From: Pseudanabaena sp. PCC 7367
Lineage (GTDB): Bacteria; Cyanobacteriota; Cyanobacteriia; Pseudanabaenales; Pseudanabaenaceae
Length of the DNA: 64,000 nt
NCBI RefSeq assembly: GCF_000317065.1
Contig: NC_019701.1
Coordinates: 868,001 to 932,000, forward strand
Direction: 5' to 3'
Position numbers and translations under genes: made by a program
Notes under the pieces: model-generated
The model's input: only the letters and a program-made list of their open reading frames with translations
What the model was told of the DNA's origin: nothing
Databases searched by the model: none
Part shown: positions 1 through 64,000 of the stretch, one piece after another
Layout of the letters: the number at the start of each line of letters is the position of its first letter
How positions within the stretch are numbered: the first letter of the stretch is position 1

Positions 1-875
1 GCTATAATATACCGCTTCAAGATCCTGGCAATCGCCCCTGGGAAGTGCAACTGACCGATCCAGGCGATCGACTCATTCATGCGGCAGCAGCTTGGCAAGA
101 ACAAAGAAACTCATTCCCGCCGATTATTATTGTCAGTGGCGGGCGATCGCAGCCAAGCCGGAATGGATCGCGGCCGAGAAATTATCCCTGCGGCATTGCT
201 CCAGAAGTAGAAGCAGACCGGGAAGCTGGCATTGCTGGCCGATCGAAGGAAGAAGTACGATCGCAACTGGCCGATCTGGTCTATGACATGCGTTATGAAG
301 GCTTTTTCCCAGCACGAGATGAAGTAACCCGCAGGCTCACCAGTGACCTGCCATCAGTAGGTTCATTAGCGAAAACTAATATTTCTACTGCCGATGATAT
401 GTGCTGGGTGTTAACCCGACCACCGTTAAGCATTCCATTTAGCTACATAGCGATCGAACCAAATAGTTCAAACATACGTCGGAGCGTGCTTAATGTTAAG
501 GAGCTAATTACCAGACTCAAAGATAAAAACCGTCTGGCCAATCCCAACCGCGAGAATCCCACGATTCTTTTGGTTACCTCGGCGATCGAAACCAGCCGTG
601 CCTATTTGTCTTTCCGCCATGAAGGTTTAGACGTGGTGCCCTATCCGGCTGATTATTTAGTGAACCCTGCCGAACGCCCCTGGCCAGTAAAAGACGGATT
701 TAAAGCAAAACCATTTATTAAACTGGATTACTTTTTCTTTAGTGCCGAAGCATTCTACAAATCAGAACTAGCCTGGCAAGAAATGAAGCGCTTGATTCTC
801 TATACGTTGCGATTCTGGATGCAACCACCGATCACCGATGAAGCTCCTTATTTACCTGCTCAGCGCTCTAGTTAG
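1..875 (+). CDS. DUF218 (YdcF/SanA-like) protein, 5' end outside window
   Basis: The reading frame is open from base 3, so the gene starts before the window; the GTG at 45 is internal. The visible 290 residues hold the DUF218 signature: a DRLIHAAAAW helix followed by the strand and turn PPIIIVSGG, then later the strand TILLVTSAIET, the helix around SRAYLSFRHEGL and the segment VVPYPADYL. These are hallmarks of the YdcF/ElyC/SanA fold. Bacterial members are usually anchored by N-terminal membrane segments and are linked to cell-envelope functions; the anchor would lie in the missing part. The C-terminus has an amphipathic stretch that resembles the usual end of the cyanobacterial homologues. 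Family assignment is good; the biochemical activity is unknown. Confidence 0.8.
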   Translation, partial: YNIPLQDPGNRPWEVQLTDPGDRLIHAAAAWQEQRNSFPPIIIVSGGRSQPSRNGSRPRNYPCGIAPEVEADREAGIAGRSKEEVRSQLADLVYDMRYEGFFPARDEVTRRLTSDLPSVGSLAKTNISTADDMCWVLTRPPLSIPFSYIAIEPNSSNIRRSVLNVKELITRLKDKNRLANPNRENPTILLVTSAIETSRAYLSFRHEGLDVVPYPADYLVNPAERPWPVKDGFKAKPFIKLDYFFFSAEAFYKSELAWQEMKRLILYTLRFWMQPPITDEAPYLPAQRSS

Positions 876-920
876 TTAGATCAAATCCTTTGATCGCCAT
901 AGCCAAGAACTTGCCATATA

Positions 921-962
921 AAAAGACCCAAGCCAAATGAAGAATCAGGGCTATGGATCTTT
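921..962 (+). terminator. Imperfect hairpin after the DUF218 gene
   Basis: The arms at 921-934 (AAAAGACCCAAGCC) and 949-962 (GGCTATGGATCTTT) pair with one mismatch and a one-base bulge around a 14-nt loop. They lie 46 bases after the stop codon. There is no long U tract, so termination strength is uncertain. Confidence 0.4.
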
Positions 963-1223
963 ATTGCTATTAAATAATAAATACAAATAGCTAGTTTAGG
1001 GGTCAAATCATGTCTATCGACAACAATTCGAGTTACTTTGAATTTTTAAGCCCAATAGACCAAATTCGGCAATTTAGCCAAGCATTGAGTCAAACCAGAA
1101 TCAATCCAGACAAAGTTAATTACTTAAATATTAATTACTTACTTATTACTTACTTAAATATATCTATGCCGATCGAACTTGGTCAGGGCGATCGCTCGCC
1201 ATAACTAAGTAGGCAGCTAGGTG
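963..1223. other. Spacer with ATTACTT-type repeats and a doubtful small ORF
   Basis: A 64-codon plus-strand frame (1010-1204) begins ATG TCT ATC GAC, but it runs through a tandem TTAATTACTTA-like tract at about 1118-1160 and ends in a HIP1-containing segment. I see no domain in it and no clear Shine-Dalgarno sequence. It is more likely a repeat-bearing spacer between convergent genes than a gene. Confidence 0.4.
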
Positions 1224-1688
1224 CTAGGTAGTCGTTTGGGCGGCTAAAAGCTGTTGCTTGAGCTGTTCCAGTTGACTAGCCCAGCGTGGATCAGGCTGAT
1301 TGGCATCAGCGGTAGCACCACTGCGATTGGTTTTCTTCTTGCGCTTAGCTGGACGGGGATTGTTACTTGCAGCAGCGGTCGCCGGATTAGCACCACTTTC
1401 ACCAGCTTCACCCTCGCCCTCACCTTCGCCTTTACCCTTGGCGCGAGGTAGAGCTTTTTCCAGCTTCAATACTGTACCGTTAAAGTCATAGCCATTGAAT
1501 TTATCGATTACGGTGTCAGCAGCTTCCGGGGTGTTAACCGTAACAAATCCAAAACCACGACATCTACCAGTTTTGCGATCGGTAATCACTTTGAGTGAGA
1601 ACGTTTCGCCCGACTCGTTAAATATTTTCTCAAGTTCTTGGCGGTCGAGTTCCGCCGGCAAATTGCCAACATAAAGTCGAACAGACAT
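1224..1688 (-). CDS. RRM-domain RNA-binding protein (cyanobacterial Rbp type)
   Basis: The product has 154 residues. A single RNA recognition motif occupies residues 1-80, with RNP2 (LYVGNL, residues 5-10) and RNP1 (RGFGFVTV, about 44-51) complete, so RNA binding is expected. After it come a Gly/Glu-rich stretch, a basic patch (KRKKKTNR) and a Gln-rich helix at the C-terminus. Cyanobacterial Rbp proteins bind RNA and are often cold-induced; several attach mRNA to thylakoid or photosystem transcripts. The tail here is longer and more charged than the short Gly-rich tail of the classic RbpA group. Transcribed alone, with about 340 bases of spacer upstream that could hold a long 5' leader. Confidence 0.9.
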   Translation of the reverse strand: MSVRLYVGNLPAELDRQELEKIFNESGETFSLKVITDRKTGRCRGFGFVTVNTPEAADTVIDKFNGYDFNGTVLKLEKALPRAKGKGEGEGEGEAGESGANPATAAASNNPRPAKRKKKTNRSGATADANQPDPRWASQLEQLKQQLLAAQTTT

Positions 1689-2032
1689 AATTACGAATAG
1701 ACCCCTATTGGTTGATTAAAATCTTTATCTAGATAGCTCACTAACCGTCTGCAAAGTAGCGATCGCATTCTGTGAGAATCATCTACATCTACCATTGCAA
1801 ATAGCCAACTGCCTCATCACCTGCTTAGGCACTAAGTCTCGCCAAGCATCGCCACAAATCTTGTCAGGGTAATGCGAGTTAGAGCAATTGCTCCTTCACA
1901 AAATTTACTTATAGCGTTGTTTATTGGAAACATTTTCCTGCGAAAGCCAATTATCAAAATACCACAAATAATGGGACAAATTCTAATCCTGCAGGGTGAA
2001 AATAAATATTTTGATGTATTGAAACATACGGT
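1689..2032. other. Spacer upstream of the RRM gene and downstream of pcyA
   Basis: It contains no ORF worth calling. It should hold the promoter and possibly a long 5' leader of the RRM gene on the minus strand. Cold-regulated leaders are known for cyanobacterial rbp genes, but I recognise no specific element here. Confidence 0.3.
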
Positions 2033-2746
2033 TTAAGAAACATCGAATAAGACTGTATTGATATAGCGATCTGCCCATTCTGCCCCAAATACTTTTTCTA
2101 AAATACGCCTCGTTTTGTCGTTTTGGCGCTGCTGAGCACAATAGAATTGCTGATGAGCTAAAATTTCCTGCTGCCGATCGCCCGTTTTGTTTTGGCCAGT
2201 GGCGGCTAAGTGATTGGCCACCTGGCAATTGAGCGTCACATAGTTTTGAACTAATTCCAAAAATAGCTTTTCTTCGGCTGCCTCATTAAGGCGCACAAAA
2301 ATGCAATAGGGCGAAAAAATACTGCCCCAGGCCGGTAGCTCCCGTGGTTGGCTAAAATGCTGAGTCTGCGGCTGCCATTGATTCAGTTGGCTGGTAAATG
2401 CTTCAGACAGCGGCACCGTTGGTGATAGGTCTGCGATCGCGGCACTGATGCCATGCTTGGTGCCCACCAAATCTGCGCCAAATATTGGCAATTCATAACA
2501 TGAGTGCGGATACATCACACAATGCAGAATATCCACATTGTCGCCAATTCGGGCAACTTCAATGTGCAACTTGCGAAAGGTGGGCGATTGATAGCAATAG
2601 TTCTTAATCACTACCTTCTCGCCTTCAAGCGTACCTTCAACATAGCCCAAATCCTCAGGCATTTGATAGGTAGACAAGTCAAGTTGCTGCTGCCAAATCA
2701 GCTCAATTTGCTTGGCTAAGTCACCGATTAGAGGATTTAATTGCAT
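2033..2746 (-). CDS. pcyA: Phycocyanobilin:ferredoxin oxidoreductase PcyA
   Basis: It reduces biliverdin IXa to phycocyanobilin with electrons from ferredoxin, giving the bilin for phycobiliproteins and phytochromes. It has 237 residues, close to the family length. The core around LHIE, LHCVMYP and LPIFGADLV is typical. Glu63, His75 and Asp92 sit 13 residues before the known Synechocystis catalytic residues Glu76, His88 and Asp105, all with the same offset, so the active site is intact. The segment SAAIADLSPT is also characteristic. The gene is monocistronic, with spacers on both sides. It matters for the window because its product would supply the chromophore for any bilin-binding protein here. 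Confidence 0.95.
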   Translation of the reverse strand: MQLNPLIGDLAKQIELIWQQQLDLSTYQMPEDLGYVEGTLEGEKVVIKNYCYQSPTFRKLHIEVARIGDNVDILHCVMYPHSCYELPIFGADLVGTKHGISAAIADLSPTVPLSEAFTSQLNQWQPQTQHFSQPRELPAWGSIFSPYCIFVRLNEAAEEKLFLELVQNYVTLNCQVANHLAATGQNKTGDRQQEILAHQQFYCAQQRQNDKTRRILEKVFGAEWADRYINTVLFDVS

Positions 2747-3008
2747 ATTGGGGCTGGAGGTTAAAGACTGGACTGAAGGTTTAATTTTTGATATTTAAGT
2801 CATCATTGGTTGAATTTAAATCATGTCTAAGCAAAGTGAGACAATTTTCATTCAAAACTAGACTTATTAAAAGCCGGATAGAGTAACTACTCAATCACAG
2901 CAGCAATCATGATAATTTTTATGGCCAACCAATACCTAATAGATTGAGAGCCATTAATTAGTGTATATTTCCCTGCAGCCAGAGATCCTTAAACTTGATT
3001 AAACTTGA
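2747..3008. other. Spacer between pcyA and the serine-hydrolase-like gene
   Basis: No gene is seen in these 262 bases. They must contain the pcyA promoter (minus strand). A TTAAACTTGATTAAACTTGATTAAA direct repeat lies at about 2991-3015, at the 3' end of the next gene. Confidence 0.3.
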
Positions 3009-4037
3009 TTAAATTAAAGCTTTAGCCAAAATCTGCTGGCAAATAGTTTGGATCATCTGCCCATCCTGGTCGTAGCTTTCACAAAATGCTACCAAAGTAA
3101 AGGCTGGCTGGTCTGGGATCTCCACATACATAGCATAGTTGCTCACTTCCATACTATGCTTACTATGGTCTACGATCGCCCACAGGCTTGACTGTGCCGG
3201 CAAAGCTGCCCATATGTGATCATAGTGATGGTGATCATCAGGCTCGTTATTACTTGCGCGAATGTTCTGAGTAAGCCCTCCCACCGATCGATTACTATTT
3301 CCGGCCTGTGATTCACTGAAAAACCGATCCGCTTCTGGCTGGTTAATTAATTCTAGGCTTGGCGATCGCTTTAACAACTTTTGCATCACTTCCGCCCGTT
3401 CCTTACTAATTGCAATCCCAGTCATAATGCTATAGAGCAGGTGAGCAGTAGCATCAGTGGTGAGCATATTGCGATTGGCCATGGTATCGCCATGAAAAGT
3501 ACGCTCTCGGCCATAGGGGCCATTCCGCCACAGCTTTTGGCATACATTAATTGGTTTATAGGCAGCTACACCCAGATTATGAAAATAGCGATTCACAATC
3601 TGCCTTTGATATTGCCAGGTGGCAAAGGGGCCATTGGTAATTTCAGGGCCACTGGTAGTACCGCTAAGAATATCAACAATATAGTTACTGGCATCATAAC
3701 TACAGTTGGCGATCGCATCGGCCAGGGCGCGATCGATTTCGGTGGTGTTAGCAATCATGCCAGTGGCCAACCATTCCTGGAGTGCCAGCATATAAAATAA
3801 ATTTACCAGTCCTGCTGGATAGGTAATTTCGATCCCCCGATGCCTATAGCCGCGAATCTTTTGCTGCCAGAAAGATTTAGCTTCCTCACCGTGGGCGCTA
3901 TTCAAAATGGAATTACGATCGTGCACCAGGAATGTAATTGCCAATCGATCGCTGGATAAGGCCAGCTTTGCGGTAGTTTCTCTGATTAAGCGATCGCCAA
4001 ATTCTTGTAGTTGGGGGTCGGTTTCAAAAAAGGTCAT
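3009..4037 (-). CDS. Class A beta-lactamase-fold (serine hydrolase) protein without catalytic motifs
   Basis: It aligns by eye with the cyanobacterial 'serine hydrolase' family: an N-terminal TFFETDPQLQ start, a TYPAG-LVN-LFYMLA helix, SYDASNYIVD, the phrase LSGTTSGPEI and WQYQRQIVNRYF. In active relatives the helix has an SxxK motif (ASVVKLFY as I recall), but here it reads AGLVNLFY, so both the nucleophilic Ser and the Lys are replaced (Gly, Asn). Where relatives have a Lys-x-Gly strand after LW, this protein has LWAIVDHS. It is therefore predicted to be a pseudoenzyme, perhaps a peptidoglycan or ligand binder. I chose the ATG at 4037 (MTFFETD); an ATG at 4067 in frame would add 10 residues. 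It lies downstream of minE, with a gap of about 125 bases. Confidence 0.75.
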   Translation of the reverse strand: MTFFETDPQLQEFGDRLIRETTAKLALSSDRLAITFLVHDRNSILNSAHGEEAKSFWQQKIRGYRHRGIEITYPAGLVNLFYMLALQEWLATGMIANTTEIDRALADAIANCSYDASNYIVDILSGTTSGPEITNGPFATWQYQRQIVNRYFHNLGVAAYKPINVCQKLWRNGPYGRERTFHGDTMANRNMLTTDATAHLLYSIMTGIAISKERAEVMQKLLKRSPSLELINQPEADRFFSESQAGNSNRSVGGLTQNIRASNNEPDDHHHYDHIWAALPAQSSLWAIVDHSKHSMEVSNYAMYVEIPDQPAFTLVAFCESYDQDGQMIQTICQQILAKALI

Positions 4038-4162
4038 ATTTTTAATTAGCACCAACCTCTGAGCCAAGCCGGAGATTCACTCGACCCACAATAATTTGTG
4101 AATCTTGATGGCGATCGAACTGTCGCTCAAAATCAGGGTAATTACTTGACCGCATTAATGCA

Positions 4163-5113
4163 CTAATTATTATGCTCACCGCGATCCTCACTTCGATCGC
4201 TATCTTCCTGATCTTCCTGGTGCTCGGTTGGCTCACTATCATTGGCCTGATCATTTGCTTGATCATTTGCCTGATCGCTTGCTTGATCATTGGCCTGATC
4301 ATTGGGTGATGGCTCAACTGGTGCTTCATTAATTTCAATCAATTCAGCCGTAGTCCCTGAATCGCCTGAATGATTTGATTCCCCATCAGCACCATCAGTT
4401 TGAATTGATTCACCAGAGTGATCATTTTGTGGTTGATCTGGTTGATCTGGCTGCTCTTGAGGATCATTTTGCGCCTCTTCAGTTCGATCGGCAGCGTTGT
4501 CTTCCCCAACCGAATTGGCCTTAGCATCATCAGAGTTTGGTTCAGGATTGGCCTGCTCAGCAGTAGCTTCAGGTTTAGATTTTGATTCTTGAGATTTTGA
4601 TCCTTGAGATGAGGATTCTTCGGTTTGAGCTTTGGCAGCAGAATCTTGCGGATCGGATTCAGATTTAGGTTGATCGACAGTTTCCGCAACCTTAGCTTGA
4701 GCAGACTTATCCTGCTGCTGCTCACCTTGCTCTCCAGTGGCATTAGTTGTTGTTTTTGCCTCTGTTTCAACATCAAAGGACATTTCAACGGCAAGGGAGG
4801 CCTCCAGATCAGCTTGATCGGCTGCGGGTGCTGTCTCGGTTTCCTCTCGCAGCGATCGAATTGGCATATTCGCACTCACAAAAGTGTTGCGATCGTCATC
4901 GGTTTCCAGGCTGATTTCCAGACTTTCTTCGTCTAGCTCCACATACTTAGACACCACCGCCAGAATTTCCTGGCGCATTGCCTCAAACATTTGGGGAGTT
5001 AGCGCCACTCGATCGTGAGCGAGTATAAATTTTAATCGCTGCTTAGCTTTATTCCTACTGGTCTTGTCCCCCTGCCCAGTAAAAATACGCGTCAGTATTT
5101 GCCTGATAACCAT
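4163..5113 (-). CDS. minE: MinE, cell-division topological factor with very long acidic C-terminal tail
   Basis: MinE stimulates MinD ATPase and drives Min oscillation, placing the Z-ring. Residues 1-90 are ordinary MinE: an N-terminal membrane-targeting segment, the anti-MinCD helix region KAKQRLKFILAHDRVALTP and the topological domain ending in VELDEESLEISLE. Normal MinE is about 90-100 residues, but this frame continues to 316. The extra ~220 residues are almost free of hydrophobics and rich in Glu, Asp, Gln, Ser and Asn, ending in a five-fold NDQA repeat. There is no frameshift or internal stop. It is last in the minC-minD-minE operon, 15 bases after minD. The tail is presumably disordered; its function is unknown. 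Confidence 0.92.
   Translation of the reverse strand: MVIRQILTRIFTGQGDKTSRNKAKQRLKFILAHDRVALTPQMFEAMRQEILAVVSKYVELDEESLEISLETDDDRNTFVSANMPIRSLREETETAPAADQADLEASLAVEMSFDVETEAKTTTNATGEQGEQQQDKSAQAKVAETVDQPKSESDPQDSAAKAQTEESSSQGSKSQESKSKPEATAEQANPEPNSDDAKANSVGEDNAADRTEEAQNDPQEQPDQPDQPQNDHSGESIQTDGADGESNHSGDSGTTAELIEINEAPVEPSPNDQANDQASDQANDQANDQANDSEPTEHQEDQEDSDRSEDRGEHNN
4241..4306 (-). repeat. Five 12-bp tandem units inside minE
   Basis: Units of the type ATTGGCCTGATC / ATTTGCTTGATC repeat five times without gaps (4241-4300) plus a half unit. On the coding strand they encode Asn/Ser-Asp-Gln-Ala repeats. The length is a multiple of three, so copy-number change keeps the frame. Confidence 0.9.
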
Positions 5114-5128
5114 GTCATGTTTCTCACA

Positions 5129-5929
5129 TCAAGTGCCAGCCAACCAGCGCTTTAGCCGCCCGAAGAATGAGTTATTATCACCCTTGAGGTCAATAAATTC
5201 AACCTCTTTCCCCTCTAGTCTTTGCGCTGTATTTTCATAAGCCTTGCCTGCCAATGTACTTTTTTCAGCTAGTACCAATGGTTCACCCCTGTTGGTAGAA
5301 ACAATTACCTGTTCGTCTTCTGGGATTACGCCAATCAGCTTAACAGATAATATTTCGAGAATATCCTCTACACTCATCATATCGTTGCTTTGTACCATTG
5401 AGTGGCGCATCCGGGTGATCACCAGCTTCAGCCGTTTAATCCGGTTGGCTTCTAGTAAACCAATTACCCGATCGGCATCTCTAACCGCAGATACTTCCGG
5501 CGTGGAAACAATGATCGCTTCTTGCGCCCCGGCGATCGCATTTTGGAAACCGGTTTCGATCCCCGCAGGACAATCGATCAAGACATAATCAAAATAGCGA
5601 CCCAGCACTTCCACCAGCGCTTTCATGTGCGCCGCCGTGATCGAAGTTTTATTGCGGGTTTGGGGTGCTGCCAACAGCGATAAATTTGGTTGTCGCTTGT
5701 CTTTAACCAGGGCTTGGTCGAGTTTACACTCCCGGCCAATTACTTCCAGAGCCGTATAAACCACGCGATTTTCCAGGCCAAGTAGCAAATCCAGGTTGCG
5801 CAGCCCAAAGTCGGCATCGACCAGCACCACCTTGCGACCCATTTTGGCCAGGGCCATGCCCAAATTTGCGGAGGTTGTGGTTTTACCTACGCCACCTTTA
5901 CCAGAGGTAACAACAATAATCCGACTCAT
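5129..5929 (-). CDS. minD: Septum-site determining protein MinD
   Basis: It is a membrane-associated ATPase of the ParA/MinD class that recruits MinC to the membrane to block Z-ring formation away from midcell. The 266 residues start with MSRIIVVTSGKGGVGKTTTS, which contains the deviant Walker A with its signature Lys (KGGVGKT, residues 10-16). VLVDADFGLRNLDLLLG is the switch I/A' region and VLIDCPAGIE is Walker B. The C-terminal end FFGRLKRWLAGT is an amphipathic membrane-targeting helix of the usual kind. It begins 3 bases after the minC stop and is followed 15 bases later by minE, so the three are surely co-transcribed. Confidence 0.97.
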   Translation of the reverse strand: MSRIIVVTSGKGGVGKTTTSANLGMALAKMGRKVVLVDADFGLRNLDLLLGLENRVVYTALEVIGRECKLDQALVKDKRQPNLSLLAAPQTRNKTSITAAHMKALVEVLGRYFDYVLIDCPAGIETGFQNAIAGAQEAIIVSTPEVSAVRDADRVIGLLEANRIKRLKLVITRMRHSMVQSNDMMSVEDILEILSVKLIGVIPEDEQVIVSTNRGEPLVLAEKSTLAGKAYENTAQRLEGKEVEFIDLKGDNNSFFGRLKRWLAGT

Positions 5930-5932
5930 AAT

Positions 5933-6916
5933 TTAGGTATCAGTATCTTTTAAAGAAGCATATTCTGCTGCATGGACAATACAAATGCCTGGTGCCCCCT
6001 GTTGAGTCACATAGGCGATCTCCGGTTGGAAATTGGTGGCTGGCGTATCTACTCTGGCAATAAAATCAGCAATCCGCAATTGAGTGGCCTCCATGTGCAA
6101 TGCCATGATCACAGACTTTGAATCACCTTTGATGCCAGCATGAGCCTTGCCTTTGAGCTTACCCCAAACCAGAATATCGCCTGCGGCCATTATTTCCGCA
6201 CCCGCATTCACATCGCCAAAGATAATAACACTACCTGGATGCACAATCTCGGCTCCCGATCGAATCGTCATTGTGACATAGAGCGGCGCGTCAGGATTGT
6301 TTTGGTTGCTACCTTGATCCGCGTCATTAGCGCTAGCGATCAAACTGCTGTCGATCGCCCCTTGTTCTACGCTATAGCCAGCGGTGGCGGCATTGACTGC
6401 GCTTTGGCGGCGCTGGGTGGTAATGCTGTGCAGGACTAGATCATAGGCGGTTAAAATTTCCGCCAACTCCTGTAACTGCCTGGCATCTAGAAGGCGATCG
6501 CCCGTTTGCAAATAGACCAGCGTATTAGTTGACCAGGATTTTTCTGCTGCACCCAAAGACTGCTTAACCTGCTCTAATAAATCGTGCCAATCTTGGCTTT
6601 TTTTAGTAGCGCCGTCTTCCGTTTTTATTTCGATTTCGATCGGCAGGGTCAGCCATAATTTGCGATCGACATGATTCAGCTTAATCTGAGCATCTGGTTT
6701 GTCTTTTTGTTGGCCTAGGCTCAGGGCTGGGCGATCGCTAGGCAACGGCTGCCGCTTGAAAATTTGGCTGATTGTATCGCCATCAATGTCAACCAGAGCC
6801 TGATCGGCCTCGGCCAAACGAGCGGACAAAATGTCATCAACATTATTAACTGCTGACGCATTGGTCGCATTGGTAACTACTTCTGATGTCGCTTGTAGCT
6901 CTGCTTCTGGGTCCAT
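5933..6916 (-). CDS. minC: Septum-site determining protein MinC
   Basis: MinC is the FtsZ assembly inhibitor of the Min system. The C-terminal half has the right-handed beta-helix with its repeating Gly turns (IRSGAEIVHPGSVIIFGDVN, then GAEIMAAGDILVWGKLKG) and the MinD-contact phrase KAHAGIKGD. The N-terminal ~120 residues are a poorly conserved linker or FtsZ-binding region, as is common in cyanobacteria. I prefer the ATG at 6916 (MDPEAELQ); an ATG at 6934 (MLYFQA) is also in frame, and neither has an ideally spaced Shine-Dalgarno sequence (AAGGGG lies right next to the first). First gene of minCDE. Confidence 0.93.
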   Translation of the reverse strand: MDPEAELQATSEVVTNATNASAVNNVDDILSARLAEADQALVDIDGDTISQIFKRQPLPSDRPALSLGQQKDKPDAQIKLNHVDRKLWLTLPIEIEIKTEDGATKKSQDWHDLLEQVKQSLGAAEKSWSTNTLVYLQTGDRLLDARQLQELAEILTAYDLVLHSITTQRRQSAVNAATAGYSVEQGAIDSSLIASANDADQGSNQNNPDAPLYVTMTIRSGAEIVHPGSVIIFGDVNAGAEIMAAGDILVWGKLKGKAHAGIKGDSKSVIMALHMEATQLRIADFIARVDTPATNFQPEIAYVTQQGAPGICIVHAAEYASLKDTDT

Positions 6917-6995
6917 AGCCTGAAAGTATAACATCCCCTTATCTATGCTGCCACGGGATCTGCCAATCGCAAGGCCATATATTTTGGTAATCCCA

Positions 6996-7028
6996 AATAT
7001 TTATTGAATATTTATTGAATATTTATTG
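6996..7028. repeat. Three 11-bp tandem repeats (AATATTTATTG)
   Basis: Three perfect copies of AATATTTATTG lie back to back between the Yip1 gene and minC. No hairpin is evident. They may affect DNA bending or the minC promoter. Confidence 0.85.
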
Positions 7029-7037
7029 AAAATCTGA

Positions 7038-7676
7038 TCAGGTGCTGCTGGCCAGAGAAAACAAAATTTGGAAGAAATTAACCAGCCAGATAATCGCCAC
7101 ATAACCACCCATGATCGCCAATGGTACTAAAGCCGCCACGCGCAAAGCACTGGTTTCTAGCGCCACCGCTGCTGCTTTAAACTGCCACACCAAGAACCAG
7201 ACAATTACAGCGATCGCCAAAACAGCGCCGATCGGTGGCCCCACGCTCAAAGCCGGTGCAATGAATAACCAGGGCAAACTGGCAAACGCCACCACACTTT
7301 GCAAAGCATCCAGCTCAATCTCTTTCCCAAATGCCCAGGCCAAGCGATAGAGCATCAGGGTCAGAATTATCCAACCAACCAGCCCCACAACTACCATCAG
7401 GAGAACTGCCTCCGCCGCCGCTTGGAGCCGGACTGCTTCGAGCAGATTCACCAATATAATTACAGTTGCAGCCCCACCCAAAAATGGTTTTTCTTTGAGT
7501 TGCCGAAAAGCAACCGTGGGCATAAACAACGCCAGGTAAATTGTTTCCAGGAAGCGATCGAGAAACGGCCTGGGTCTTTCGCCAAGTTCTGCCGTGGTTG
7601 ATGATGCGGGCAGAGCGGCAGCATCGCTAATTTGCCCAGACTCAGATTTGATCATGGATTGGTCTTCTTCTGGCAT
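7038..7676 (-). CDS. Yip1-family integral membrane protein
   Basis: It has 212 residues. After a charged, soluble ~45-residue N-terminus comes FLETIYLALFMPTVAFRQLKEKPF, the short motif typical of bacterial Yip1-domain proteins, followed by about five hydrophobic segments (near residues 65-85, 90-115, 130-150, 155-172 and 180-207). Function is unknown in bacteria; a membrane-transport or envelope role is generally assumed. It is in the same orientation as minC, about 120 bases upstream, and could be co-transcribed with minCDE. Its own upstream spacer (7677-7913) ends at the insertion element, so its promoter region may be altered by the insertion. Confidence 0.75.
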   Translation of the reverse strand: MPEEDQSMIKSESGQISDAAALPASSTTAELGERPRPFLDRFLETIYLALFMPTVAFRQLKEKPFLGGAATVIILVNLLEAVRLQAAAEAVLLMVVVGLVGWIILTLMLYRLAWAFGKEIELDALQSVVAFASLPWLFIAPALSVGPPIGAVLAIAVIVWFLVWQFKAAAVALETSALRVAALVPLAIMGGYVAIIWLVNFFQILFSLASST

Positions 7677-7904
7677 TGGTAACCACTAAATACTTATGAT
7701 CTATATATGTATGGCGATCGCTATTTGATTTGATTAGCTGCGATCGATTTAACTAATTTAACCTCATTTTAGAATAATTGACATGGTTAGCGATTGGGCA
7801 ATGTCAACCCAAATCCCAAAATCCCTCCAGGGTAAACGGCTTAAGGATCGAACCCTATTAATTAGTGCATCTTCAAAAGGCTTATTTTGCATGAACACCT
7901 TATA

Positions 7905-7913
7905 GATCAAAGC
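7905..7913. repeat. Left copy of 9-bp target-site duplication
   Basis: GATCAAAGC at 7905-7913 is repeated exactly at 8965-8973, directly abutting both ends of the insertion element. The length of 9 bp is that expected for IS903-type members of the IS5 family. Confidence 0.9.
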
Positions 7914-8964
7914 GGCGTTGTTGCATAAAAGAAACGGAGCGGTAGGTTATGGTACGTTTTAACTACCATGAAAAAACCCCCACAATACCGCGTCCGCAAC
8001 TGGCAAGAGTATAACAAAAGCCTCAAACAGAGAGGAAGTCTAATTTTCTGGATTAGCAAGGAGGCAATAGAGATGTGGCTAGAGCCAGAGCGATCCGGCA
8101 ACAGAGGCGCATCAAACAGATACAGTGACCAAGCGATTGCGACGATTGCGATGCTCAAGAGCATATATGGATTGGCAGGCAGACAAGTCACCGGTTTGGT
8201 CGAATCATTATTTACCCTGATGAACATAGACTTACCGGTGCCAGACCACAGCACAGTTTCAAGACGGATGGGCAAATTAGCGATCGAGTTACCCCATCAA
8301 AAGACTCAGGCAGCGAGACATGTGGTGGTTGATAGCACCGGCGTGAAAGTTTACGGAGAGGGAGAGTGGAAAACGCGTCAGCATGGCATAGGTAAGCGTC
8401 GCACCTGGCGTAAAATTCATCTGGGCGTAGATGAGTCAAGCGGTGAAATTCTTGCGGCAGCGGTTACCAGCAACCAATATCATGATGGCCAAATTCTACC
8501 TGAACTGCTTAATCAGATTGAGGATGAAATTAAGCAAGTATCTGGGGATGGTGCGTATGACCATCGTGACTGTTATGATGCAATCTCTGCTAGACAAGCC
8601 CAGTCAGTAATTCCACCACGCAAAAATGCCAAAATTTGGCAACATGGCAATTGTAAAGCACCACCGCATCCGCGTGACCAAAATTTACGGCGCATCCGTA
8701 AGGTTGGTCGTGCCAAGTGGAAACGAGAGACTGGCTATCATCGGCGCTCACTGGCAGAGACTACTATGTTTAGATTGAAGACTATTTTTGGCGGTAAGTT
8801 ACGCTCACGAAATTTTGATAATCAAGCGGTGGAGCTGTTTTTACAGTGCGTGGCTCTTAATCGTATGATGATGCTATGCAAGCCTGATTCTTACCTGGTT
8901 GAAGACTAAATTGGAGAATCTTGGCAGGAGTATTGTCCCTTTCTTCGATTCATGCAACAAAGCC
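7914..8964 (+). mobile_element. Complete IS5-family (IS903-type) insertion sequence
   Basis: The element is 1051 bp. Its terminal inverted repeats begin GGCGTTGTTGCAT on the left and GGCTTTGTTGCAT on the right (reverse-complemented), matching at 12 of the first 13 bases. A single transposase gene fills it. The flanking 9-bp direct repeats GATCAAAGC are perfect, so this is one simple transposition event with no later rearrangement. It sits between the Yip1 gene and ychF and breaks no recognisable gene. Confidence 0.93.
7968..8909 (+). CDS. IS5-family transposase (DDE type)
   Basis: The product has 313 residues, close to the 307 of IS903 transposase. The N-terminal DNA-binding part (YRVRNWQEYNKSLKQRG, then ATIAMLKSIYGLAGRQVTGL) is typical of the group. 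The catalytic triad is visible: Asp in VVVDSTGVKVYG, Asp in QVSGDGAYD, and Glu in the RRSLAETTMFRLK block, which also shows the Y-(2)-R-(3)-E-(6)-K spacing. No frameshift or stop interrupts it, so it may be active. The ATG at 7968 lies 54 bases inside the left end. Confidence 0.95.
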   Translation: MKKPPQYRVRNWQEYNKSLKQRGSLIFWISKEAIEMWLEPERSGNRGASNRYSDQAIATIAMLKSIYGLAGRQVTGLVESLFTLMNIDLPVPDHSTVSRRMGKLAIELPHQKTQAARHVVVDSTGVKVYGEGEWKTRQHGIGKRRTWRKIHLGVDESSGEILAAAVTSNQYHDGQILPELLNQIEDEIKQVSGDGAYDHRDCYDAISARQAQSVIPPRKNAKIWQHGNCKAPPHPRDQNLRRIRKVGRAKWKRETGYHRRSLAETTMFRLKTIFGGKLRSRNFDNQAVELFLQCVALNRMMMLCKPDSYLVED

Positions 8965-8973
8965 GATCAAAGC
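8965..8973. repeat. Right copy of 9-bp target-site duplication
   Basis: GATCAAAGC, identical to 7905-7913, lies just outside the right inverted repeat. Confidence 0.9.
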
Positions 8974-9228
8974 ATTCAGGTCTCTACTTACACAACATCT
9001 CATTTGAAATAGCACTAGGTCGGATTTGAATTGAGAGAGTAATACCCTGAGTAGGCTACTTGACCTTAAGCAACAGTCGGAGCCAAGACTATCGATTATG
9101 ACTATCATGACACTATGATGGCCAAGCACCAGAGCGATCGCTCCAGCAATCAAACATCCCCTCAATTGCCGTTAATATGACACAATTGAAGCGATGTAAA
9201 TAATAACTAACCAAAAGACAGGATAACA

Positions 9229-10323
9229 ATGCTCAAAGCAGGGATCGTCGGGCTACCAAATGTAGGCAAATCAACTCTCTTCAATGCCCTAATTGCTAAT
9301 GCCAAGGCAGAGGCGGCCAACTTTCCTTTTTGTACGATTGAACCAAATGTGGGTACCGTCACAGTTCCCGATCAACGACTCAACAAACTAGCAGAAATTG
9401 GCAAATCAGCTCAAATTGTGCCAGCACGGGTGGAATTTGTAGACATCGCTGGATTGGTGAAAGGAGCCAGCAAGGGCGAGGGGTTGGGCAATCAATTCCT
9501 GGGCAATATTCGTGCCTGCGATGCGATCGTGCAGGTGGTGCGCTGTTTCGATAATCCCGATATTCACCATGTCGAAGCCACGATCGATCCGGCCAGGGAT
9601 ATTGAAATCATTAACCTGGAGCTATCTCTCTCAGACCTGGCACAGGTGGAAAAACGGATGGAGCGCACCCGCAAAAACAGCCGCGTTGCCAGCAAAGAAG
9701 CCAGTTTTGAACTGGAAGTGCTTGAAAAGTTGCAACAAACACTCGATCAAGGACAGCCAGCGAGAATGGCCAACCTGAATGAAGAGGAACTAGCCGCAAT
9801 TTCCTTCCTACAATTGCTTACGCTCAAGCCGATTATCTATGCTGCTAATGTTTCTGAAGATGACCTGGCCACGGGCAACGCCTGGGTTGAGAAGGTGAGG
9901 GCGATCGCCAGCAATGAAAATGCCGAGGTGGTGATCGTTTCGGCTCAGGTGGAAGCAGAATTGATTGAGCTGTCCGACGCAGACAAACTGGAGTTCTTGG
10001 AATCGCTGGGAGTAAGTGAAGGCGGCCTAAGATCTTTGATCAAAGCTACCTATGACCTTTTAGGACTGCGCACCTACTTCACCGTTGGCCCCAAGGAAGC
10101 CCGCGCCTGGACAATTACTGCTGGCATGAGTGCCCCCCAGGCGGCTGGTGTGATTCACTCGGACTTTGAGCGGGGCTTTATTCGTGCCGAAACGATCGGC
10201 TTTGATGACCTGGTACAAACCGGATCGATGAAAGCTGCCAAGGAGAAAGGATTAGTACGCAGTGAGGGCAAGGAATATACAGTGCAGGAGGGGGATGTAA
10301 TGTTGTTCCTGACTAATACTTAA
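9229..10323 (+). CDS. ychF: YchF/OLA1 family GTP/ATP-binding protein
   Basis: A universal Obg-related P-loop protein that binds ATP in preference to GTP and associates with ribosomes in stress-related translation control. It has 364 residues, the family length. G1 is GLPNVGKST (residues 8-16), G3 is DIAGLVKGASKGEGLGN, and in place of the G4 NKxD the NxxE-type ANVSEDD appears, as expected for an ATP-preferring YchF. The C-terminal TGS domain is intact (LRTYFTVGPKEARAWTI to QEGDVMLFLTNT). The spacing AGGATAACA-ATG gives a good ribosome-binding site. Transcribed alone. Confidence 0.97.
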   Translation: MLKAGIVGLPNVGKSTLFNALIANAKAEAANFPFCTIEPNVGTVTVPDQRLNKLAEIGKSAQIVPARVEFVDIAGLVKGASKGEGLGNQFLGNIRACDAIVQVVRCFDNPDIHHVEATIDPARDIEIINLELSLSDLAQVEKRMERTRKNSRVASKEASFELEVLEKLQQTLDQGQPARMANLNEEELAAISFLQLLTLKPIIYAANVSEDDLATGNAWVEKVRAIASNENAEVVIVSAQVEAELIELSDADKLEFLESLGVSEGGLRSLIKATYDLLGLRTYFTVGPKEARAWTITAGMSAPQAAGVIHSDFERGFIRAETIGFDDLVQTGSMKAAKEKGLVRSEGKEYTVQEGDVMLFLTNT

Positions 10324-10339
10324 TTCCATTGTTTTTGCA

Positions 10340-10371
10340 GCAATAATAATTTTTTGGACAAGCTTTATTGC
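10340..10371 (+). terminator. Possible weak terminator after ychF
   Basis: GCAATAA (10340-10346) can pair with TTATTGC (10365-10371) just after the ychF stop. The stem is A/T-rich, the loop contains the T run rather than following it, and there is no 3' T tract, so confidence is low. Confidence 0.25.
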
Positions 10372-10402
10372 AGCTAATTTACCAATAAAGAAACTTTCCA
10401 GC

Positions 10403-10408
10403 TATAAT
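10403..10408 (+). promoter_or_regulatory. Candidate -10 box (TATAAT) of the antitoxin gene
   Basis: A perfect TATAAT lies 35 bases before the ATG of the 104-residue antitoxin-like gene. No convincing -35 hexamer stands at 17 bases; TTACCA is near at about 19. Confidence 0.35.
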
Positions 10409-10443
10409 AATGTTAGCCTTAAGTTGAGTTTGGTGTAGCCTCA

Positions 10444-10758
10444 ATGACAAAGCAAGCGAAAGACTTTCAATCATTAGCTATTGCGCCTAATCCACCGGGA
10501 CAATGGGCGGTTTACGGCAAGCCCTTAGGAGAGTCAGTTAAGGTTTTTTCGGCTTTAAATGCGGCTCTAGACTTTGTCGTCAAAATTAGTAGCGAGCAGA
10601 ATATTGATCCCGTGATTTCAGAAAGTAATGGAATGACTGGAGCAGTCAATGCTTCTAAAGCTGAAAGGCCAGAGAGTGGGTTTGGATGTGCAAAGGGACT
10701 GATCTTTATGTCACCTGATTTTGATGAACCTCTTGAAGAGTTTAGCGATTATATGTAG
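10444..10758 (+). CDS. Antitoxin-like protein (partner of a PIN toxin)
   Basis: It has 104 residues. The C-terminal segment GLIFMSPDFDEPLEEFSDYM is the classical toxin-neutralising tail of small antitoxins paired with VapC-like PIN toxins. The preceding ~85 residues (QWAVYGKPLGESVKVFSALN and on) match no DNA-binding fold that I recognise. It is followed with one-base overlap by a truncated PIN reading frame, so it appears to be the surviving half of a degraded module. It is 120 bases downstream of ychF with its own candidate promoter. Confidence 0.6.
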   Translation: MTKQAKDFQSLAIAPNPPGQWAVYGKPLGESVKVFSALNAALDFVVKISSEQNIDPVISESNGMTGAVNASKAERPESGFGCAKGLIFMSPDFDEPLEEFSDYM

Positions 10759-10898
10759 TGGAAGTATTGCTAGATACCCATGTATTTCTTTGGTATATGT
10801 CTGGAGATCTTAGGCTTAGTCAAAAAGCAAGGGCATACATTGAAGATTATAGAAATAGTAAGTATCTCAGCATGGCAAGCCATTGGGAGCAGCAATAG
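10758..10898 (+). pseudogene. Truncated VapC-type PIN toxin remnant
   Basis: A GTG-initiated frame overlaps the antitoxin stop by one base and encodes 46 residues beginning VEVLLDTHVFLWYMSGDLRL, the N-terminus of a PIN-domain toxin with its first acidic residue (Asp6). It continues SQKARAYIEDYRNSKYLSMAS and HWEQQ, then stops where family members continue with an IWEIAIK-type helix. A complete PIN toxin is about 125-135 residues and carries further acidic residues, all absent here. The remainder (10899-10950) does not restore the reading. It is therefore a decayed toxin, presumably inactive. Confidence 0.75.
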
Positions 10899-10962
10899 AA
10901 ACAATTTGTTATCGCAATTGCTAAGCTAACATCAGCAATAATCGACTTATTTGAGATTTATC

Positions 10963-11298
10963 ATGTCATTTGCTTTTGCCACTGATCCTACTCCGCTCTC
11001 AACTGCTCCAAACGGAGTTATCTGTGTTGGCGGAACAAGGGTAACTTTAGATACCTTAGTTCAGGCATTCCAGGAAGGTTGCACCGCTGAAGAGATCGCC
11101 GAGCAATACCCATCGCTTCAGCTTGCAGATATTTATTCTGTGATTGGCTATTACCTGAATCATCAATCGCAAGTAGATACTTATTTAGTAGAGCAACAAA
11201 GTAAAGCGCAAGAGGTGAGACAAAAAGTTGAGAACCGCTTTAACCCAGTTGGTATCCGCGATCGCTTATTGGCTAGACGCAACCAAGTAATAGATTAA
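10963..11298 (+). CDS. DUF433 antitoxin-like protein
   Basis: It has 111 residues from ATG 10963 (MSFAFATDP); an ATG at 10951 would add four. The block GVICVGGTRVTLDTLVQAFQ, then EGCTAEEIAEQYPSLQLADI and YSVIGYYLNHQ, is the DUF433 winged-helix core, which is typically the DNA-binding antitoxin of a type II pair. The C-terminal helix (VEQQSKAQEVRQKVENRF) may wrap the toxin. It is followed 6 bases later by a DUF5615 PIN-like toxin gene, the standard pairing in cyanobacteria. Confidence 0.85.
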   Translation: MSFAFATDPTPLSTAPNGVICVGGTRVTLDTLVQAFQEGCTAEEIAEQYPSLQLADIYSVIGYYLNHQSQVDTYLVEQQSKAQEVRQKVENRFNPVGIRDRLLARRNQVID

Positions 11299-11304
11299 AC
11301 AAGG

Positions 11305-11658
11305 ATGCCACGCTTCCTAGCTGATGAAAATCTAAATAACCAGATTGTGCGAGGCATATTACGCCGTAATCCTGACGTTGATATTGTTAAAGTTCAGGAA
11401 ATTAGTCTAAAAGGAGCAGACGATCCTACGGTTTTGGCATGGGCAGCACAAGAAAGACGTGTGGTGCTAACCCATGATGTTGCAACAATGGCAGACTTTG
11501 CCTATGAGCGAATAGCTGCAGGTCTATCAATGCCAGGATTATTTGAAATAGGTCGTAGTGTTCCAGTTGGTCTTGCAATCGACGATATTTTACTTTTGGC
11601 CAAATATAGCATCGAAGGGGAGTGGGAAGGACAAGTTATATATCTTCCGTTGAACTAG
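11305..11658 (+). CDS. DUF5615 PIN-like toxin
   Basis: It has 117 residues. It opens MPRFLADENLNNQIVRGI, with the conserved Asp-Glu-Asn of the DUF5615 PIN-like ribonuclease fold. A second motif, RRVVLTHDVATMADFA, supplies the Thr-His-Asp, and GADDPTVLAWAAQE is the usual middle helix. Predicted to be the RNase toxin neutralised by the DUF433 product just upstream. All key residues are present, so unlike the neighbouring PIN remnant this pair appears intact. Confidence 0.85.
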   Translation: MPRFLADENLNNQIVRGILRRNPDVDIVKVQEISLKGADDPTVLAWAAQERRVVLTHDVATMADFAYERIAAGLSMPGLFEIGRSVPVGLAIDDILLLAKYSIEGEWEGQVIYLPLN

Positions 11659-11669
11659 TTTTTTAAGTT

Positions 11670-12065
11670 CTAGATAAGCTGCATCAACTCGATCGGCAAG
11701 CCATCAGGATCAGCGATGAACGCTACCTTATACGTGCGATCGCCAATTTCCTGATCCCTTGGTGGCAAAATCAGCTTCACTTTGCCCAACTTATCCATCA
11801 AATCCTTTAACACCTGTTCCAAGTCATCCACATGAAACGACAGGTGATAGTAACCCACATAATGCTCATCACCAAAACTATCGGCGGCGGGTTTGGGTTC
11901 TGGCACCTGCATCAGCTCTAAATTTGTGCCTGCCCCATGCAGCCAGCAAGCCAGCGTAATCCCAGCGGTAAAGCGGGTTTCCACCTCAAAGCCAAGGGCT
12001 TCATAGAAAGCGATCGCCGCAAAGATATCCGCAGTTTTGATCGAGGTGTGGTGATGGCGCAGCAT
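11670..12065 (-). CDS. Glyoxalase/VOC-superfamily protein (lactoylglutathione lyase-like)
   Basis: It has 131 residues. It contains two VOC beta-alpha-beta-beta-beta modules. Module one begins RHHHTSIKTADIFAAIAFYE, followed by LGFEVETRF and NLELMQVP. Module two begins YYHLSFHVDDLEQVLKDL and ends FIADPDGLPIELMQLI. The His5/Glu/His/Glu metal-ligand pattern of glyoxalase I is plausible: an initial HHT, Glu in NLELMQ, His in YHLSFHV and Glu in PIELMQ. It probably detoxifies methylglyoxal or is a related metal enzyme; other VOC activities cannot be excluded. Confidence 0.8.
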   Translation of the reverse strand: MLRHHHTSIKTADIFAAIAFYEALGFEVETRFTAGITLACWLHGAGTNLELMQVPEPKPAADSFGDEHYVGYYHLSFHVDDLEQVLKDLMDKLGKVKLILPPRDQEIGDRTYKVAFIADPDGLPIELMQLI

Positions 12066-12422
12066 AGGATTAGAGCTTGATTTAATAATTAAAGAATTAA
12101 TGCAACTTTTTCTAAGGTTTGGCTAATATTCAATCAATAAAATTAAAATAGAGTTATAGCTGGGTAATATTAGTTTGAGTTGAGACAGGCTGAACACCAG
12201 GCAAATAGAGATGTAGGATCTGCGTGTGATTTAGGGATTGTTTGGATTAGTTTTGCCAAAGACTTTTCAGCATCTTGTGCTCATACTCAAAATATAAACT
12301 TGGGGCAAGCTAGCTCTTAGCCACTAGCTGTGATCCCTCTGATCAATTAATTACTCAATTAATTACTCAATTATCAACTTAATTATTAGTAACGGCGAAA
12401 CAATAGTTTCAGGAGGTGGCAA
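12066..12422. other. Divergent spacer with TTAATTACTCAA repeats
   Basis: It holds the promoters of the divergent VOC and DUF2808 genes. A tandem CAATTAATTACT tract stands at about 12343-12390, of the same flavour as tracts at 1120 and 62650. AGGAGGTGGCAA just before 12423 is a strong Shine-Dalgarno sequence. Confidence 0.5.
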
Positions 12423-13028
12423 ATGCCAAATCGATCGCCATTTTTGCTCAAGTTCATCCGCAGCATTCCCATGCTAGCAGCGGCAACCTGTACGTTAGCG
12501 GCAGTGGGTGCAACAACTATTTTTAATCCGCAGCGGCAATCAGCTCAGGCGGTGCAGGTTGGCAATGGCAAAGTTTATTTTGATCATCCACCCAGTCTAC
12601 TGGATACCGAAACCACCAATGAGTATGTCTATTCGTGGAATGCCACCTATTACTTCAAGATCGATGTGCCGGCTGATGCTGGCGAGCCACTCGAACAAGT
12701 GGTGATTTATCAATACAATGGTGGCGATCGAGTTGATTTTAATCTGCGCAGGAGTCTTGCCTTCAGGGGCGATCGGCGGGGTGAGCGAGTACCGTTCGAG
12801 GCAATCATTGAACAGGATGCCGAAACCGATGCGATCGCGGTGAATTTTGATCCACCCGTAAACCCTGGTGAAGTGGTGACGATCGGCCTCAAGCCGGTTC
12901 GCAATCCCCGCTATGCTGATATTTATTTATTCAGCGTGACCGCTTTCCCCCAAGGTGAGATCGCCCACGGTCAATTCCTAGGCTATGGCCGCTTGCATAT
13001 TTATAATCCCAGCCACAATCGCTGGTAA
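12423..13028 (+). CDS. DUF2808 secreted protein
   Basis: It has 201 residues. The N-terminus is a signal peptide (basic MPNRSPFLLKFIR, hydrophobic stretch, cleavage near SAQA/VQVG). The mature part has the DUF2808 pattern: VYFDHPPSLLDT, then YYFKIDVPADAGEPLEQVVI, a central acidic part and the phrase VNPGEVVTIGLKPVRNPR. This family is found mainly in cyanobacteria, is exported and has no known function. It is preceded by a strong ribosome-binding site and faces recJ convergently. Confidence 0.85.
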   Translation: MPNRSPFLLKFIRSIPMLAAATCTLAAVGATTIFNPQRQSAQAVQVGNGKVYFDHPPSLLDTETTNEYVYSWNATYYFKIDVPADAGEPLEQVVIYQYNGGDRVDFNLRRSLAFRGDRRGERVPFEAIIEQDAETDAIAVNFDPPVNPGEVVTIGLKPVRNPRYADIYLFSVTAFPQGEIAHGQFLGYGRLHIYNPSHNRW

Positions 13029-13100
13029 TTAGTAGCTTGCTGCCATGAGGTTTGGCGATGCTCCTAGCTCCTGGAAATGGTGCTATTTATTTGTGAGTAA

Positions 13101-15752
13101 CTAACTGCTATTTCTGTCGATCCAAATTTGGGCTAGCTTGTCGATCGGTAATTCATACCACCGTTGCAGGTTAGCAAGCTCAATTTCTGGGCTGGCGGTG
13201 GGGGCAAACCCAGCACAGGCATAACCAAGTTCTCGCAAAACGGCCACGATCGTTGATGGTGCGACCCACCAGGTCTGGGCTAGCTCTAGTAAATTCAAGC
13301 TGGGCTGGCCAATTAGCGTCGCAACTTTCTGGTATAGCTCTGATTCAGTTGGGTAAGTGGGCATCTGCTTACCTAGATATACCTGCTGTGGTTTGGCCAG
13401 GGCGATCAACCAGTTGAGGTGGGTCATTGAGGGCGGTAGGCTCCACAACACCAACGAACCATATTTGTGCCTACGCTTGGGGCGATCGCAATCGAAATCA
13501 CCATTTAGCTGGGCTTTGAATTCAAGTTCTGGGCGATCATAACCATAGAGCAAGACCGGTTGCGGCAGCGTGGTCAAATCAACGGTAGCTAATGTATTTA
13601 AATCAGCAATAAGTTCATGCCATTCTGGGATGTTTTCGATCGCTGGGGCAGTTTTATAGGTCAGGGTCGGCAACCAGGTTTGATTAGATTGTGTTTGAAT
13701 GCTTTTGGGGTTGAGATTGGCGATCGACTCGGTTAAGTTGCCCTGCTCAGATGGCTTAGGGGATTTTACATTGGTGCGATCGCTAATTGAATTTGAAGTA
13801 AGGGTTTGCTCATTCTGACCATTGCTTAGCTTGTTAGTGACCTTTGGCTTGGCAATTACTGGTTTTGCAGGCTTGACCATGCGATCTTGCTCTTGGTCAG
13901 TTATTAAAGAAAGTTGATTATTGCTGGCATTATTGTGATGCTTAGTATTGTCATTGCTTCCAGCCGATCGCTGATTACTCTTATTTACGGCGATATCTTC
14001 TAGATCGCTTGTTTGCTCAGGCTCGCTGGGTTCGCTGGGTTCTCTTACTCCCACTAATTCCAGCTCAATGCTGGTTTTGCCCTGCCAGTGATTGGCCTTG
14101 AGCTTGTAGGCCAGATCGACGCAATAGGGAATTGGGCAATATTCACCCCAGCGCCAGGCGATCGCCTTAATGATTGACCCATCACCGCGATCGACTTCCA
14201 GCGCTAAAACCTGTCGTTGTTTGCCGCGTGTTTGCTGGGAGAGGATTCTGGCATTCTGGGTATAAAAAATCGGCTCAGCATTACCAATACCACAGGGATG
14301 CAGCACATCAATTTGATCGAGCAGGGCTTGATTGATTTGGCGTAGATCGGCTTGCACATCAATATTTACCAGCGGTTTAATCTGATCTGGACTCAGGCAA
14401 GCTCTGGCAAATTCCCGCAACCGTTCCTTTAGCTGCGGTAAATTTTCCGCTGGCATCGTAAAACCACCCGCCGCCGGATGGCCGCCGCCCTTACCGCGAA
14501 TATCTTTGATATATACAAGCGAGTCAAATACATTGAATTCGGGAATACCACGCACTGAAAAGCGAATATTGCCGTCTGCTTCGATCGCGCCAATAAACAC
14601 CGGCACGCCATAGCGCTCTAGCAACCTGGAAGCTACAATCCCAATTACGCCATGATGCCAGCCTGCCTTGACCAATACTAGAACCCGACAATCGACTAGA
14701 TCGATCTGGCTGCGTTCTACCAGCTCGATCGCCTCTTTTTCAATTTCACTACATAGTCGCCGCCGTTCCTGGTTGATCTGCTCACACTGCATCGCCCGTT
14801 CCAGCGCAATCGCCATGTCATCGGTAGTAAGCAACTCAATCACCAACTGCGGATCGCCTATGCGACCCACTGCATTGATCCGGGGCCCCAGACCAAAGCC
14901 GATCGCTTCCGGCTTAAGGGTAGCCTTGTCCTTAGCAATTTGCGACACATCGATTAGAGCCTGTATGCCGGGGATTTGGCTTTGGGTGAGTAACTTTAAA
15001 CCGCGTTTAACCAGGCGGCGATTGATCCCGGTCAGTTGCGCCAGATCAGCGATCGTGCCTAGGGCAAATAGTTCCAAACAAGGGGCGATCAGTTGATCGA
15101 GTTGGTTAAATCGCTGCGCCAGCTCAACCGCCAGCAGATAGGCCACGCCTACACCAGCGATCGTATAGTAGGGCGATTGCGGATCGATCAGCTTGGGATT
15201 CAAGATCGCATCGGCGGGGGGCAATTGGGGCGGGATATCGTGGTGATCGGTAATAATCACCCGCAAGCCCAACTCCTTGGCATGGGCGATCGCATCATAG
15301 GCAGCAATGCCATTGTCAACGGTCAAGATAATGCTAGCGCCTTCGGATTTAAGCTCGGTCACGATCCGCTGATTGATGCCATAGCCCTCTTGCATCCGCG
15401 AGGGAATCGCATATTCAGCCTGAGCGCCCAATTGACGCAACACCCGCAATAGCAGCGCCGTACTGGTCATCCCATCCGCATCATAGTCACCACAGATGGC
15501 AATTTTCTCGCCCTGGTTGATTGCCTGCTCAAGTAGATCAAGGCTGGGCAGCAGGTCGGCAAATTCCTGTTTGGGGTCAGCAAGAGATTGGCGATCGGGA
15601 TTAAGAAACAAGTTTGCTTGATTTTGAGTAGTTGCCCCCCGATTTATCAACACCTGTGCCAAGATTGAGGGGAGTCCAGTTGCCTGGGCGATCGCTTCAG
15701 CTCTTTGAGGAGTAGGTGGTGCGATATTCCATCGTTGGATTGGCAGTGACAT
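13101..15752 (-). CDS. recJ: Single-stranded-DNA-specific exonuclease RecJ
   Basis: RecJ is the 5'-3' ssDNA exonuclease of recombination and mismatch repair. The DHH-family motifs are present: ICGDYDADGMTS (Asp89, Asp91 and Asp93 as metal ligands), the ITDHHD motif, and the DHHA1 signature RGKGGGHPAAGGF. The protein is 883 residues, longer than the ~570 of E. coli. The surplus lies after the OB-fold (about residue 580): a low-complexity linker (about 590-690, Ser/Asn/Gln/Lys-rich) and a conserved-looking ~190-residue C-terminal domain ending in a helical PIDKLAQIWID. Long RecJ versions are common in cyanobacteria. ATG at 15752; divergent from sasA. Confidence 0.95.
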   Translation of the reverse strand: MSLPIQRWNIAPPTPQRAEAIAQATGLPSILAQVLINRGATTQNQANLFLNPDRQSLADPKQEFADLLPSLDLLEQAINQGEKIAICGDYDADGMTSTALLLRVLRQLGAQAEYAIPSRMQEGYGINQRIVTELKSEGASIILTVDNGIAAYDAIAHAKELGLRVIITDHHDIPPQLPPADAILNPKLIDPQSPYYTIAGVGVAYLLAVELAQRFNQLDQLIAPCLELFALGTIADLAQLTGINRRLVKRGLKLLTQSQIPGIQALIDVSQIAKDKATLKPEAIGFGLGPRINAVGRIGDPQLVIELLTTDDMAIALERAMQCEQINQERRRLCSEIEKEAIELVERSQIDLVDCRVLVLVKAGWHHGVIGIVASRLLERYGVPVFIGAIEADGNIRFSVRGIPEFNVFDSLVYIKDIRGKGGGHPAAGGFTMPAENLPQLKERLREFARACLSPDQIKPLVNIDVQADLRQINQALLDQIDVLHPCGIGNAEPIFYTQNARILSQQTRGKQRQVLALEVDRGDGSIIKAIAWRWGEYCPIPYCVDLAYKLKANHWQGKTSIELELVGVREPSEPSEPEQTSDLEDIAVNKSNQRSAGSNDNTKHHNNASNNQLSLITDQEQDRMVKPAKPVIAKPKVTNKLSNGQNEQTLTSNSISDRTNVKSPKPSEQGNLTESIANLNPKSIQTQSNQTWLPTLTYKTAPAIENIPEWHELIADLNTLATVDLTTLPQPVLLYGYDRPELEFKAQLNGDFDCDRPKRRHKYGSLVLWSLPPSMTHLNWLIALAKPQQVYLGKQMPTYPTESELYQKVATLIGQPSLNLLELAQTWWVAPSTIVAVLRELGYACAGFAPTASPEIELANLQRWYELPIDKLAQIWIDRNSS

Positions 15753-15855
15753 AGGGTAAAATTTTATTAGCTTAAGAAATACTTTATAGTGTTAAAGACA
15801 AGATTAAGTTTGAGAATTTAGATTTAAAAACTTTTAGCTAATAAATCGAGTAGCA

Positions 15856-16965
15856 GTGTTAGCGCCATCGTCCAAATCCACCTTGCAATTAATCCTTTTC
15901 ATTGACGATCGTATTGCTGCCAGCGATCTAATTGGTGAGGTTGAGCAATTTCTTGAAGATATCCCCGATTGTGATTGCAATCTACAGGTAATTAAGGTTT
16001 CAGAGCGCCCTGATTTAGCAGAGAAATATAGGGTAGTGATGACTCCGGCACTAGTCAAGACCACCCCTACACCACGTCAAGCGATCGCTGGGAAGAATCT
16101 GATCTCGCAACTGGAATCCTGCTGGGCCAAGTGGCAGTCTACTAGTAAAATTGCTGCCAATGGTGATGCTAGCGCTGATGGTAGTTTTGCTTGCTCGGCG
16201 GAATTAATCAAGCTTTCTGACGAAATTTTCTCGCTCAATCAGGATAAAGCCTCCCTAGAAGAAAAATTACGACTAAAAGATCGGGTGATTGCAATGCTTG
16301 CCCATGATCTGCGTAACCCCCTGACAGTAGTGTCCTTGGCGATCGAAACGATCGAGGCCAATCGCCAACATTTATCCAGCGAGAAACTAGGGGAGTTACT
16401 TGCCCATGCCCGCCAGCAAACCAAAATTGCCGAGGTAATGATCAGGGATATCCTGGAAGCAGCCAAAGACCTGAATGGTGACTTTCATGTTGACCTGAGA
16501 CAAATTGACTTAGCCGCGATCTGCGAAGATGTCTTGAGTGATTTCTCAATTCTAAGTCGCTTAGAAGCCAAGGAACAAAAATTGCACAAAGATATTCCTA
16601 TTGATCTGCCAATGGCCTATGCTGATGCCGATCGGATTAAGCAGGTGGTCAACAATTTAATTTCTAACGCCATTAAATATACACCGGTTGGCGGCAAAAT
16701 TTCGGTAGTGGCTCTCCATCGTACTTCCCAAAAGATCCAAATTACGATTTCTGATAATGGCCCTGGCATCCCAGAAGAAATGCAGCAACTCATTTTTGAG
16801 GATAATTATCGCCTGGAACGGGATGACGCTAAGGATGGCTATGGTATTGGTTTGGCGCTCTGCCAAAGAATTATCCGATCGCACTATGGCCAAATCTGGG
16901 TAGACTCGCCCATCGGTACTGGTCAGGGTGGCAGTAGTTTCCACTTTACGTTGCCAGTTTATTAA
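15856..16965 (+). CDS. sasA: Circadian output histidine kinase SasA
   Basis: SasA reads KaiC phosphorylation state and phosphorylates RpaA. It has 369 residues. The N-terminal ~100 are the KaiB-like thioredoxin-fold domain (LILFIDDRIAASDLIGEVEQ, EKYRVVMTPALVKT). The kinase core follows: HisKA with MLAHDLRNPLTVVSLAIE (His150 as phospho-acceptor), the N box VVNNLISNAIKYTP, G1 ISDNGPGIPE and G2 KDGYGIGLALC. It starts at a GTG (15856) and is divergent from recJ. It is notable that sasA lies only about 5 kb from kaiABC here. Confidence 0.95.
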   Translation: MLAPSSKSTLQLILFIDDRIAASDLIGEVEQFLEDIPDCDCNLQVIKVSERPDLAEKYRVVMTPALVKTTPTPRQAIAGKNLISQLESCWAKWQSTSKIAANGDASADGSFACSAELIKLSDEIFSLNQDKASLEEKLRLKDRVIAMLAHDLRNPLTVVSLAIETIEANRQHLSSEKLGELLAHARQQTKIAEVMIRDILEAAKDLNGDFHVDLRQIDLAAICEDVLSDFSILSRLEAKEQKLHKDIPIDLPMAYADADRIKQVVNNLISNAIKYTPVGGKISVVALHRTSQKIQITISDNGPGIPEEMQQLIFEDNYRLERDDAKDGYGIGLALCQRIIRSHYGQIWVDSPIGTGQGGSSFHFTLPVY

Positions 16966-17159
16966 AGTTGCCAATGTATTAAGTTAAAAGCATGAAAAAT
17001 GAAGTAATAGAGTCATTCCCCAGGCGATTTGCAATAATAATCAAGTTATGGGTTGCAAGGATCTATCAAACATAGATTGTTCTGGTATTTATTCCTTGAG
17101 CAGGAAACTCAACCAAAAACGATCGCAACTATTCTTGAATATTGGCACTTATTTACCGC

Positions 17160-17630
17160 CTAACGCTCTCCTCTCTCTAATACACCTGCTCGAATTTTTT
17201 CTTTTCTAACCCGTTCCTCTCTTCTGCTGTTAGTTCCATAAATAAATGTCGATATTACTCCTAAGATAGGAGTTCCAACAATTGCAGCACCAGCTTTATC
17301 ATGTCCCTTCTGTATTAGAAAAGTGCCACATCCTAGACAAGCAAGTCCAAAAAATAGAGCCGCAAACAAGCCCCAATTTGCCCGCGTTGAATCTCCTTGA
17401 ACAACCACCTTTTCCATTTCCATTCGATGGTTGCTCTGATTTTCTGCCATCGAGACAATCCTTTCACCAAGGCCAGGCTGAACAACATCATACATCTTCA
17501 AAATCCTGGGATCTGGGAGAGGCCCAGAGGAATATTCAGTTATCTGATATCTCCCTGTGCGCTCTAAAGAATCGTCATCAGACGACTCAGGAATAGCCTT
17601 CGTATTTTCTGGTTCTTTATCCTCTGACAC
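17160..17630 (-). CDS. DUF2335 membrane protein
   Basis: It has 156 residues. A charged cytoplasmic N-terminus leads to GPLPDPRILKMYDVVQPGLG and ERIVSMAENQSNHRMEMEK, which are the DUF2335 signature. Two adjacent transmembrane segments follow (ANWGLFAALFFGLACLGCGT and AGAAIVGTPILGVISTFIYG) and a basic tail. DUF2335 proteins are small, widespread and mobile-associated, with no assigned function. It is 15 bases downstream of a 79-residue companion, so the two form an operon. Confidence 0.8.
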   Translation of the reverse strand: MSEDKEPENTKAIPESSDDDSLERTGRYQITEYSSGPLPDPRILKMYDVVQPGLGERIVSMAENQSNHRMEMEKVVVQGDSTRANWGLFAALFFGLACLGCGTFLIQKGHDKAGAAIVGTPILGVISTFIYGTNSRREERVRKEKIRAGVLERGER

Positions 17631-17645
17631 TTCAAAAAATTTTTG

Positions 17646-17885
17646 TTAACTCAAAACATCATTCAATTCTCGATCGACTTGTTCTTCCAAGTAATCATAC
17701 TCAGACATAGCATTATTTAGATCTCTCCCAATTACCATCCAATCAGATTCTAAGGCTATTGAATCCGCTTCCTCAGGGGTAGGCGAAACATTATACTGAT
17801 TCAAGGTATTACCTAAATCAATTATGCGAGCCACTCCTTCTGCAAAAGATGGCCTTGCAAACAGGAAAGATGATAACTCACTCAT
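17646..17885 (-). CDS. Small acidic protein paired with the DUF2335 gene
   Basis: It has 79 residues: FAEGVARIIDLGNTLNQYNV, then SPTPEEADSIALESDWMVIG and a strongly acidic helical tail. I do not recognise a named domain. Its position directly before the DUF2335 gene in the same orientation, with 15 bases between them, suggests that the two act together. GAGCTTTCGCT-ATG leaves a weak Shine-Dalgarno sequence (AAGGAGC). Confidence 0.65.
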   Translation of the reverse strand: MSELSSFLFARPSFAEGVARIIDLGNTLNQYNVSPTPEEADSIALESDWMVIGRDLNNAMSEYDYLEEQVDRELNDVLS

Positions 17886-18198
17886 AGCGAAAGCTCCTTA
17901 GTAACTTCTGGTCCATCAATTTTCCTTACTTAGCAACTCCATCAACAACCTAATCCTGGCAATATTGTCACTGAGACAGCTTTATGATATAGTTTTTGGC
18001 CTCAAACAAAAAGCTTCTATTTCTATTATTACCTATGTTCGGCGTAGTTACTATACACAAGTGTTGGGGAATATATGCAAACTCAAATATAGAACTTTTT
18101 AGAGCATTCCAACTACACTGAAGCGCTAGTAGGGTTAGGGTATCGTAATTTACTAGCAGTTAAACCATTTCGAAGATTCGTGTCTTAGTAAATAATTA
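17886..18198. other. Spacer, no gene seen
   Basis: A/T-rich spacer upstream of the DUF2335 pair and downstream of the phosphodiesterase-fold gene (both on the minus strand). It should contain the pair's promoter and the terminator of 18199-19686; neither is clear. Confidence 0.3.
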
Positions 18199-19686
18199 TT
18201 ACCAATCCCAGACCTTACCACGTAGACCCGTTGGCATAGGGATTCCATAGCGGCTGAGCAAAGTAGGCAAAACATCATAAATCTCCATCCCTTCCAATCG
18301 CTTCCCGCCCATTGGCCGCGTCGGATCATAGAAAATCATGATCCCATCCTGGGCATGGTTCGCATCATCAGGGCCAGTGTCGTTTTCCAGTGCATAGAGC
18401 GAATCTACCCCTACTGTTCCGAGCGATCGCCAGGCCAGGTCTTGGAAATAGACAATCAAATCCGGCGCAATACCACGCACCCGTTTGTATAACTGCTGCG
18501 GCAAGTGGGCAGTTACACCCAGCAAATTCCCCTGTGGGTCTTTAATTGCTGCTAATTTTTGGGCCAATTTCTGCCGCTCTTGCTGATATTCAGCCAGGGG
18601 GATGACTCCTTGGGGTTCTCGTCCCTGCACATTCATAAACACGCGGCCATAATAACCACCCGCCCCCCAGGCTTTGGTCTTAGCCCAATCCACCGCTACC
18701 CGATCGAGGCTGGTCGGCTTAGTCACAGCATTTTTAAACACCAGATAGCCTTCCTGGTGCAGCCATTGATTTAGCGCAAACCCACCCATCAAAGGCTGTG
18801 CGCCATGATCAGAGACAACTAACACGGCAGTATCCGGCTCACACTGGGCTAGTAAGTTGCCAATTTGCCGATCGACATGTGCGTAGTAATTTACGATCGC
18901 ATCGGCAAAGGTTGAATCAGGCTCATGCAATGGATGCCGAGGGTCCATATATTTCCAGAAAGCATGTTGAATCCGATCGATGCCCATATCCACTAACATC
19001 ATTAAATCTGGCTGTTGATTTTGTTTTAGATAGGTAGCGAGATTAAAGGTCTGATTGCCAAGGCGATAGATATCCCTGAGGATGCGGTTTTTATCGTTGG
19101 CGCGGAAATTGGGGACATCAAATAAATAATTATTCTCTATAGCAGTAGCTTGATCTTGATCAGGAGTAATGGTTGAGGTATCGATGCGATCGGCAGGACT
19201 AATATTTAAACTATTAAAATTTAAATCATTAGATGACTGTGTTTGCAATGCAGCGATCTGCGCTTTGAGTCCCAGGGGATAGGTAAAGTCCGAAGTAAAC
19301 CCAGGCGTGAGGAAGCAAGAAACCAGCGCCCCATTGACAATCTGGGGTGGGAAAGTGCCTGGCACCCCCAAAACTGCCACCTGCCAACCCGCATCACCCA
19401 GCAAATTCCACAATCGCGGCACTTTGATTTTGTCGCTATTGGCGATCGCCATTTTGGTATAACTGCGATCGACCCGATTCCGAAACCCATAGATCCCCAA
19501 TTCACCAGGATCACGGCCACTCATCATACAAGTCCAGGCTGGCATCGTGATCGCCGGAATGCAACTGGTCAGATTGCCATAACAGCCACTCTGGATCAGA
19601 TTATTTAAATTTGGCAAGCGATCGCGCCATTGCTCGAATACTAAGTCTGGCACGGCGGCATCTAGGCCAATAATTAATAGTTTCAT
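18199..19686 (-). CDS. Alkaline-phosphatase-superfamily phosphodiesterase/pyrophosphatase-like protein
   Basis: It has 495 residues. MKLLIIGLDAAVPDLVFEQW opens with the first metal Asp. ITMPAWTCMMSGRDPGELGI places the catalytic Thr or Ser loop after the Pro, and MLVDMGIDRIQHAFWKYMDP and VLVVSDHGAQPLMGGFALN give further metal ligands, with the last at HAQDGIMIFYDP. This matches the type I phosphodiesterase/nucleotide-pyrophosphatase branch (including AP-family proteins of polysaccharide gene regions). Substrate unknown. There is no signal peptide, so it acts in the cytoplasm. Single gene, same strand as rlpA upstream. Confidence 0.85.
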   Translation of the reverse strand: MKLLIIGLDAAVPDLVFEQWRDRLPNLNNLIQSGCYGNLTSCIPAITMPAWTCMMSGRDPGELGIYGFRNRVDRSYTKMAIANSDKIKVPRLWNLLGDAGWQVAVLGVPGTFPPQIVNGALVSCFLTPGFTSDFTYPLGLKAQIAALQTQSSNDLNFNSLNISPADRIDTSTITPDQDQATAIENNYLFDVPNFRANDKNRILRDIYRLGNQTFNLATYLKQNQQPDLMMLVDMGIDRIQHAFWKYMDPRHPLHEPDSTFADAIVNYYAHVDRQIGNLLAQCEPDTAVLVVSDHGAQPLMGGFALNQWLHQEGYLVFKNAVTKPTSLDRVAVDWAKTKAWGAGGYYGRVFMNVQGREPQGVIPLAEYQQERQKLAQKLAAIKDPQGNLLGVTAHLPQQLYKRVRGIAPDLIVYFQDLAWRSLGTVGVDSLYALENDTGPDDANHAQDGIMIFYDPTRPMGGKRLEGMEIYDVLPTLLSRYGIPMPTGLRGKVWDW

Positions 19687-19943
19687 TCAATCTCAATCAA
19701 TCGTTTTTCATCGAACTGAAGTTGAATTAGGATTCAGATAATGATGATATCTAGATTAAGTCAGCTTGGCCAGATGCTGCTAATCCAACACCAAAACTAA
19801 AACTAGGACTGAATCACCCAATTGAAGTGTTCCAGTCCCAATTAATCATAAACAAATTGCTAGTTAATAGATGCCGCAAACATTGCCGATGGCATAGACC
19901 AAACCAAGCTTAGCGATTAACAACGCCGTAATTGATTGAATTA

Positions 19944-20969
19944 TTATCTGCCTAGAGCATCTCTCACCAGAACTTCTACCTTCACCGGTGCAACCCCAGA
20001 TCTAATCAGGCCGATCGCTCCGGCAGCAGCCTTGGATAAGTCAATGATCCGACCACCGGAAAAGGGCCCACGATCGTTAATCCGCACTACTACCGATTGG
20101 CCATTATGCACATTGGTCACCTTCACTTTGGTACCAAAGGGCAAAGTGCGATGGGCTGCGGTCAATGCATTCTGATTAAAAATTTCACCGCTAGCGCTCT
20201 GTCTACCATTAAAGCCAGGCCCATACCAGGATGCCATCCCGGTATCAGTTCGAGCAACGCGACTGATCAAGTTTGCCGCGATCGTGGGTTTTTTGGGTTT
20301 GGGAGCACCTGCCACCGTATTTACTGGTGCAGCACCACCCATCAGACGGCGGAGGCGATTGGCAGCCTGAAGCACGTCTTGCTGGCGATTGTTGGTGGTA
20401 TCCGGCAATAGTACATTTTGATCGAATTCGATTACTTGATCATCACCCAGCTTGATCACATATCTACCATTTTCGTAGGCAGGAACAATCTTTTCTGGAT
20501 CGATCCCTTCCATGTGTAATTGGTTGATCATGGCCGCGATCGCCGTGGCACGCTTAACCGGGTCAGACGAATCAACAATCACTTCGATCGGCTCATCGGC
20601 AAGGGAAGGCAGCTTAACGCTTTTGCTAGCCGATTGGGAATCAACTTGCAATGCATTAGAAGCATCAGCAACTTTGCTTGTCCCCAAGAAAGTCAAAACC
20701 GGAATATTGCTCACTTGAACTGTGGCGGCGGCAGATTCCTGCATTTTGTGGGGATAGACCTTGGCGATCGCATCAGCTTGCAATCTGGCCATGGATTGAG
20801 ACCGAGTCTCACCAATTTTGACCGCTGAAGACACCTTGGTAGTGCTTTGTTCAGCTTTTGTCTGGGCTTTAATCTCATCTGCCTGGACAGTATCGGTTGC
20901 TAGGGCTATATCAAGATAAGCAACGGACAATAAAGACAGGAGCATACAGCCCCCAACTCTCCTCAACAT
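19944..20969 (-). CDS. rlpA: RlpA-like septal lytic transglycosylase (DPBB) protein
   Basis: It has 341 residues. A signal peptide ([20 protein letters not shown]) is followed by a long, cyanobacteria-type variable region. The C-terminal ~95 residues are the double-psi beta-barrel: [58 protein letters not shown] and GAIGLIRSG. The Asp of INDRGPF is the catalytic residue. No SPOR domain. Acts in the periplasm on peptidoglycan, likely at division. Cyanobacterial members often lack SPOR, as here. Confidence 0.9.
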
Positions 20970-21744
20970 AATTTAAATAGTAAAGTCTTTGCTAAAACTA
21001 ATTTGCAACAAACAGGGAAATGGACATCAAACGATCGATTGTGCGATGAAGAACTAGTTGACATTTAAACTCTTTAGTTTAGAAACAAGAATTTTAGTTT
21101 AGAAACAAGAATTTAACTAGCTCCGCTCAGTTGGTCAAAGACCCATAAGCTTTAAAAATCAGGGCACAAAAAGGCCATATCTCAATTGTTAAAATCAGTA
21201 GTTAAGTAAAATCAAATGCTAGTCAGGATTACTAAACCTAAAGCCTAATTACTTAGGTTTACTTAGGTCGGGTTGTAAGCACCCATCTATTCCATCAATT
21301 AATGCCAGGTTAAGAATCTACCAAGGGATAGAGATTTCTACCTAGCTCAATAGGAGTAAGCCTGAATGAAACGATCGCAGATGGCTTCTAGAAAAGGTTA
21401 CAGGCTGCCAGCAAATTTAATCGCAATAAAGCTAAACCTCGCAAAAGTTTATGTTTCGTTCGAATTAAGCACTCGAATCAAGCACAGGTTCAAGCTAACA
21501 CTTGCACAACAATCTTTTCCATCCGGTTGCTCATTCTAGCAGAGCGACTACCAAATAAATGTGGGGAACATACCATTGATCATCAAGTGATCATCAAGAT
21601 TTAGTTATCCCGATCGCCATTAACCATGATTAATTTCAATCCATCTTTAGCAAAAGCTAAATCTTGCTAATGGAACCTAAAAAGCACAATGGCGATTTAA
21701 ATAATCGGGCAACATCGGGCAACAATGAAATTGCCACAAATTAA
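20970..21744. other. 775-base spacer between kaiC and rlpA
   Basis: No gene is seen. It carries the rlpA promoter and the end of the kai transcript (minus strand). A perfect 20-bp tandem duplication lies at 21073-21112. A weaker direct repeat TGATCATCAAG occurs twice at about 21577-21598. I find no clean terminator hairpin. Confidence 0.4.
21073..21112. repeat. Two perfect 20-bp tandem copies
   Basis: The 20-base unit TTTAGTTTAGAAACAAGAAT occurs at 21073-21092 and again at 21093-21112 without a gap. Confidence 0.9.
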
Positions 21745-23292
21745 TTATTCTTCTGGTAAATCAGTTTGCATACCCCGCATAATCCGCGATAGCTCGTTTT
21801 TCTCATCCACACTAATGCGTGAGGGTGAGCCACTTAATAAGCCCTCAAACCCGTGGAAAGAGTCCTTAATTTCCACCCCTTGATCATTAATCAAATACTC
21901 ACGGATGCGGCGATCGTGATAGGAACCGCGCATCTTGAACACGTTTATTGCCCGTGACATTTGGCCACGAATTTCCACATATTGCAGCAGAATAATCGTA
22001 TCGGTGATCGTGGAGATATGGGATTCAGTGATCGAATGCGAGCCCATAAATTGATCGGTGGTGTTGGTAAATAGACCGGTAATTTCTTCTTGTTTAATAA
22101 AGCCAGTCAAACCAATTACAAATTGACGAAAGCTATTATTACTAACGCCCCGCGCCATTGCTGAGAGGGAATCGATCGCCACCCGCGAGGGCTTGAATGT
22201 GTCGATCTCTGACTTAATCACCTGCAAATGATCTTCCAGGCCAGTGGATTCGGGATAAACACAAATGATTTTCAGCAGGCCACTGCTTTCATGCTCGTCA
22301 AATTTGGTGCCCCAGGAAGAAGCATTCCGAAATAGTTGGGCCCGCGATTCTTCATAGGCAAACAGGATCGTGCGCTCGCCATTTTGGCAGCCATTTTGCA
22401 AGAACTTACTTACTAGCAGCGTTTTACCGGTGCCGGTTGCGCCAGTAATTAAGATAATTGAATCTTTAAAATAGCCATTGCCACACATTTCATCGAGGGT
22501 TTTTACGCCAGACGAAACACGTACATTTGAGGATTTTTGGGTCAGGCGCATTGCCCCAAGCGGAAAGATATTAATCCCGTTTTGGGTCATGGTGAAGGGA
22601 AATTCCCCCTTCATGTGGGTAGTGCCGCGCATTTTTAAGATTTCTGCGGTGCGATGCCGCCGTTCTCCTTCTAGCACATTGCGCAAAATCACCACATTGT
22701 CAGAGACAAATTCCTCTACGCCAAACCTGGCGATCGACCCATATTCCTCGACCCGCTCCGTAGTCATCACCGTGGTTACGCCGAGGGATTTGAGCCGCGC
22801 CACCAACCGAAAAATCTCACGCCGGATCAGCCCCAATGAGTCATATTGCTGGAAGATTGCTGTAATTGAATCGATCGAAACCCGCTTCGCCCGATATTTG
22901 ATAATTGCATATTGAATCCGCTCAATTAGAGCCGACAGATCAAACTCGCCCACAATTTCTTGCCCCTCTGGGTCCGGTGAAGCATCCAGCACAAACAAGC
23001 GTCCTTGTTCGATCAGTTCCGCCAAGTTCCATTCAAAGCTGGTGGCATTTTTAATAATATCGGCGGGCGATTCTTCAAAGGTGACAAAAATGCCATGATC
23101 ATCCAGGTGCTTGATGCCGTTATAAAGAAACTGCATCGCAAATAGGGTTTTCCCTGTCCCCGAAGTACCACTAACCAGCGTAGAGCGTCCCTTGGGCAAA
23201 CCACCGTGGGTAATATCATCTAGCCCCTCGATCATGGTGCGTAGTTTTTCTATACCTACGCTTTGACTCTCCGATCGAGCCTCAGGATTCAT
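21745..23292 (-). CDS. kaiC: Circadian clock ATPase/kinase KaiC
   Basis: Central oscillator protein with autokinase, autophosphatase and ATPase activity. It has 515 residues with CI and CII RecA-like halves. Walker A motifs are GTSGTGKT (42-49) and GATGTGKT (284-291). The catalytic Glu pairs are residues 73-74 and 314-315. The phosphorylation pair is Ser427-Thr428, in SHISTITD. All of these sit exactly four residues before the S. elongatus numbers (E77/78, E318/319, S431/T432), so every key residue is kept. It overlaps the end of kaiB by 11 bases, giving translational coupling. Confidence 0.98.
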
Positions 23293-23587
23293 CAGCTAAC
23301 TCCTCGTATAGTAAATCAAGTCCGATCAATACTTTTTCACGATCGCTAAGATCGCCAATGATTTTCCGCACCGGGGGCGGCAGGATCTTGGCCAGGGTGG
23401 GAGTTGCTAAAATTTTGTCCTCTTCTGCTAGTTGAGGGTTCTTTAGCACATCGATCACCTTGAGGGTATATACACCTTGGAACTCTTTTTCCAGCACGTC
23501 ATTCAAGGTTTTGAGTGCTCGCACTGAGTTGGGCGTATTACCGGCCACATATAATTTCAGCACATAGGCTTTACGAATAGGACTCAT
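23282..23587 (-). CDS. kaiB: Circadian clock protein KaiB
   Basis: It has 101 residues, the family length. It has [20 protein letters not shown], the [20 protein letters not shown] stretch and the fold-switch core [19 protein letters not shown]. KaiB switches to a thioredoxin-like fold on KaiC and captures KaiA, starting dephosphorylation. The acidic C-terminus (LYEELADES) is as in cyanobacterial KaiB. It lies 61 bases after kaiA, and its 3' end overlaps the kaiC start. Confidence 0.97.
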
Positions 23588-23648
23588 AATTTTATTTATT
23601 TAGAGAGGCTGTCTAAATATCTATCTCACTAGGTATTTTGAATTGGGC

Positions 23649-24560
23649 TTAGGTATCTCTAGGGATGGATCGGCGATACATCTCACACAAATGGGCAATG
23701 ATATCAATCAGGGTAATCCGATAGTCCAATAAAATCTCTTCGCTGCGCCCCTCGACCTGGAGTTTATGGGAAAATTCATCCATTAGGTTCATGTGAATTT
23801 CTAGCACTTGAGAAACCGAGAGATCAGCGAAAAAAGCAGCATTTACAAACTCGTCAATTTTATTATTAATGCTGCTGGGGGATTCCTTAAAGTATTCTAG
23901 GACAATCGTGCGATAGATTTGATCAAGTCGATCGCGGCATTTTGTTTTTTCTGAGTCAGAAAGATGCCGCCAGAATTGTTTGGAATTCCGCTTATAATAC
24001 ACACCAAGATATCCCAGTCTTTCCTTAAGCTTTGCTGATAGACGACCTTGCTGGGCAGCCAGGGAGATGAGATTACCTGGATCTGGCGATCGATCGGGCT
24101 CAGTTGGTATTTTTTGCCCGATCGCAACATTACTCTTTGTCTCTGGAAGCGCACAATTGGCCGGTGGTGACAACTCCAAAAATAGACTAATGGCCTGGTC
24201 GATCGCCTGGGGTAACTGCTCCAGACTTTTTGGCGATACATTTACAGTATTAATCAAATCTGGTTGGGTTTGATCTTCACCATGCTCATTAATCGTTACG
24301 GTTGGTAATAACACCGACAGGCTGAACAATTCTTGGCGCAGTGATTCTGCCTCCCCCCATATCACCAAACAATCCTGGATGCCTTCCTGGGTGGTCATCC
24401 TAGCTTGCAAATCGATCGGCGTGGCCACCGCAGAAACACAATAGCGCTCTGGGGGCAGGTTTTGCCGAATCAGGCTCACAAACTGTGGTTCTTGTGGTGC
24501 TGAATTTGAGTCAGGCTGAGCCGCAGCTAAGCAGCAAATTTGGAGGATGGGAGAAGACAC
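23649..24560 (-). CDS. kaiA: Circadian clock protein KaiA
   Basis: KaiA stimulates KaiC autophosphorylation. It has 303 residues (S. elongatus: 284), so it is the long form with the N-terminal pseudo-receiver (residues about 1-140) and the C-terminal helical dimer and KaiC-binding domain. The C-terminal part holds LKERLGYLGVYYKRNSKQFW, FFADLSVSQVLEIHMNLMDE and the terminal helix DYRITLIDIIAHLCEMYRRS. The linker (140-185) is rich in Pro and Ser. It is the first gene of kaiABC. Confidence 0.96.
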   Translation of the reverse strand: MSSPILQICCLAAAQPDSNSAPQEPQFVSLIRQNLPPERYCVSAVATPIDLQARMTTQEGIQDCLVIWGEAESLRQELFSLSVLLPTVTINEHGEDQTQPDLINTVNVSPKSLEQLPQAIDQAISLFLELSPPANCALPETKSNVAIGQKIPTEPDRSPDPGNLISLAAQQGRLSAKLKERLGYLGVYYKRNSKQFWRHLSDSEKTKCRDRLDQIYRTIVLEYFKESPSSINNKIDEFVNAAFFADLSVSQVLEIHMNLMDEFSHKLQVEGRSEEILLDYRITLIDIIAHLCEMYRRSIPRDT

Positions 24561-24757
24561 AGTTAATCAAAATTAGCCAGATAATGTAGATTTGCTGATA
24601 TGCTTTTATACTTTTGTAAAAGAGAGATTATCTAAATCTTTATTTTCCGATCCAATCGAAAAAAGTATGCGATCGTTGGGAGGATTCAGAAATTCCGCAT
24701 TTTGGCAGAATCGATTCACAATTACAGGTTCTGCCCGCTGCAATTCACCCTAACTTT
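24561..24757. promoter_or_regulatory. Divergent control region of kaiABC and the hybrid kinase
   Basis: The 197 bases must contain the promoters of both kaiA (minus) and the CBS-hybrid kinase (plus). No exact consensus is obvious. The shared space gives the chance of common clock control of both transcripts. Confidence 0.4.
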
Positions 24758-27700
24758 GTGGAGACTATGGAGTCTTGTGACTCAACTCAAGCCTTGGCAC
24801 TATTTGCCCAGTCTAACGTTGCTACTTGCAGCCTAGATGCAAGTGCCCTTTCTGCCTTTTATCTGCTGCGACGTGGTTGGTCCTATGTGGTTGTGCTTGA
24901 CCAATCAAATCGACCCCAAGGACTTTTCACTGCCGCTTCAATTTTAGGCTGGCTAGATATGCGCGAGGAGGGCTGGTCAATTTATGCCCATCGCAGTTTA
25001 AGACATTGCGATCTGCTACCCCTGCCTACGATCGCCCATGATACAACGATCGCTACTTTCCTTAAACATATCAATGCTCACCCATCTTATCTGGGCTTGT
25101 GGGCTTTACTTGATGCTGGTAAGCAATACTCAGGCATTATAGAGACATTACCACTGTTGCGGCAACTAGCCACAACTAAATCAGACCCAAACTCATTTAG
25201 TGAACTGCTGCAATTGGTAGCCCAATTCCCCCTGCCAATCATGGTTTGTAATGCCCAGGCCGAAAGTCTGGCCACTAATCAAGCCTGGCGGACAGCGATC
25301 CCCCCTAATTCGTTTAATTATGCGGACTACTTTCCCTCCCAATCCCAATCAGCACAATCAGCACAATCAGTTGGCCTGAATGCCGAACCGCCTCACCATG
25401 CCCATATGGCAGTTAACCAGGCTAGCCACCATCTTGATCAAGCAAATCAAGCAAATCAGGTAAACCCAGACCTAGAAGCCTTTGGTGCTCAAGCCGATCG
25501 CCCAATGGTTAAGAATCTCAGAGTAGCTCTAGATCCTGAGCCGCCGCTTCCTTTTAGCCATCCTAATACCCATACTCATAGTAATGGTGTTAATGGGGCT
25601 GATGAAGGAGCCGCCGAGGGGATCGCCTTATCATTAAATCAGCCTGAACTTTTAGTGCATTCTGGTCATCTAGTTGGCTCTCTGAGTAATTATCATGAGG
25701 GAACCTGGCAGTTCTCGCGGGTTAAATTACCAAATAGCCTACCAGGACTGGAATTAATCATTGCCACTGATATTAGTCAACAGGAGCAATTAGCGGAAAA
25801 ACTAGCCCAACAAAATACCGAGCTAGTTAAGCTGACCAAGCTCAAAGATGAATTCTTAGCTTGCATCAGCCATGAATTAAAAACGCCGCTTACTTCAATT
25901 ATTGGCATTTCTAGCATGTTAGCCAATAAGAATATTGGTGAACTCAGCGATCGCCAAAGCCGTTATTTGAGCATGATTCATCAGAGCGGACGGCATTTGA
26001 TGCAAATCATCGATCGGATGGTGGATCTGGCCAAGGCGGAAACGGGGCAACTGGAACTAAATTTTGAACCAGTGGCGATCGCACAACTATGTGAACACAC
26101 AATCGAACAGACCTATAAACTTCTCACCCAAGAAGCCCTAGAGCGGGGCTTAGATAAAGTCCATTTGCCCACCATCAAGCTTGAGATTGACCTGAACCTG
26201 GAAACGATCGTGGCCGATGGCTATCGCTTACAGCAAATGCTATTGAGTTTACTCTCCAACGCGTTTAAATTTAACCAAGTAGAACCAGAACAGGCCAAGC
26301 TAGGTTTAACGGTTAATCATTGGGATGGGTGGATTGCTTTTACGGTCTGGGATCACGGCATTGGCATTCCCGAAGATAAGCAGCATCTCATTTTCCAGAA
26401 ATTTCAACAACTAGAAAACACCTTGACCAGACAGTTTGAAGGGACTGGCTTGGGGTTAGTCCTGACTCGTACGATCGCGCGGTTGCATGGTGGGGATGTA
26501 ACTTTTGTTTCTAAAGTCAATGAAGGCAGCCAGTTTACAGTTTTGTTGCCGCCGGTGCCCCCCCACCTACTGGAGGAAACCAATTCTAAGATTTCAGTTG
26601 CCACCAATCGATTAGTGCTAATTGTCGATCACGATGCCAATGATATTAAGCAAACGATCGAAGTAATTACCGTCTGGGGTTATCGCGCCGTAGTTGCCAG
26701 ATCGGGCACCGAAGCCCTGGAAAAAGCCAGACGCTTACAGCCCCATTTAATTTTGCTCAATCCCGAATTACCCACGCTTTCTGGTTGGGATGCACTAGCA
26801 TTGCTCAAGCAAGACCCGGCCACCCGCGAGATTAAAACGATCGTTTTGGCTGGTGCTAGTGTGCGTGAGAAAAGACACCATCAAGCTAATGGGTTCCTGC
26901 ATAAACCGCTCCAGACTAGCAGTCTAAATTCTTTTTTATCAGACCAAATAGCTGAACCAGAAGTATTTGTGGTGCTGTGTTTGGGACATAGCCTGGAAGA
27001 CCAGATCGCCGATCAACTCAGGACTGACGGTCATCGTCTGTTGGAAGTGGGCAGCCTAGACCAGGGGGACATCCTGGTTAAAATCTGGCATCCAGATTTA
27101 GTTTTGTTAAATGTCGATCAAGATGAACTAGAAGAATGGCTGGCTCAAATTGATGATAGTTATTTACTGCTCAATCTACCAATTTTGCTGACAGTGCCAC
27201 AGATGGAAAGTATGCGGCTAGGCCAGATGCGGCAGCAATTCCCCGATTTAAGTCTGTTTGGCTTCACTGAAGATTTAGGATATGAATCCAACGGATTGAG
27301 TAGGGCGATCGCCAATGCGGTGGGGCATCTCCATTCACCTACGATTTTAATGGCTGAGCTAGGCAATCCAATTACTACCACTTCTGCGTCCTTACCAGCA
27401 TCCTCATCAACGGCATCGTTGCATCAATATCTACGCCTGGCTGGGTTTCAGATACATTTACTTGATTTGATTGGGAATGATCATCACCGCAGTTTGTCCC
27501 AGCAATTGCAAACGATGGGCATCGATGCATTGCTAGTTTGTATCCAAGATTTAGACAACCTGACTGAGCAACACCACCAAACGATCGAAATTATTGCCCA
27601 GGCTCAGTCCCATCCGCCAATTATTGTGATTGATGGTCGCAGCGATCCATCCGCAGCAATTGCCCACGAGGGCTTAGGGCAGTTAATCAATATGGCGACG

Positions 27701-27772
27701 GCAGTAGTTAATCAAGCGGAGGCGATCGCTAAAATTGTGCCAACATTACAACAATGCTTGCTACATAAATAA
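24758..27772 (+). CDS. CBS-domain hybrid histidine kinase with three Asp-less receiver-like domains
   Basis: It has 1004 residues. The N-terminal ~130 resemble a CBS pair (ATCSLDASALSAFYLLRRGW, VVVLDQSNRPQGLFTAASIL). Residues 150-350 form a variable, Gln/Ser-rich region. The kinase core has HisKA ACISHELKTPLTSIIGIS (His372), N box LLSLLSNAFKFNQ, G1 WDHGIGIPED and G2 FEGTGLGLVLT, so it appears catalytically competent. Three receiver-like domains follow. In the first, the phospho-Asp position is Asn668 (ILLNPELP); in the second it is Asn785 (VLLNVDQ); the third has Cys928 (LLVCIQDL). Pseudo-receivers of this sort occur in the clock kinase CikA. It is divergent from kaiABC. I infer an input or output role in the clock, but it is not CikA itself: no GAF domain. 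Confidence 0.8.
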   Translation: METMESCDSTQALALFAQSNVATCSLDASALSAFYLLRRGWSYVVVLDQSNRPQGLFTAASILGWLDMREEGWSIYAHRSLRHCDLLPLPTIAHDTTIATFLKHINAHPSYLGLWALLDAGKQYSGIIETLPLLRQLATTKSDPNSFSELLQLVAQFPLPIMVCNAQAESLATNQAWRTAIPPNSFNYADYFPSQSQSAQSAQSVGLNAEPPHHAHMAVNQASHHLDQANQANQVNPDLEAFGAQADRPMVKNLRVALDPEPPLPFSHPNTHTHSNGVNGADEGAAEGIALSLNQPELLVHSGHLVGSLSNYHEGTWQFSRVKLPNSLPGLELIIATDISQQEQLAEKLAQQNTELVKLTKLKDEFLACISHELKTPLTSIIGISSMLANKNIGELSDRQSRYLSMIHQSGRHLMQIIDRMVDLAKAETGQLELNFEPVAIAQLCEHTIEQTYKLLTQEALERGLDKVHLPTIKLEIDLNLETIVADGYRLQQMLLSLLSNAFKFNQVEPEQAKLGLTVNHWDGWIAFTVWDHGIGIPEDKQHLIFQKFQQLENTLTRQFEGTGLGLVLTRTIARLHGGDVTFVSKVNEGSQFTVLLPPVPPHLLEETNSKISVATNRLVLIVDHDANDIKQTIEVITVWGYRAVVARSGTEALEKARRLQPHLILLNPELPTLSGWDALALLKQDPATREIKTIVLAGASVREKRHHQANGFLHKPLQTSSLNSFLSDQIAEPEVFVVLCLGHSLEDQIADQLRTDGHRLLEVGSLDQGDILVKIWHPDLVLLNVDQDELEEWLAQIDDSYLLLNLPILLTVPQMESMRLGQMRQQFPDLSLFGFTEDLGYESNGLSRAIANAVGHLHSPTILMAELGNPITTTSASLPASSSTASLHQYLRLAGFQIHLLDLIGNDHHRSLSQQLQTMGIDALLVCIQDLDNLTEQHHQTIEIIAQAQSHPPIIVIDGRSDPSAAIAHEGLGQLINMATAVVNQAEAIAKIVPTLQQCLLHK

Positions 27773-27851
27773 AATCTCGATTGAGGATGCTTGGTTTAGG
27801 CGCTAGCCTTTAAACTAAACCTAAACATTCGCCTCATCTTCCAGTTTTGAA

Positions 27852-28811
27852 TCAAACCCTAATCAAATTAGGATAAATACTGATCACCTCATCACCAGAA
27901 AGAGTAAATTCAGGGGATTGTGGCTCCCATAGAATCTCCAGTGCATAGAGATCATCAGCGGCGATCGCTCCCAAGCTGGAAAGAGCCTGACTTAGATCAC
28001 CAGTGGATCTAACTGCCCCAACCCGATCGAGAGCTTTATTTTGCGCAGCCACAATCAAAGTAACCACAATATATTCGCTGGGGTCTTCGATCGCATCACC
28101 GGTTAACTCTGGCTGAGACTGTTTGCCATTAATACCATTAAGGCGATTGTTGACATTGGATAGGACTTCCGCATTCAGCTTACTGCGCTCCGCCATCAGC
28201 AGCCCATTAAACTTTTGTTCTGCGGCTGCCATGCCAGTTGTGTACTTCTGGCTATCCACATAAACCCAATATTCAGGATGCCGCATTAATGAAACAGTGG
28301 CTTCTTGCAAAATTGTGGCCAACCCTTGAGGTGTGCTGGTATCAGAATCCATCGCCAATCTGGTCAGGTCCCTTTGCAGTTCTCTGGCAGTTGCTAGCAA
28401 ACCAACCTGAACCTTAGCTACGCCCACCTTATTGCTGTCTGTGCCAAGGCCAAGTGCGCCATCGCCATCACCATCACCAACAAAGCCCCGCAGCGATCGC
28501 ATCACCACGCTGGCAATCGCAATGAATACCAGGATGCCAAACAAACCGCCACCGGAACCACCCAGGAAAAAAGGCAAGAAGAAAAAGCCACTACCACCAG
28601 AAAAGCCACGGCCATAGTAACCACCACCGCCATAGTTGCCGCCTCGACTACGCGGTGCTGAATAGCTACGGGTGGGCATTCTGCGAAAACTACCACCACC
28701 GATCCGGCCACCGCCCCTGGCCGCAAAGGCTGGTGCAGCACTGGCAAATATTAAAACGAATGCTAATCCAATCGCAGCGATCGATCGCCACCAAGTTCTA
28801 AACCTTTTCAT
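27852..28811 (-). CDS. DUF1517 exported/membrane protein
   Basis: It has 319 residues. Signal peptide (MKRFRTWWRSIAAIGLAFVL with cleavage near AFA/ARGG), a Gly/Arg/Tyr-rich low-complexity part (residues 32-80), one hydrophobic segment (GGLFGILVFIAIASVVMRSL) and then the DUF1517 body, with VAKVQVGLLATARELQRDL, MRHPEYWVYVDSQ and YIVVTLIVAAQN. Conserved in cyanobacteria and plastids, where it is thylakoid- or envelope-associated; function unknown. It ends 79 bases from the convergent hybrid kinase. Confidence 0.85.
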   Translation of the reverse strand: MKRFRTWWRSIAAIGLAFVLIFASAAPAFAARGGGRIGGGSFRRMPTRSYSAPRSRGGNYGGGGYYGRGFSGGSGFFFLPFFLGGSGGGLFGILVFIAIASVVMRSLRGFVGDGDGDGALGLGTDSNKVGVAKVQVGLLATARELQRDLTRLAMDSDTSTPQGLATILQEATVSLMRHPEYWVYVDSQKYTTGMAAAEQKFNGLLMAERSKLNAEVLSNVNNRLNGINGKQSQPELTGDAIEDPSEYIVVTLIVAAQNKALDRVGAVRSTGDLSQALSSLGAIAADDLYALEILWEPQSPEFTLSGDEVISIYPNLIRV

Positions 28812-29075
28812 AATTTAAAAATACAATCTGAAAATATAATCTAAAAATGCAATCTGGGAATATATGCCGAAAATTACAGCCCGAAAAATATTTACTTAAC
28901 GCTTAACTCAAAAAACTTGCATGATTTAAGCTAACTAAACTTGCCTGACTAATCTGGTCAATTCTGGACATATAGTTAATTTAGCCTAAACACCCAATCA
29001 GCACAGCTATCAAAAGCAATATTTAATCGTTAGTCAATCGAGTTGACGATCGCCCAAGCCCCAGCTAAAAAAACG
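28812..29075. other. Spacer between DUF3318 and DUF1517 genes
   Basis: 264 bases with no gene. Upstream of the DUF1517 gene, AATATAATCT-like direct repeats occur (about 28815-28850). Confidence 0.3.
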
Positions 29076-29717
29076 TTAGCTAGTTGCACTACTACCATAA
29101 CTACGTCTAGCTCTAGCAGCCTCAGAGCGTAATGATTCCAGGCGCATTTCTAACCTGGTGCGATCGCGGCGTTGATTTGACTCCCTAATCAAAATTTTCA
29201 GCGCACTGCCCAGGCTCTTGTAGGCAGCAGGCATCGCATAGCCATTGCGTAACGCCAGTTTGATTGCTCCTTGATCCGCATCCACCAAATCCTTCACATC
29301 CCGCTTAGTGCTGCCCTTGCGCCAGAGCTGGAACCCAGCCACACCACAAATACCCAGGGCTAATAAAAACAGCAGGCCATTTTGCACCCACAATTCACCA
29401 ACTGCACCACCCAGGCCGATCGCCAAAGCCGCTACCTCCCAGCCGTCTCTGGGAATGGTGTCATTTTGAATCCGAGATACCTCATGCCAGAACAACAAAT
29501 TACGCTGATCCTCAGCCAGACGCTCCCAGCGCAGCATATCAATCAGAACCACCACTTCATCGCCACCGGCCTCTTCGGAACCAATCAGCTTGGGACGGAC
29601 TCCATCGGCAGTGATGACTTTAACCCACGCTTGTAACTCTGGCGGCAGTAAGCCTTCCAAACGCCTTGCCTCAGTTTTGGCAAATGTATTTTTTAATGCG
29701 TAATTGCGAGTTGGCAT
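29076..29717 (-). CDS. DUF3318 membrane protein
   Basis: It has 213 residues. The cyanobacterial DUF3318 features are present: an N-terminal RRLEGLLPPELQAWVKVITA, the stretch VVVLIDMLRWERLAEDQRNL, FWHEVSRIQNDTIPRDGWEV, two transmembrane helices (about residues 95-135) and a C-terminal half of basic helices (LRNGYAMPAAYKSLGSALKI). The LFWHE phrase followed by residues of a helix recalls a metalloprotease-like H-E pair, but a full HExxH is absent. Unknown function. Confidence 0.8.
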   Translation of the reverse strand: MPTRNYALKNTFAKTEARRLEGLLPPELQAWVKVITADGVRPKLIGSEEAGGDEVVVLIDMLRWERLAEDQRNLLFWHEVSRIQNDTIPRDGWEVAALAIGLGGAVGELWVQNGLLFLLALGICGVAGFQLWRKGSTKRDVKDLVDADQGAIKLALRNGYAMPAAYKSLGSALKILIRESNQRRDRTRLEMRLESLRSEAARARRSYGSSATS

Positions 29718-30261
29718 GACCTTACAGTAAAGCGATTTAAATTACTTAATCTAATACTATATATGGTCACCCCTATTAGTCGAGGGAATTCAGCAAAAAG
29801 TAAAGCATTAAGTCAAAACCAAGTGGTAATTGCTTAGCCCCCATTCAAACTAAGCCAAACTATAAGCCAGGGCATCCAAACCAGTTGATTCATTACTCCA
29901 TCTTGATCACAGGCAGGCCATTTACCATTCTAGCTTTCTAGTTTGTACTCGATTAGTTCTTAAATAAATTAGCTAAATTAGCTGACCATCAAGATCGAAG
30001 TTGGCGATCGCCGCCGAAAATTCGCCAAACCTGACCTCAGCCAAGTAAAATACATAGCATTAGAACTACAAAAAATAACCTTGCGAGGGATTTTAAGTTA
30101 AATTCATAACCTTGCAAGATAGAAATGTTAGTTTACAATAATTAAACAAATAAACGTAAACGCCAACCTCGTTGCCCACTAATGGGCATAAAAGCGACTA
30201 GGCGATCGAACTGTTAATATAAAGAATCATAAAGATTTGTAGATAGAGGGAAGCAACTCAA
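29718..30261. promoter_or_regulatory. psbB upstream region
   Basis: 544 bases without an ORF. It holds the promoter and leader of psbB. A direct repeat, ATAACCTTGCGAGGG / ATAACCTTGCAAGAT, stands at about 30078 and 30109. TATAAA-like sequence is near 30218, and AGAGGGAAGC (30246 on) is the ribosome-binding site. Confidence 0.45.
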
Positions 30262-31797
30262 ATGGGATTACCCTGGTATCGAGTGCATACAGTCCTACTC
30301 AATGATCCAGGTAGGCTTATAGCATCACACCTAATGCATACTGCTTTAGTAGCTGGCTGGGCCGGCTCAATGGCGTTATATGAAACCGCAACTTTTGATC
30401 CAAGTGATCCAGTTTTAAACCCAATGTGGCGACAGGGCATGTTTGTTATGCCATTTATGTCTCGCTTGGGTGTGACCCAGTCCTGGGGTGGTTGGAGCAT
30501 CACCGGCGAAACTGTCGCCGATCCAGGTTTCTGGACTTTCGAAGGCATTGCCGTAGCTCATATTGTTCTGTCTGGACTCCTGTTCCTGGCTGCCTGCTGG
30601 CACTGGGTTAACTGGGATCTAGAACTGTTTAGAGATCCTCGTACTGGCGAACCAGCCTTGGATCTACCAAAAATGTTTGGCATTCATTTATTCTTGTCTG
30701 GCGTTCTTTGCTTCGGCTTTGGCGCATTCCACCTCACCGGTCTATTTGGCCCTGGGATGTGGGTTTCTGATCCCTATGGCGTTACTGGCCATGTCCAAGC
30801 AGTAGCACCAGAATGGGGACCCGATGGCTTTAATCCATTTAATGCCGGTGGTGTGGTAGCGCACCATATTGCCGCCGGGATTGTCGGGATTATCGCTGGC
30901 CTGTTCCACCTGACCGTGCGCCCACCAGAACGCCTCTATAAGGCACTGAGAATGGGTAATATCGAGACGGTACTATCTAGTAGTATTGCTGCAGTCTTCT
31001 TTGCTGCCTTTGTGGTAGCAGGTACTATGTGGTATGGCGCGGCAACTACGCCGATCGAATTGTTTGGGCCAACCCGCTATCAATGGGATGGTGGTTATTT
31101 CCAACAAGAAATCGAATCTAGGGTCCAAGCTGGCATTAACGATGGACTCAGCCGCGAAGAAGCCTGGGAAACTATTCCGGATAAATTGGCATTCTATGAT
31201 TACATCGGTAATAGTCCTGCCAAGGGTGGTCTGTTTAGAGGCGGCCCAATGGACAAAGGCGATGGGATCGCTGAATCATGGCTAGGTCACCCAGTTTTCA
31301 TTGACTCCGAAGGCCGTGAACTAAGCGTGCAGCGGATGCCTAACTTCTTTGAAACTTTCCCCGTAATTCTCAAGGACAGCGAAGGTATTATCCGCGCTGA
31401 TATTCCATTCCGGCGGGCAGAATCGAAGTATAGTTTTGAGCAAGTTGGTGTAACTGCTACCGTATATGGCGGTGCATTGGGCGGCCAAACCTTCTCCGAT
31501 GCTCCAACCGTCAAGAAGTTGGCACGTCAAGCTCAGTTGGGTGAAATCTTCGAGTTCGATCAAGAAACTCTAGAGTCTGACGGTGTGTTCCGTACCAGTC
31601 CGCGTGGTTGGTTTACCTTTGGTCATGCCTGTTTTGCCTTGTTCTTCTTCTTTGGCCATATCTGGCATGGTTCTCGGACCTTGTTCCGTGATGTGTTTGC
31701 TGGGATTGACCCTGAACTGGATGAAGATCAAGTTGAATGGGGTGCATTCCAGAAAGTTGGTGACAAGTCTACCCGTCAAAAACCAGTTGAGGCATAG
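30262..31797 (+). CDS. psbB: Photosystem II CP47 chlorophyll-binding core antenna protein
   Basis: It has 511 residues, the usual length. [20 protein letters not shown] is the near-universal start. Six transmembrane helices carry the paired His residues for chlorophyll (for example [55 protein letters not shown] and [20 protein letters not shown]), with the large lumenal loop in between. The C-terminus ([20 protein letters not shown]) is normal. It is inserted in the thylakoid membrane. psbT starts three bases after its stop. Confidence 0.99.
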
Positions 31798-31800
31798 ATT

Positions 31801-31911
31801 ATGGAAACGATCACGTATGTGTTAATTTTCGCTGGCATCATTGGTCTCTTCTTCTTTGCAATCTTCTTTAGGGAACCACCTAAAATTGTTTCTAAAGACG
31901 ACAAGAAGTAA
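31801..31911 (+). CDS. psbT: Photosystem II reaction-centre protein T
   Basis: A 36-residue protein too short for usual ORF listing: METITYVLIFAGIIGLFFFA, then IFFREPPKIV and a lysine-rich end. One transmembrane helix, then the family's FREPP motif on the stromal side. It stabilises the PSII dimer near D1. It starts 3 bases after psbB, as in most cyanobacteria, and is followed by a hairpin. The acidic-basic tail KDDKK is slightly longer than in the 31-residue form. Confidence 0.95.
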   Translation: METITYVLIFAGIIGLFFFAIFFREPPKIVSKDDKK

Positions 31912-31948
31912 GCTGACTAGTTGCTAATTACTGCATCTAAGCTAATGG

Positions 31949-31978
31949 CTCCCGTGGCGATCGATTTTGCTGCGGGAG
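31949..31978 (+). terminator. Terminator-like hairpin after psbBT
   Basis: CTCCCGTGGC (31949-31958) pairs with GCTGCGGGAG (31969-31978), ten pairs including two G-U, with a ten-base loop. It is followed by TTAATTATTTGG rather than a pure T run. It lies 37 bases after psbT. Confidence 0.65.
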
Positions 31979-32326
31979 TTAATTATTTGGCTTTAATTTG
32001 TAGATATTTTGCCAGATCACCTGTAAATCATTGGTGTAAGTCATTGGTTTAAAACGTTTGCACAGGCTGATTCCTCTGCCTAAATTTAGGTTTGAGCAAG
32101 TTAATCTGGCTTTCATCTAGCTATTTGCAACTAGATCTTTGTGATTCCACTTCAGGTCTAAGTCGCTCTAATTAAGTTACCCAGGAACCTTTTACAGCCA
32201 TTTCTTTGAAGAATGTAAAACCTGGGCGAATTCAGGCTATTATTTATTTTTATGTTTATGCCCTAGTCGATCGGGTTGAGCCAACTAATCATTAGCGTTG
32301 AATGCTAGCAAGATTTGCTTTTGAGC
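31979..32326. other. Spacer before the response regulator/kinase gene
   Basis: About 350 bases with no gene. It holds the promoter of 32327-33433; I see no clear regulatory element. Confidence 0.3.
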
Positions 32327-33433
32327 ATGGTTAAAGTACTGGTAATTGAAGACATGGAATCGCTCCGTGAGGAAATCATGGAGACGCTTGCCTGTGAAGA
32401 CTTTGAGGTGATTGGTGCGGATAATGGCACATTAGGTGTAGAACTAGCCCGTGAACATTTGCCAGATTTGATTGTCTGTGATGTAATGATGCCTGGGCTC
32501 GATGGGTTTGACACTCTTAAAGCTATACGCCAGGAAGATCTTACGGCGGTAATCCCTTTTATCTTTTTAACGGCCAAATCAGACAAGGGCGATCTGCGTC
32601 AAGGCATGGAGCTTGGTGCTGATGACTACATTACTAAGCCCTTCGCCACCGCAGAATTGCTTTCGGCAATTAATACCAGGTTGGCTAAGCAAGCGGTTAT
32701 TAATACCAAGGCAAAGACCGAGCTTGATGCGCTGCGAAATAGCATTTCTATGTCATTGCCCCATGAATTGCGTACCCCCTTAAATGGCATTATGGGTTTC
32801 TCGGAAATGTTGCTGGAAGCACTGAATTCAGAGCAGCAGCCTGATTTAATCATGATTGTCCAAAACATTAAGGATTCTGCCCAGCTACTATATCGTGTGA
32901 TCCAAAATTTCCTACTCTATGCTGAACTAGAATTAGCCGCTACAAATGGGAATGATGGCATAGAACAGGAGCAAGCGATCGCCGCCACCTATGGAACTGA
33001 CGTAATTTTAGAAATAGCTGGTAAAAAAGCAGCAGAATATGGCCGTAATTCTGATTTAAGGCTGCAAATAAATGAAGCACCTCTTATGATGCCGCCAGCT
33101 AAATTGAGCAAGATTGTCGAAGAGTTGGTTGATAATGCACTGAAATATTCTGAGACTGGCAGCCCAATCGAGGTTCTGGGCGAAACAAAGGATGGTTTCT
33201 ACTGGCTAGAGATTAGCGATCGTGGTCGAGGAATGACCGTGGCGCAAATTCAACAGGTAGGTGCATATATGCAATTTGAGCGCAAGCTTTATGAACAACA
33301 GGGTTCCGGTTTGGGCTTGGCGATTGCTCGGCGGCTAAGTGAGCTATATGGCGGCAGCTTAACCCTCAACAGTACCCCTGATCAAAAAACTACGGTGCAA
33401 GTTAAATTACCGCTATTTGTGGATAAAGATTAG
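32327..33433 (+). CDS. Response regulator-histidine kinase fusion (receiver first)
   Basis: It has 368 residues from ATG 32327 (MVKVLVIEDMESL); a TTG-type start 12 bases upstream is less likely. An N-terminal receiver has a complete set of residues: the acidic EDM pair, the phospho-Asp in LIVCDVMMPGLDG, Thr in IFLTAKSD and Lys in ITKPFATAELL. The kinase part follows with SLPHELRTPLNGIMGFSEML, N box VEELVDNALKYSE, G1 EISDRGRGMT and G2 GSGLGLAIAR. Receiver-first kinases are frequent in cyanobacteria and typically are driven by another kinase. Cytoplasmic. Partner unknown. Confidence 0.9.
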   Translation: MVKVLVIEDMESLREEIMETLACEDFEVIGADNGTLGVELAREHLPDLIVCDVMMPGLDGFDTLKAIRQEDLTAVIPFIFLTAKSDKGDLRQGMELGADDYITKPFATAELLSAINTRLAKQAVINTKAKTELDALRNSISMSLPHELRTPLNGIMGFSEMLLEALNSEQQPDLIMIVQNIKDSAQLLYRVIQNFLLYAELELAATNGNDGIEQEQAIAATYGTDVILEIAGKKAAEYGRNSDLRLQINEAPLMMPPAKLSKIVEELVDNALKYSETGSPIEVLGETKDGFYWLEISDRGRGMTVAQIQQVGAYMQFERKLYEQQGSGLGLAIARRLSELYGGSLTLNSTPDQKTTVQVKLPLFVDKD

Positions 33434-33542
33434 TTGAATCAAAAGTTAGCTAATAGCAAATATCAAATCACTTAAGAGCTATGATCATTTCAGCGCCATA
33501 GCCTTTGCCAGTCAATGATTTAAACCATTAATGATATATAGA

Positions 33543-34292
33543 TTAAGGTGAAGCAGGACAGGGGTTCCTCGCCGCAAACTTTTGCCAGACCGTGGTTGCC
33601 TCATGCATACTAGTAAAACTGCCATTGCCAAGGATCAGATGGTCTAATAAAGGCATTCCCAGTACGGCCCCTGCCTCTAATAATTGCCCGGTGAGTTGAA
33701 TATCTTCGGCACTGGGCTCGGTGTTGCCGGAAGGATGATTATGAGCCACGATCAGCTTAACTGCACCACCTTTTAATGCCGCTTTGAAAATATCGCGGGG
33801 ATGAGCTAGAGTCTCAGTGGCAGTGCCGATCGTCAAGACTTGTTTGGTAATAATCCGATTCCGACCATCCAGCATTAAAATTGCCAGCTTTTCTTGCTCC
33901 TGCCACATTAATTCTTGACTGAGTGCCGCCGCTGCGATCGAAGGATCGGTGATTTCAGCGCGTTCCGGTGGTTTGGCAAAAAAAGCCCGATTACCCAATT
34001 CGATCGCCGCCAAAATTGCGGTTGCCTTAGCAGGGCCAACGCCTGGGATCGCCATTAATTCCTGAACCGTAACTGCTTGTAAGCTGGCAACCGGATCATC
34101 ATAGCCCGCACCGATCGTTTGCAGGATCAATTGCCCTAAACCCACTGCCGAGAGTTTTCCTGCACCTTGCCCTGTGCCTAGCAAGATCGCTAACAATTCC
34201 GCACTGGCAAGCTGCTTCACGCCATGATTGAGCAAGCGCTCCCTGGGGCGTTCACTTTCACTCATATCGGCGATCCGCAATGAGTAGGTCAT
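33543..34292 (-). CDS. radC: RadC-family JAB-domain protein
   Basis: It has 249 residues. N-terminal helix-hairpin-helix-like part ([20 protein letters not shown]), then the JAB/MPN metallo-domain with the Zn motif [14 protein letters not shown] (HxH-x(7)-S-x2-D) and the upstream Glu (LMWQEQEKL). The [20 protein letters not shown] opening is typical. RadC was historically linked to DNA repair, but its true activity is uncertain. Single gene on the minus strand. Confidence 0.93.
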
Positions 34293-34459
34293 AGCAAAGC
34301 AAATAAATTATATCTACTTCGTTAATATATCATACAAATAATATTTAAAATCGGTTTTCTAGGATTATCAATGGGTTTAACTCATTAAATATTAAGATGA
34401 GCTGTCATTGTGGTGATGGCGATCGAACTAGTTCAGCGTAGTTTTAACTAATTCAGTGA

Positions 34460-35380
34460 TTAGTTCTGTCGATCCTGGCGATCGCCCCCACTATTAAGCA
34501 TCTCCATTGCCATCACCAGGCTTAGCTTCATGCGCTCAAACGCTGCCGCCAAAACCCCAATCTCGTCATGGGAATCCTGCTGGAACTTAGAATCCATTTT
34601 GCCAGTGCTGACATCCTGAGCCACTGCCGCCATGCGATTGAGGGGACTAATTACGGCCTTCCGCAACATGATATTAATGGCCAAGATAATGATGGCAAAC
34701 ACAATACAAACAGTTAGCAGCACTAGAAACAACACATTTTGAGCAGTTTTAAAAATTTCTGCCGCTGGCACAGAAATGATCTGGGCACCGACAATTTCAT
34801 TCAGTTGCCAACCAAAGCCATTTTGATCGCCATAGGTAGCAATCTGGCTGGCTGGGGCAGCTTCCGGCGTACTATGGCAGCGCAAACAGGTTTCTTGGAC
34901 AATTTTAATGGGGCGGGCAATGTAGTACAAATTGCCACTAGGTAGCGATCGGTTACCCCTTAACTCTTTCAGGCTGTCATTTTCACGGAAACTATTTACC
35001 AGCTCAGTTTCAAATGGGTCAGCTTTATCCCGCAGATTAGTAGGATTTAAAGTTGCTTCCTTATAGAAAAAATCTCGATATTCCGGATCGCTGCGGAAAT
35101 ACTCAAACACCTCTCTGGCTGAATACCCTGGCACGGTTTCCGGCAAAAAATCGTCTTCTACTTCCAATCTTGGCGCTAGCTCTGGATTAACCTGATCGTT
35201 GGTATATTGGCGCACCGCATTCATGGTTTGAATCAAGATCGAAGCCTTGAGGGAGATCTGATCAGCAGCATTGCGACTGAGAATGACAGACAAAGCGGTG
35301 CCGCTGAGCAAAATGCCGATCAAAAACACACCAATCAGCAGCAAATTGAATTTTGAACCTAGCCTGAGATTTTTTAGCAT
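34460..35380 (-). CDS. Tll0287-like haem-binding sensor domain with HAMP, no output domain
   Basis: It has 306 residues. One transmembrane helix (about 13-35), an extracytoplasmic Tll0287-like (DUF3365) domain with a c-type haem site CLRCH at residues 165-169, a second transmembrane helix (about 217-240) and a HAMP domain (ISPLNRMAAVAQDVSTGKMD). It ends shortly after HAMP (MAMEMLNSGGD). No kinase, cyclase or methyl-accepting domain follows, so the signal must pass to a partner. Family members sense redox or gas. A kinase in trans, such as 32327-33433, is possible but unproven. Confidence 0.85.
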   Translation of the reverse strand: MLKNLRLGSKFNLLLIGVFLIGILLSGTALSVILSRNAADQISLKASILIQTMNAVRQYTNDQVNPELAPRLEVEDDFLPETVPGYSAREVFEYFRSDPEYRDFFYKEATLNPTNLRDKADPFETELVNSFRENDSLKELRGNRSLPSGNLYYIARPIKIVQETCLRCHSTPEAAPASQIATYGDQNGFGWQLNEIVGAQIISVPAAEIFKTAQNVLFLVLLTVCIVFAIIILAINIMLRKAVISPLNRMAAVAQDVSTGKMDSKFQQDSHDEIGVLAAAFERMKLSLVMAMEMLNSGGDRQDRQN

Positions 35381-36130
35381 TTTTTGCTTTTGCCAAACTT
35401 TAAGTATTTTATGCCATGCAACTGAAGTTGTAGAGCATCAAACATAATCGTTGATTAGACCGCGAAACCGAAAATCATCACTCAACCAAAGTTAAAGTTA
35501 TGGGGGATTGAAATTAAGGTAGAAGCTCTTATCGATCGAGCAAGCACCAATCATAATCTTGGTGGTCGAATATTGGACTTGAAATTATGATTACCTGGCC
35601 TGGCTCAATCTGATGAATTTTAGATTATGTGATTATCTCTGCATAGTTTTTTGCATCTGCTTTAATAATGTATACCCAATAACTGATGTAGCTACTTTAT
35701 TTACAGCTTCTTAATGGATTGGCATGGATTGGCATAGATTGGCATAGCTCGACATGGTTAATAATGATTAATACAATTAACGATCGCTATTTAGCCTCCC
35801 TGATCTAGTGCCCTTTATCTAAATGATAGAAGCAGAGCTTTTTAGCCGCAAAGGCATCATGCGTCAGCCTCGCCCTGATCGCCAAAAAATATGATTTCAT
35901 CTGTCAGGTCTAACCCTAAGTCTGGTAATCCAGATTACAAATATAAAATTAACTAACAAAAGGTTTCATCTCGATCGCATCAAAATATATAGTTACCTTA
36001 ACGAAACTATGGGGTTTTTAGGTGATTTCTAGCCACGACAAGCTAGGGGGGACAAAGAGCCGTCGAACTCAGGTTAGTTTAACTATTCCCTTTAATTACC
36101 TCTTAATCACCTGATCTGATACCTGCCAGT
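35381..36130. other. 750-base spacer with a possible structured leader
   Basis: No gene. Three near-identical ATTGGCAT(G/A)G units stand at about 35717-35747. At 36029-36046 a CTAGC/GCTAG hairpin with loop CACGACAA is followed by a G6 run and AGCCGTCGAACTCAGG, ahead of the PhnD-like gene; this could be a structured 5' leader but matches nothing that I recognise. Confidence 0.4.
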
Positions 36131-37003
36131 ATGCTTTCTAGAAGAAGATTACTCTATTTGCAATTAGGGCTACTCCTGAGCGCAGCCTGTAGTGGCCAAG
36201 ACGTATACATCCCCGATAAGTTTAGTATTGGGGTAGTTAGCTATGGCGAAGGGGCGCGATCGCTGGATCAATACACCCGGTTCAAGGAATATTTAGAAGG
36301 ACAACTCAAAAGCATCATTGAGCTAGAACCAGCCCTGAATGAAGTTAAAGCCCTAGAGCAAATCCAACGGCGGCTGTGGTCTTTGGTGTTTGCCCCGCCT
36401 GGTTTGGCAGCTTTGGCGATCGCCGACGCACAATACATCCCGCTGTTTGCAATGGAGGGAGCAGTTAATCTGCGATCTTTGTTAGTGGTGCTCAATGACA
36501 GCCCCTATGAGCAATTGGGCGATCTCAATGGTGAAGTGGTAGCGCTGGGGCAACGGGGTTCGGCCACTGGCTACTATTTACCAATCTATGATCTCTATGG
36601 GCTTACCCTGAAGGAAGTAGTATTTGGCTCTACGCCCCAGGCAATTTTAGACTTGGTTGATCGGGGTCAAGCAGCAGCAGGAGCCCTGTCCAAGGAAGAA
36701 TTTGAGCAGCAAAAGAGTAAGTTTGACGCGCAGCGCTTTCGGATTTTGCATACCAGTGCCCAAACGATCCCTCCCGGTGCCGTGTTGATTGGGCCTGATG
36801 TCGATCGCAATCGTCAGGTCGAAATTGAACGCGCGATGCAAGCCGCCCCGCCAGCGATCATTTCCGAAGCTGGTTATATTGCTAATTCGTCAGCCGCCAA
36901 CTATGACTTTTTGATTGAGGTGGTCAAACGAGTCCAGCCGATCGTAACCCGCATTCGCCAGCAACCAGCTCCCCTATATGAAGAGAAAGAAGGACAGGTC
37001 TAA
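36131..37003 (+). CDS. PhnD-like substrate-binding lipoprotein
   Basis: It has 290 residues. MLSRRRLLYLQLGLLLSAAC has a twin basic start and a lipobox ending at Cys20 (LSAAC), so it is a membrane-anchored periplasmic lipoprotein. The body is the PhnD/phosphonate-type periplasmic binding fold (IGVVSYGEGARSLDQYTRFK, LWSLVFAPPGLAALAIADAQ, LNGEVVALGQRGSATGYYLP). No transporter permease or ATPase gene lies nearby, so the transport partner is unknown; similar orphan proteins act as sensors for kinases. Substrate not identified. Confidence 0.8.
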   Translation: MLSRRRLLYLQLGLLLSAACSGQDVYIPDKFSIGVVSYGEGARSLDQYTRFKEYLEGQLKSIIELEPALNEVKALEQIQRRLWSLVFAPPGLAALAIADAQYIPLFAMEGAVNLRSLLVVLNDSPYEQLGDLNGEVVALGQRGSATGYYLPIYDLYGLTLKEVVFGSTPQAILDLVDRGQAAAGALSKEEFEQQKSKFDAQRFRILHTSAQTIPPGAVLIGPDVDRNRQVEIERAMQAAPPAIISEAGYIANSSAANYDFLIEVVKRVQPIVTRIRQQPAPLYEEKEGQV

Positions 37004-37407
37004 GCCTTAATGAGCAATCAAGAAAAAAACTGTCTTTGCCTGCTATTTAGGGCTAAAGTTGAAATGTAGGCATATCTGGTATCAAAGGCTACGTTTTATC
37101 AAAAGCGGCGCGATCGATTTTAGCCTAATTTAATTTAACTCGGATTTGGCTCAATATTTCTGCTCCCCAGCCTTCTTCAATATGAGGCTAAGCTAGTAAT
37201 AGGGATTAGTTCGACAAGCAGATGGTGGGTAGCTACGCGATCGATACTTTACCTCAGTTTCTGCTCTAATTTTTAACCTGGTCGATTAGTCGCACCAATT
37301 TTAACTTAATATTTCAGGCTGCAACTTGAATTGGGCATCACCAAAAATCAGCATAAATATCAATCCTAAAAAATATCAATATTGAATTTAGATCAACCTA
37401 GTGGGTT
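37004..37407. other. Spacer, no gene seen
   Basis: 404 bases between the PhnD-like gene and the prenyltransferase; HIP1-like sites only. No hairpin stands out. Confidence 0.3.
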
Positions 37408-38307
37408 ATGACCGTTATTGAAACCGAGTCTAATTTTGAAAAGATTATTCGTTTACTGCGTTGGAATAAGCCGGCTGGCAGATTGATTCTAATGGTGCCA
37501 GGTCTGTGGGCGCTGGTGCTGGCAGCGATCGCCCAAGAGCAGTTTCCCCCCTTAGATTTATTACTAGTAGTTGTAACTGGGACATTGGCCACCAGCGGCG
37601 CGGGCTGCGTGATCAATGATCTATGGGATCGAGACCTTGATTCCCAGGTAGAACGTACTCTGACCAGGCCATTAGCAGCCCAATCACTCTCTATTACTGT
37701 GGCCGTGGTAGTGCTGGTGATTGCGGCTTTGTGTGGATTGTTTCTAGCCACTTACTTGAACTGGTTAGGTTTCTGGCTGTGTGTGGCTGCCGTGCCAGTG
37801 ATCGCCATTTATCCAGCCTGCAAGCGGTTTTTCCCCGTGCCCCAATTGGTTTTATCAATCGCATGGGGGTTTGCCGTACTAATTCCCTGGGCCGCTTCTA
37901 CGGGCACAATTAGCACCAATACCTGGCTGCTGTGGGGAGCTACGCTATCCTGGACAATGGGTTTTGATACAGTCTATGCCCTCAGCGATCGCCCCGATGA
38001 TCTGCGGATTGGGGTTAAATCCAGTGCTATTTTTTTCGGGGATTATGTGCAACTAGCGATCGCCACCTTCTTTGCAATTACTGCCATATTATTGATTGCG
38101 GTGGGTTGGCAAATGCACCTGGGCGTTGGCTTCTATGTGGCCTGTGCGATCGCCACCGCTGTTTGGGGCTGGCAATATGCCAAACTAACTGAGCCAGAAA
38201 TTCATAGCCGCACCTATCAACAAATCTTTGGTCAAAATGTCTGGATTGGCTTTATTCTGCTGGCTGGTATGCTGAGTGCCTACTTGCTAAACTTAAGAAT
38301 ATGGTAA
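37408..38307 (+). CDS. UbiA-family 4-hydroxybenzoate polyprenyltransferase (plastoquinone route)
   Basis: It has 299 residues and about eight to nine transmembrane helices. The first prenyl-diphosphate/Mg2+ motif is NDLWDRDLDSQVERT (NDxxDxxxD), the second is YALSDRPDDLRIGVKSSAIF. In cyanobacteria this family attaches a solanesyl chain to 4-hydroxybenzoate in plastoquinone synthesis (Synechocystis Slr0926). The opening WNKPAGRLILMVPGLWAL is typical. Inner or thylakoid membrane. cp12 follows 76 bases later on the same strand. Confidence 0.9.
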   Translation: MTVIETESNFEKIIRLLRWNKPAGRLILMVPGLWALVLAAIAQEQFPPLDLLLVVVTGTLATSGAGCVINDLWDRDLDSQVERTLTRPLAAQSLSITVAVVVLVIAALCGLFLATYLNWLGFWLCVAAVPVIAIYPACKRFFPVPQLVLSIAWGFAVLIPWAASTGTISTNTWLLWGATLSWTMGFDTVYALSDRPDDLRIGVKSSAIFFGDYVQLAIATFFAITAILLIAVGWQMHLGVGFYVACAIATAVWGWQYAKLTEPEIHSRTYQQIFGQNVWIGFILLAGMLSAYLLNLRIW

Positions 38308-38383
38308 GGTTTTCCGACCATAGAAGCACTTGTTTGATTAGGTATATCTGCTAGCATAGCTAATAGCGTGATTTGTTATATCC

Positions 38384-38605
38384 ATGAGCAACATCCAAAA
38401 CAAAATCCAAGAAGAACTCGAAAGCGCCAGGGAAGCCTGTGATACCACTGGTGCTGATTCTAAAGAATGTGCAGCCGCCTGGGATGCCGTGGAAGAGCTT
38501 CAAGCTGAAGCCTCTCACCAACGTGAAGAAAAGCCCAAGAATTCTCTTGAGCAATTCTGCGACGATAATCCCGATGCTGCCGAGTGCCGTGTGTATGATG
38601 ACTAG
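38384..38605 (+). CDS. cp12: CP12, redox regulator of the Calvin cycle
   Basis: It has 73 residues. CP12 is an intrinsically disordered protein that binds GAPDH and phosphoribulokinase in the dark. The AWDAVEEL motif (32-39) and both Cys pairs (Cys19/Cys29 and Cys59/Cys68) are present. The C-terminus (ECRVYDD) docks into GAPDH. A 7-bp hairpin (38601-38617, ACTAGTT/AACTAGT) overlaps the stop codon. An ATG at 38439 in another frame is a shadow. Confidence 0.96.
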   Translation: MSNIQNKIQEELESAREACDTTGADSKECAAAWDAVEELQAEASHQREEKPKNSLEQFCDDNPDAAECRVYDD

Positions 38606-39207
38606 TTTTCAACTAGTTAGTAGATTATGTCTGAATTATTAGGGATTATTAGGCTGTATTATTAGGCTATTAGGTAACTCTAGGTTAAGGATTTATATAT
38701 ACAAGTTAAGTGTGAAGTCTAGCTCCCGCTTATTAGTTGTATAGCCTTAATTTCAGGTAGCGATCGACTTTGTCACCTTGGCTGACAGTAAGTTCATCTT
38801 AATAACTGATTAAATAACTGATTAGCTCTTAATGACTAACCAGGAATTCAATCTTCTAGGTAATTTTCAAACAGCATAGTTTTTTCAAGTTTATTGACTG
38901 ATATAGGTTAATTGACACAGGTTACACCTAGTTATTTCTAGGCTGCTTTGCCAACTCAAACCGATAGATCTAAACTGAAGATTTCTGGCATTCATCATGA
39001 AGAGTCACCCTATAATCGGGGTGGCTTTTCGATTTTATGGCCAATTTTTAATTCGCAAACAGGCATTGATTGATGTACAATAATATAGCTTGCGGATTAG
39101 CTGTGCTTGCATAATAATGCATAAATCTAGTTGTCATAGGCGATCGAACCTGCCACTAGATTTAGCACTAGACTTAAAAATAAATTGGTTAGGAGGGGTA
39201 AGAGAAT
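38606..39207. other. Spacer with repeats and a distal terminator
   Basis: 602 bases. TATTAGG-type units recur near 38638-38672. No gene is seen. A plus-strand terminator is placed at 39003-39030, 400 bases past cp12, which leaves room for an untranslated RNA or a long 3' end (see finding). AGGAGGGGTAAGAGAAT before 39208 is the next gene's ribosome-binding site. Confidence 0.45.
39003..39030 (+). terminator. Intrinsic terminator
   Basis: AGTCACCC (39003-39010) pairs fully (one G-U) with GGGTGGCT (39019-39026), followed by TTTTCGATTTT. This is one of the cleanest terminators in the window. Confidence 0.8.
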
Positions 39208-39966
39208 ATGGCGATAATTGTCCTAAAAGCCTGGTATGTCCCAGAATACGAGCCACTCTCTGCCCTGATCCAACGCCCCTATGATCTACGCTTGGCCAAA
39301 AACAGCCTGCTGAAGTCAGCTTTGCGAGCAGATTTTTTGGATGAAAGCAATGTGGTGAGCAAGACGGAGTGGTTTCAGCGTTATTTGGCAGGCGAGGCGA
39401 TCGAATTTTATATCGAAGGTAGCGGTAGTTATGTAATTGCCAACATTGACCTGATCAGCCATGAGATCTATTTCACCAAGCGCGATATTCTCTCTAGCCT
39501 AGATCCAACCCTCTTCTTTAGCTATCAACTAGAGCAGCCTGGCTCCAGTGAGGTGATCCGCGAAGCCCTGGAGCAGGTGATGGATGGCATTAATCAAAAA
39601 TCACGGATCCCACTCAAGCTAGAACAATCGTTTCGCCTTAGTGATGAACCAATTAAACTCAAAAGCTCGCTGATGTCGCGCCTTAAGCGTAGTTTGCTCT
39701 ATATTGCCGACACCACACCGATCGCCTATACCGCTGCAGAGCCCTCCTTACCGCTGCTGAGCCCAATGGTCTGTGTGGAGGTGGGTTATGCCCTGCAAGC
39801 AAAGAGCCATGAACAAATTATGTTGATCCAGCTTGGCGATCAGGGTAGTCCGTTTCCGTTTGATTTGCCCATGCATCAACGATTGATTGTAAAAGATAAG
39901 AAAGATCTGGTGAAGCAATTACCAGGGGCGATCGCCAAGCATTTAAAAAGATTTAACTTGTTTTAG
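39208..39966 (+). CDS. Conserved cyanobacterial protein with TIR/deoxyribosyltransferase-like C-terminus
   Basis: It has 252 residues, full length (ATG with AGGAGG ahead). The opening MAIIVLKAWYVPEYEPLSAL and FYIEGSGSYVIANIDLISHE resemble a cyanobacteria-wide family that I know only as hypothetical. The C-terminal ~100 residues read like a TIR-like/nucleoside 2-deoxyribosyltransferase fold: LLYIADTTPIAYTAAEP, then VCVEVGYALQAKSHEQIMLI with the characteristic Glu in VEVGYAL, and FPFDLPMHQRLIV. Those folds bind nucleotides or NAD. This is inference; the family may have another role. Confidence 0.6.
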   Translation: MAIIVLKAWYVPEYEPLSALIQRPYDLRLAKNSLLKSALRADFLDESNVVSKTEWFQRYLAGEAIEFYIEGSGSYVIANIDLISHEIYFTKRDILSSLDPTLFFSYQLEQPGSSEVIREALEQVMDGINQKSRIPLKLEQSFRLSDEPIKLKSSLMSRLKRSLLYIADTTPIAYTAAEPSLPLLSPMVCVEVGYALQAKSHEQIMLIQLGDQGSPFPFDLPMHQRLIVKDKKDLVKQLPGAIAKHLKRFNLF

Positions 39967-40008
39967 CCTTTTGCCCAAAGTCTATGTCTGTGAGTGAACT
40001 GTCTAAAA

Positions 40009-40278
40009 TTATAATTTTCTAATTTCCTGATCGTATTGCTCATGTGAACCAATCCAATACCAAGATATGCCATCCGATCCTAATTCTCCCAAAGCGCGAA
40101 ATTTGCGACCGATCCGAATAGAATAAATTTGTTTTTCTTTATGAACTTGCTTAAACCTAAGACTTTTATGGCGAGGATCCTTTTGCCAGAGTAGATAGTT
40201 TTTTCGAGCAAGATCTTGAACTGGTTTAGGAAGTTGAGCAAGGAGATCACGGAAAGCCTGGTTTGTTCTAGATTTCAT
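40009..40278 (-). CDS. RelE/ParE-superfamily toxin (mRNA interferase-like)
   Basis: It has 89 residues from ATG 40278 (MKSRTNQAFRDLLAQLPKPV). FRDLLAQLPKPVQDLARKNY, HKSLRFKQVHKEKQIYSIRI and GRKFRALGEL, ending in SWYWIGSHEQYDQEI, fit the cyanobacterial RelE/ParE-type (HigB/YoeB-related) toxin. The ATG overlaps the stop of the upstream gene as ATGA (4 bases), so the two are translationally coupled with the antitoxin first, as usual for type II modules. A start at 40362 would force 84 bases of overlap and is unlikely. Toxin activity (mRNA cleavage or gyrase) is not determined. Confidence 0.85.
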   Translation of the reverse strand: MKSRTNQAFRDLLAQLPKPVQDLARKNYLLWQKDPRHKSLRFKQVHKEKQIYSIRIGRKFRALGELGSDGISWYWIGSHEQYDQEIRKL

Positions 40279-40898
40279 TTGCCAGGTGGAAAAACTTCTT
40301 CTAGCGGCACAGTTCCGTTGATTGCAATATCTCGCCTTCCTGCCTCCAGCATACGATCCCACTGTTCATCAGTTGTATTGGCAAATTTACTTTCCCAGGT
40401 AAATTCATCAATGATTAACTCAAAATAATCTATTATCTCAGCCACTAGGGTGGGGTGATCGCCTTGGTTGGTCTTTTCATTAACTTGGGGAACATGGTGA
40501 TTAAGCAAATCAACGACAACATCTCTGATCGTGCCGATCGCGTTGCGGAGCTGATCAACCGAAACTCCTAGATCCAGATATTTCTCAATGAATCGATCCA
40601 GATAATGTTCTTCAAGTATTGAGGCGCTGCCAGACAGTAGAGAGTAGGTGACATATTGCAGAATACTCTCACCGTCATCCAAGCATAAATTTGTTTCTAT
40701 ATTGGTATGTACACTTTCACCAGCAATCTGATCAATTGCGAGTCGAAGAATTAGATCACTGCTTGTAGAAAGAGACTTTACCGCATCAAGGCGAGCATTT
40801 GCCGTTTGGCTAAGCTCATAGGCACGTTTTATTTCTGATTCATTCAGAAATCTATTCTGCTCTTTTGCAGCAGTAATACTTCGGGTCAAAACGTCCAT
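40275..40898 (-). CDS. Antitoxin with an N-terminal phycobiliprotein domain
   Basis: It has 207 residues. Residues 1-165 align with phycocyanin/allophycocyanin beta subunits: DVLTRSITAAKEQNRFLNE, a helix with NARLDAVKSLS, then CLDDGESILQYVTYSLLSGS, ASILEEHYLDRFIEKYLDLG and AEIIDYFELII. Cys72 matches the bilin-attaching Cys of the AAC(L/I)RD motif, and Asp75 matches its Asp, while Arg is replaced by Asp. The B-E helix loop is about 9 residues shorter than in CpcB, and the second CpcB bilin Cys is a His here (GDHPT). Residues 166-207 (WESKFANTTDEQWDRMLEA and VPLEEVFPPGK) resemble the toxin-wrapping tail of cyanobacterial antitoxins. The toxin gene overlaps by ATGA. I know of no described protein with this architecture. 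Confidence 0.8.
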   Translation of the reverse strand: MDVLTRSITAAKEQNRFLNESEIKRAYELSQTANARLDAVKSLSTSSDLILRLAIDQIAGESVHTNIETNLCLDDGESILQYVTYSLLSGSASILEEHYLDRFIEKYLDLGVSVDQLRNAIGTIRDVVVDLLNHHVPQVNEKTNQGDHPTLVAEIIDYFELIIDEFTWESKFANTTDEQWDRMLEAGRRDIAINGTVPLEEVFPPGK

Positions 40899-41096
40899 AG
40901 TTGTTAAGTTAAACTTCCTTGCTTATCTTATTATCGCTGATCCAAACTTAAGCATTTTAATCGCAAAGATATAAAGATTGGCAGGTTTCAAACCCAAGCT
41001 GATATATAAATAAATTTGTATATACGCTGTTAAGCCTTAAATCTTTAGCATAGAATGCACAAACGTCAGATTGTTGGCGTAAGGCGCTAAAATTAG
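40899..41096. promoter_or_regulatory. Divergent spacer between the toxin-antitoxin operon and thrC
   Basis: 198 bases carry the promoters of both directions; autoregulation of the antitoxin operon would be expected here. No clear operator palindrome is visible. Confidence 0.35.
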
Positions 41097-42221
41097 GTGG
41101 TAAAGGTGGTATTAACAGACGTGCTTTCAACCCATTTCGCTTTAAATTCAACGAATACAACATTTCAAGGTTGGCCAGGACTAATTCGTAAATATGCAAA
41201 GTATTTACCCGTCTCTGACCAGACCCCGGTAGTGACACTCCATGAGGGCAACACGCCGCTAATTCCGGTGCCAGCGATCAGCGATCGGGTGGGGCGAGAT
41301 GTCAAGGTATATGTGAAATATGATGGTCTTAACCCCACCGGCAGCTTCAAGGATCGGGGCATGACCATGGCGATCTCCAAAGCCAAAGAAGCTGGAGCCA
41401 CCACCGTAATTTGTGCTAGCACTGGCAATACTTCAGCGGCAGCAGCAGCCTATGCCAAGCGAGGTGGCCTACGCGCATTTGTGTTAATTCCCGATGGCAA
41501 GATAGCCCTGGGTAAATTGGGACAAGCGTTGATCTATGGCGCAGAAGTGATCGCCATCGATGGCAATTTTGATAAGGCGTTGGAATTGGTACGGCAGATG
41601 GCCGATCAATATCCCATTACCCTGGTTAACTCCATTAATCCTTACCGGATTGAAGGCCAAAAAACCGCTGCCTTTGAAGTGATTGAAGCCTTGGGCGAGG
41701 CTCCCGATTGGCTCTGTATTCCAGTGGGCAATGCGGGTAATATTACCGCCTATTGGACTGGGTTTAGGCAATATCAAGAAGCCGGAAAATCCCAAAAGCT
41801 GCCTCGGATGATGGGTTTCCAAGCCGCAGGCTCTGCGCCGATCGTCACCGGCAAAATGGTTGAACATCCCGAAACCGTGGCCACTGCCATTAGAATTGGC
41901 AATCCAGCTAATTGGACCAGGGCGATCGCCGTCCAAACCGAAAGCGGCGGTGCGTTTAATAGCGTCACTGACGAAGAGATCATGAATGCCTATCGAATCC
42001 TGGCGGGAGAGGAAGGTGTATTTTGTGAGCCTGCTAGTGCGGCCTCAGTGGCGGGATTACTAAAACTTAGCGATCAAGTACCCACCGGCGCAACGATCGT
42101 TTGTGTGCTAACTGGTAATGGCCTCAAAGATCCAGATGCCGCGATCAAGGGAGCAAATCAACATTTCCATCAAGGCATAGCCCCAGATCCGGCTAGCATT
42201 GCTAAAATCATGGGTTTTTAA
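41097..42221 (+). CDS. thrC: Threonine synthase
   Basis: It converts O-phosphohomoserine to threonine with pyridoxal phosphate. It has 374 residues. [13 protein letters not shown], then [20 protein letters not shown] with the PLP-binding Lys (in GSFKDRG), the glycine loop [13 protein letters not shown] and [13 protein letters not shown] are all present. The protein is of the short cyanobacterial/plant-like type. Starts near 41097 are GTG codons (41097, 41106); no strong Shine-Dalgarno sequence decides between them. Confidence 0.96.
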
Positions 42222-42230
42222 TCGTAGTTT

Positions 42231-42258
42231 ATTGAATATTGGATATTGAATATTGGAT
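42231..42258. repeat. Two perfect 14-bp tandem copies (ATTGAATATTGGAT)
   Basis: Units at 42231-42244 and 42245-42258, just after thrC. Confidence 0.85.
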
Positions 42259-42416
42259 TTTCTGAGTCACTTACTTTACGGTAATCCCCCTAAAGACTGA
42301 ACAATCAAACCGAGGGATTTGGCTAGAATACGAAGTAGTAAGGAACGGCTGCTAGAGTTGTGAGCCTGTTCGGAGCAAATCGATATTCTAAATACCAGGC
42401 AAATACCAGGAAGCTT

Positions 42417-42851
42417 ATGAGTACAACCGACGACATCGCAACAATTCTGCAAAAGACTTTTCATGTCAGCCTTGGTGCCACTGCTTCTCTTGTGGAGATG
42501 TTACAGGATCCTGAAAAGCGGACTGTGACAGTGGAAACGATGTTGAGTGATATTGACAAGTTTACGGCTGAACTCGCTGCGAAGGGCGCAGTCACTGAAG
42601 TAGAAGCACGTAATTTTGTGGATTCTTTTATTTCCGATCAAATCAATAAACCTGATGCACCTGCTGGCAGCACTGAAACAGGTGATGCGAGTGAGGCAAC
42701 TGTAGATACGGCAGCCAATGAAGTGGGCGATCGACCCGGTGCTGGTGATGAATCAGTAGAATCTGATATTAAAGATTTAACTGAGCAACTAGCAGCCTTG
42801 CGATCGGAATTGGAAAACATTCGCCAACAGGATGGTGATAGTAATTCCTAA
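42417..42851 (+). CDS. Phasin-like small acidic protein
   Basis: It has 144 residues from ATG 42417 (MSTTDDIATILQKTFHVSLG), with AGGA 8 bases ahead; a start at 42360 would add 19 poorly fitting residues. Predicted helices 5-70 (TASLVEMLQDPEKRTVTVET, AELAAKGAVTEVEARNFVDS), an acidic Ala/Gly-rich linker and a C-terminal coiled coil (IKDLTEQLAALRSELENIRQ). It resembles the phasin/PhaF-like regulator group; a role in granule or membrane association is only an inference. Confidence 0.6.
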   Translation: MSTTDDIATILQKTFHVSLGATASLVEMLQDPEKRTVTVETMLSDIDKFTAELAAKGAVTEVEARNFVDSFISDQINKPDAPAGSTETGDASEATVDTAANEVGDRPGAGDESVESDIKDLTEQLAALRSELENIRQQDGDSNS

Positions 42852-42891
42852 ATTTGCTGTTATTATTCCAATTACTTAGCGAGGGTAATAG

Positions 42892-43596
42892 GTGCGGATA
42901 GACGTTGTTACCCTGTTCCCAGACTTTTTTACCTCGCCCCTGTCTACTAGTTTACTAGGTAGGGCGATCGCCAATGGGATTGCGGATGTAATCCTAACTA
43001 ATCCCCGTGACTTCACCACCGACAAGCACCACCGCGTCGATGATGAACCCTATGGTGGCGGCGTGGGCATGTTAATGAAGCCGGAACCAATTTTTGCGGC
43101 AGTAGAGTCGTTGCCGGTTTTGCCCCAGCGCGAGATCATTTTCCTCACGCCCCAGGGCGAGCCAATGGATCAAAATATGTTTAAGCAGCTCGTTAATTTA
43201 GATCAACTGGTGCTGATCTGTGGCAGCTATGAGGGGATCGATGAGCGGGTTTGCGATCATCTAGTTACCCGTGAGGTTTCGCTGGGGGATTTTGTACTGA
43301 CCTGTGGTGAGATTGCGGCGCTAGCTTTGATCAATGGTACGGTGCGATTGCTGCCAGGGACGGTGGGCAAGGCGGAATCGCTGAAGGCGGAAAGCTTTGA
43401 AGATGGCTTGCTGGATTATCCCCAATATACACGCCCCAGGGAATTCAGGGGGTGGCAGGTGCCTGATGTATTGCTATCGGGCGATCATGGCAAAATTGAG
43501 CAATGGCGGCAGGCGCAAAAATTAAACAGAACCAGCGATCGCCGCCCTGATTTGATCGATGCCTATTACCAAAACACCGATCAAAATCCCAAGTAA
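42892..43596 (+). CDS. trmD: tRNA (guanine-37-N1)-methyltransferase TrmD
   Basis: It has 234 residues and a GTG start (AGGTGCGG). SPOUT-fold landmarks: DVVTLFPDFF, HHRVDDEPYGGGVGMLMKPE, LICGSYEGIDERV, EVSLGDFVLTCGEIAALALI and the knot end SLKAESFEDGLLDYPQYTRP, with the catalytic Asp and Arg of the family. It methylates G37 of tRNAs that read CNN codons, preventing frameshifting. Close behind the phasin-like gene (40 bases), in the same direction. Confidence 0.97.
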   Translation: MRIDVVTLFPDFFTSPLSTSLLGRAIANGIADVILTNPRDFTTDKHHRVDDEPYGGGVGMLMKPEPIFAAVESLPVLPQREIIFLTPQGEPMDQNMFKQLVNLDQLVLICGSYEGIDERVCDHLVTREVSLGDFVLTCGEIAALALINGTVRLLPGTVGKAESLKAESFEDGLLDYPQYTRPREFRGWQVPDVLLSGDHGKIEQWRQAQKLNRTSDRRPDLIDAYYQNTDQNPK

Positions 43597-43794
43597 AGTA
43601 GCAGACAACCAGATTAATCATCTATCTAGTTAAAGCTCAGATGTTAGAATCTGGGACTAGTAGGTCGCTACATGGAATTTGAGATTTTCGCAGACAGTTC
43701 ATATTCTGCCTTATTTGCCTTATTTGGACTACAAGCACGCAAAATCAAATTGGCAAAACCCTAGAATTTAGAATTGCCAATATTATTAATAGAA

Positions 43795-45237
43795 TTAGCC
43801 ATTACCGCCAAACACCTCAATATTCTCAAACAAACAAGCTGGCGTACCATGCCCCACCCGAATCACCTGGTTGGGTTCGCCCTTGCCGCAATAGGGCGTG
43901 CCATAGGTGGCAAAGCTGTCACGATCGCCCACCATTTTGAGTCCACCCCAGAATTGATTGGTGATGCCGCGATAGTTGGGATTACGCAGAGTTTTAGTAA
44001 TCTGGCCATTTTCAATCAACTGGGCATATTCACAACCAAACTGAAACTTATTGCGATAGTCATCGATCGACCAGGAGCGATTTGATTGCATATAAACACC
44101 GTAATCAACCGAGGCGATCATCTCAGCGACAGAACTATTGCCCGGTTCCAGGTTAATATTCGCCATCCGATCGATCGCCGGACGATTCCAGGAATTAGCC
44201 CGCGCATTGGCAACCCCAGCCACACCAGAACGAGCCTGACTTTCCAGGCTTCCTAAGCCCCGCAGCAATAATCCATCTTTGATTAAATATTGCTTCTCGG
44301 CGGCAGCGCCCGTGTCGTCATAGGCATAGCTGGCAAACTCACCGGACACAGTTGGATCAAAAGTAATATTCATCAATGGGGAGCCATATTGCAATTGACC
44401 AAAATCAGCCAGCTTGATAAAACTACTGCCAGCATAGTTGCGCTCATCCCCCAAAATACGATCGAGCTCCAGCGGATGCCCCACACTCTCATGGATTTGC
44501 AACAACATTTGATCGGCAGCCAACAGTAAATTAGTGGTGGTGGTTGGGCATTCATCGGCAGTTAATAGCTCGATCGCCTGGGTGCCGATTTGCCTGGCTC
44601 TTTCGATTACTAGCTCAGGATCTAAAACTTCCCAACCTGCCTGACTATTACGGGCCAGCGAGCCATTGTCACTGCGTTTTTGGATCACATCACCATCCTG
44701 CGCCGTGGCATTGTAATCAGTGCTAACCAACCCAAATTTTTGATAGACATCCGAACCGCTCGAACTCACCAGCCGTGATTCGGTTTCCGTACTGACCACA
44801 TAGGCACTGGTACGCACAATCTGGTTATGGCGATCGGTGGTTTTCATCGCCTCACAAATTTGCACCAATAAGTCGCTGATTTCAGCCGTAGATAGGGAAT
44901 TGAATGGCTTCTGGCATGGTGAGCAAAATTGACCGACCGCTTTGGGACGAGCAGCGGTAGTAAATTTATGGACTGACCATTTGGCGGCAGCGATCGCCTG
45001 TTGATAGGCTTTTTCGGCGGCAAACTGCAAACTACCCTGGTCAAGGCGATTGGTACTGGCATAGCCAAACTGACCATCGGCCAAAACTTCCACCATCACG
45101 CCGTGGGAACTGGTGCGACCATTTGATTGGGGCTGGGCATCACGAAAATAGCGGGCGGTGGCAGTTTCTTTGAGTTCCCGCAAACCCACCCATTCCGCAT
45201 TGAGATCAAGTTGTGCCAGTGCTTTGGTTAATTCCAT
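43795..45237 (-). CDS. tldD: TldD-family metalloprotease
   Basis: It has 480 residues. HESVGHPLELDRILGDERN is the modified Zn motif (HExxxH) of TldD, with GSPLMNITFDPTVSGEFASY and YDDTGAAAEKQYLIKDGLLL following. In other bacteria TldD and TldE (PmbA) act together on microcin and CcdA. No TldE partner is adjacent in this window. ATG at 45237. Confidence 0.92.
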   Translation of the reverse strand: MELTKALAQLDLNAEWVGLRELKETATARYFRDAQPQSNGRTSSHGVMVEVLADGQFGYASTNRLDQGSLQFAAEKAYQQAIAAAKWSVHKFTTAARPKAVGQFCSPCQKPFNSLSTAEISDLLVQICEAMKTTDRHNQIVRTSAYVVSTETESRLVSSSGSDVYQKFGLVSTDYNATAQDGDVIQKRSDNGSLARNSQAGWEVLDPELVIERARQIGTQAIELLTADECPTTTTNLLLAADQMLLQIHESVGHPLELDRILGDERNYAGSSFIKLADFGQLQYGSPLMNITFDPTVSGEFASYAYDDTGAAAEKQYLIKDGLLLRGLGSLESQARSGVAGVANARANSWNRPAIDRMANINLEPGNSSVAEMIASVDYGVYMQSNRSWSIDDYRNKFQFGCEYAQLIENGQITKTLRNPNYRGITNQFWGGLKMVGDRDSFATYGTPYCGKGEPNQVIRVGHGTPACLFENIEVFGGNG

Positions 45238-45495
45238 TCCTTAATTATTTGCCTTTATGCAAATGGTGAGCTTTCGCAAGCGTGATAAGTGCAATATTAA
45301 TACGTGATATTAATGCGTGATATTAATGCCGATTGGTTAGCCATACCGGTGGAATATCAATCGATCGAACCGTTGAGTTTGCCGGGGAGGTTGGGAGCGA
45401 GATAGATCGCTGCGCGTAAAGTTTTGCATAGCCTGGATTTTGACTGGTAGTGGATTGCCTTTTCTTGTTTGTGTAAAGCTTTTTCAACCTCAGAT
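45238..45495. repeat. Spacer with GTGATATTAATGC repeats
   Basis: Between the tldD and mscS genes (both minus). About 45296-45330 hold two to three copies of a 13-bp GTGATATTAATGC-type unit (ATTAATACGTGATATTAATGC). No gene is seen. Confidence 0.5.
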
Positions 45496-47562
45496 TCAAT
45501 TGACCACTTCACTACGATCAATTAAGCCCTGCTCATCGGCAAAAAAGCGATAGAAATAATATTCATCTTCAAATCCATGTTCATCCAAAACATGGTGCAC
45601 ATAGCCACCATCGATTAGTAATTGCCCCGCCCGTAGCGCCTCAGTTTTGGTCATACCGCAAATCCGCATTAACCACTGCACTGCTTCCGCGCCCACAAAA
45701 CACCGTTCAAACACATTAAATAAATAACGGCGATCCTTAACTTCCACCCCATCCGGCGCTCGCATTTTGGCGGCCAGTGTCTCAAGATCTAATCCTGGTT
45801 TCACCACTGTTTTAGTCTGTTCTTTCTGTTCACTATTTTTTTTCAATTCATTGCTACTGGGCTGCTTGATGGGTTGTTTGATTAGCTTATAGCGATCGGG
45901 ATAATAAATTTTTTGCTCTGGCGCAGCCAATTTATCACCAACTAGATCCACAATTCGATCTAATTGGGGCGATCGCACATGGAGATCCCGCTGTGGGAAG
46001 GGGATTTCCACACCATAGAGGCGGAAATTGCTTTCAATTTTATAGTTGAGATCGCTCATTAATCTAAATTGGTTCTTGGGCACACTAATCCAGACTAGCA
46101 ACTCAAAATTGAGCGAACTATCGCCAAAGCCCATAAACCAGACCTGGGGCTGGGGATAATCCAGGATTTCCGAGTTGCCCTTGGTGGCATCCAAAATCGC
46201 AGCACGAACACCATCAATATTAGAACCATAGGCCACCCCCACCGGAACCCGCAACCGAGTGACCGGATTGCCATGATTCCAGTTCACCACCTGTTGTTCT
46301 AAGAACTGAGAATTTGGCACAATAATGGTAATTTGATCGAGGGTTAAAACCTGGGTGCTACGCGCACCGATGTGTTGCACTGTGCCAATTAAATTCGCCA
46401 CGCGCACCAGATCGCCGATTTGAATCGATCGATCGAAAAGAATAATAATGCCGCTGACAAAATCCTTAGCAATATTTTGCAAACCAAGGCCGATCCCAAC
46501 CCCAAGTACGCTAGCCAGGATCGCTAAACTGCTAAGGTCTAAACCCCAAATTTGCAGAATGATCACCAGGCCAATAAAAGTTAGTAAATATTGGCTGAGG
46601 GTGGTGAGGGTTTCTTGGAAACGATAATCGACACTATCGTTGCTGATAAAGCGATTGCGCAGGAGCTTGGTAATTGCCCTCACCGAGATCCAGAGCACAA
46701 CAATCATCACGAACAGAATCAAAATATCCGCGATCGAATAGGCACTCTCACCCAGATTCAGAACTGGGTAAGTAAGCGTATCGGTGATCACAAAAGTAAA
46801 AATGCGATAGCGCCAGGAACGAAGGAATGGCGATAGCTCACTGATGTAGTAGACAGTACCTAAGCAGATCGCTGTCTGAGCTAAAAACATCACCAATGAA
46901 AATAGCGAGCGGGCTGATTTCGATGAATCAATAAATACTCTGAAGCGGCGCGGCAACAACCCAAAGCCTTTTTTATTCAGGTATTGCAACGCCCAACAGG
47001 CCAAAACCGCAACGATCGTGACGATAATGGCAATAAACAAAGCCTGCCGACGATATTCATTACTCCGCTGCCAGATTGCCTGAGCATAGGCGATTTCGAT
47101 TTTGCGTTTCCACACCAAGGCATGAATTAAAGTGCTTTGATCCTCACCTGAATCTCGCTCCGTTACGGTTAGTAAATGGGTGCCATTAACCTGGATTGTA
47201 TATAAATTATCCTGGGGCTCCACCGTTACTTCGATCGGTACTTCCTGGCTTGATTCTGAACGCTGTTGTAAGGCCTCTTGTAATTCCTGGCTGAGGACAG
47301 CATTAGCCTGTCTTGCCCTGGTGTTAGCTGGAAATCGATCTAAACTCCTTACCTCAAGCACAGCACTACCATCCAGGACCACGGTTGCGGTCGAATCTTC
47401 ACCACCTAATACCTGAGCCTGGCCAGGGGCAATAAAAAGCGGTGAACCCAGCCAGATGGAGCTTAGCAATGGCATCAAGATTAGAAAGATAATAATAAAA
47501 GGGCGCATAAATGCAATTGCCCTGCTCGATCGATTCATCTCAGGCTGTGGCTGGTTCATCAT
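45496..47562 (-). CDS. MscS-family mechanosensitive channel with C-terminal DEP domain
   Basis: It has 688 residues. A signal-like N-terminal segment, a periplasmic part, several transmembrane helices (near residues 175-195, 215-240 and 275-300) and the MscS core: VLGVGIGLGLQNIAKDFVSG, IILFDRSIQIGDLVRVANLI and the beta domain (IIVPNSQFLEQQVVNW). A linker rich in Lys/Gln leads to a DEP-like domain of about 80 residues (LFNVFERCFVGAEAVQWLMR, GGYVHHVLDEHGFEDEYYFY). DEP attaches proteins to membranes or receptors; MscS-DEP fusions occur in cyanobacteria. Probably an osmotic safety valve with cytosolic regulation. Confidence 0.85.
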   Translation of the reverse strand: MMNQPQPEMNRSSRAIAFMRPFIIIFLILMPLLSSIWLGSPLFIAPGQAQVLGGEDSTATVVLDGSAVLEVRSLDRFPANTRARQANAVLSQELQEALQQRSESSQEVPIEVTVEPQDNLYTIQVNGTHLLTVTERDSGEDQSTLIHALVWKRKIEIAYAQAIWQRSNEYRRQALFIAIIVTIVAVLACWALQYLNKKGFGLLPRRFRVFIDSSKSARSLFSLVMFLAQTAICLGTVYYISELSPFLRSWRYRIFTFVITDTLTYPVLNLGESAYSIADILILFVMIVVLWISVRAITKLLRNRFISNDSVDYRFQETLTTLSQYLLTFIGLVIILQIWGLDLSSLAILASVLGVGIGLGLQNIAKDFVSGIIILFDRSIQIGDLVRVANLIGTVQHIGARSTQVLTLDQITIIVPNSQFLEQQVVNWNHGNPVTRLRVPVGVAYGSNIDGVRAAILDATKGNSEILDYPQPQVWFMGFGDSSLNFELLVWISVPKNQFRLMSDLNYKIESNFRLYGVEIPFPQRDLHVRSPQLDRIVDLVGDKLAAPEQKIYYPDRYKLIKQPIKQPSSNELKKNSEQKEQTKTVVKPGLDLETLAAKMRAPDGVEVKDRRYLFNVFERCFVGAEAVQWLMRICGMTKTEALRAGQLLIDGGYVHHVLDEHGFEDEYYFYRFFADEQGLIDRSEVVN

Positions 47563-47845
47563 TAGGAAATCAGTGATTAAAGATTAGGGAAAGTGGTATA
47601 AAAGTAAGGATTTTTAGCTATCGATCGCAGCATCCACAGCATTCCCAGCATATCCATAGTATAGAGATTAGCTTAATCAGAAATTAAGGGTATTTCATAA
47701 TTAAGCGATCGTTACGTCAGCCCCAAAAGCCAGCCATAATGAATTATCAATGGTGGTTGGCGGCAACTCTAGTTTTCTAACCATTCAATCAACTCAATCA
47801 ACGGGCTTGATCGGCAAGGCCAATTACTGATTAGGAGCAAAGATC
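47563..47845. other. Divergent spacer
   Basis: 283 bases between mscS and the glycosyltransferase. It ends with AGGAG (47833-47837), eight bases before a TTG start. Confidence 0.35.
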
Positions 47846-49135
47846 TTGACTAAGATATATCAGATAGTGCCATTACTGCCTCCTGCTTTCAGTGGCATTG
47901 GTGACTATGCGATTAGCCTGGCTCAGAATCTACGCAATTTTTATGGAATTGAAAGTATTTTTATTGTTGGTGACCCTGATTGGCAGGGTGCGAACGAAAT
48001 AGATCGGTTTAGTTGTTATCAGGTTAGCGATCGCTCCGCCCAGGCTCTAGCCGAACTCATTCATAATCTGACCGACGGCCTCACTACCAACACCGAGCCC
48101 CTACCGCGATCGGCTACTCTTCAGCCCGATCAATTAGCTAAGTTAGATCAAGCATCAAATTCATCACAATCAGCCCAGGCAAACCAACCCACCATCCTCT
48201 TGCACTACGTTGGCTATGGCTATCAACAGCGGGGCATCCCTTTCTGGCTCAGCGATTGGCTCAAGCAAAATACCAATCCTATTGCTGATCAGCGCTTCAA
48301 AATAGTAACCATGTTCCATGAGGTTTATTCCGCTGGGCCGCCCTGGAGAAGTGAGTTCTGGTTGCGCCCCTGGCAGGTGCAGATTGCCAAGCGGGTGATC
48401 GCTGCCTCCAGCTCAATCTTCGTCAGCAATTATCTTTCTGCTGAGGATATCAGTAAGCATCTGCCTCAAAATCCCCATAATCTAACTGCTGCCAACATCA
48501 ACATTTATCCGATCTGGTCAAGTTTTGGCGAACCCAGTTTAGCAGAATTGAACCTAGTCGATCGCCAACCAACCCGCTGGTTAATTTGTGGCGGCACCGC
48601 CATGCTAGAACGCGGCCTGACTTCTTTTTTGCAAGTGCTTAAATATATTCCGGCTGAATTTGCCCCCACCCACCTGGATCTAATTGGTGGCAAAGAAAAC
48701 CCAGCGATCGCCCAACTATCAGCCCAACTCCAGGCTCAAAGCCCTGATTTAACCATTGCCTACTATCCCCAAATTGAAGTGGCCAAAGCTTCTAGTTTAT
48801 TTGCCCAAGCCACATTTGCCTGGATTCACTATTTACGACCGAAAGAAATTTCTCCTTCACTAGTTTTCAAATCGACCGTATTTGCATCTTGCTCTGCTCA
48901 CGGTGTTTTGAGCGTCTTTTCACATCAGGAAACAGGCACAACCATTAATAACGACCCTCATCCCGGCGTTTTCTATATCACCATTGCTGGCAGCACTCGC
49001 GTATCTTTTCCCACCGCAGCAGACCTACCCGCAATCAGACAAAAGGTTTATCAGTGGTATCACCGCCATGCCAGTGCCAAAATGGTAGCAAAGGCTTATG
49101 CTGATGCTTGTGAGATTGATGGTGATAGCCGCTAA
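47846..49135 (+). CDS. Glycosyltransferase (GT4-like)
   Basis: It has 429 residues with a TTG start, supported by AGGAG eight bases ahead. YQIVPLLPPAFSGIGDYAIS is the N-terminal Rossmann half with the Gly-rich loop; WLICGGTAMLERGLTSFLQV is the C-terminal half start, as in glycogen-synthase-like GT-B enzymes, but the donor-site Glu motif (ExFG) is not clear (KEISPSLVFKSTVFASCSAH). Probably surface or exopolysaccharide assembly. First gene of the 47.8-54.1 kb cluster. Confidence 0.75.
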   Translation: MTKIYQIVPLLPPAFSGIGDYAISLAQNLRNFYGIESIFIVGDPDWQGANEIDRFSCYQVSDRSAQALAELIHNLTDGLTTNTEPLPRSATLQPDQLAKLDQASNSSQSAQANQPTILLHYVGYGYQQRGIPFWLSDWLKQNTNPIADQRFKIVTMFHEVYSAGPPWRSEFWLRPWQVQIAKRVIAASSSIFVSNYLSAEDISKHLPQNPHNLTAANINIYPIWSSFGEPSLAELNLVDRQPTRWLICGGTAMLERGLTSFLQVLKYIPAEFAPTHLDLIGGKENPAIAQLSAQLQAQSPDLTIAYYPQIEVAKASSLFAQATFAWIHYLRPKEISPSLVFKSTVFASCSAHGVLSVFSHQETGTTINNDPHPGVFYITIAGSTRVSFPTAADLPAIRQKVYQWYHRHASAKMVAKAYADACEIDGDSR

Positions 49136-49164
49136 AGTGATGATTGAGGATTGATCGATCGTCA

Positions 49165-50079
49165 CTAAGTTAGTTTGAGTTGGCGTTTAACTCTTTTTTG
49201 GAGTTTGAAATTAGCAAACTTAAAGATATTCAATTCTTGGGCGGCAATGGTTGATATTTTTATGGGTGGGAAAGCCTCATCACCCATTTTTGCGGCATAG
49301 TGCTCAAGATAGCCGCGATAGGTGGAAATAAAATGTAGGGCGATCGGCGTTGGATTTAAATCCATGGTGGGGCTGAAAACAGCTACTTGATCAGGCTGCC
49401 ACAACCTGCACCCAGCCCGATGCCCCATCGCTACCCAGCAAGTTTGCTCTGCCCAGCCAGCCAAATGGGCAAAAATGCCCTGCAATTTTGGTTGCCCCAG
49501 GATCCACTCCAAAAAATCTAAATCATAGGCGCGGCGGCGAAAATAGATTAGACCAGTATTAGCACGACTAGGCAATTTGAGGCTATCTTGACCCAATAGG
49601 TGCCAGGGATGCACAGAGTAGGCTTCCTGGTTATCAACCATAAAAAGCGCTGAGACTTCATCATCTGGCCATTGCCACATATGGCTAAATGGGCGCAAAA
49701 ATAAAATATCACTGTCGCAATAGGCGATATCACCATCACTGAGGAGTGGGATATCAAAAAGTTTAAGAGCTAATACATTAGACTTACGAAATTTTTGGCA
49801 ATTAGGATAATTGCGTAATCCTTCATTTACTAAATCATCTGCCTGTGGACGAGAAACAATTGTGCTGCGCAGTAACGCCTGCTGTAAACGCTCTTGGTCA
49901 ATGTCAGTCAGCGAACCATCATCGTGCAAGACTAGCTGTACAGGTTCTTGCATAAACTTCAGCAAAGAGCCCAAACAGAGAATTGCCATATCTACATGCT
50001 TATGACAAAGGAGGCAATGGATCTTTAGATCTTGATTTTCTCTAGTTGTCATTGCGATCGATTGAGTGGCGTTTCCCAT
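49165..50079 (-). CDS. GT-A-type glycosyltransferase (GT8-like)
   Basis: It has 304 residues. IHCLLCHKHVDMAILCLGSL opens the nucleotide-binding fold; IPLLSDGDIAYCDSDILFLR contains the DxD metal motif (DSD); HPWHLLGQDSLKLPSRANTG and LHFISTYRGYLEHYAAKMG are typical of the later half. The DxD motif and Rossmann-like order fit GT-A. It is convergent with the preceding gene; the next one starts 627 bases away. Substrate unknown. Confidence 0.7.
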   Translation of the reverse strand: MGNATQSIAMTTRENQDLKIHCLLCHKHVDMAILCLGSLLKFMQEPVQLVLHDDGSLTDIDQERLQQALLRSTIVSRPQADDLVNEGLRNYPNCQKFRKSNVLALKLFDIPLLSDGDIAYCDSDILFLRPFSHMWQWPDDEVSALFMVDNQEAYSVHPWHLLGQDSLKLPSRANTGLIYFRRRAYDLDFLEWILGQPKLQGIFAHLAGWAEQTCWVAMGHRAGCRLWQPDQVAVFSPTMDLNPTPIALHFISTYRGYLEHYAAKMGDEAFPPIKISTIAAQELNIFKFANFKLQKRVKRQLKLT

Positions 50080-50706
50080 CAGCTTGAATTAGTTGTGTGC
50101 TTGCAATCAAGTTGAATATTAATTCCCATCTTTTGACATCGTTACGATAACACTCAGCTAGGATGGTGAATCTGGTAGTTTTTAAATTTTGGGCTAAATT
50201 ATTGCCAGCAATTTGTTAATACCCGCTCCCAAAAGATTAGCAGTTTTAGTCTAGATAGTTGCTTGCCTGTTTGTTCCTAGATGAGCTTGATGCTTGGTAC
50301 ATTGTAGTTCGGTAGTCATGCAGTAGTAAGGATAATTGGCAATCGATTTAAAATTCGGAGCTTAGCTTGTTTGGGTTATGGATATTCAACTATCTCCTAG
50401 ATCCTTACTTATTCAGCACTACCGTAGTTCTTACAACTTCTGCTGAGCTTGATCAGTTAGATACATATAGCTCAGCCTGAATAATGTTTCAATTAGATTG
50501 ATATATCATGAGCGTAGCAATCTTGCTTAACTAAACTATATGGCATTGCCTAATTCGTGGCTGGTAAGGTCAGCATTAAAAATTCAAATCAGGTATGAAT
50601 AGAAGTTAGCAGTAACTTTAATTTTTCAACCATCCGATCATGTGCAACACCTAAATAACCAAGATAATCAAGTCAACTTTGCATTAACAGAGAATATTGA
50701 GACATA
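50080..50706. other. 627-base spacer in the glycosyltransferase cluster
   Basis: No gene is seen. Promoters for both the GT-A gene (minus) and the FkbM operon (plus) are expected. No strong repeats or hairpins. Confidence 0.3.
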
Positions 50707-51516
50707 ATGATCCGATCGCTAAATTCGCTAATGCGGTTCTGGGGCAACTACGGCAACCCCACCCAAATGATGCTCAATCGCTGGCTCAAATCGACTGGCA
50801 TGATCCAGGTGGTCGATCGCCGCAGCCAGGTTAGTTGCCACTGCACGGTTGGTTCCTATCGCATGTTTGGTGAGGTCTGGCATGATCATGACTACGACAT
50901 CCCCAGGGTCAGCATTAATCCCGACGATGTGGTGCTGGATATTGGCGCTAATCAGGGCTTTTTTAGTTGTTATGCCGCATATCAAGGGGCACAGGTATAT
51001 GCATTCGAGCCCTCACCGGATAGTTTTCAAACTCTGCTGAGTAACGTTAAAACCAATGGATTTAGCGATCGGGTCGTGGCCAAGCCCTGGGCAGTGGGGG
51101 CAGAGAACGGCACCGTAGAGTTGATCTGTTCCGATTGGCTAGGCGGCGGCATGAACACAATCAAACCGGAATTTGCCACCAATGTGGGTCTGAATATTAC
51201 TAACAAAGTGGCGCAAATCCCTTGCTATTCACTGTCACATTTGATCGCTGAATTTAACCTGGAGCAGATCAAAATTTGTAAGCTGGATTGTGAAGGGGCA
51301 GAGCTAGATATCCTGAAGGGGCTCAAGCCAGAAGATCGCAATAGGATCTTGGCGTTTACGATTGAATATCACCCCGAAGCCTATGCAGTGCAGGATTTGA
51401 CGGATTTGTTATTAAGCTGGGGCAGCCACCAGATCAGTTTTGCTGAGGATAAATATTGCACCCGCCAGATGCTCCGGGCGGTGGCCACCGATCGGCTCAA
51501 GGCGGTTGAGATCTAG
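50707..51516 (+). CDS. FkbM-family SAM-dependent methyltransferase
   Basis: It has 269 residues. The SAM-binding motif I is VVLDIGANQGFFSCYAAYQG, followed by VYAFEPSPDSFQTLLSNVKT and the typical IKICKLDCEGAELDILKGLK. The family methylates sugar hydroxyls or similar groups on secreted polysaccharides. The start is fixed by GACATA-ATG. It is followed after three bases by a GT4 gene, so they are one operon. Confidence 0.85.
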   Translation: MIRSLNSLMRFWGNYGNPTQMMLNRWLKSTGMIQVVDRRSQVSCHCTVGSYRMFGEVWHDHDYDIPRVSINPDDVVLDIGANQGFFSCYAAYQGAQVYAFEPSPDSFQTLLSNVKTNGFSDRVVAKPWAVGAENGTVELICSDWLGGGMNTIKPEFATNVGLNITNKVAQIPCYSLSHLIAEFNLEQIKICKLDCEGAELDILKGLKPEDRNRILAFTIEYHPEAYAVQDLTDLLLSWGSHQISFAEDKYCTRQMLRAVATDRLKAVEI

Positions 51517-51519
51517 ACC

Positions 51520-52545
51520 ATGAAAATACTGATGTCATCCCATCGCTTCTATCCTGAGCTTGGCGGGACTGAGGTACACTCAGCCATGCTCGCCCATGAA
51601 TTTGTGAACCAGGGGCATGAACTTAAGCTAATTACCCAAACCCCAGCCGAGCAGATAGATCAAGAACCAGCGCAATTTCCGTTTGCAGTGATTCGCCAAC
51701 CCCCAAACAATGAGCTATTGGATTTAGTTAGCTGGTGTGACGTGTTTTTCCATAACAACATCAGCTTGCGGGTGGCCTGGGCGATCGTGATGCGGCCAAA
51801 ACCCTGGGTGATCGCTCACCACACCTGGATGCGCCAACCGGATGGCAGTTTAGGCTGGCAAAATATTCTCAAGCGATCGCTAACTTTAGTTGCCACTAAT
51901 ATTGCGATTTCCGAGGCGATCGCCAAGCATATGCCTGGCAAATCTACGATCATTGGCAATCCCTATCAAGATGATATTTTCTATAAGCTGCCAGCGGTCA
52001 AACGCGATCGGGAATTGATTTTTCTAGGCCGCCTGGTTTCCGATAAGGGTGTGGATATTTTATTACAGGCATTAGCATTGCTAAAGGAGCGGGGAACTGC
52101 CCCACAATTAACGATCGTGGGTGATGGCGAGGAGTTAGCAAATTTGCAACGGTTAACGCAGGATTTGCAATTAGGAGAACAGGTTGATTTTGTCGGTCAG
52201 AAAAGTAGGGATCAACTGGCGCAACTGCTGAATGCCCATCAAATTATGGTGATCCCATCGCGGTGGGAAGAACCCTTTGGCGTGGTGGCATTGGAGGGGA
52301 TCGCCTGTGGCTGCGTGGTGGTGGGTTCGGCGGGAGGTGGCCTAAAGGATGCGATCGGTTCTTGTGGGTTGACTTTTGCCAATGGTGATACTAAGGCTCT
52401 GGCGGAAATTCTTTATGACCTGCTATTACAACCAGAACAACTGACGCTCTATCGTAAAAATGCTGCTGCTCATTTAGCCAACCACCGCATTGCCAAGGTG
52501 GCTGGGGAATATTTAAAGGTGTTGTCAGCGGCGATCGCAAAGTAA
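51520..52545 (+). CDS. GT4 glycosyltransferase
   Basis: It has 341 residues. MKILMSSHRFYPELGGTEVH is the N-terminal loop of GT4; LIFLGRLVSDKGVDILLQAL begins the C-terminal half, and MVIPSRWEEPFGVVALEGIA contains the ExFGxxxxE-type donor-site motif (EEPFGVVALE). It starts 3 bases after the FkbM gene. A retaining glycosyltransferase for surface glycan. Confidence 0.92.
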   Translation: MKILMSSHRFYPELGGTEVHSAMLAHEFVNQGHELKLITQTPAEQIDQEPAQFPFAVIRQPPNNELLDLVSWCDVFFHNNISLRVAWAIVMRPKPWVIAHHTWMRQPDGSLGWQNILKRSLTLVATNIAISEAIAKHMPGKSTIIGNPYQDDIFYKLPAVKRDRELIFLGRLVSDKGVDILLQALALLKERGTAPQLTIVGDGEELANLQRLTQDLQLGEQVDFVGQKSRDQLAQLLNAHQIMVIPSRWEEPFGVVALEGIACGCVVVGSAGGGLKDAIGSCGLTFANGDTKALAEILYDLLLQPEQLTLYRKNAAAHLANHRIAKVAGEYLKVLSAAIAK

Positions 52546-52816
52546 TAATGGTGGCCGATTTTAGCTTTTATGAGTTCTTAGATATGAGTTCTTAGATCAG
52601 ACCTGGCTGAGTAAATTGCCTAAAAACATAGCAACCATTGCGATCAAAGCGTTGCGATCATATTCGAGCAAGTTCGATCGATCAAAACAAGCGTCAGAAG
52701 ATGGCATATGGCAGAACTACAGCACAATCGAGTCAAACCTCAACTATTGTGTTCGCAATCTTCTAAATTCATTTAAGATGACGACTAGACTTTTGAAGCT
52801 TATGTATTTCGCATAA
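52546..52816. other. Spacer with a doubtful 66-codon frame
   Basis: 271 bases between two GT genes. A TTG-started frame (52616-52816) ends directly before the next ATG but shows no domain and no Shine-Dalgarno sequence. I do not call it. Confidence 0.3.
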
Positions 52817-54106
52817 ATGGTGAACACCAACAATCAAGCCGCGATCGCCCTCAGTCATCCCACTGGCAATACCTTTGTGCGGGCTTTGCTGGACTCATTA
52901 CAACAGGCAAACCGACTGGCGATGTTTTTCACCACTTTGGCGATCGAACCAGATAGCTGGTATTTGGATCTGCTGCCAGGAAATATTGGTAAAGAGCTGT
53001 TGCGGCGTAATTACAATGTTCCCACCAACAAAACCTACACCTATCCGATCAAAGAATTAACTCGTATGGTGGCGGCTAAAGTTGGGCTTGGTTCGCTCAC
53101 TGAGCATGAAACCGGTTGGGCTTGCATTGATGCGGTTTATCAAGACCTCGATCGAGAAGTAGCCAGGGTTTTACTTGCTTCTGCCACCGAGCAGGGAGTA
53201 TATATTGCCAATCAAAAGGTGGGCGCGGTTTATTGCTATGAAGATGCGGCTTTGCAAACCTTTCAGGCGGCTAAGCAAACTGGGCTGATTTGTGGCTATG
53301 ATCTGCCGATCGCCTACTGGCAGACGGTGCAACAGTTGCTCTATGAAGAAGCGGAGCGATTGCCGCAGTGGGAGCCCACCCTGATTGGTACGAGTGATTC
53401 CCAGGCCAAGCTCGATCGCAAAGTCCAGGAACTTGAGCTAGCTGATGTGGTGGTTTGCCCCAGCCAATTTGTCTATGAGTCATTGCCGGAAGCAGCCAGG
53501 GCCAGCAAAAAATGTATTGTGGCTGAGTTTGGTTCGCCCCAAATTTCGCCAACTTTGTTACAAACCAGAAATTCTCAGCAGCATAGTGCCGATCGCCCCT
53601 TGCGGCTATTATTTGCGGGCTCGATGAGTCAACGGAAGGGCTTGGCAGATGTGTTTGCGGCCATGCAACTGCTTGATCGTAGTGATATTGAGTTAGTTGT
53701 GCTGGGCTCACCGATCGCCAGTATGGATTTCTATCGCGCTCAATATGCCAACTTCACCTATGAACCAACCCGCCCCCATGCTGAGGTGCTGAAGTTAATG
53801 CTAAGCTGCGATGTACTGGTATTGCCTTCGATCGTGGAAGGACGAGCCCTGGTGCAACAGGAAGCAATGAGCTGTGGTTTACCGATTATTGTTACCCCCA
53901 ATGCTGGCGGCCAAGATCTGGTGGAACCGGAACAAACGGGTTTTTTAGTGCCAATGCGATCGCCAGAACGCCTCGCCGAAGTATTCAATTGGTTTGCTGA
54001 TCACCGCGATCGTCTACCAGAGATGAGTAGCGCAGCGCAGGCCAAGGCAGCAGCGATCACCTGGGCTGGGTATGGCCATAAAATTATTGAAGCGTTGATG
54101 ACTTAA
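52817..54106 (+). CDS. GT4-type glycosyltransferase
   Basis: It has 429 residues. VALSHP-like opening (AIALSHPTGNTFVRALLDSL), a middle part with VVVCPSQFVYESLPEAARAS, and RLLFAGSMSQRKGLADVFAA starts the second Rossmann domain. CDVLVLPSIVEGRALVQQEA carries the conserved Glu pair (EGRALVQQE). Last gene in the cluster; same strand as the FkbM-GT4 pair. Confidence 0.85.
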   Translation: MVNTNNQAAIALSHPTGNTFVRALLDSLQQANRLAMFFTTLAIEPDSWYLDLLPGNIGKELLRRNYNVPTNKTYTYPIKELTRMVAAKVGLGSLTEHETGWACIDAVYQDLDREVARVLLASATEQGVYIANQKVGAVYCYEDAALQTFQAAKQTGLICGYDLPIAYWQTVQQLLYEEAERLPQWEPTLIGTSDSQAKLDRKVQELELADVVVCPSQFVYESLPEAARASKKCIVAEFGSPQISPTLLQTRNSQQHSADRPLRLLFAGSMSQRKGLADVFAAMQLLDRSDIELVVLGSPIASMDFYRAQYANFTYEPTRPHAEVLKLMLSCDVLVLPSIVEGRALVQQEAMSCGLPIIVTPNAGGQDLVEPEQTGFLVPMRSPERLAEVFNWFADHRDRLPEMSSAAQAKAAAITWAGYGHKIIEALMT

Positions 54107-54237
54107 ATTCTGGCGCTGTCTCAAATGCTAGCGTTACTGACTTTAAAGATCATTCAAACATCAAAGCGTAGACATATTGGCATGTTACTGGCATGTTGCT
54201 GGTATGTTATTGACATGTTTAAATATCATTAAAATCA

Positions 54238-54711
54238 TTAAACATCAACCGGATTTGGCTGTTCTGGCCTTGCGGTAGAACCATCCGGCAAGGTCACATC
54301 CTGCATATTTGCACCACTCATATCCGCGGCCATAATATTCGCATTCAAAAAATCCACACTAGTGAGATTTGCGCCAATTAAATCTGCCCCCATTAAATCA
54401 GTCAGGCTCATATCTGCGCCAGTTAGATCGGCCATATTTAAAATCGTGCCCACCAGATCAGCCTTACTCAAGTCGGCAAAGCTCAAATTTGCGCCCGTAA
54501 AATCCACAAAGCTGAGATTTGCCCCCACCAGGCTGGTTTTACAAAGCTTGGCAAAGCTCAAATTGGCATTATTCAAATCCACACCATCTAATTTGGCAAA
54601 ATTCAAATTTGCCCCCATCAGGTCAATCTCTTCCTCTGGATGCTCGCGCCGCCAATTGTGCCAGACTTCGATGCCTTCTGCCAGGATCGCTAGCTGTTTT
54701 TGATTTGCCAC
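54238..54711 (-). CDS. Pentapeptide-repeat protein
   Basis: It has 157 residues with about 20 A(D/N)LxX repeats (NLNFAKLDGVDLNNANLSFA and onward: ANLSFADLSKADLVGTILN, GADMSLTDLMGADLIGANL), which form a right-handed quadrilateral beta-helix. The N-terminal 25 residues are an Arg/Glu-rich helix (EVWHNWRREHPEEE). Cytoplasmic. Function unknown; such proteins are common in cyanobacteria and cannot be specified by sequence. Confidence 0.93.
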   Translation of the reverse strand: MANQKQLAILAEGIEVWHNWRREHPEEEIDLMGANLNFAKLDGVDLNNANLSFAKLCKTSLVGANLSFVDFTGANLSFADLSKADLVGTILNMADLTGADMSLTDLMGADLIGANLTSVDFLNANIMAADMSGANMQDVTLPDGSTARPEQPNPVDV

Positions 54712-55359
54712 TGAATATGCTCTCCTGCCAGTAGTAATTTGGGCAGATATGCCAGCCGATCGCCTGCATAACTAACAACTCATAACAACTCATAACAACT
54801 CATAGCGAGTTTGGTTAAATGCGTTGCGTAAAAATCGCTACGACGAGATTTAAGGTATTGCGATCGCGGTCAATCTGCGGGGTTTGATATCACCTCATCC
54901 AGACTTCAGTTATGTTTTTTTATCCCCATCAATTTATCCCTATCAGTCTAGCGTGCGATCCCGATCGGCTGAATAATACATATTGCTTAGGTTTGAGACT
55001 ATTTGAGCCAATTTACCGATGGGAATAGGGGGTAAGCAGGCTCGATCTAACTATAAGCATTTGCATTGGAGCGACATTCTTGTCAAAAAGTTCTTTATGA
55101 GATCGCACCAGAACCATTAGTCCCCCTTGATTAAATGCTTAAATAACACCTGAGATTGCTATGCTCTGGTTGTAATCTGGGACTTTTACTAGAGTTCTAT
55201 TGAAAAGATCTCTAAAAGCCTTTTTTATGCCAGTAGCCAACTAAACAAAACATTTTTGGCGATCGCGCCAGGAAGTGATGGCAGAATAAGAATATAAAAA
55301 ACAAAGCGGCATTGAGCCAAATTAATCACGATCGCATTTACGTTTAAACAGGTTTGCAT
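54712..55359. other. Spacer with a 10-bp tandem repeat
   Basis: 648 bases with no gene. Three perfect copies of ACAACTCATA at 54775-54804. The ccdA promoter must lie in the second half; no consensus is evident. Confidence 0.4.
54775..54804. repeat. Three 10-bp tandem copies (ACAACTCATA)
   Basis: Perfect copies at 54775-54784, 54785-54794 and 54795-54804. Confidence 0.9.
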
Positions 55360-56085
55360 ATGCTTGAAACTTTTAACTACTGGCTCTATAACCTGGAAAA
55401 TTGGGCTGATTTGTTAGTCAGTAATCAACTCACCCATTTATCGCCGATTAGCATTGGGGTTATGTTCTTGGCCGGATTGGTGACCAGCCTCAGTCCCTGC
55501 ACCCTGTCGATGGTGCCGATCACGGTTGGTTACATTGGCGGCTATGAATCGAAAAACAGCTTTTCAGCGGCGCTGCAATCACTTTGGTTTGCGTTTGGTT
55601 TTGCCACCACCCTAACTGGCTTTGGCTTGGCCGCTGCACTACTAGGCAGGGTCTATGGCCAGACTGGCTGGGGTTGGTCGCTGCTGATGGGAATCGTAGC
55701 GATCGTGATGGGGTTTCAACTATTGGGCTTGATTACACTACAACTCCCTAATTGGGGCAATGTGGATGTGTCGGATACCTTGCCACGGGGTTTGCGTTCC
55801 TATTTAATTGGTCTCACCTTTGGCATTGTGGCTTCACCCTGTAGCACACCGGTTTTGATCACGCTGCTAACCTGGGTGTCCAGCACTGGCAATATGGCAT
55901 TGGGCACGGTTGTGCTGCTGGCCTATGCGATCGGTTTGATTATGCCCTTGATTGTGGCTGGCACATTTACTGGCACAGTTAAGCAACTACTAGCCGTAAG
56001 AAAATGGTCAAGCTGGATCACTCCGGCTAGTGGTATAGTGCTGATTGGTTTTGGTACGGTGTCGATCCTGAGCCGCTTTAGTTAA
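55360..56085 (+). CDS. ccdA: Cytochrome c biogenesis protein CcdA
   Basis: It has 241 residues from ATG 55360 (a TTG at 55354 adds two). It transfers reducing power from thioredoxin in the cytoplasm across the membrane for cytochrome c maturation. Six transmembrane helices. The redox Cys pair is Cys in TSLSPCTLSMVPITVGYIGG and Cys in FGIVASPCSTPVLITLLTWV, both with the Pro-Cys neighbourhood of the family. No ccs1 or ccsA gene is near. Confidence 0.92.
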   Translation: MLETFNYWLYNLENWADLLVSNQLTHLSPISIGVMFLAGLVTSLSPCTLSMVPITVGYIGGYESKNSFSAALQSLWFAFGFATTLTGFGLAAALLGRVYGQTGWGWSLLMGIVAIVMGFQLLGLITLQLPNWGNVDVSDTLPRGLRSYLIGLTFGIVASPCSTPVLITLLTWVSSTGNMALGTVVLLAYAIGLIMPLIVAGTFTGTVKQLLAVRKWSSWITPASGIVLIGFGTVSILSRFS

Positions 56086-56110
56086 ATTTAGTTAAATCAG
56101 GAATAAACAC

Positions 56111-56356
56111 CTAAACCACGAGACCACGATCTAAGGTGCTTAGACTCTGATCCCGCCCCACAACTACTTTCACTGTTTCTACGCTTTCCCCCACCTGCGG
56201 CATTGTCGCACCAAACATTGGCCTAGCTAATGAACACGACTCCCAAGTTGCCTCAACTTGAACATCCAACATCTTGCAAGTCCCTCCCCTTCTACCAACT
56301 GGGTTATAGTGCTGGCAAAAGCGGCAAGACCTCACAGATCTATCAAAAAATGGCAT
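56111..56356 (-). CDS. Small four-Cys protein
   Basis: It has 81 residues. Cys11, Cys14, Cys27 and Cys41 (SCRFCQHYNPVGRRGGTCK, then WESCSLARPMF) could make one Zn or Fe-S site. It is similar to cyanobacterial conserved small proteins of unknown function. Convergent with ccdA, 25 bases apart. Confidence 0.65.
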   Translation of the reverse strand: MPFFDRSVRSCRFCQHYNPVGRRGGTCKMLDVQVEATWESCSLARPMFGATMPQVGESVETVKVVVGRDQSLSTLDRGLVV

Positions 56357-56826
56357 AGTGTTTTTTGAACAAATCTTAAAATTATTTATTTATTATTGTT
56401 GCCATTATGAACGACCCCAAAAAGTAGGTTTATCATAGCGATCCCCTTAATATATCTAAGTCCTGGCGATCCCCACGGGGATCACAATTTAACAATGTCT
56501 TTAGATGTTAACAAGATAAAGCTTACTTATGTCGAGATTCTCGGACTTTCTCAAGGCGCTAATTGGCGATCGAACTGGTATAAATGCCTCTATAACTAGG
56601 TTTCGCCGTTAAGCAAGGGATTTTTGCCCCAGTTTGCATATTCTGAGTATTTATGCATACAGGCTAATTACAACTTTAAGTTAGGCAACTAATAAGCACT
56701 CAGGCCAGAGCCGAAGAATCTGCCAAGAGCGATCGCCTAAAATTAAAATTACTAGCAGCTGCTTTTAAAGAGGGTTGCATAGTTGCTTGCTAATTTGAAT
56801 TGTTTGCTTAATTTTCATTGGTTTAT
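56357..56826. other. Spacer with a GATCCCC hairpin
   Basis: 470 bases without a gene. GATCCCC-AC-GGGGATC (56468-56483) is a perfect inverted repeat without a T run. The ferredoxin promoter lies here. Confidence 0.4.
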
Positions 56827-57057
56827 ATGGCATACACGATCGTTACTGATATTTGCGAGGGCGTAGCAGAGTGCGTTCCAGCCTGCCCAGTGGCTTGTAT
56901 TCATCCTGGTGGTGGGGCAAATGCTAAGGGCACTCCCTGGTTTTGGATTGATTTTGATGTTTGTATTGACTGCGGCGTGTGTTTGGAGGTTTGCCCAGTC
57001 GCAGGGGCGATCTTGCCGGAAGAAAGACCAGCGCTACAAAAGTCAGCCAGTCGATAG
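56827..57057 (+). CDS. Dicluster [4Fe-4S] ferredoxin
   Basis: It has 76 residues from ATG 56827 (MAYTIVTDICEGVAECVPAC); an upstream TTG at 56818 is less fitting. Cluster one: Cys10, Cys16, Cys20 and Cys24 (CEGVAECVPACPVAC). Cluster two: CIDCGVCLEVCP (CxxCxxCxxxCP). Similar to a conserved cyanobacterial ferredoxin of unknown partner. The transcript may run into the structured leader that starts 17 bases after its stop. Confidence 0.92.
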   Translation: MAYTIVTDICEGVAECVPACPVACIHPGGGANAKGTPWFWIDFDVCIDCGVCLEVCPVAGAILPEERPALQKSASR

Positions 57058-57074
57058 CTTGAGCATGATGATTA

Positions 57075-57248
57075 CCCACTCTCTACTAGCACCCCAGCCT
57101 GGAAGTAATTGGTCAACATGCTAGAATGGTTGACGCAGCAGGTATCTAAACCTAATGCATGCCTTGGTCAGAGACTTGGGCATTTCCGTAAACTTATCTG
57201 GCTTAGCGGCCAGGAAGTAGTTGAGAGTGGGCGACAACCCACTTTTTT
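57075..57248 (+). ncRNA. Structured leader upstream of rimP-nusA (switch-like attenuator)
   Basis: CCCACTCTCTACTA (57075-57088) pairs with TAGTTGAGAGTGGG (57218-57231), 13 of 14 bases, closing a domain with four hairpins: GTCAAC/GTTGAC (57112-57134), AGGT/ACCT (57140-57153), ATGCC..GTC/GAC..GGCAT with a symmetrical TTG/TTG internal loop (57159-57183) and CTGGC/GCCAG (57198-57213). The 3' strand of the closing helix is also the 5' arm of the terminator (57226-57243), so the two are mutually exclusive. This fits an attenuator or riboswitch; I know no name for it. Confidence 0.6.
57226..57248 (+). terminator. Intrinsic terminator 24 bases before rimP
   Basis: AGTGGG (57226-57231) pairs with CCCACT (57238-57243) around CGACAA and is followed by T6-G-T6. 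It lies inside any 5' extension of the rimP frame, which fixes the rimP start at 57272. Confidence 0.85.
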
Positions 57249-57271
57249 GTTTTTTGGGATCTAGTCTTGTT

Positions 57272-57724
57272 ATGACACATCCATTAATCCCTCAGGTGCT
57301 TGAAATTGCTGAAACGATCGCTGCCCCCCTGGGGATCGAGGTGGTCGGAGCGGTAATGCATACCAACAAAAGCCCCGTTGTACTCAGAGTCGATATCCGC
57401 AATCAAACCCAGCACACCGGTCTGAACGATTGCGAACAAATGAGCTATGCCCTAGAGGAAGCCCTCGATCAAGCAGATTTTATTCCCCATGCCTATGTGT
57501 TAGAAGTGTCTAGCCCTGGGATTGATCGCCAGTTATCTAGCGATCGGGAGTTTATTGCTTTTCGCGGGTTTACGATCGCCATTGACACTAACCCACCCTA
57601 TAAGGGCAAGCAAAGTTGGCAGGGGCAGTTAGTCAAGCGTGACCAACAAGCGCTGGTGATTAACCTGAAGGGGCGATCGGTTAGTATTCCGCTGGAGCAG
57701 GTGGTTAAGGTGGAGTTGGCTTAG
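57272..57724 (+). CDS. rimP: Ribosome maturation factor RimP
   Basis: It has 150 residues from ATG 57272 (MTHPLIPQVLEIAETIAAPL). It assists 30S subunit maturation. VLRVDIRNQTQHTGLNDCEQ, LEEALDQADFIPHAYVLEVS and SPGIDRQLSSDREFIAFRG are the family signature. A longer frame starting at 57221 is rejected because it would place the terminator inside the gene. Unlike the usual compact rimP-nusA operon, 430 bases follow before nusA. Confidence 0.95.
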   Translation: MTHPLIPQVLEIAETIAAPLGIEVVGAVMHTNKSPVVLRVDIRNQTQHTGLNDCEQMSYALEEALDQADFIPHAYVLEVSSPGIDRQLSSDREFIAFRGFTIAIDTNPPYKGKQSWQGQLVKRDQQALVINLKGRSVSIPLEQVVKVELA

Positions 57725-58154
57725 TTAGCGATCGCCATATTATTGACCGCAATAACTGCAATATCAGTGTAATTTTGATAATATCGCGGTACTGCAAGCC
57801 AAAAGTCGCCGTTATGTGCTTTCATATAGCTGAACAAAATTTAAGTGTCCTGTTTGCCAGATCACCATTAACCAATCATCCAACGATTGTTAAAACGATT
57901 GTTAATTAGTGTGGCTTTGATTGGCGATCGCCAGTTAATCGTTCAGTTAATCAGCTAGTCTAGCTTCGAATTAACCACGTTGAGTAATCGGTAATTTCCC
58001 CCAAGGCCTCTCTTTAGACTTATGTCTTGATTCCCTCTAGCTTAATCCAGTCTGAAGCATTGCTATTGAGCTTCTAATCATCCCCTATCTATCCTTAATT
58101 TTTACAAACCACACTTACAACTACAATTTACAGTTTTAGGAGAGCTGAAGACCT
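57725..58154. other. 430-base spacer between rimP and nusA
   Basis: No ORF. It includes AGGAGAG (nusA ribosome-binding site). A separate nusA promoter is possible. Confidence 0.35.
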
Positions 58155-59672
58155 ATGGCACTAGTCACACTGCAAGACCTGCAACCAATGGTTGAGGCAA
58201 TCAGTAGAGAGCGAAACCTACCTATAATTGCAGTGCAAAATGCTCTGCGTGAGGCTTTACTAAAAGGTTATGAGCGGTTCAGAAAAACCTATCGATCGGA
58301 AGGGGTCAACTACGACGATACCTATTTCGAGAACTTTGAAGTAGAGCTAGATATGGAGGAAGAGGGCTTTAGGGTGCTGGCCACCAAAACGATCGTCGAA
58401 GAGGTTGAAAACTCCGATCGTGAGATCGGGCTAGCCGAGGTACGAGAAGTAGCCCCAGAAGCTCAGGCCGGTGGCACCGTGGTGGTAGATGTGACCCCCG
58501 ATCAACGGGATTTTGGTCGCATGGCTGCGATCCAAACCAAGCAGGTACTAGCTCAAAAGCTGCGCGATCAACAACGCAAATTAATCCAAGAAGAGTTCCA
58601 GGATATTGAAGGTACAGTCTTACAAGGGCGGGTGCTGCGATTTGAAAACAGCTCCGTGGTAGTAGAAGTTAACAGTGGCGTAGGTCAACCCGCTGAAGCT
58701 GAATTACCCAAACGCGAACAATTACCCAGCGAAAGACCCTATCGCCCCGGCAGCACGATCAAAGTTTATTTAAAACGAGTCTACGAAGGATCACGGCGCG
58801 GCCCCCAATTGATGGTATCGCGGGCTGATGCTGGGCTAGTGGTGTATTTATTTGCCAATGAAGTACCAGAGATTGAAGACGAAGTGGTACGGATTGTGGC
58901 GGTGGCCAGGGAGGCAAATCCACCATCTTCTTCGGTGGGGCCACGTACCAAAATCGCCGTTGATACCCTGGAGCGCGATGTCGATCCGGTTGGAGCTTGC
59001 ATAGGCGCACGTGGTGCCCGCATCCAGGCGGTGGTGAATGAGCTACGTGGTGAAAAGATTGATGTGATTCGCTGGTCACCAGACCCAGCTACTTACATTG
59101 CCAATTCCCTCAGTCCGGCTCGCATCCATGAGGTGCGATTGATGAATGCGGATGAAAGGCAGGCTCATGTATTGGTGCCCGATGATCAACTGAGCTTGGC
59201 GATCGGCAAGGAAGGGCAAAATGTGCGATTGGCGGCACGCTTAACCGGCTGGAAAATTGACATTAAGGATGCTTCTAAATATGACTACGAAGCAGAAGAC
59301 CAAAAGGCGGCAGAAATAGCGGCGGCCAGGGCAGCAGAAATAGCAGCGATCGAAGCGCAAAGACAGGCAGCAGCGGAAGAAGAAGCCAGATTAGCCGCTG
59401 AAGAAGAGGCTGAACTCGAAGCCCTTGAGGCAGAGGAGCAAGCAGCTAGCCCAGATGCTGAGGTTGCCACTGAAGAAACAGAGGAAATAGAGGAAAGCGA
59501 GCAAGCAGAAGCGATCGCAGAAGGTGAGGGGTTGCCAGAGCCAGAAGAAGTAGAGGTGCCAGATGAAGCAGAGGCGATCGCGGCAGAGGAGTCAGCGGAA
59601 AATTTAGCCACAGAGGATGAAGCTAACCCTGAAGCGGAAGAGAGCGAGCCTGAAGACTCAGAGGAAGAGTAG
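58155..59672 (+). CDS. nusA: Transcription termination/antitermination factor NusA with acidic tail
   Basis: It has 505 residues. N-terminal RNAP-binding domain (1-130), S1 (about 145-200, EGTVLQGRVLRFENSSVVVE), KH1 (VDTLERDVDPVGACIGARGA) and KH2 (LVPDDQLSLAIGKEGQNVRL). After residue ~375 comes a ~130-residue Glu/Ala-rich tail (QAAAEEEARLAAEEEAELEA and onward), much like the acidic ends of other cyanobacterial NusA. The core ends with GWKIDIKDASKYDYEAE. Confidence 0.96.
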   Translation: MALVTLQDLQPMVEAISRERNLPIIAVQNALREALLKGYERFRKTYRSEGVNYDDTYFENFEVELDMEEEGFRVLATKTIVEEVENSDREIGLAEVREVAPEAQAGGTVVVDVTPDQRDFGRMAAIQTKQVLAQKLRDQQRKLIQEEFQDIEGTVLQGRVLRFENSSVVVEVNSGVGQPAEAELPKREQLPSERPYRPGSTIKVYLKRVYEGSRRGPQLMVSRADAGLVVYLFANEVPEIEDEVVRIVAVAREANPPSSSVGPRTKIAVDTLERDVDPVGACIGARGARIQAVVNELRGEKIDVIRWSPDPATYIANSLSPARIHEVRLMNADERQAHVLVPDDQLSLAIGKEGQNVRLAARLTGWKIDIKDASKYDYEAEDQKAAEIAAARAAEIAAIEAQRQAAAEEEARLAAEEEAELEALEAEEQAASPDAEVATEETEEIEESEQAEAIAEGEGLPEPEEVEVPDEAEAIAAEESAENLATEDEANPEAEESEPEDSEEE

Positions 59673-59766
59673 CTTCAGATCTTTTATTGCCCGATTGTTA
59701 GTGTTAAAGGTGATCCACTTATAGTTTTACATTTATTTTATATTTATATTTATTTTGGTGTGTGGT

Positions 59767-59780
59767 TGCTCCCGGGAGCA
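59767..59780. repeat. 14-bp perfect palindrome TGCTCCCGGGAGCA
   Basis: Lies 95 bases after nusA. The RNA hairpin would have a 5-bp stem and CCGG loop, followed by TAAGTATTTTTC, so it may end the nusA transcript; a protein-binding site is also possible. Confidence 0.5.
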
Positions 59781-59971
59781 TAAGTATTTTTCAAGCAAGA
59801 TTGTCCAAAATTCATGCTACGGGACGGACTTAATTAGGGCAATCGATTGGGTAGAAACGATCGACTATGCAATTACGCTAGTCACAATCCAGCCAGTACC
59901 ACTCATTTAAATATTGAGCGTAAACCCTTTCAAAGCTTAAATTTACCTAAATCGATCGGAGAGCAAGAAAA

Positions 59972-60871
59972 ATGGCAAAGACTAAAAATAATGGCACACA
60001 AGCAGCCCATCACGATGGTTTGGTGATGAAGAAGCAAAAGACCAAATCAAAAAAGGGCAAAGACTTAACCAAGACAAAAAAAACTAAGCGCAGACCTAAA
60101 ATCAAAAACAAGGTATATAAGAAAAAGTTAGCTGAATTACAAATTGAGCTAGTTAAGCTGCAAGAATGGGTTAAAGCTAAGGGGCTGAAAGTCGTCGTTC
60201 TGTTCGAGGGGCGTGATGCTGCTGGCAAGGGTGGTGCGATCAAACGGATTACTGAATGTTTGAATCCACGGGTATGCCGTGTGGCTGCATTGGCTACACC
60301 CACGGAACGGGAGCGCACCCAATGGTACTTTCAGCGCTATGTAGCCCATTTACCGGCAGGTGGTGAGATGGTGCTGTTCGATCGCAGTTGGTATAATCGC
60401 GCCGGTGTTGAACATGTGATGGGATTTTGCACCCACGAAGAATATGTGGAGTTTTTGCGATCGTGCCCTGAGTTCGAAGATATGTTGCAGCGATCGGGAA
60501 TTATTTTAATTAAATATTGGTTCTCGGTTAGTGATGAAGAACAAGAACGCCGCTTTCAAGAACGCCTTACTAATCCAGTTAAGCGTTGGAAGCTGAGCCC
60601 CATGGATTTACAATCACGGGCGAAATGGGTGGAATATTCAAAAGCCAAAGATGATATGTTTGATGCCACAGATGTGCCTGGATCGCCCTGGTTCGTGGTG
60701 GAAGCAGACGATAAGAAACTAGCCCGATTAAACTGCATTAGCCACCTTTTGAGCATGATCCCCTATGAAGATTTAACCCCCAAAAAGATCAAGATGCCTC
60801 CCCGCCAGGAACTAATGGACTACGTGCGTCCGCCAATGTCGATGCAGAGATTTGTACCCAACTCAGTTTAA
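59972..60871 (+). CDS. ppk2: Polyphosphate kinase 2 family protein
   Basis: It has 299 residues. The P-loop (Walker A) is EGRDAAGKGGAIKRITE (about 79-95), the Walker B/lid segment is MVLFDRSWYNRAGVEHVMGF, then KYWFSVSDEEQERRFQERLT. PPK2 phosphorylates nucleotides from polyphosphate or the reverse; the class cannot be fixed by eye. The N-terminal 50 residues are lysine-rich (KKQKTKSKKGKDLTKTKK), perhaps for polyphosphate binding. Monocistronic, GGAGAGCAAG as ribosome-binding site. Confidence 0.93.
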   Translation: MAKTKNNGTQAAHHDGLVMKKQKTKSKKGKDLTKTKKTKRRPKIKNKVYKKKLAELQIELVKLQEWVKAKGLKVVVLFEGRDAAGKGGAIKRITECLNPRVCRVAALATPTERERTQWYFQRYVAHLPAGGEMVLFDRSWYNRAGVEHVMGFCTHEEYVEFLRSCPEFEDMLQRSGIILIKYWFSVSDEEQERRFQERLTNPVKRWKLSPMDLQSRAKWVEYSKAKDDMFDATDVPGSPWFVVEADDKKLARLNCISHLLSMIPYEDLTPKKIKMPPRQELMDYVRPPMSMQRFVPNSV

Positions 60872-61012
60872 TCAGTTTGAGAAGTTAGGCCAGTTGATTT
60901 GGCTTAGTTACTCAGATCAAATTCAGATCAAATTATATGGATCTGGCAGGATCGCAGTGCTGAATAACTAGTGATAGTTCTGGCGATCTTTACTTGCTCT
61001 TAGCTAAGCCTC

Positions 61013-61399
61013 TTAGTTAAGCAAAGGGCTGCCATGGTGGTGAATCAAATACCATTTGCCACCCATCCGCTCAAATAGATTGGTGGCGGTTGAGCTTGCC
61101 TGCATTCGATTGCTACCACTAATCTGGGTCACATTCTCGATCAATACCACATAGGCCAGATCGCCACTGACTTCTACCAGGGTAATTTCGGTGTCGATCT
61201 CCATATATTTGGTAGCTCTGAAGATGGTTTGCCAGGATTTGCTAATTTGGGGCCAACCCTTCAGGGGCGATCGCCCTGGGTGGATGCATAAACTGTCGCT
61301 GCCCTGCGACCAAACCGCAGTCATTGCTTCAAAATCCCGCTTTTCAAAGGCGCGATAGAAGGCATAATTTGCATCTAGAACATCTTGCTTATCGCTCAT
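61013..61399 (-). CDS. NTF2/SnoaL-like protein (DUF4440 type)
   Basis: It has 128 residues. VLDANYAFYRAFEKRDFEAM, AVWSQGSDSLCIHPGRSPLK, GWPQISKSWQTIFRATKYME, and the last strand YLIHHHGSPL define an NTF2-like cone with a hydrophobic cavity. Similar proteins occur across bacteria with unclear substrate. Confidence 0.8.
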   Translation of the reverse strand: MSDKQDVLDANYAFYRAFEKRDFEAMTAVWSQGSDSLCIHPGRSPLKGWPQISKSWQTIFRATKYMEIDTEITLVEVSGDLAYVVLIENVTQISGSNRMQASSTATNLFERMGGKWYLIHHHGSPLLN

Positions 61400-61706
61400 G
61401 GGTGCACCGGTTTAGCTTTTAGGGCAGATGGGATATATATTACTGGGTTAGTGCCAGATTAAATCTGCTGGATTACCCATCAGCGCCATAAACATCTTTA
61501 ATCTGACGCTTGTAAAAGCCCACTATTTAGACAAGAGCATCACGATCGCAGCTTGATTTAAATATTTGTATTTATGTAAAAATATTTGTACTTGGGTAAG
61601 AAGTATAATCAAAAGTCCTTATCCATGCAGGATTCACCGATGATCTAATCTTTAAATCCAAAATCTTTAAATCTAAAAGTTTGCACAACTAAGCCTAGCT
61701 AACATA
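61400..61706. other. Spacer with a 20-bp imperfect tandem repeat
   Basis: 307 bases. Two copies of AATATTTGTA(T/C)TT at 61561-61580 and 61581-61600 (16 of 20 equal). No gene is seen. Confidence 0.4.
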
Positions 61707-62642
61707 TCAATCCAAACAAGACGCAATTACCGCCAAAACCGATTTAGCCAAACTATCAAAATCATAGCCCCCCTCCAGGCCAAACATCGATCGGCGGGTC
61801 AACTGCAAACATAAGTGCGTAAATTTACCATAGTCTTCCGGTTGCAGAAGTATGCTTGCCAGCGGATCATCGGCATTGGCATCAAACCCCGCACTAACAA
61901 TTAATAAATCAGGCTGGAACTTACTTAAAAACGGCATCACTTCCGCCGCAAACACCTCTAGATATTTATCCACGGTGCTGCGAGCCTCGATCGGTACATT
62001 TAAAACATTATTATGTCCGCCCGTCTCATCCGCCCAGCCAGTACCAGGATAGAACGGGAACTGATGCATTGAAGCATAGGCAATTTGCGGATTATCCCAG
62101 ATCGCTTCCTGGGTGCCATTGCCATGATGCACATCCCAATCGAGGATCGCCACGCGATCGATTTGCGCATGTTCCAGGGCATAGTTAGCCGCGATCGCCG
62201 CATTAGAAAAGATACAAAATCCCATCCCCCGTTCTGGTTTGGCATGGTGGCCTGGCGGTCTTGCTGCCACAAAAGCCGGTTGATTGGTCTGCAATACTCG
62301 ATCGATGCCGTCCAGCCATGAACTTACTGCCAAAAGCGCCACATCATAACTTTGGCGGCAAACCACAGTGTCATTATCAATGAAATCACCACCCCGTGCC
62401 GACATGGCCTGTACCGATCGCACATAGTCAGGGGTATGAATTTTCTCAATCGCGGCAATTACATCGCGTTGCTGGGGTGGGGTGGGCGATCGCCAATCAA
62501 TCCGATCGGCCAGCGGCGAGTTTTTCAGCGCCGTTACGATCGCCTCTAAACGTCCTGGACATTCGGGATGATAGCTGCCCGTTTGATGTTGGAGGAATTC
62601 ATCAGCATAAAATACCGGAATGCTGGTTGCCGTCATAGCCAC
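61707..62642 (-). CDS. Histone-deacetylase-family (acetylpolyamine/acetoin-type) amidohydrolase
   Basis: It has 311 residues. HPECPGRLEAIVTALKNSPL, FVAARPPGHHAKPERGMGFC with the double His, IDRVAILDWDVHHGNGTQEA with the Zn Asp and His, VSAGFDANADDPLASILLQP with the second Zn Asp, and LEGGYDFDSLAKSV are all present, so a functional Zn hydrolase of the HDAC class is expected. Bacterial members deacetylate polyamines or proteins; the substrate is not set by sequence. Confidence 0.92.
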   Translation of the reverse strand: MAMTATSIPVFYADEFLQHQTGSYHPECPGRLEAIVTALKNSPLADRIDWRSPTPPQQRDVIAAIEKIHTPDYVRSVQAMSARGGDFIDNDTVVCRQSYDVALLAVSSWLDGIDRVLQTNQPAFVAARPPGHHAKPERGMGFCIFSNAAIAANYALEHAQIDRVAILDWDVHHGNGTQEAIWDNPQIAYASMHQFPFYPGTGWADETGGHNNVLNVPIEARSTVDKYLEVFAAEVMPFLSKFQPDLLIVSAGFDANADDPLASILLQPEDYGKFTHLCLQLTRRSMFGLEGGYDFDSLAKSVLAVIASCLD

Positions 62643-63059
62643 TCTATTTAATTACTGACTTAATTATTGATTAATTAATTATCTACCGATTAATTACTTT
62701 AATTACTTACCGATTGCTTATGAATCAATGAGGCAGCAAAATCTTAAATAATTGATGTTAGGTTTACATGCATAGGGTAATTTAGAAACTTAGAAACAGC
62801 TTAAAATTAAAATCAGCTCAGATTGCCTAGCAGCAACAATTTTTATTCTTGAGCTGAGCGCCTGATTCAATCCCGTGCTCCCAGGTTCTAAGGGTTGCTT
62901 TGTCGCTTGTATCAATGCTCACAGCAATAGCCTGGTGATCATAGCATCCGTTGAGGATGACATTAACAATGGCAATACCGATCGAGATAAAGACAGATAT
63001 TAAAAACTTATTGATCAACTTATTGGATCGTCAACATTGCTTTGTGAGTATAGTTCAGC
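62643..63059. other. Spacer with ATTAATTACTT tracts and a doubtful ORF
   Basis: About 62645-62710 is a tract of TTAATTATTGATTAATTAATT-like units. A minus-strand 63-codon frame (62827-63018) has an N-terminal hydrophobic segment and ends in Asn-Cys-Cys-Cys, but I cannot identify it; it could be a small lipoprotein-like gene (NGCYDHQ) or chance. Confidence 0.35.
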
Positions 63060-63089
63060 AAAAAAAAGACCCACATCAAATGCAGGTCT
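63060..63089 (-). terminator. Intrinsic terminator downstream of dnaK
   Basis: On the minus strand AGACCTGCAT and ATGTGGGTCT form a 10-bp stem (two G-U pairs) with a TTG loop, followed by eight T (63060-63067). It lies 169 bases past the dnaK stop and should end that transcript. Confidence 0.9.
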
Positions 63090-63257
63090 AGAGTATCTCT
63101 CTTGGTTATTAATATTTCACTTTTAGGTTTAAGTTTGGATTTAGGCTGTTAGCCAAAGCGTTGCTCAGGCGGGGCAAACCGAGAACGATCGCCCCAATCA
63201 AACCCTTCAGCTAACTTACCCAAACTTACCCAAATTTGTGGCAGAAGCCAACTAGAG

Positions 63258-64000
63258 CTAAGACTCAGTAAAGTCCGCATCGATTACTTGCTCATCATCA
63301 CTGGCTGCATCCTTGGTGGCCTCATCCGCACCCATGTCAGGGCCAGCACCAGAAGCACCAGCAGCATCAGTTGGCGCACCTTGCTGATAAACCGCCGTAC
63401 TCATGGCATAGAGAGCCTGCTTCAGTTCTTCAGTTTGGGCAGTGATGCGATCGAAATCTTCCTGGTTGATCGCTTCGCGCAGATCCTTGATTAGCTCTTC
63501 GATCTTGGCCTTATCGGCATCTGGGGCTTTGTCACCCAGTTCCTTGATCTGCTTTTCGGCTTGATAACACAGCGAGTCGGCCTGATTCCTGGCATCGATC
63601 CGCTCCCGTTTTTGCTTGTCAGCATCAGAATTGCGCTCGGCTTCTTGTACCATCCGATCGACTTCCGAGTCGGGCAGGGTCGAAGCACCAGTGATCGTAA
63701 TCGATTGTTCTTTTTCAGTCCCCTTGTCCTTGGCTCTTACCGACAGGATGCCGTTAGCGTCAATATCAAAGGTAACTTCAATTTGCGGCACACCACGGGG
63801 CGCAGGGGGGATGCCATCGAGCCGGAATGTACCCAGACTCTTGTTATCGGAAGACATTTCCCGTTCACCTTGCAACACATGGATTTCCACGTTACTTTGG
63901 CCATCCACGGCGGTGGAGAACACTTCTGATTTTTTGGTTGGGATCGTGGTGTTGCGGGGAATAATTTTGGTCATCACACCACCAAGGGTTTCTACCCCCA
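63258..64000 (-). CDS. dnaK: Chaperone DnaK (Hsp70), C-terminal part; start outside window
   Basis: The frame is open to base 64000. Visible are the end of the nucleotide-binding domain and linker region ([20 protein letters not shown]), the substrate-binding beta-sandwich ([40 protein letters not shown]) and the helical lid to the acidic tail ([13 protein letters not shown]). The end fits the Asp-rich C-terminus of a canonical DnaK rather than HscA. Cyanobacteria often carry several dnaK genes; which one this is cannot be seen. About 245 residues are inside the window. Confidence 0.97.

Follow-up and report, generated by a model that had tools for sequence, protein, structure and literature searches.

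Elsewhere, phycobiliproteins are known as subunits of the light-harvesting machinery, and the locus studied here raises the question of what such a protein is doing at the front of a gene that runs directly into that of a RelE/ParE-type toxin. The locus lies within the window (the whole stretch of 64,000 nucleotides that was analysed) of Pseudanabaena sp. PCC 7367, the genome of which is 4.89 Mb in two contigs and 100% complete. The locus is probably a type II toxin–antitoxin module from a ParE_like family common in cyanobacteria, with the hairpin of the antitoxin swapped for a complete, beta-type phycobiliprotein domain that would act as its head. The features of the locus, in window coordinates, are:

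40275..40898, minus strand: 207-aa antitoxin gene, made up of a phycobiliprotein domain and an antitoxin tail (open reading frame, Pfam and structure matches)
40401..40898, minus strand: beta-type phycobiliprotein domain, residues 1–166 (PF00502 match; tree with the plasmid paralogue)
40683..40685, minus strand: codon of Cys72, which is the protein's sole cysteine and aligns with the universal cysteine for bilin attachment (CpcB Cys82)
40674–40676, minus strand: codon of Asp75, aligned with CpcB Asp85
40389..40412, minus strand: fusion junction IDEFTWES, residues 163–170, 24 nt, where the end of helix H would pass into antitoxin helix 2
40278..40397, minus strand: predicted toxin-binding antitoxin tail, residues 168–207 (about 46–60% identity to the C-terminal halves of standard antitoxins)
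40275..40278, minus strand: ATGA, shared by the stop of the antitoxin gene and the start of the toxin gene (read from the sequence)
40009..40278, minus strand: ParE_like toxin gene, 89 aa (PF24732 match)

The layout is that of a type II system, with two small, adjoining and co-directional genes that overlap, the antitoxin first. The 89-aa reading frame matches PF24732 (ParE_like; E 3.7e-12, 46.5 bits against a cut-off of 24.4), retains 26 of the 30 residues that are invariant in the family, and is the sole match to this profile above the cut-off in the whole genome, which makes the fusion protein likely to be its cognate antitoxin. The toxicity of the 89-aa protein, and its neutralisation by the fusion, would be expected from the family to which the pair belongs. 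A 4-nt ATGA overlap is also the commonest arrangement in standard antitoxin–toxin pairs (33 loci, including the window), the toxin start usually lying inside the stop of the antitoxin, as it does here. The preliminary description had called the locus a toxin–antitoxin operon in which the second gene encodes an 89-residue RelE/ParE-type toxin overlapping the first by ATGA, and both statements are supported by the architecture, the ParE_like match and the homology of the tail. A promoter scan gave nothing above chance level. Among the PADLOC defence models none was matched by the antitoxin, and the toxin matched only an unrelated model (E 0.022).

The front part of the antitoxin is a full phycobiliprotein domain. 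PF00502 (Phycobilisome) matches residues 7–165 with E 5.3e-28 and covers profile positions 2–154 of 155, the score for the protein being 98.4 bits against a curated cut-off of 22.2. Among solved structures the nearest relatives are phycoerythrin and phycocyanin beta chains, the best match (E 3.7e-18, residues 2–162) being to a beta subunit of phycoerythrin, and the ATG at 40898 aligns with the start of CpcB and CpeB. The allophycocyanin/phycocyanin beta-type domain that had been read from the 207-residue gene is thus real and was correctly placed, and the chance that a profile search would find no significant PF00502 match is disposed of by the score. Judged by its profile scores, the domain is a member of the phycobiliprotein family yet no standard subunit, the latter being ruled out because the NCBIfam equivalog models are matched far under their cut-offs: CpcB with 57.3 bits (cut-off 279.3), CpeB with 68.6 (275) and ApcB with 43.2 (228.2). 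It is like CpcB and CpeB in fold family, full length, and possession of the bilin cysteine and the aspartate that follows, but it is only 28–30% identical to them, has a shortened loop, carries the antitoxin tail, and is without equivalents of Asp13, Arg84 and Arg91.

The tail belongs to a different and widespread protein family. Homologues of the toxin (E 1e-6 or better) are present in 182 of the 390 genomes of the class, and for a subset of them the preceding gene encodes a protein of 75–80 residues with a C-terminal half like that of the window protein. To these stand-alone antitoxins, which lie directly 5' of homologous toxins, the window tail is about 46–60% identical, so the earlier recognition of a short tail of the cyanobacterial antitoxin type is upheld. 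A profile of the tail found this standard antitoxin family, which is unnamed in Pfam, in 67 of the 390 genomes. Its members are about 76 aa long with the layout MTELLQQAIAQIQKLPPDQQDAIAARFLAELQDEQKWETRF..TTDEQWDRMAAMVRQEI..VPLDEVFP, and those with an intact N-terminus all start with some form of MTELLQQAIAQIQKLPPDQQDAIAARFLAELQDEQ (32 loci besides the window). The window protein has their arm, W..RF..TTDEQWDRM...VRQEI...VPLDEVFP, and lacks their N-terminal MTELLQQAIAQIQKLPPDQQDAIAARFLAEL hairpin (MTELLQQ...), the phycobiliprotein domain being found instead. Compared with the antitoxin of a standard ParE_like (PF24732) pair, then, it is alike in tail sequence, gene order, ATGA overlap and partner toxin, but has a 166-residue phycobiliprotein domain in the place of the hairpin. 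The standard family is also found in two Chloroflexi metagenome-assembled genomes, and is therefore not tied to phycobilisomes. The loci concerned (L082, L084, L085) place standard pairs in metagenome-assembled genomes of Anaerolineales and other Chloroflexi, and also in a contig that is labelled Gracilibacteria but is probably cyanobacterial contamination.

Where the exchange took place can be seen by comparison with a predicted structure of a standard antitoxin, for which AlphaFold gave helices at residues 3–13, 17–43, 46–61 and 68–71 (mean pLDDT 82). The model of the fusion, built on an eight-row alignment, is poor (mean pLDDT 50.6) and has helices at 148–171, 177–193 and 199–202; a fold search with this low-confidence model is uninformative, although its top matches were phycobiliproteins throughout. 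From the register of the alignment and this weak model, the window protein retains the half of helix 2 that bears an invariant tryptophan, together with the two later helices, its helix 148–171 being the counterpart of helix 17–43 in the standard model, while the first helix and the front half of the second (about 36 residues) were swapped out at the boundary between hairpin and helix 2. Going by register and low-confidence secondary structure, helix H of the phycobiliprotein would be continuous with antitoxin helix 2. A phycobiliprotein has in this way been recruited as an antitoxin head where hairpin and toxin-binding arm meet, which suggests that this widespread family has a portable arm, one that can be joined to a head both large and globular.

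In the proposed module the C-terminal arm (W168–K207) would bind and block the toxin in the manner of standard family members, and the phycobiliprotein domain would serve as a folded and probably dimerising head in the hairpin's stead. The stability of this head, or its ligands, could then set the amount of free toxin, because its last helix would run on into the toxin-binding arm; both the dimerisation and a link between the state of the head and the release of the toxin are expectations of this scheme. The standard hairpin is probably a dimerisation element, and since the domain replaces it, a role as a stable, dimerising fold, the other reading offered in the preliminary description, has at least as much support as release of the toxin in response to bilin, light or phycobilisome breakdown. 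It could be that the domain does nothing else, that is, that the fold was exchanged for the hairpin with no signal input and the module works as an addiction element of the usual sort. This is somewhat less likely than not, and it fits both the position of the exchange at the boundary of hairpin and helix 2 and the divergence of the domain (28–30% identity to CpcB/CpeB), in which phycobilisome-specific residues have been lost; the retention of the bilin-site cysteine and aspartate counts against it.

A comparable system is the IPF_1065/1067 pair of Microcystis, the likeness being drawn from its description, in which the toxin is likewise a cyanobacterial protein of the RelE/ParE type and the ParE/ParD-like antitoxin, a cleavage substrate of the orthocaspase MaOC1, is helical and dimeric (PMC7935541). 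In the part of that report consulted, no phycobiliprotein domain is mentioned for the pair (PMC7935541).

The same genome holds relatives of both parts of the fusion. It has numerous PF00502 genes, and the one closest to the window domain, with 37% identity over the domain, is a reading frame of 173 codons on the plasmid-sized contig C1 (265.4–265.9 kb). This paralogue retains the bilin-attachment cysteine, has a cysteine in place of the bilin aspartate, and is interrupted by an IS630-like element in the last of its helices, so that any former tail cannot be seen. A remnant of the tail, truncated from the 5' side by an element of 247 bp, lies at C1:302.9–303.1 kb. Across the junction, IDEFTWES in the window and IDEFSWES in the remnant, 22 of 24 bases are identical, and because the best of 32 standard antitoxins reaches only 14 of 24, the remnant most likely descends, by this comparison, from a gene that was fused at the same junction. 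An error of assembly or sequencing that joined two genes, which had been named as one way in which the fusion might be undone, is next to impossible: nothing was seen that favours it, the genome is complete in two contigs, and the error is excluded because a second, independent and diverged copy of the junction exists on another replicon. That other copies were broken by transposons agrees with the exchange being a neutral one. The idea that the paralogue and the tail remnant are halves of one gene was dropped, as the two share about two codons of overlap in which their sequences differ, and they sit at what appear to be different TA sites. The 247-bp mobile element (C1 about 302.7–302.9 kb; L078 8692–8938) has 19-nt terminal inverted repeats, TACCCCTAGTTTGTCACAT, and contains a transposase fragment.

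On C1 the neighbours of the paralogue and the remnant are CpeA/CpeB-like, CpcA/CpcB-like, linker-like and bilin-reductase-like genes (named by eye and partly backed by profiles). The phycobiliprotein region of this contig also includes a decayed standard antitoxin, MTELLKLAIAQLEQLPPEQQDAIAARLLAAVHDQEQWETHL..., at C1:277617–277850 (plus strand; L125 7617–7850), which has no toxin after it. It could in principle also help to neutralise the toxin, though its tail is eroded. Among the phycoerythrin genes of C1 there is, besides, a Uma2-like (DUF820) gene with several similar copies (L076, L125; named by eye).

Both parts of the fusion evolved as constrained proteins long after duplication. Between the window domain and the C1 paralogue dN is 0.54 and dS is 1.98; between the tail and the C1 remnant dN is 0.32 and dS is saturated. 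In a maximum-likelihood tree the window domain and the C1 paralogue form one clade (support 98/98) on a long branch, near but outside CpcB/CpeB, and the exact placement of this clade is uncertain because the branches are long. The fusion is old, was duplicated once, and has been under selection at the protein level. It might nevertheless be decaying or functionless, a chance in-frame join beside a dead toxin, given that it is seen in one genome only and that the plasmid copies are disrupted. This is improbable, as 207 codons have remained open, the toxin holds to its invariant residues (26/30), dN is well below dS, and the junction is old and duplicated. Purifying selection on the domain is compatible with a sensor and with a neutral exchange alike.

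Does the domain bind a bilin? Its residues give mixed evidence. Cys72 and Asp75 occupy the positions of the bilin-attachment cysteine and its aspartate, but the propionate-binding arginine is missing: Asp74 stands at CpcB Arg84, an arginine whose equivalent is invariant in 25 of 25 phycobiliproteins compared, and Ile-Glu stands at the Arg77/78 pair. The domain keeps 24 of 52 near-invariant columns of beta subunits. Bilin attachment may on these residues be considered possible, short of a confident prediction. Asp13 and Arg91 pair alpha with beta phycobiliprotein subunits; their equivalents, invariant in the sequences compared, are Lys12 and Gln81 in the window domain, and because these pairing residues are lost the domain is unlikely, as far as its residues can tell, to be a phycobilisome rod subunit.

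It could be speculated that the domain is the sensor of the module. A bilin bound at Cys72, a phycobilisome partner, or a degradation adaptor of host or phage that recognises the domain would be the input, and loss of the bilin or partner, or loss or degradation of the domain, would destabilise the antitoxin and free the toxin. Such a sensor of bilin, light or phycobilisome status would elaborate the proposed module and does not exclude it; it is, however, somewhat unlikely. The protein has a single cysteine among its 207 residues, placed at the universal position for bilin attachment, and the aspartate three residues on is kept. The C1 paralogue, too, retains the cysteine, and both it and the tail remnant sit in the phycoerythrin region of C1, near bilin-reductase-like genes (named by eye). 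Set against these points are the aspartate at the Arg84 equivalent, the loss of the Arg77/78 pair, the survival of fewer than half of the beta-invariant columns (24/52), and the substitution of the bilin aspartate by cysteine in the paralogue. A stable, dimerising fold explains the data equally well as one coupled to bilins or phycobilisomes. If the sensor did prove true, it would to our knowledge be the first light-harvesting protein serving as the signal input of a toxin–antitoxin system; growth arrest would depend on pigment or phycobilisome status, and the module might act as a built-in decoy against phages by which phycobilisomes are dismantled.

The proteolytic adaptor NblA acts on phycobiliproteins, which it delivers to proteolysis (PMC6166021), and cyanophages carry nblA (PMC4103541), so that starvation or infection could in principle remove the antitoxin. 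The antitoxin would then be a phycobilisome mimic, a decoy or proteolytic trigger that adaptors such as the NblA of host or phage would hand to ClpC, so that the toxin would become free during starvation or phage infection. For an antitoxin domain as a signal input there is a precedent in CapRel, where such domains can act as phage sensors (PMC11578894), but CapRel differs from the window module in that its toxin and domains are unrelated, it is a single chain, and what it senses are phage proteins (PMC11578894). The decoy is nonetheless distinctly improbable. In this genome even the best NblA score, 21.7 bits, stays under the Pfam cut-off of 25, the domain is highly diverged for NblA binding, and neither the phage and viral sequence collections, searched for homologues of the fusion, nor the defence library gave a match. 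Whichever of these applies, the proposed pair of a phycobiliprotein-headed antitoxin and its toxin is a simple system in which it can be tested whether pigment supply or phycobilisome turnover controls a toxin that stops growth.

The fusion appears to be confined to this genome, a conclusion that is well supported within the 390 sampled genomes of the class and only suggestive beyond them. A two-sequence profile gave 421 and 288 bits on the pair from which it was built and at most 84.5 elsewhere, revealing no other fusion in the 390 genomes. At family level, a protein search of 38 genomes found no relative better than ordinary phycobiliproteins, and a short-peptide pattern scan of 84,980 species, a scan by which distant fusions would be missed, returned standard antitoxins only. 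Apparent fusions at L081, L084 and L085 (matches to residues 99–204, 127–204 and 131–204) proved to be standard antitoxins whose hairpin happened to align with the domain's final helices, and long, tail-bearing frames in two genomes (G370, G283) are C-terminal extensions of standard antitoxins with no N-terminal fusion. In the open-access literature, so far as its texts were accessible, no description of an antitoxin linked with a phycobiliprotein domain was found. What would be new, judging from these comparisons, is the phycobiliprotein-type head on an antitoxin, the toxin family and the antitoxin arm being already standard.

Other diverged phycobiliprotein genes were encountered on contig C2. 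Two tandem PF00502 proteins of 159 aa each (62 and 58 bits) are encoded near a linker-like gene at about 2499.1–2500.3 kb (L079 2058–2537 and 2883–3362, minus strand) and form a separate, deep clade in the tree. A 154-aa diverged PF00502 protein, at about 1096.5 kb (L080 1869–2333, minus strand), is found in the unusual setting of two V4R-domain-like reading frames, one on either side. Within the window itself, positions 38384–38605 (plus strand) hold a reading frame for an acidic protein of 73 aa (MSNIQNKIQEELESAREACDTTGADSKECAAAWDAVEELQAEA...CDDNPDAAECRVYDD) that resembles, by eye only, the Calvin-cycle regulator CP12.

Follow-up and report, generated by a model that had tools for sequence, protein, structure and literature searches.

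The fusion gene and its neighbor

The window analyzed here is a stretch of 64,000 nucleotides from the genome of Pseudanabaena sp. PCC 7367, and positions without a prefix refer to it. On the minus strand, at 40275–40898, it contains an open reading frame of 207 amino acids which consists of two parts. Residues 1–163 (40410–40898, minus strand) form a phycobiliprotein domain of the beta type, as judged from a Pfam match, a phylogenetic tree and matches to PDB structures, and residues 164–207 (40278–40409, minus strand) correspond to the C-terminal, presumably toxin-binding tail of an antitoxin, recognized by its identity to the tails of short antitoxins. The phycobilisome family PF00502 matches residues 6–164 with an E value of 5e-28 and a score of 98 bits (cut-off 22), and the best NCBIfam equivalogs of the reading frame are CpeB and CpcB, both scoring far under their cut-offs. 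The adjacent gene (40009–40278, minus strand) codes for a ParE-like toxin of 89 amino acids which matches PF24732 (E value 6e-12, 45.8 bits against a cut-off of 24.4) and has its conserved residues intact. The two genes overlap in the sequence ATGA (40275–40278, minus strand), with the TGA stop codon of the first gene at 40275–40277 and the ATG start codon of the toxin gene at 40276–40278. The gene is thus a natural fusion of a phycobiliprotein domain and an antitoxin tail whose stop codon overlaps the start of the toxin gene.

Relatives of the toxin occur in 85 of the 386 genomes of the phylum, with identities of up to about 54%. Directly upstream of these relatives a short protein of about 65–90 amino acids is nearly always encoded, for example MTELLQQAIAQIQKLPPDRQDAIAARFLAELQDEQKWETRFADTTDDQWDQMAAMVRQEIAGGETVPLDEVFPTQK, and at most of these loci antitoxin and toxin gene also share the ATGA overlap. 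Residues 164–207 of the fusion protein are 49–57% identical to the last 44 residues of such toxin-adjacent short antitoxins from other genomes, and 59% identical to the tails encoded at two further loci (L094 and L095). Since the tail alone matches the short antitoxins, the phycobiliprotein domain replaces the first 30–35 antitoxin residues; the usual short helical N-terminal part is absent from the fusion and the phycobiliprotein domain stands in its place. This N-terminal part is variable within the antitoxin family and is not strictly defining. The designation as antitoxin in the original prediction appears well supported by the homology of the tail together with the neighboring toxin. Type II antitoxins in general bind their toxins by the tail and, by analogy, the tail of the fusion protein would be expected to bind the ParE-like toxin. 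A search by sequence found no close relative of the toxin with a solved structure, and promoter and operator scans upstream of the fusion gene revealed nothing persuasive.

The short antitoxins preceding PF24732 toxins (loci L050–L078 and L166–L245) constitute a common cyanobacterial family, for which searches of Pfam, NCBIfam and PADLOC gave no significant match.

Occurrence of the fusion

Searches of genomes of the phylum (386), the family (38) and the class (388), and of viral contigs, plasmids and phages, gave no further fusion of this kind among the matches listed. A scan of 84,980 species, which detects close relatives only, returned seven matches, all of them ordinary antitoxins and none a fusion; all these searches overlap. 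An orthologue of the fusion protein was not found in the collections searched, and a phycobiliprotein gene precedes the toxin gene in one of the 110 toxin loci examined, namely at the fusion itself. Two candidates for a second fusion were rejected: the locus L093, suggested by tblastn, codes for an ordinary antitoxin, and at G070:C113 a normal CpcB had been spuriously extended beyond stop codons.

A gene seen in a single genome, with a second example lacking, raises the question whether two genes were merely fused by an assembly or sequencing error. We consider this hardly credible, since the assembly comprises two contigs and is 100% complete, the reading frame runs across the joint without a break and the toxin gene overlaps it by ATGA, as is usual.

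Other members of the antitoxin family carry N-terminal additions of a different kind. At one locus (L072, nt 716–1498, reverse complement) the antitoxin tail is preceded in frame by about 215 nuclease-like residues, which show a weak match to a type I restriction enzyme family (HSDR_N) below the cut-off, and at two loci (L229 and L244) an antitoxin of the same family bears a second N-terminal antitoxin-like domain (MTPELLELEGTWEEIL...). Because of these three cases the N-terminal exchange in the antitoxin family seems to recur.

Origin and predicted fold of the phycobiliprotein domain

The closest relative of the domain is a paralogue encoded on a plasmid of the same strain (G000:C1:265461-265943) with 37% identity. 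In a tree of 64 phycobiliproteins both sequences form one clade with a support of 99/98 and with long branches; the tree does not settle where this clade stands with respect to CpeB/CpcB, but in sequence searches CpeB and CpcB rank first. The paralogue adjoins phycoerythrin genes. It was also considered as a candidate for a second fusion, but its C-terminus has been removed by an IS630-like insertion (L079:15462-16486), its final residues derive from the IS element, and past this insertion no antitoxin tail is seen in the sequence. A second, nearly identical IS630-like copy is located at L079:8741-9765.

The AlphaFold2 model of the fusion protein has a phycobiliprotein fold with a mean pLDDT of 78.5. 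A single unbroken helix (residues 147–173) spans the joint between domain and tail, and the confidence is low at residues 61–65 inside a shortened loop. In a Foldseek search with this model phycocyanin and phycoerythrin beta chains rank first, the best match being a phycocyanin beta chain with an E value of 3e-7. The domain has kept 20 of the 39 near-invariant positions of beta subunits (columns with at least 95% conservation). Asp13 and Arg91 are the alpha–beta contact residues for phycobilisome assembly; in the domain this pair is lost (D13 to K12, R91 to Q81), and these substitutions argue against the domain joining phycobilisomes. Domain and paralogue form a long-branched clade, yet their frames are open, which suggests that the domain is under selection.

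These data also bear on the idea that a chance deletion fused an antitoxin gene to a phycobiliprotein gene in decay, in which case only the tail would matter and the domain would be passive baggage. Such an origin would fit with a fusion seen in one genome only among the matches listed, and the unrelated N-terminal additions elsewhere in the family make the N-terminal part look replaceable. However, the frame of the domain is open throughout, half of the near-invariant positions are kept and the fold prediction is fairly confident, so that we regard an incidental fusion as rather unlikely.

The bilin attachment site

The original prediction had focused on the motif NLCLDDGES (residues 70–78; 40665–40691, minus strand) as a possible site for a covalently bound bilin. 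In an alignment with 29 beta-type subunits, numbered according to CpcB, and in alignments with the CpcB and CpeB of the genome and with solved phycoerythrin beta chains, Cys72 (codon TGC, 40685–40683) and Asp75 (codon GAC, 40676–40674, both minus strand) indeed correspond to Cys82 and Asp85 of the family. The other details of the prediction also agree with these alignments: Arg84 between the two residues is replaced by Asp74, the loop ahead of Cys72 has a deletion of nine residues, and Cys153, the second phycocyanin bilin cysteine, is His149. Cys72 is the sole cysteine of the fusion protein.

The loss within the pocket, however, goes far beyond the one arginine noted in the prediction. Compared with CpcB, the changes R77 to I67, R78 to E68, N72 to S62, Y74 to H64 and G71 to E61 are found as well. 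Together with Arg84 and the loop these are residues which generally contact the bilin. For any two given columns among the 39, the probability of both being kept is 20/39 x 19/38 = 0.26. Retention of Cys and Asp thus matches the overall level of conservation, and the bilin site does not appear to be preferentially preserved. The conservation of Cys72 in close homologues, which the prediction had named as a test, can be followed in the plasmid paralogue only, as no orthologue was found; the paralogue has kept the cysteine but lost the aspartate.

A separate short-loop family of phycobiliprotein-like proteins has to be considered here. All 32 members possess both Cys and Asp, and in 28 of them Tyr takes the place of Arg. 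Since this family conserves Cys and Asp mostly without Arg, Arg loss and a short loop need not exclude a bilin. The family is widespread and its members are possible bilin binders; in the source genome it is represented by a tandem pair (G000:C2:2499060-2500361, L130), with other members at loci L136–L165. The genome also encodes six CpeS-type lyases, and the pcyA gene is found in the window as predicted (2033–2746, minus strand), though it lies 38 kb from the fusion gene and is unlinked. As lyases and PcyA are expected in any phycobilisome-bearing strain, they are weak evidence for a bilin.

A pigmented antitoxin could operate as follows: an S-type lyase would place a bilin on Cys72, and either light or bilin occupancy would alter the stability of the antitoxin or its binding to the toxin, which would then respond to light or to the pigment status. 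In its favor, Cys72 and Asp75 are in place, the genome has six lyases of the CpeS family, and the short-loop family with its invariant Cys and Asp mostly lacks the Arg as well. CpcS-type lyases act on Cys84 of nearly all phycobiliproteins (PMC2327270), and with AplA there is a precedent for a phycobiliprotein working outside light harvesting (PMC2246261). Against this stand the loss of the pocket residues and of the loop, the chance-level retention of Cys and Asp and the absence of the Asp from the paralogue. We therefore consider a pigmented antitoxin unlikely. A covalent bilin on the domain, called plausible in the original prediction, likewise seems doubtful on present evidence, and that it should control the binding of the ParE-like toxin by the fused tail appears decidedly improbable. 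Most likely Cys72 and Asp75 are inherited residues and, judged from the sequences, no evidence of pigment. The observation behind the prediction is right, and the weight given to the Cys/Asp retention was overstated; the real novelty is the whole fusion gene rather than these two residues.

A probable bilin-free scaffold

The reading which we favor, with a probability of about 60%, is that the domain serves as a bilin-free folded scaffold in place of the short N-terminal region of the antitoxin. A duplicated phycoerythrin/phycocyanin-type beta subunit would have diverged, probably losing the chromophore loop before the fusion, because the plasmid paralogue has the same changes. The diverged subunit would then have displaced the short N-terminal region of a typical cyanobacterial antitoxin, with the last phycobiliprotein helix continuing into the antitoxin tail. 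The tail would be expected to wrap around the ParE-like toxin, which is encoded by the overlapping gene downstream, and to block it, and the domain, presumably devoid of bilin in vivo, may set the oligomeric state, the stability or the turnover of the antitoxin.

This scaffold role is consistent with both halves matching known families, with the usual antitoxin length of about 65–90 amino acids, with the existence of other N-terminal attachments, with the predicted fold and its helix across the joint, and with the loss of the D13/R91 pair. Several points count against it: the sole cysteine is located exactly at the bilin position and is accompanied by the Asp, a small coincidence, in the short-loop family Cys and Asp persist although the Arg is mostly absent, and the fusion is without orthologue in the collections.

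Proteolysis of the phycobiliprotein domain driven by NblA is not favored as a trigger, as the genome contains no NblA (PF04485) match, despite a phycobilisome gene set with phycoerythrin.

As far as our literature search reaches, this would be the first antitoxin built on a phycobiliprotein, and the fusion demonstrates that antitoxins of this family can exchange their N-terminal part. Should the domain bind a bilin, it would couple a toxin that arrests growth directly to light or to the pigment state. If it is bilin-free, it clearly exemplifies how an antenna protein of photosynthesis can be put to an unrelated use.

Comparison with known systems

With the CpeB and CpcB beta subunits (PF00502) the fusion protein shares the fold, roughly 27–34% identity and the Cys/Asp at positions 82/85. 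It differs from them by the loop deletion, the loss of the pocket arginines and of the alpha–beta contacts, the absence of the other bilin cysteines and the antitoxin tail. The short antitoxins (MTELLxxAIAxIxKLP...TVPLDEVFP) with their PF24732 toxins have in common with it the C-terminal 44 residues, the gene order, the ATGA overlap and the toxin family, whereas the fusion has a 163-residue phycobiliprotein domain instead of the first 30–35 residues. The short-loop family resembles the domain in the short loop before the Cys, the kept Cys and Asp and the mostly lost Arg, but forms a separate clade, has kept R91 and has no antitoxin part. Finally, phycobiliproteins of the AplA type also use the phycobiliprotein fold outside the phycobilisome; in contrast to the fusion protein, AplA is alpha-allophycocyanin-like and is without an antitoxin part.

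Follow-up and report, generated by a model that had tools for sequence, protein, structure and literature searches.

What kind of control element precedes the rimP and nusA genes of the cyanobacterium Pseudanabaena sp. PCC 7367? The original prediction saw a switch, i.e., a multi-hairpin domain closed by a long-range helix that competes with a terminator, and proposed NusA as a candidate feedback factor. We analyzed the window, a 64,000-nt stretch of contig NC_019701.1, from an organism whose 4.89-Mb genome is assembled in two contigs. The element at this locus is of a known kind; the idea of an attenuator was right in kind, and the special switch design is unsupported. With reasonable confidence, we read it as a rimP-leader, i.e., an ancient intrinsic terminator in the rimP-nusA leader that would set read-through, with NusA as a plausible feedback factor. 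The main features of the locus are as follows.

56827-57057, + strand: small 4Fe-4S ferredoxin gene upstream of rimP; its stop lies about 165 bases 5' of the terminator stem
57223-57255, + strand: rimP-leader terminator from a terminator scan, with the stem at 57223-57246 (core GTGGG/CCCAC) and the T-run at 57243-57255
57272-57724, + strand: rimP, with Pfam RimP_N and RimP C-terminal domains
58155-59672, + strand: nusA, with Pfam NusA_N and KH_5 domains

The three genes share the + strand. The gap between rimP and nusA (57725-58154) is long, 430 bases, and nusA may have its own promoter. Cotranscription of the two genes is uncertain because nusA begins this far past the rimP end, and NusA feedback via the terminator at 57223-57255 may consequently be weak. 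A tRNA scan of the window returned none, in contrast with the metY-rimP gene order of E. coli. Similarly, Rfam searches retrieved no family in the whole window and none in 56700-58200 up to an E value of 10.

A terminator shared by cyanobacterial rimP leaders

The terminator stem (57223-57246; -11.4 kcal/mol) ends about 25 bases 5' of the rimP ATG at 57272. GTGGG...CCCAC followed by a T-run precedes rimP in 125 of 165 cyanobacterial genomes, representing 28 of 34 families, with the motif defined as GTGGG/CCCAC (or CCCGC) plus a T-run no more than 340 nt from the RimP domain. The survey covered the rimP upstream stretches of 165 genomes from all 34 families (165 of the 166 genomes with a RimP hit were used, G132 being left out although it has a hit; G112 had no RimP hit, and the L158 stretch stops at a contig end). 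The strict motif is missing in the remaining 40 genomes. It is wholly absent from the rimP leaders of family f2 (0 of 15 genomes) and f20 (0 of 5) and occurs in 1 of 7 in f17, some of these families' leaders carrying a variant stem. Stem variants account for some of the genomes without the strict motif, and at least one has the motif further upstream.

An exact-motif search of 59 genomes returned 35 copies, 28 of them at rimP, 6 elsewhere, and 1 unplaced (in G051, a genome outside the set with rimP coordinates); the reversed control pattern matched once. In the window's own genome, the sole exact copy is the terminator before rimP. The motif is thus nearly private to rimP in cyanobacteria. It is not private to cyanobacteria: a similar pattern was run on genome contigs from many phyla, and rimP follows within 1,500 nt on the same strand in 59 of the 122 matches listed; the titles of rimP-linked contigs (available for 80 of 119 loci) include Deltaproteobacteria, Nitrospirales, Acidobacteria, Bdellovibrionales, and Alphaproteobacteria.

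Four of the five core stem pairs are G-C in all 125 leaders, and the fifth is T-A in 98 and T-G in 27, a constancy that is partly built in since all 125 were selected by a pattern fixing most core letters. Covariation in the stem is small because the stem scarcely varies. Such low variation of GTGGG/CCCAC suits recognition by a protein or polymerase, and recognition by NusA or RNA polymerase is directly testable in a model cyanobacterium.

The rimP-leader was called the most ubiquitous attenuator in 2010, with a conserved GGGc..gCCC terminator and NusA as the best candidate regulator (Naville and Gautheret, PMC2965389). The same report describes the gammaproteobacterial rimP leader as two tandem terminators plus an antiterminator; the string "cyanobacteri" is absent from its main text. 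Like the general rimP-leader described there, which lies 4 to 130 nt before rimP, the cyanobacterial element has a G-rich 5' arm, a C-rich 3' arm, and a T-run, stands at the head of the rimP-nusA operon, and shows no general antiterminator (PMC2965389). In the window, GTGGGC..CCCAC and the T-run (57223-57255) lie 25 nt before rimP, nusA is the next gene, and a promoter predicted upstream by a weight matrix would place the terminator inside the rimP transcript. The cyanobacterial class differs from the general motif in its consensus, AGTGGG...CCCACT, and in a distance to rimP that exceeds 130 nt in some cyanobacteria.

Rfam RF01770, the gammaproteobacterial rimP leader, concerns the same operon and also ends in a G-rich/C-rich terminator. 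Unlike the window leader, which this 102-position model does not match, the E. coli leader scores 102 bits; the cut-off of 47 bits was reached in 0 of 59 cyanobacterial genomes and nowhere in the window. The window terminator is outside RF01770 and, judged by sequence and place, within the general rimP-leader motif.

Termination in this leader is documented in several bacteria. In Streptococcus agalactiae, RNA-seq (PMC4448216) located a stop 31 nt into the rimP-nusA operon, and in E. coli, terminators t1 and t2 precede rimP and NusA is reported to control its own operon (PMC6511841). According to a 2025 review (PMC12288461), Bacillus subtilis NusA is autoregulated through NusA-stimulated leader termination. 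The window shares with that system an intrinsic terminator in the leader of a nusA-containing operon; NusA dependence was by report measured in B. subtilis, whereas we infer it here. A literature search of titles and abstract beginnings found none on a cyanobacterial (including Synechocystis) rimP leader, so NusA control in cyanobacteria is extrapolated.

Predicted transcription start and the long-range helix

The features between the ferredoxin gene and the terminator are listed below.

57075-57088, + strand: 5' strand of the long-range helix (13 of 14 pairs), probably upstream of the transcription start
57112-57134, + strand: hairpin 1 of the originally predicted domain, spanning the predicted -10 element
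57122-57127, + strand: putative rimP promoter, with -10 element GC-TAGAAT-GG predicted by a weight matrix and RNA start expected near 57133-57135
57135-57158, + strand: leader hairpin 2, in the minimum-energy and centroid folds
57155-57220, + strand: possible 21-codon leader ORF, from translation, with its stop just before the terminator
57159-57183, + strand: leader hairpin 3 with a symmetric UUG/UUG element, in the minimum-energy and centroid folds
57192-57218, + strand: leader hairpin 4, in the minimum-energy fold
57218-57231, + strand: 3' strand of the long-range helix, sharing bases with the terminator 5' arm

TANNNT sites peak 60 to 80 nt upstream of the terminator across rimP leaders. 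A weight matrix was trained on 79 leaders from other cyanobacterial families, using TANNNT sites 45 to 95 nt before the terminator. The resulting promoter motif, ATGCGCTAAACTGGG (-10 element plus extension, counted at a score of at least 5), was scored in 95 leaders outside the window's family: 66 have it in that interval, versus 13, 8, and 3 in the three 50-base intervals that follow farther upstream. This comparison favors the training interval, to which the matrix was fitted. Enrichment of ATGCGCTAAACTGGG upstream of the terminator argues that the latter is inside the rimP leader. In the window, TAGAAT at 57122-57127 has a score of 10.1, which ranks it among the best 0.5% of 953 + strand TANNNT sites, and its spacing of 104 nt to the terminator is outside the training interval; the only TANNNT site further upstream in 56980-57121 scores 0.5. 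With an RNA start near 57134, positions 57075-57088 would be promoter DNA, some 45 to 60 bases upstream of the RNA. Therefore, the 5' strand of the helix is probably left out of RNA from the best promoter. Likewise, hairpin 1 is probably absent from the RNA because the predicted -10 element is inside it. An imperfect 10-base inverted repeat (57062-57071/57113-57122) begins shortly past the ferredoxin stop codon, and its 3' arm abuts the predicted -10 element; it could be an operator or a hairpin at the 3' end of the ferredoxin transcript.

The helix itself is striking. Its 13 Watson-Crick pairs of 14 (57075-57088/57218-57231) were confirmed, as was the overlap between its 3' strand and the 5' arm of the terminator (57218-57231 with 57223-57255). 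With the 3' strand fixed and the 160 upstream bases dinucleotide shuffled, 13 pairs were reached in 1 of 20,000 shuffles; shuffling the whole intergenic region gave any 13-of-14 pair in 0 of 60; and among 9,086 window positions sampled, 1 had a partner as good within 160 nt. A chance origin of the helix in this genome is unlikely. Folding also bore out the four internal hairpins (57112-57134, 57135-57158, 57159-57183, and 57192-57218) and the symmetric TTG/TTG internal loop, which sits in the 57159-57183 hairpin and really consists of U-G, U-U, and G-U oppositions. The interior of the domain (57089-57217) folds little better than shuffles (z, -1.28), 57134-57217 folds better (z, -2.96), and 57060-57280 is moderately above its shuffles (z, -2.14; 4 of 200 equal it).

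These properties could suggest a species-specific two-state switch, in which the helix acts as an antiterminator formed before the terminator 3' arm is made and a factor bound to the enclosed hairpins tips the balance. In the 57060-57250 RNA, only 1.3 kcal/mol separates the terminator state (-62.1 kcal/mol) from the closing-helix state (-60.8 kcal/mol), so the two would be exclusive and balanced on paper, provided that the RNA holds both strands, and folding of a partial transcript ending at 57231 gives the long-range helix as the best fold. We nevertheless consider this reading unlikely. A comparable helix with the terminator 5' arm was sought in the 124 other cyanobacterial rimP leaders that have the conserved terminator, and none was found: when the 200 nt upstream were scanned for a partner to the 14-base arm, the mean best score was 8.3 matches versus 8.2 in shuffles (125 leaders, window included), 12 or more matches are reached in the window leader only, and the next best case has 11 of 14 (L149). 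Conservation or covariation of the helix in relatives, which the original prediction expected, was thus not borne out, although the window organism's genus is represented by one genome in the set, with no congeneric relative for a covariation test. Moreover, the strongest predicted promoter would start the RNA at about 57134, downstream of the entire 5' strand, an outcome that the original prediction itself had set against its switch. By these comparisons, the helix appears to be a feature of one genome and, if active, would disrupt the terminator, if at all, only in RNAs starting upstream of 57075, e.g., upon read-through from the ferredoxin gene. In a DNA search for whole-leader relatives, the terminator part alone matched at rimP, and plasmid records gave nothing. 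A helix that is striking and statistically sound in one genome can thus overlap a conserved element and yet be absent from every relative of that element.

A class-wide antiterminator pairing with the terminator 5' arm was also considered and rejected, its energy barely beating shuffles with either 30 or 60 upstream bases (mean z over 125 leaders, -0.62 and -0.28; family means, -0.60 and -0.43). The same 30 or 60 bases yielded no antiterminator in the window leader. Families f10, f21, f27, and f32 have lower pairing-energy z values with 30 bases.

Proposed read-through into rimP and its alternatives

The terminator might simply belong to the ferredoxin gene (56827-57057) and have no regulatory role for rimP. 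That gene is codirectional, with a gap of about 165 bases to the stem, and the largest upstream ORF is codirectional in 72 of the 100 genomes having such an ORF. In the other 28, by a rough longest-ORF call, it is on the opposite strand, which leaves no codirectional neighbor needing a terminator there. A further argument against this explanation is ATGCGCTAAACTGGG, which precedes the terminator in 66 of the 95 genomes from outside the family. The explanation also leaves the rimP specificity of the motif unaccounted for; we regard it as improbable. Attenuation by a leader peptide, in which a ribosome at the stop of the ORF at 57155-57220 masks the terminator 5' arm, allows read-through, and couples the operon to translation, is very improbable: the ORF stops directly 5' of the stem and a leader ORF of such length arises in 2.9% of shuffles, but its ribosome-binding site is weak and ORFs show no clear class-wide excess (ATG ORFs in 30 of 125 leaders versus 21.8 expected; ATG/GTG/TTG ORFs in 54 of 125 versus 55.0).

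The rimP-leader reading draws on the conservation, position, rimP specificity, and shared promoter reported here, and on the literature for attenuation in other phyla. RNA polymerase would start near 57134 and produce the three leader hairpins; at the terminator (57223-57255), some polymerases would stop, while the remainder would continue into rimP and perhaps nusA. NusA, as a product of the operon, would strengthen termination and thereby close a negative feedback loop. For this organism, the terminator most likely sets read-through into rimP, and NusA is a plausible feedback factor. What stands of the original prediction is therefore attenuation before rimP-nusA with NusA as the feedback candidate, with which terminator conservation and the literature agree; the special switch design does not stand.

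The rimP-leader attenuator was published for other phyla; these data extend it, with numbers, over most cyanobacterial families and add a shared predicted promoter that would set the terminator inside the leader.

Structured domains upstream of the terminator

In the related genus g4, a structured 129-nt domain lies directly 5' of the rimP terminator (L041:1840-2054, - strand; L037:1099-1313, + strand; and 17 other leaders), with a well-conserved 5' segment of consensus CCTGTAGTACACAAGCTCCGAAG. The alignment holds 19 of 23 genomes; L071 was left out as identical to L070, and L052, L056, and L074 could not be aligned by eye, which indicates that the domain is not universal within g4. A covariation test and a covariance model were based on 14 of the 19 aligned leaders. 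Two-sided changes occur in 33 cells versus 11.0 (SD, 3.5) in shuffles, and the paired share of cells is 93.0% versus 33.5 to 47.9% for slid structures, a result favored by the consensus structure having been derived from the same alignment on which it was tested. An Rfam search of 13 g4 rimP loci found no family. The covariance model recovers the left-out leaders L039, L068, and L069, which are close relatives of rows used, and does not match the window leader. In 39 genomes, it detects its own genus only, with one genome at 1.7e-28 and another at 0.047 (not at its rimP).

A tentative and rather doubtful extension of these observations is that lineages within the window's family have added RNA domains of their own upstream of the ancient rimP terminator, i.e., the covarying 129-nt domain in g4 and, in the window organism, a distinct leader of several hairpins whose long-range helix would make the terminator promoter dependent. 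Such domains might represent new sensors for the supply of RimP and NusA.

In two leaders of genus g2 (L078 and L080), which belongs to f1, the window's family, TATAAT is found about 15 nt 5' of the stem; the mRNA may there begin with the hairpin itself, an odd position for an attenuator.
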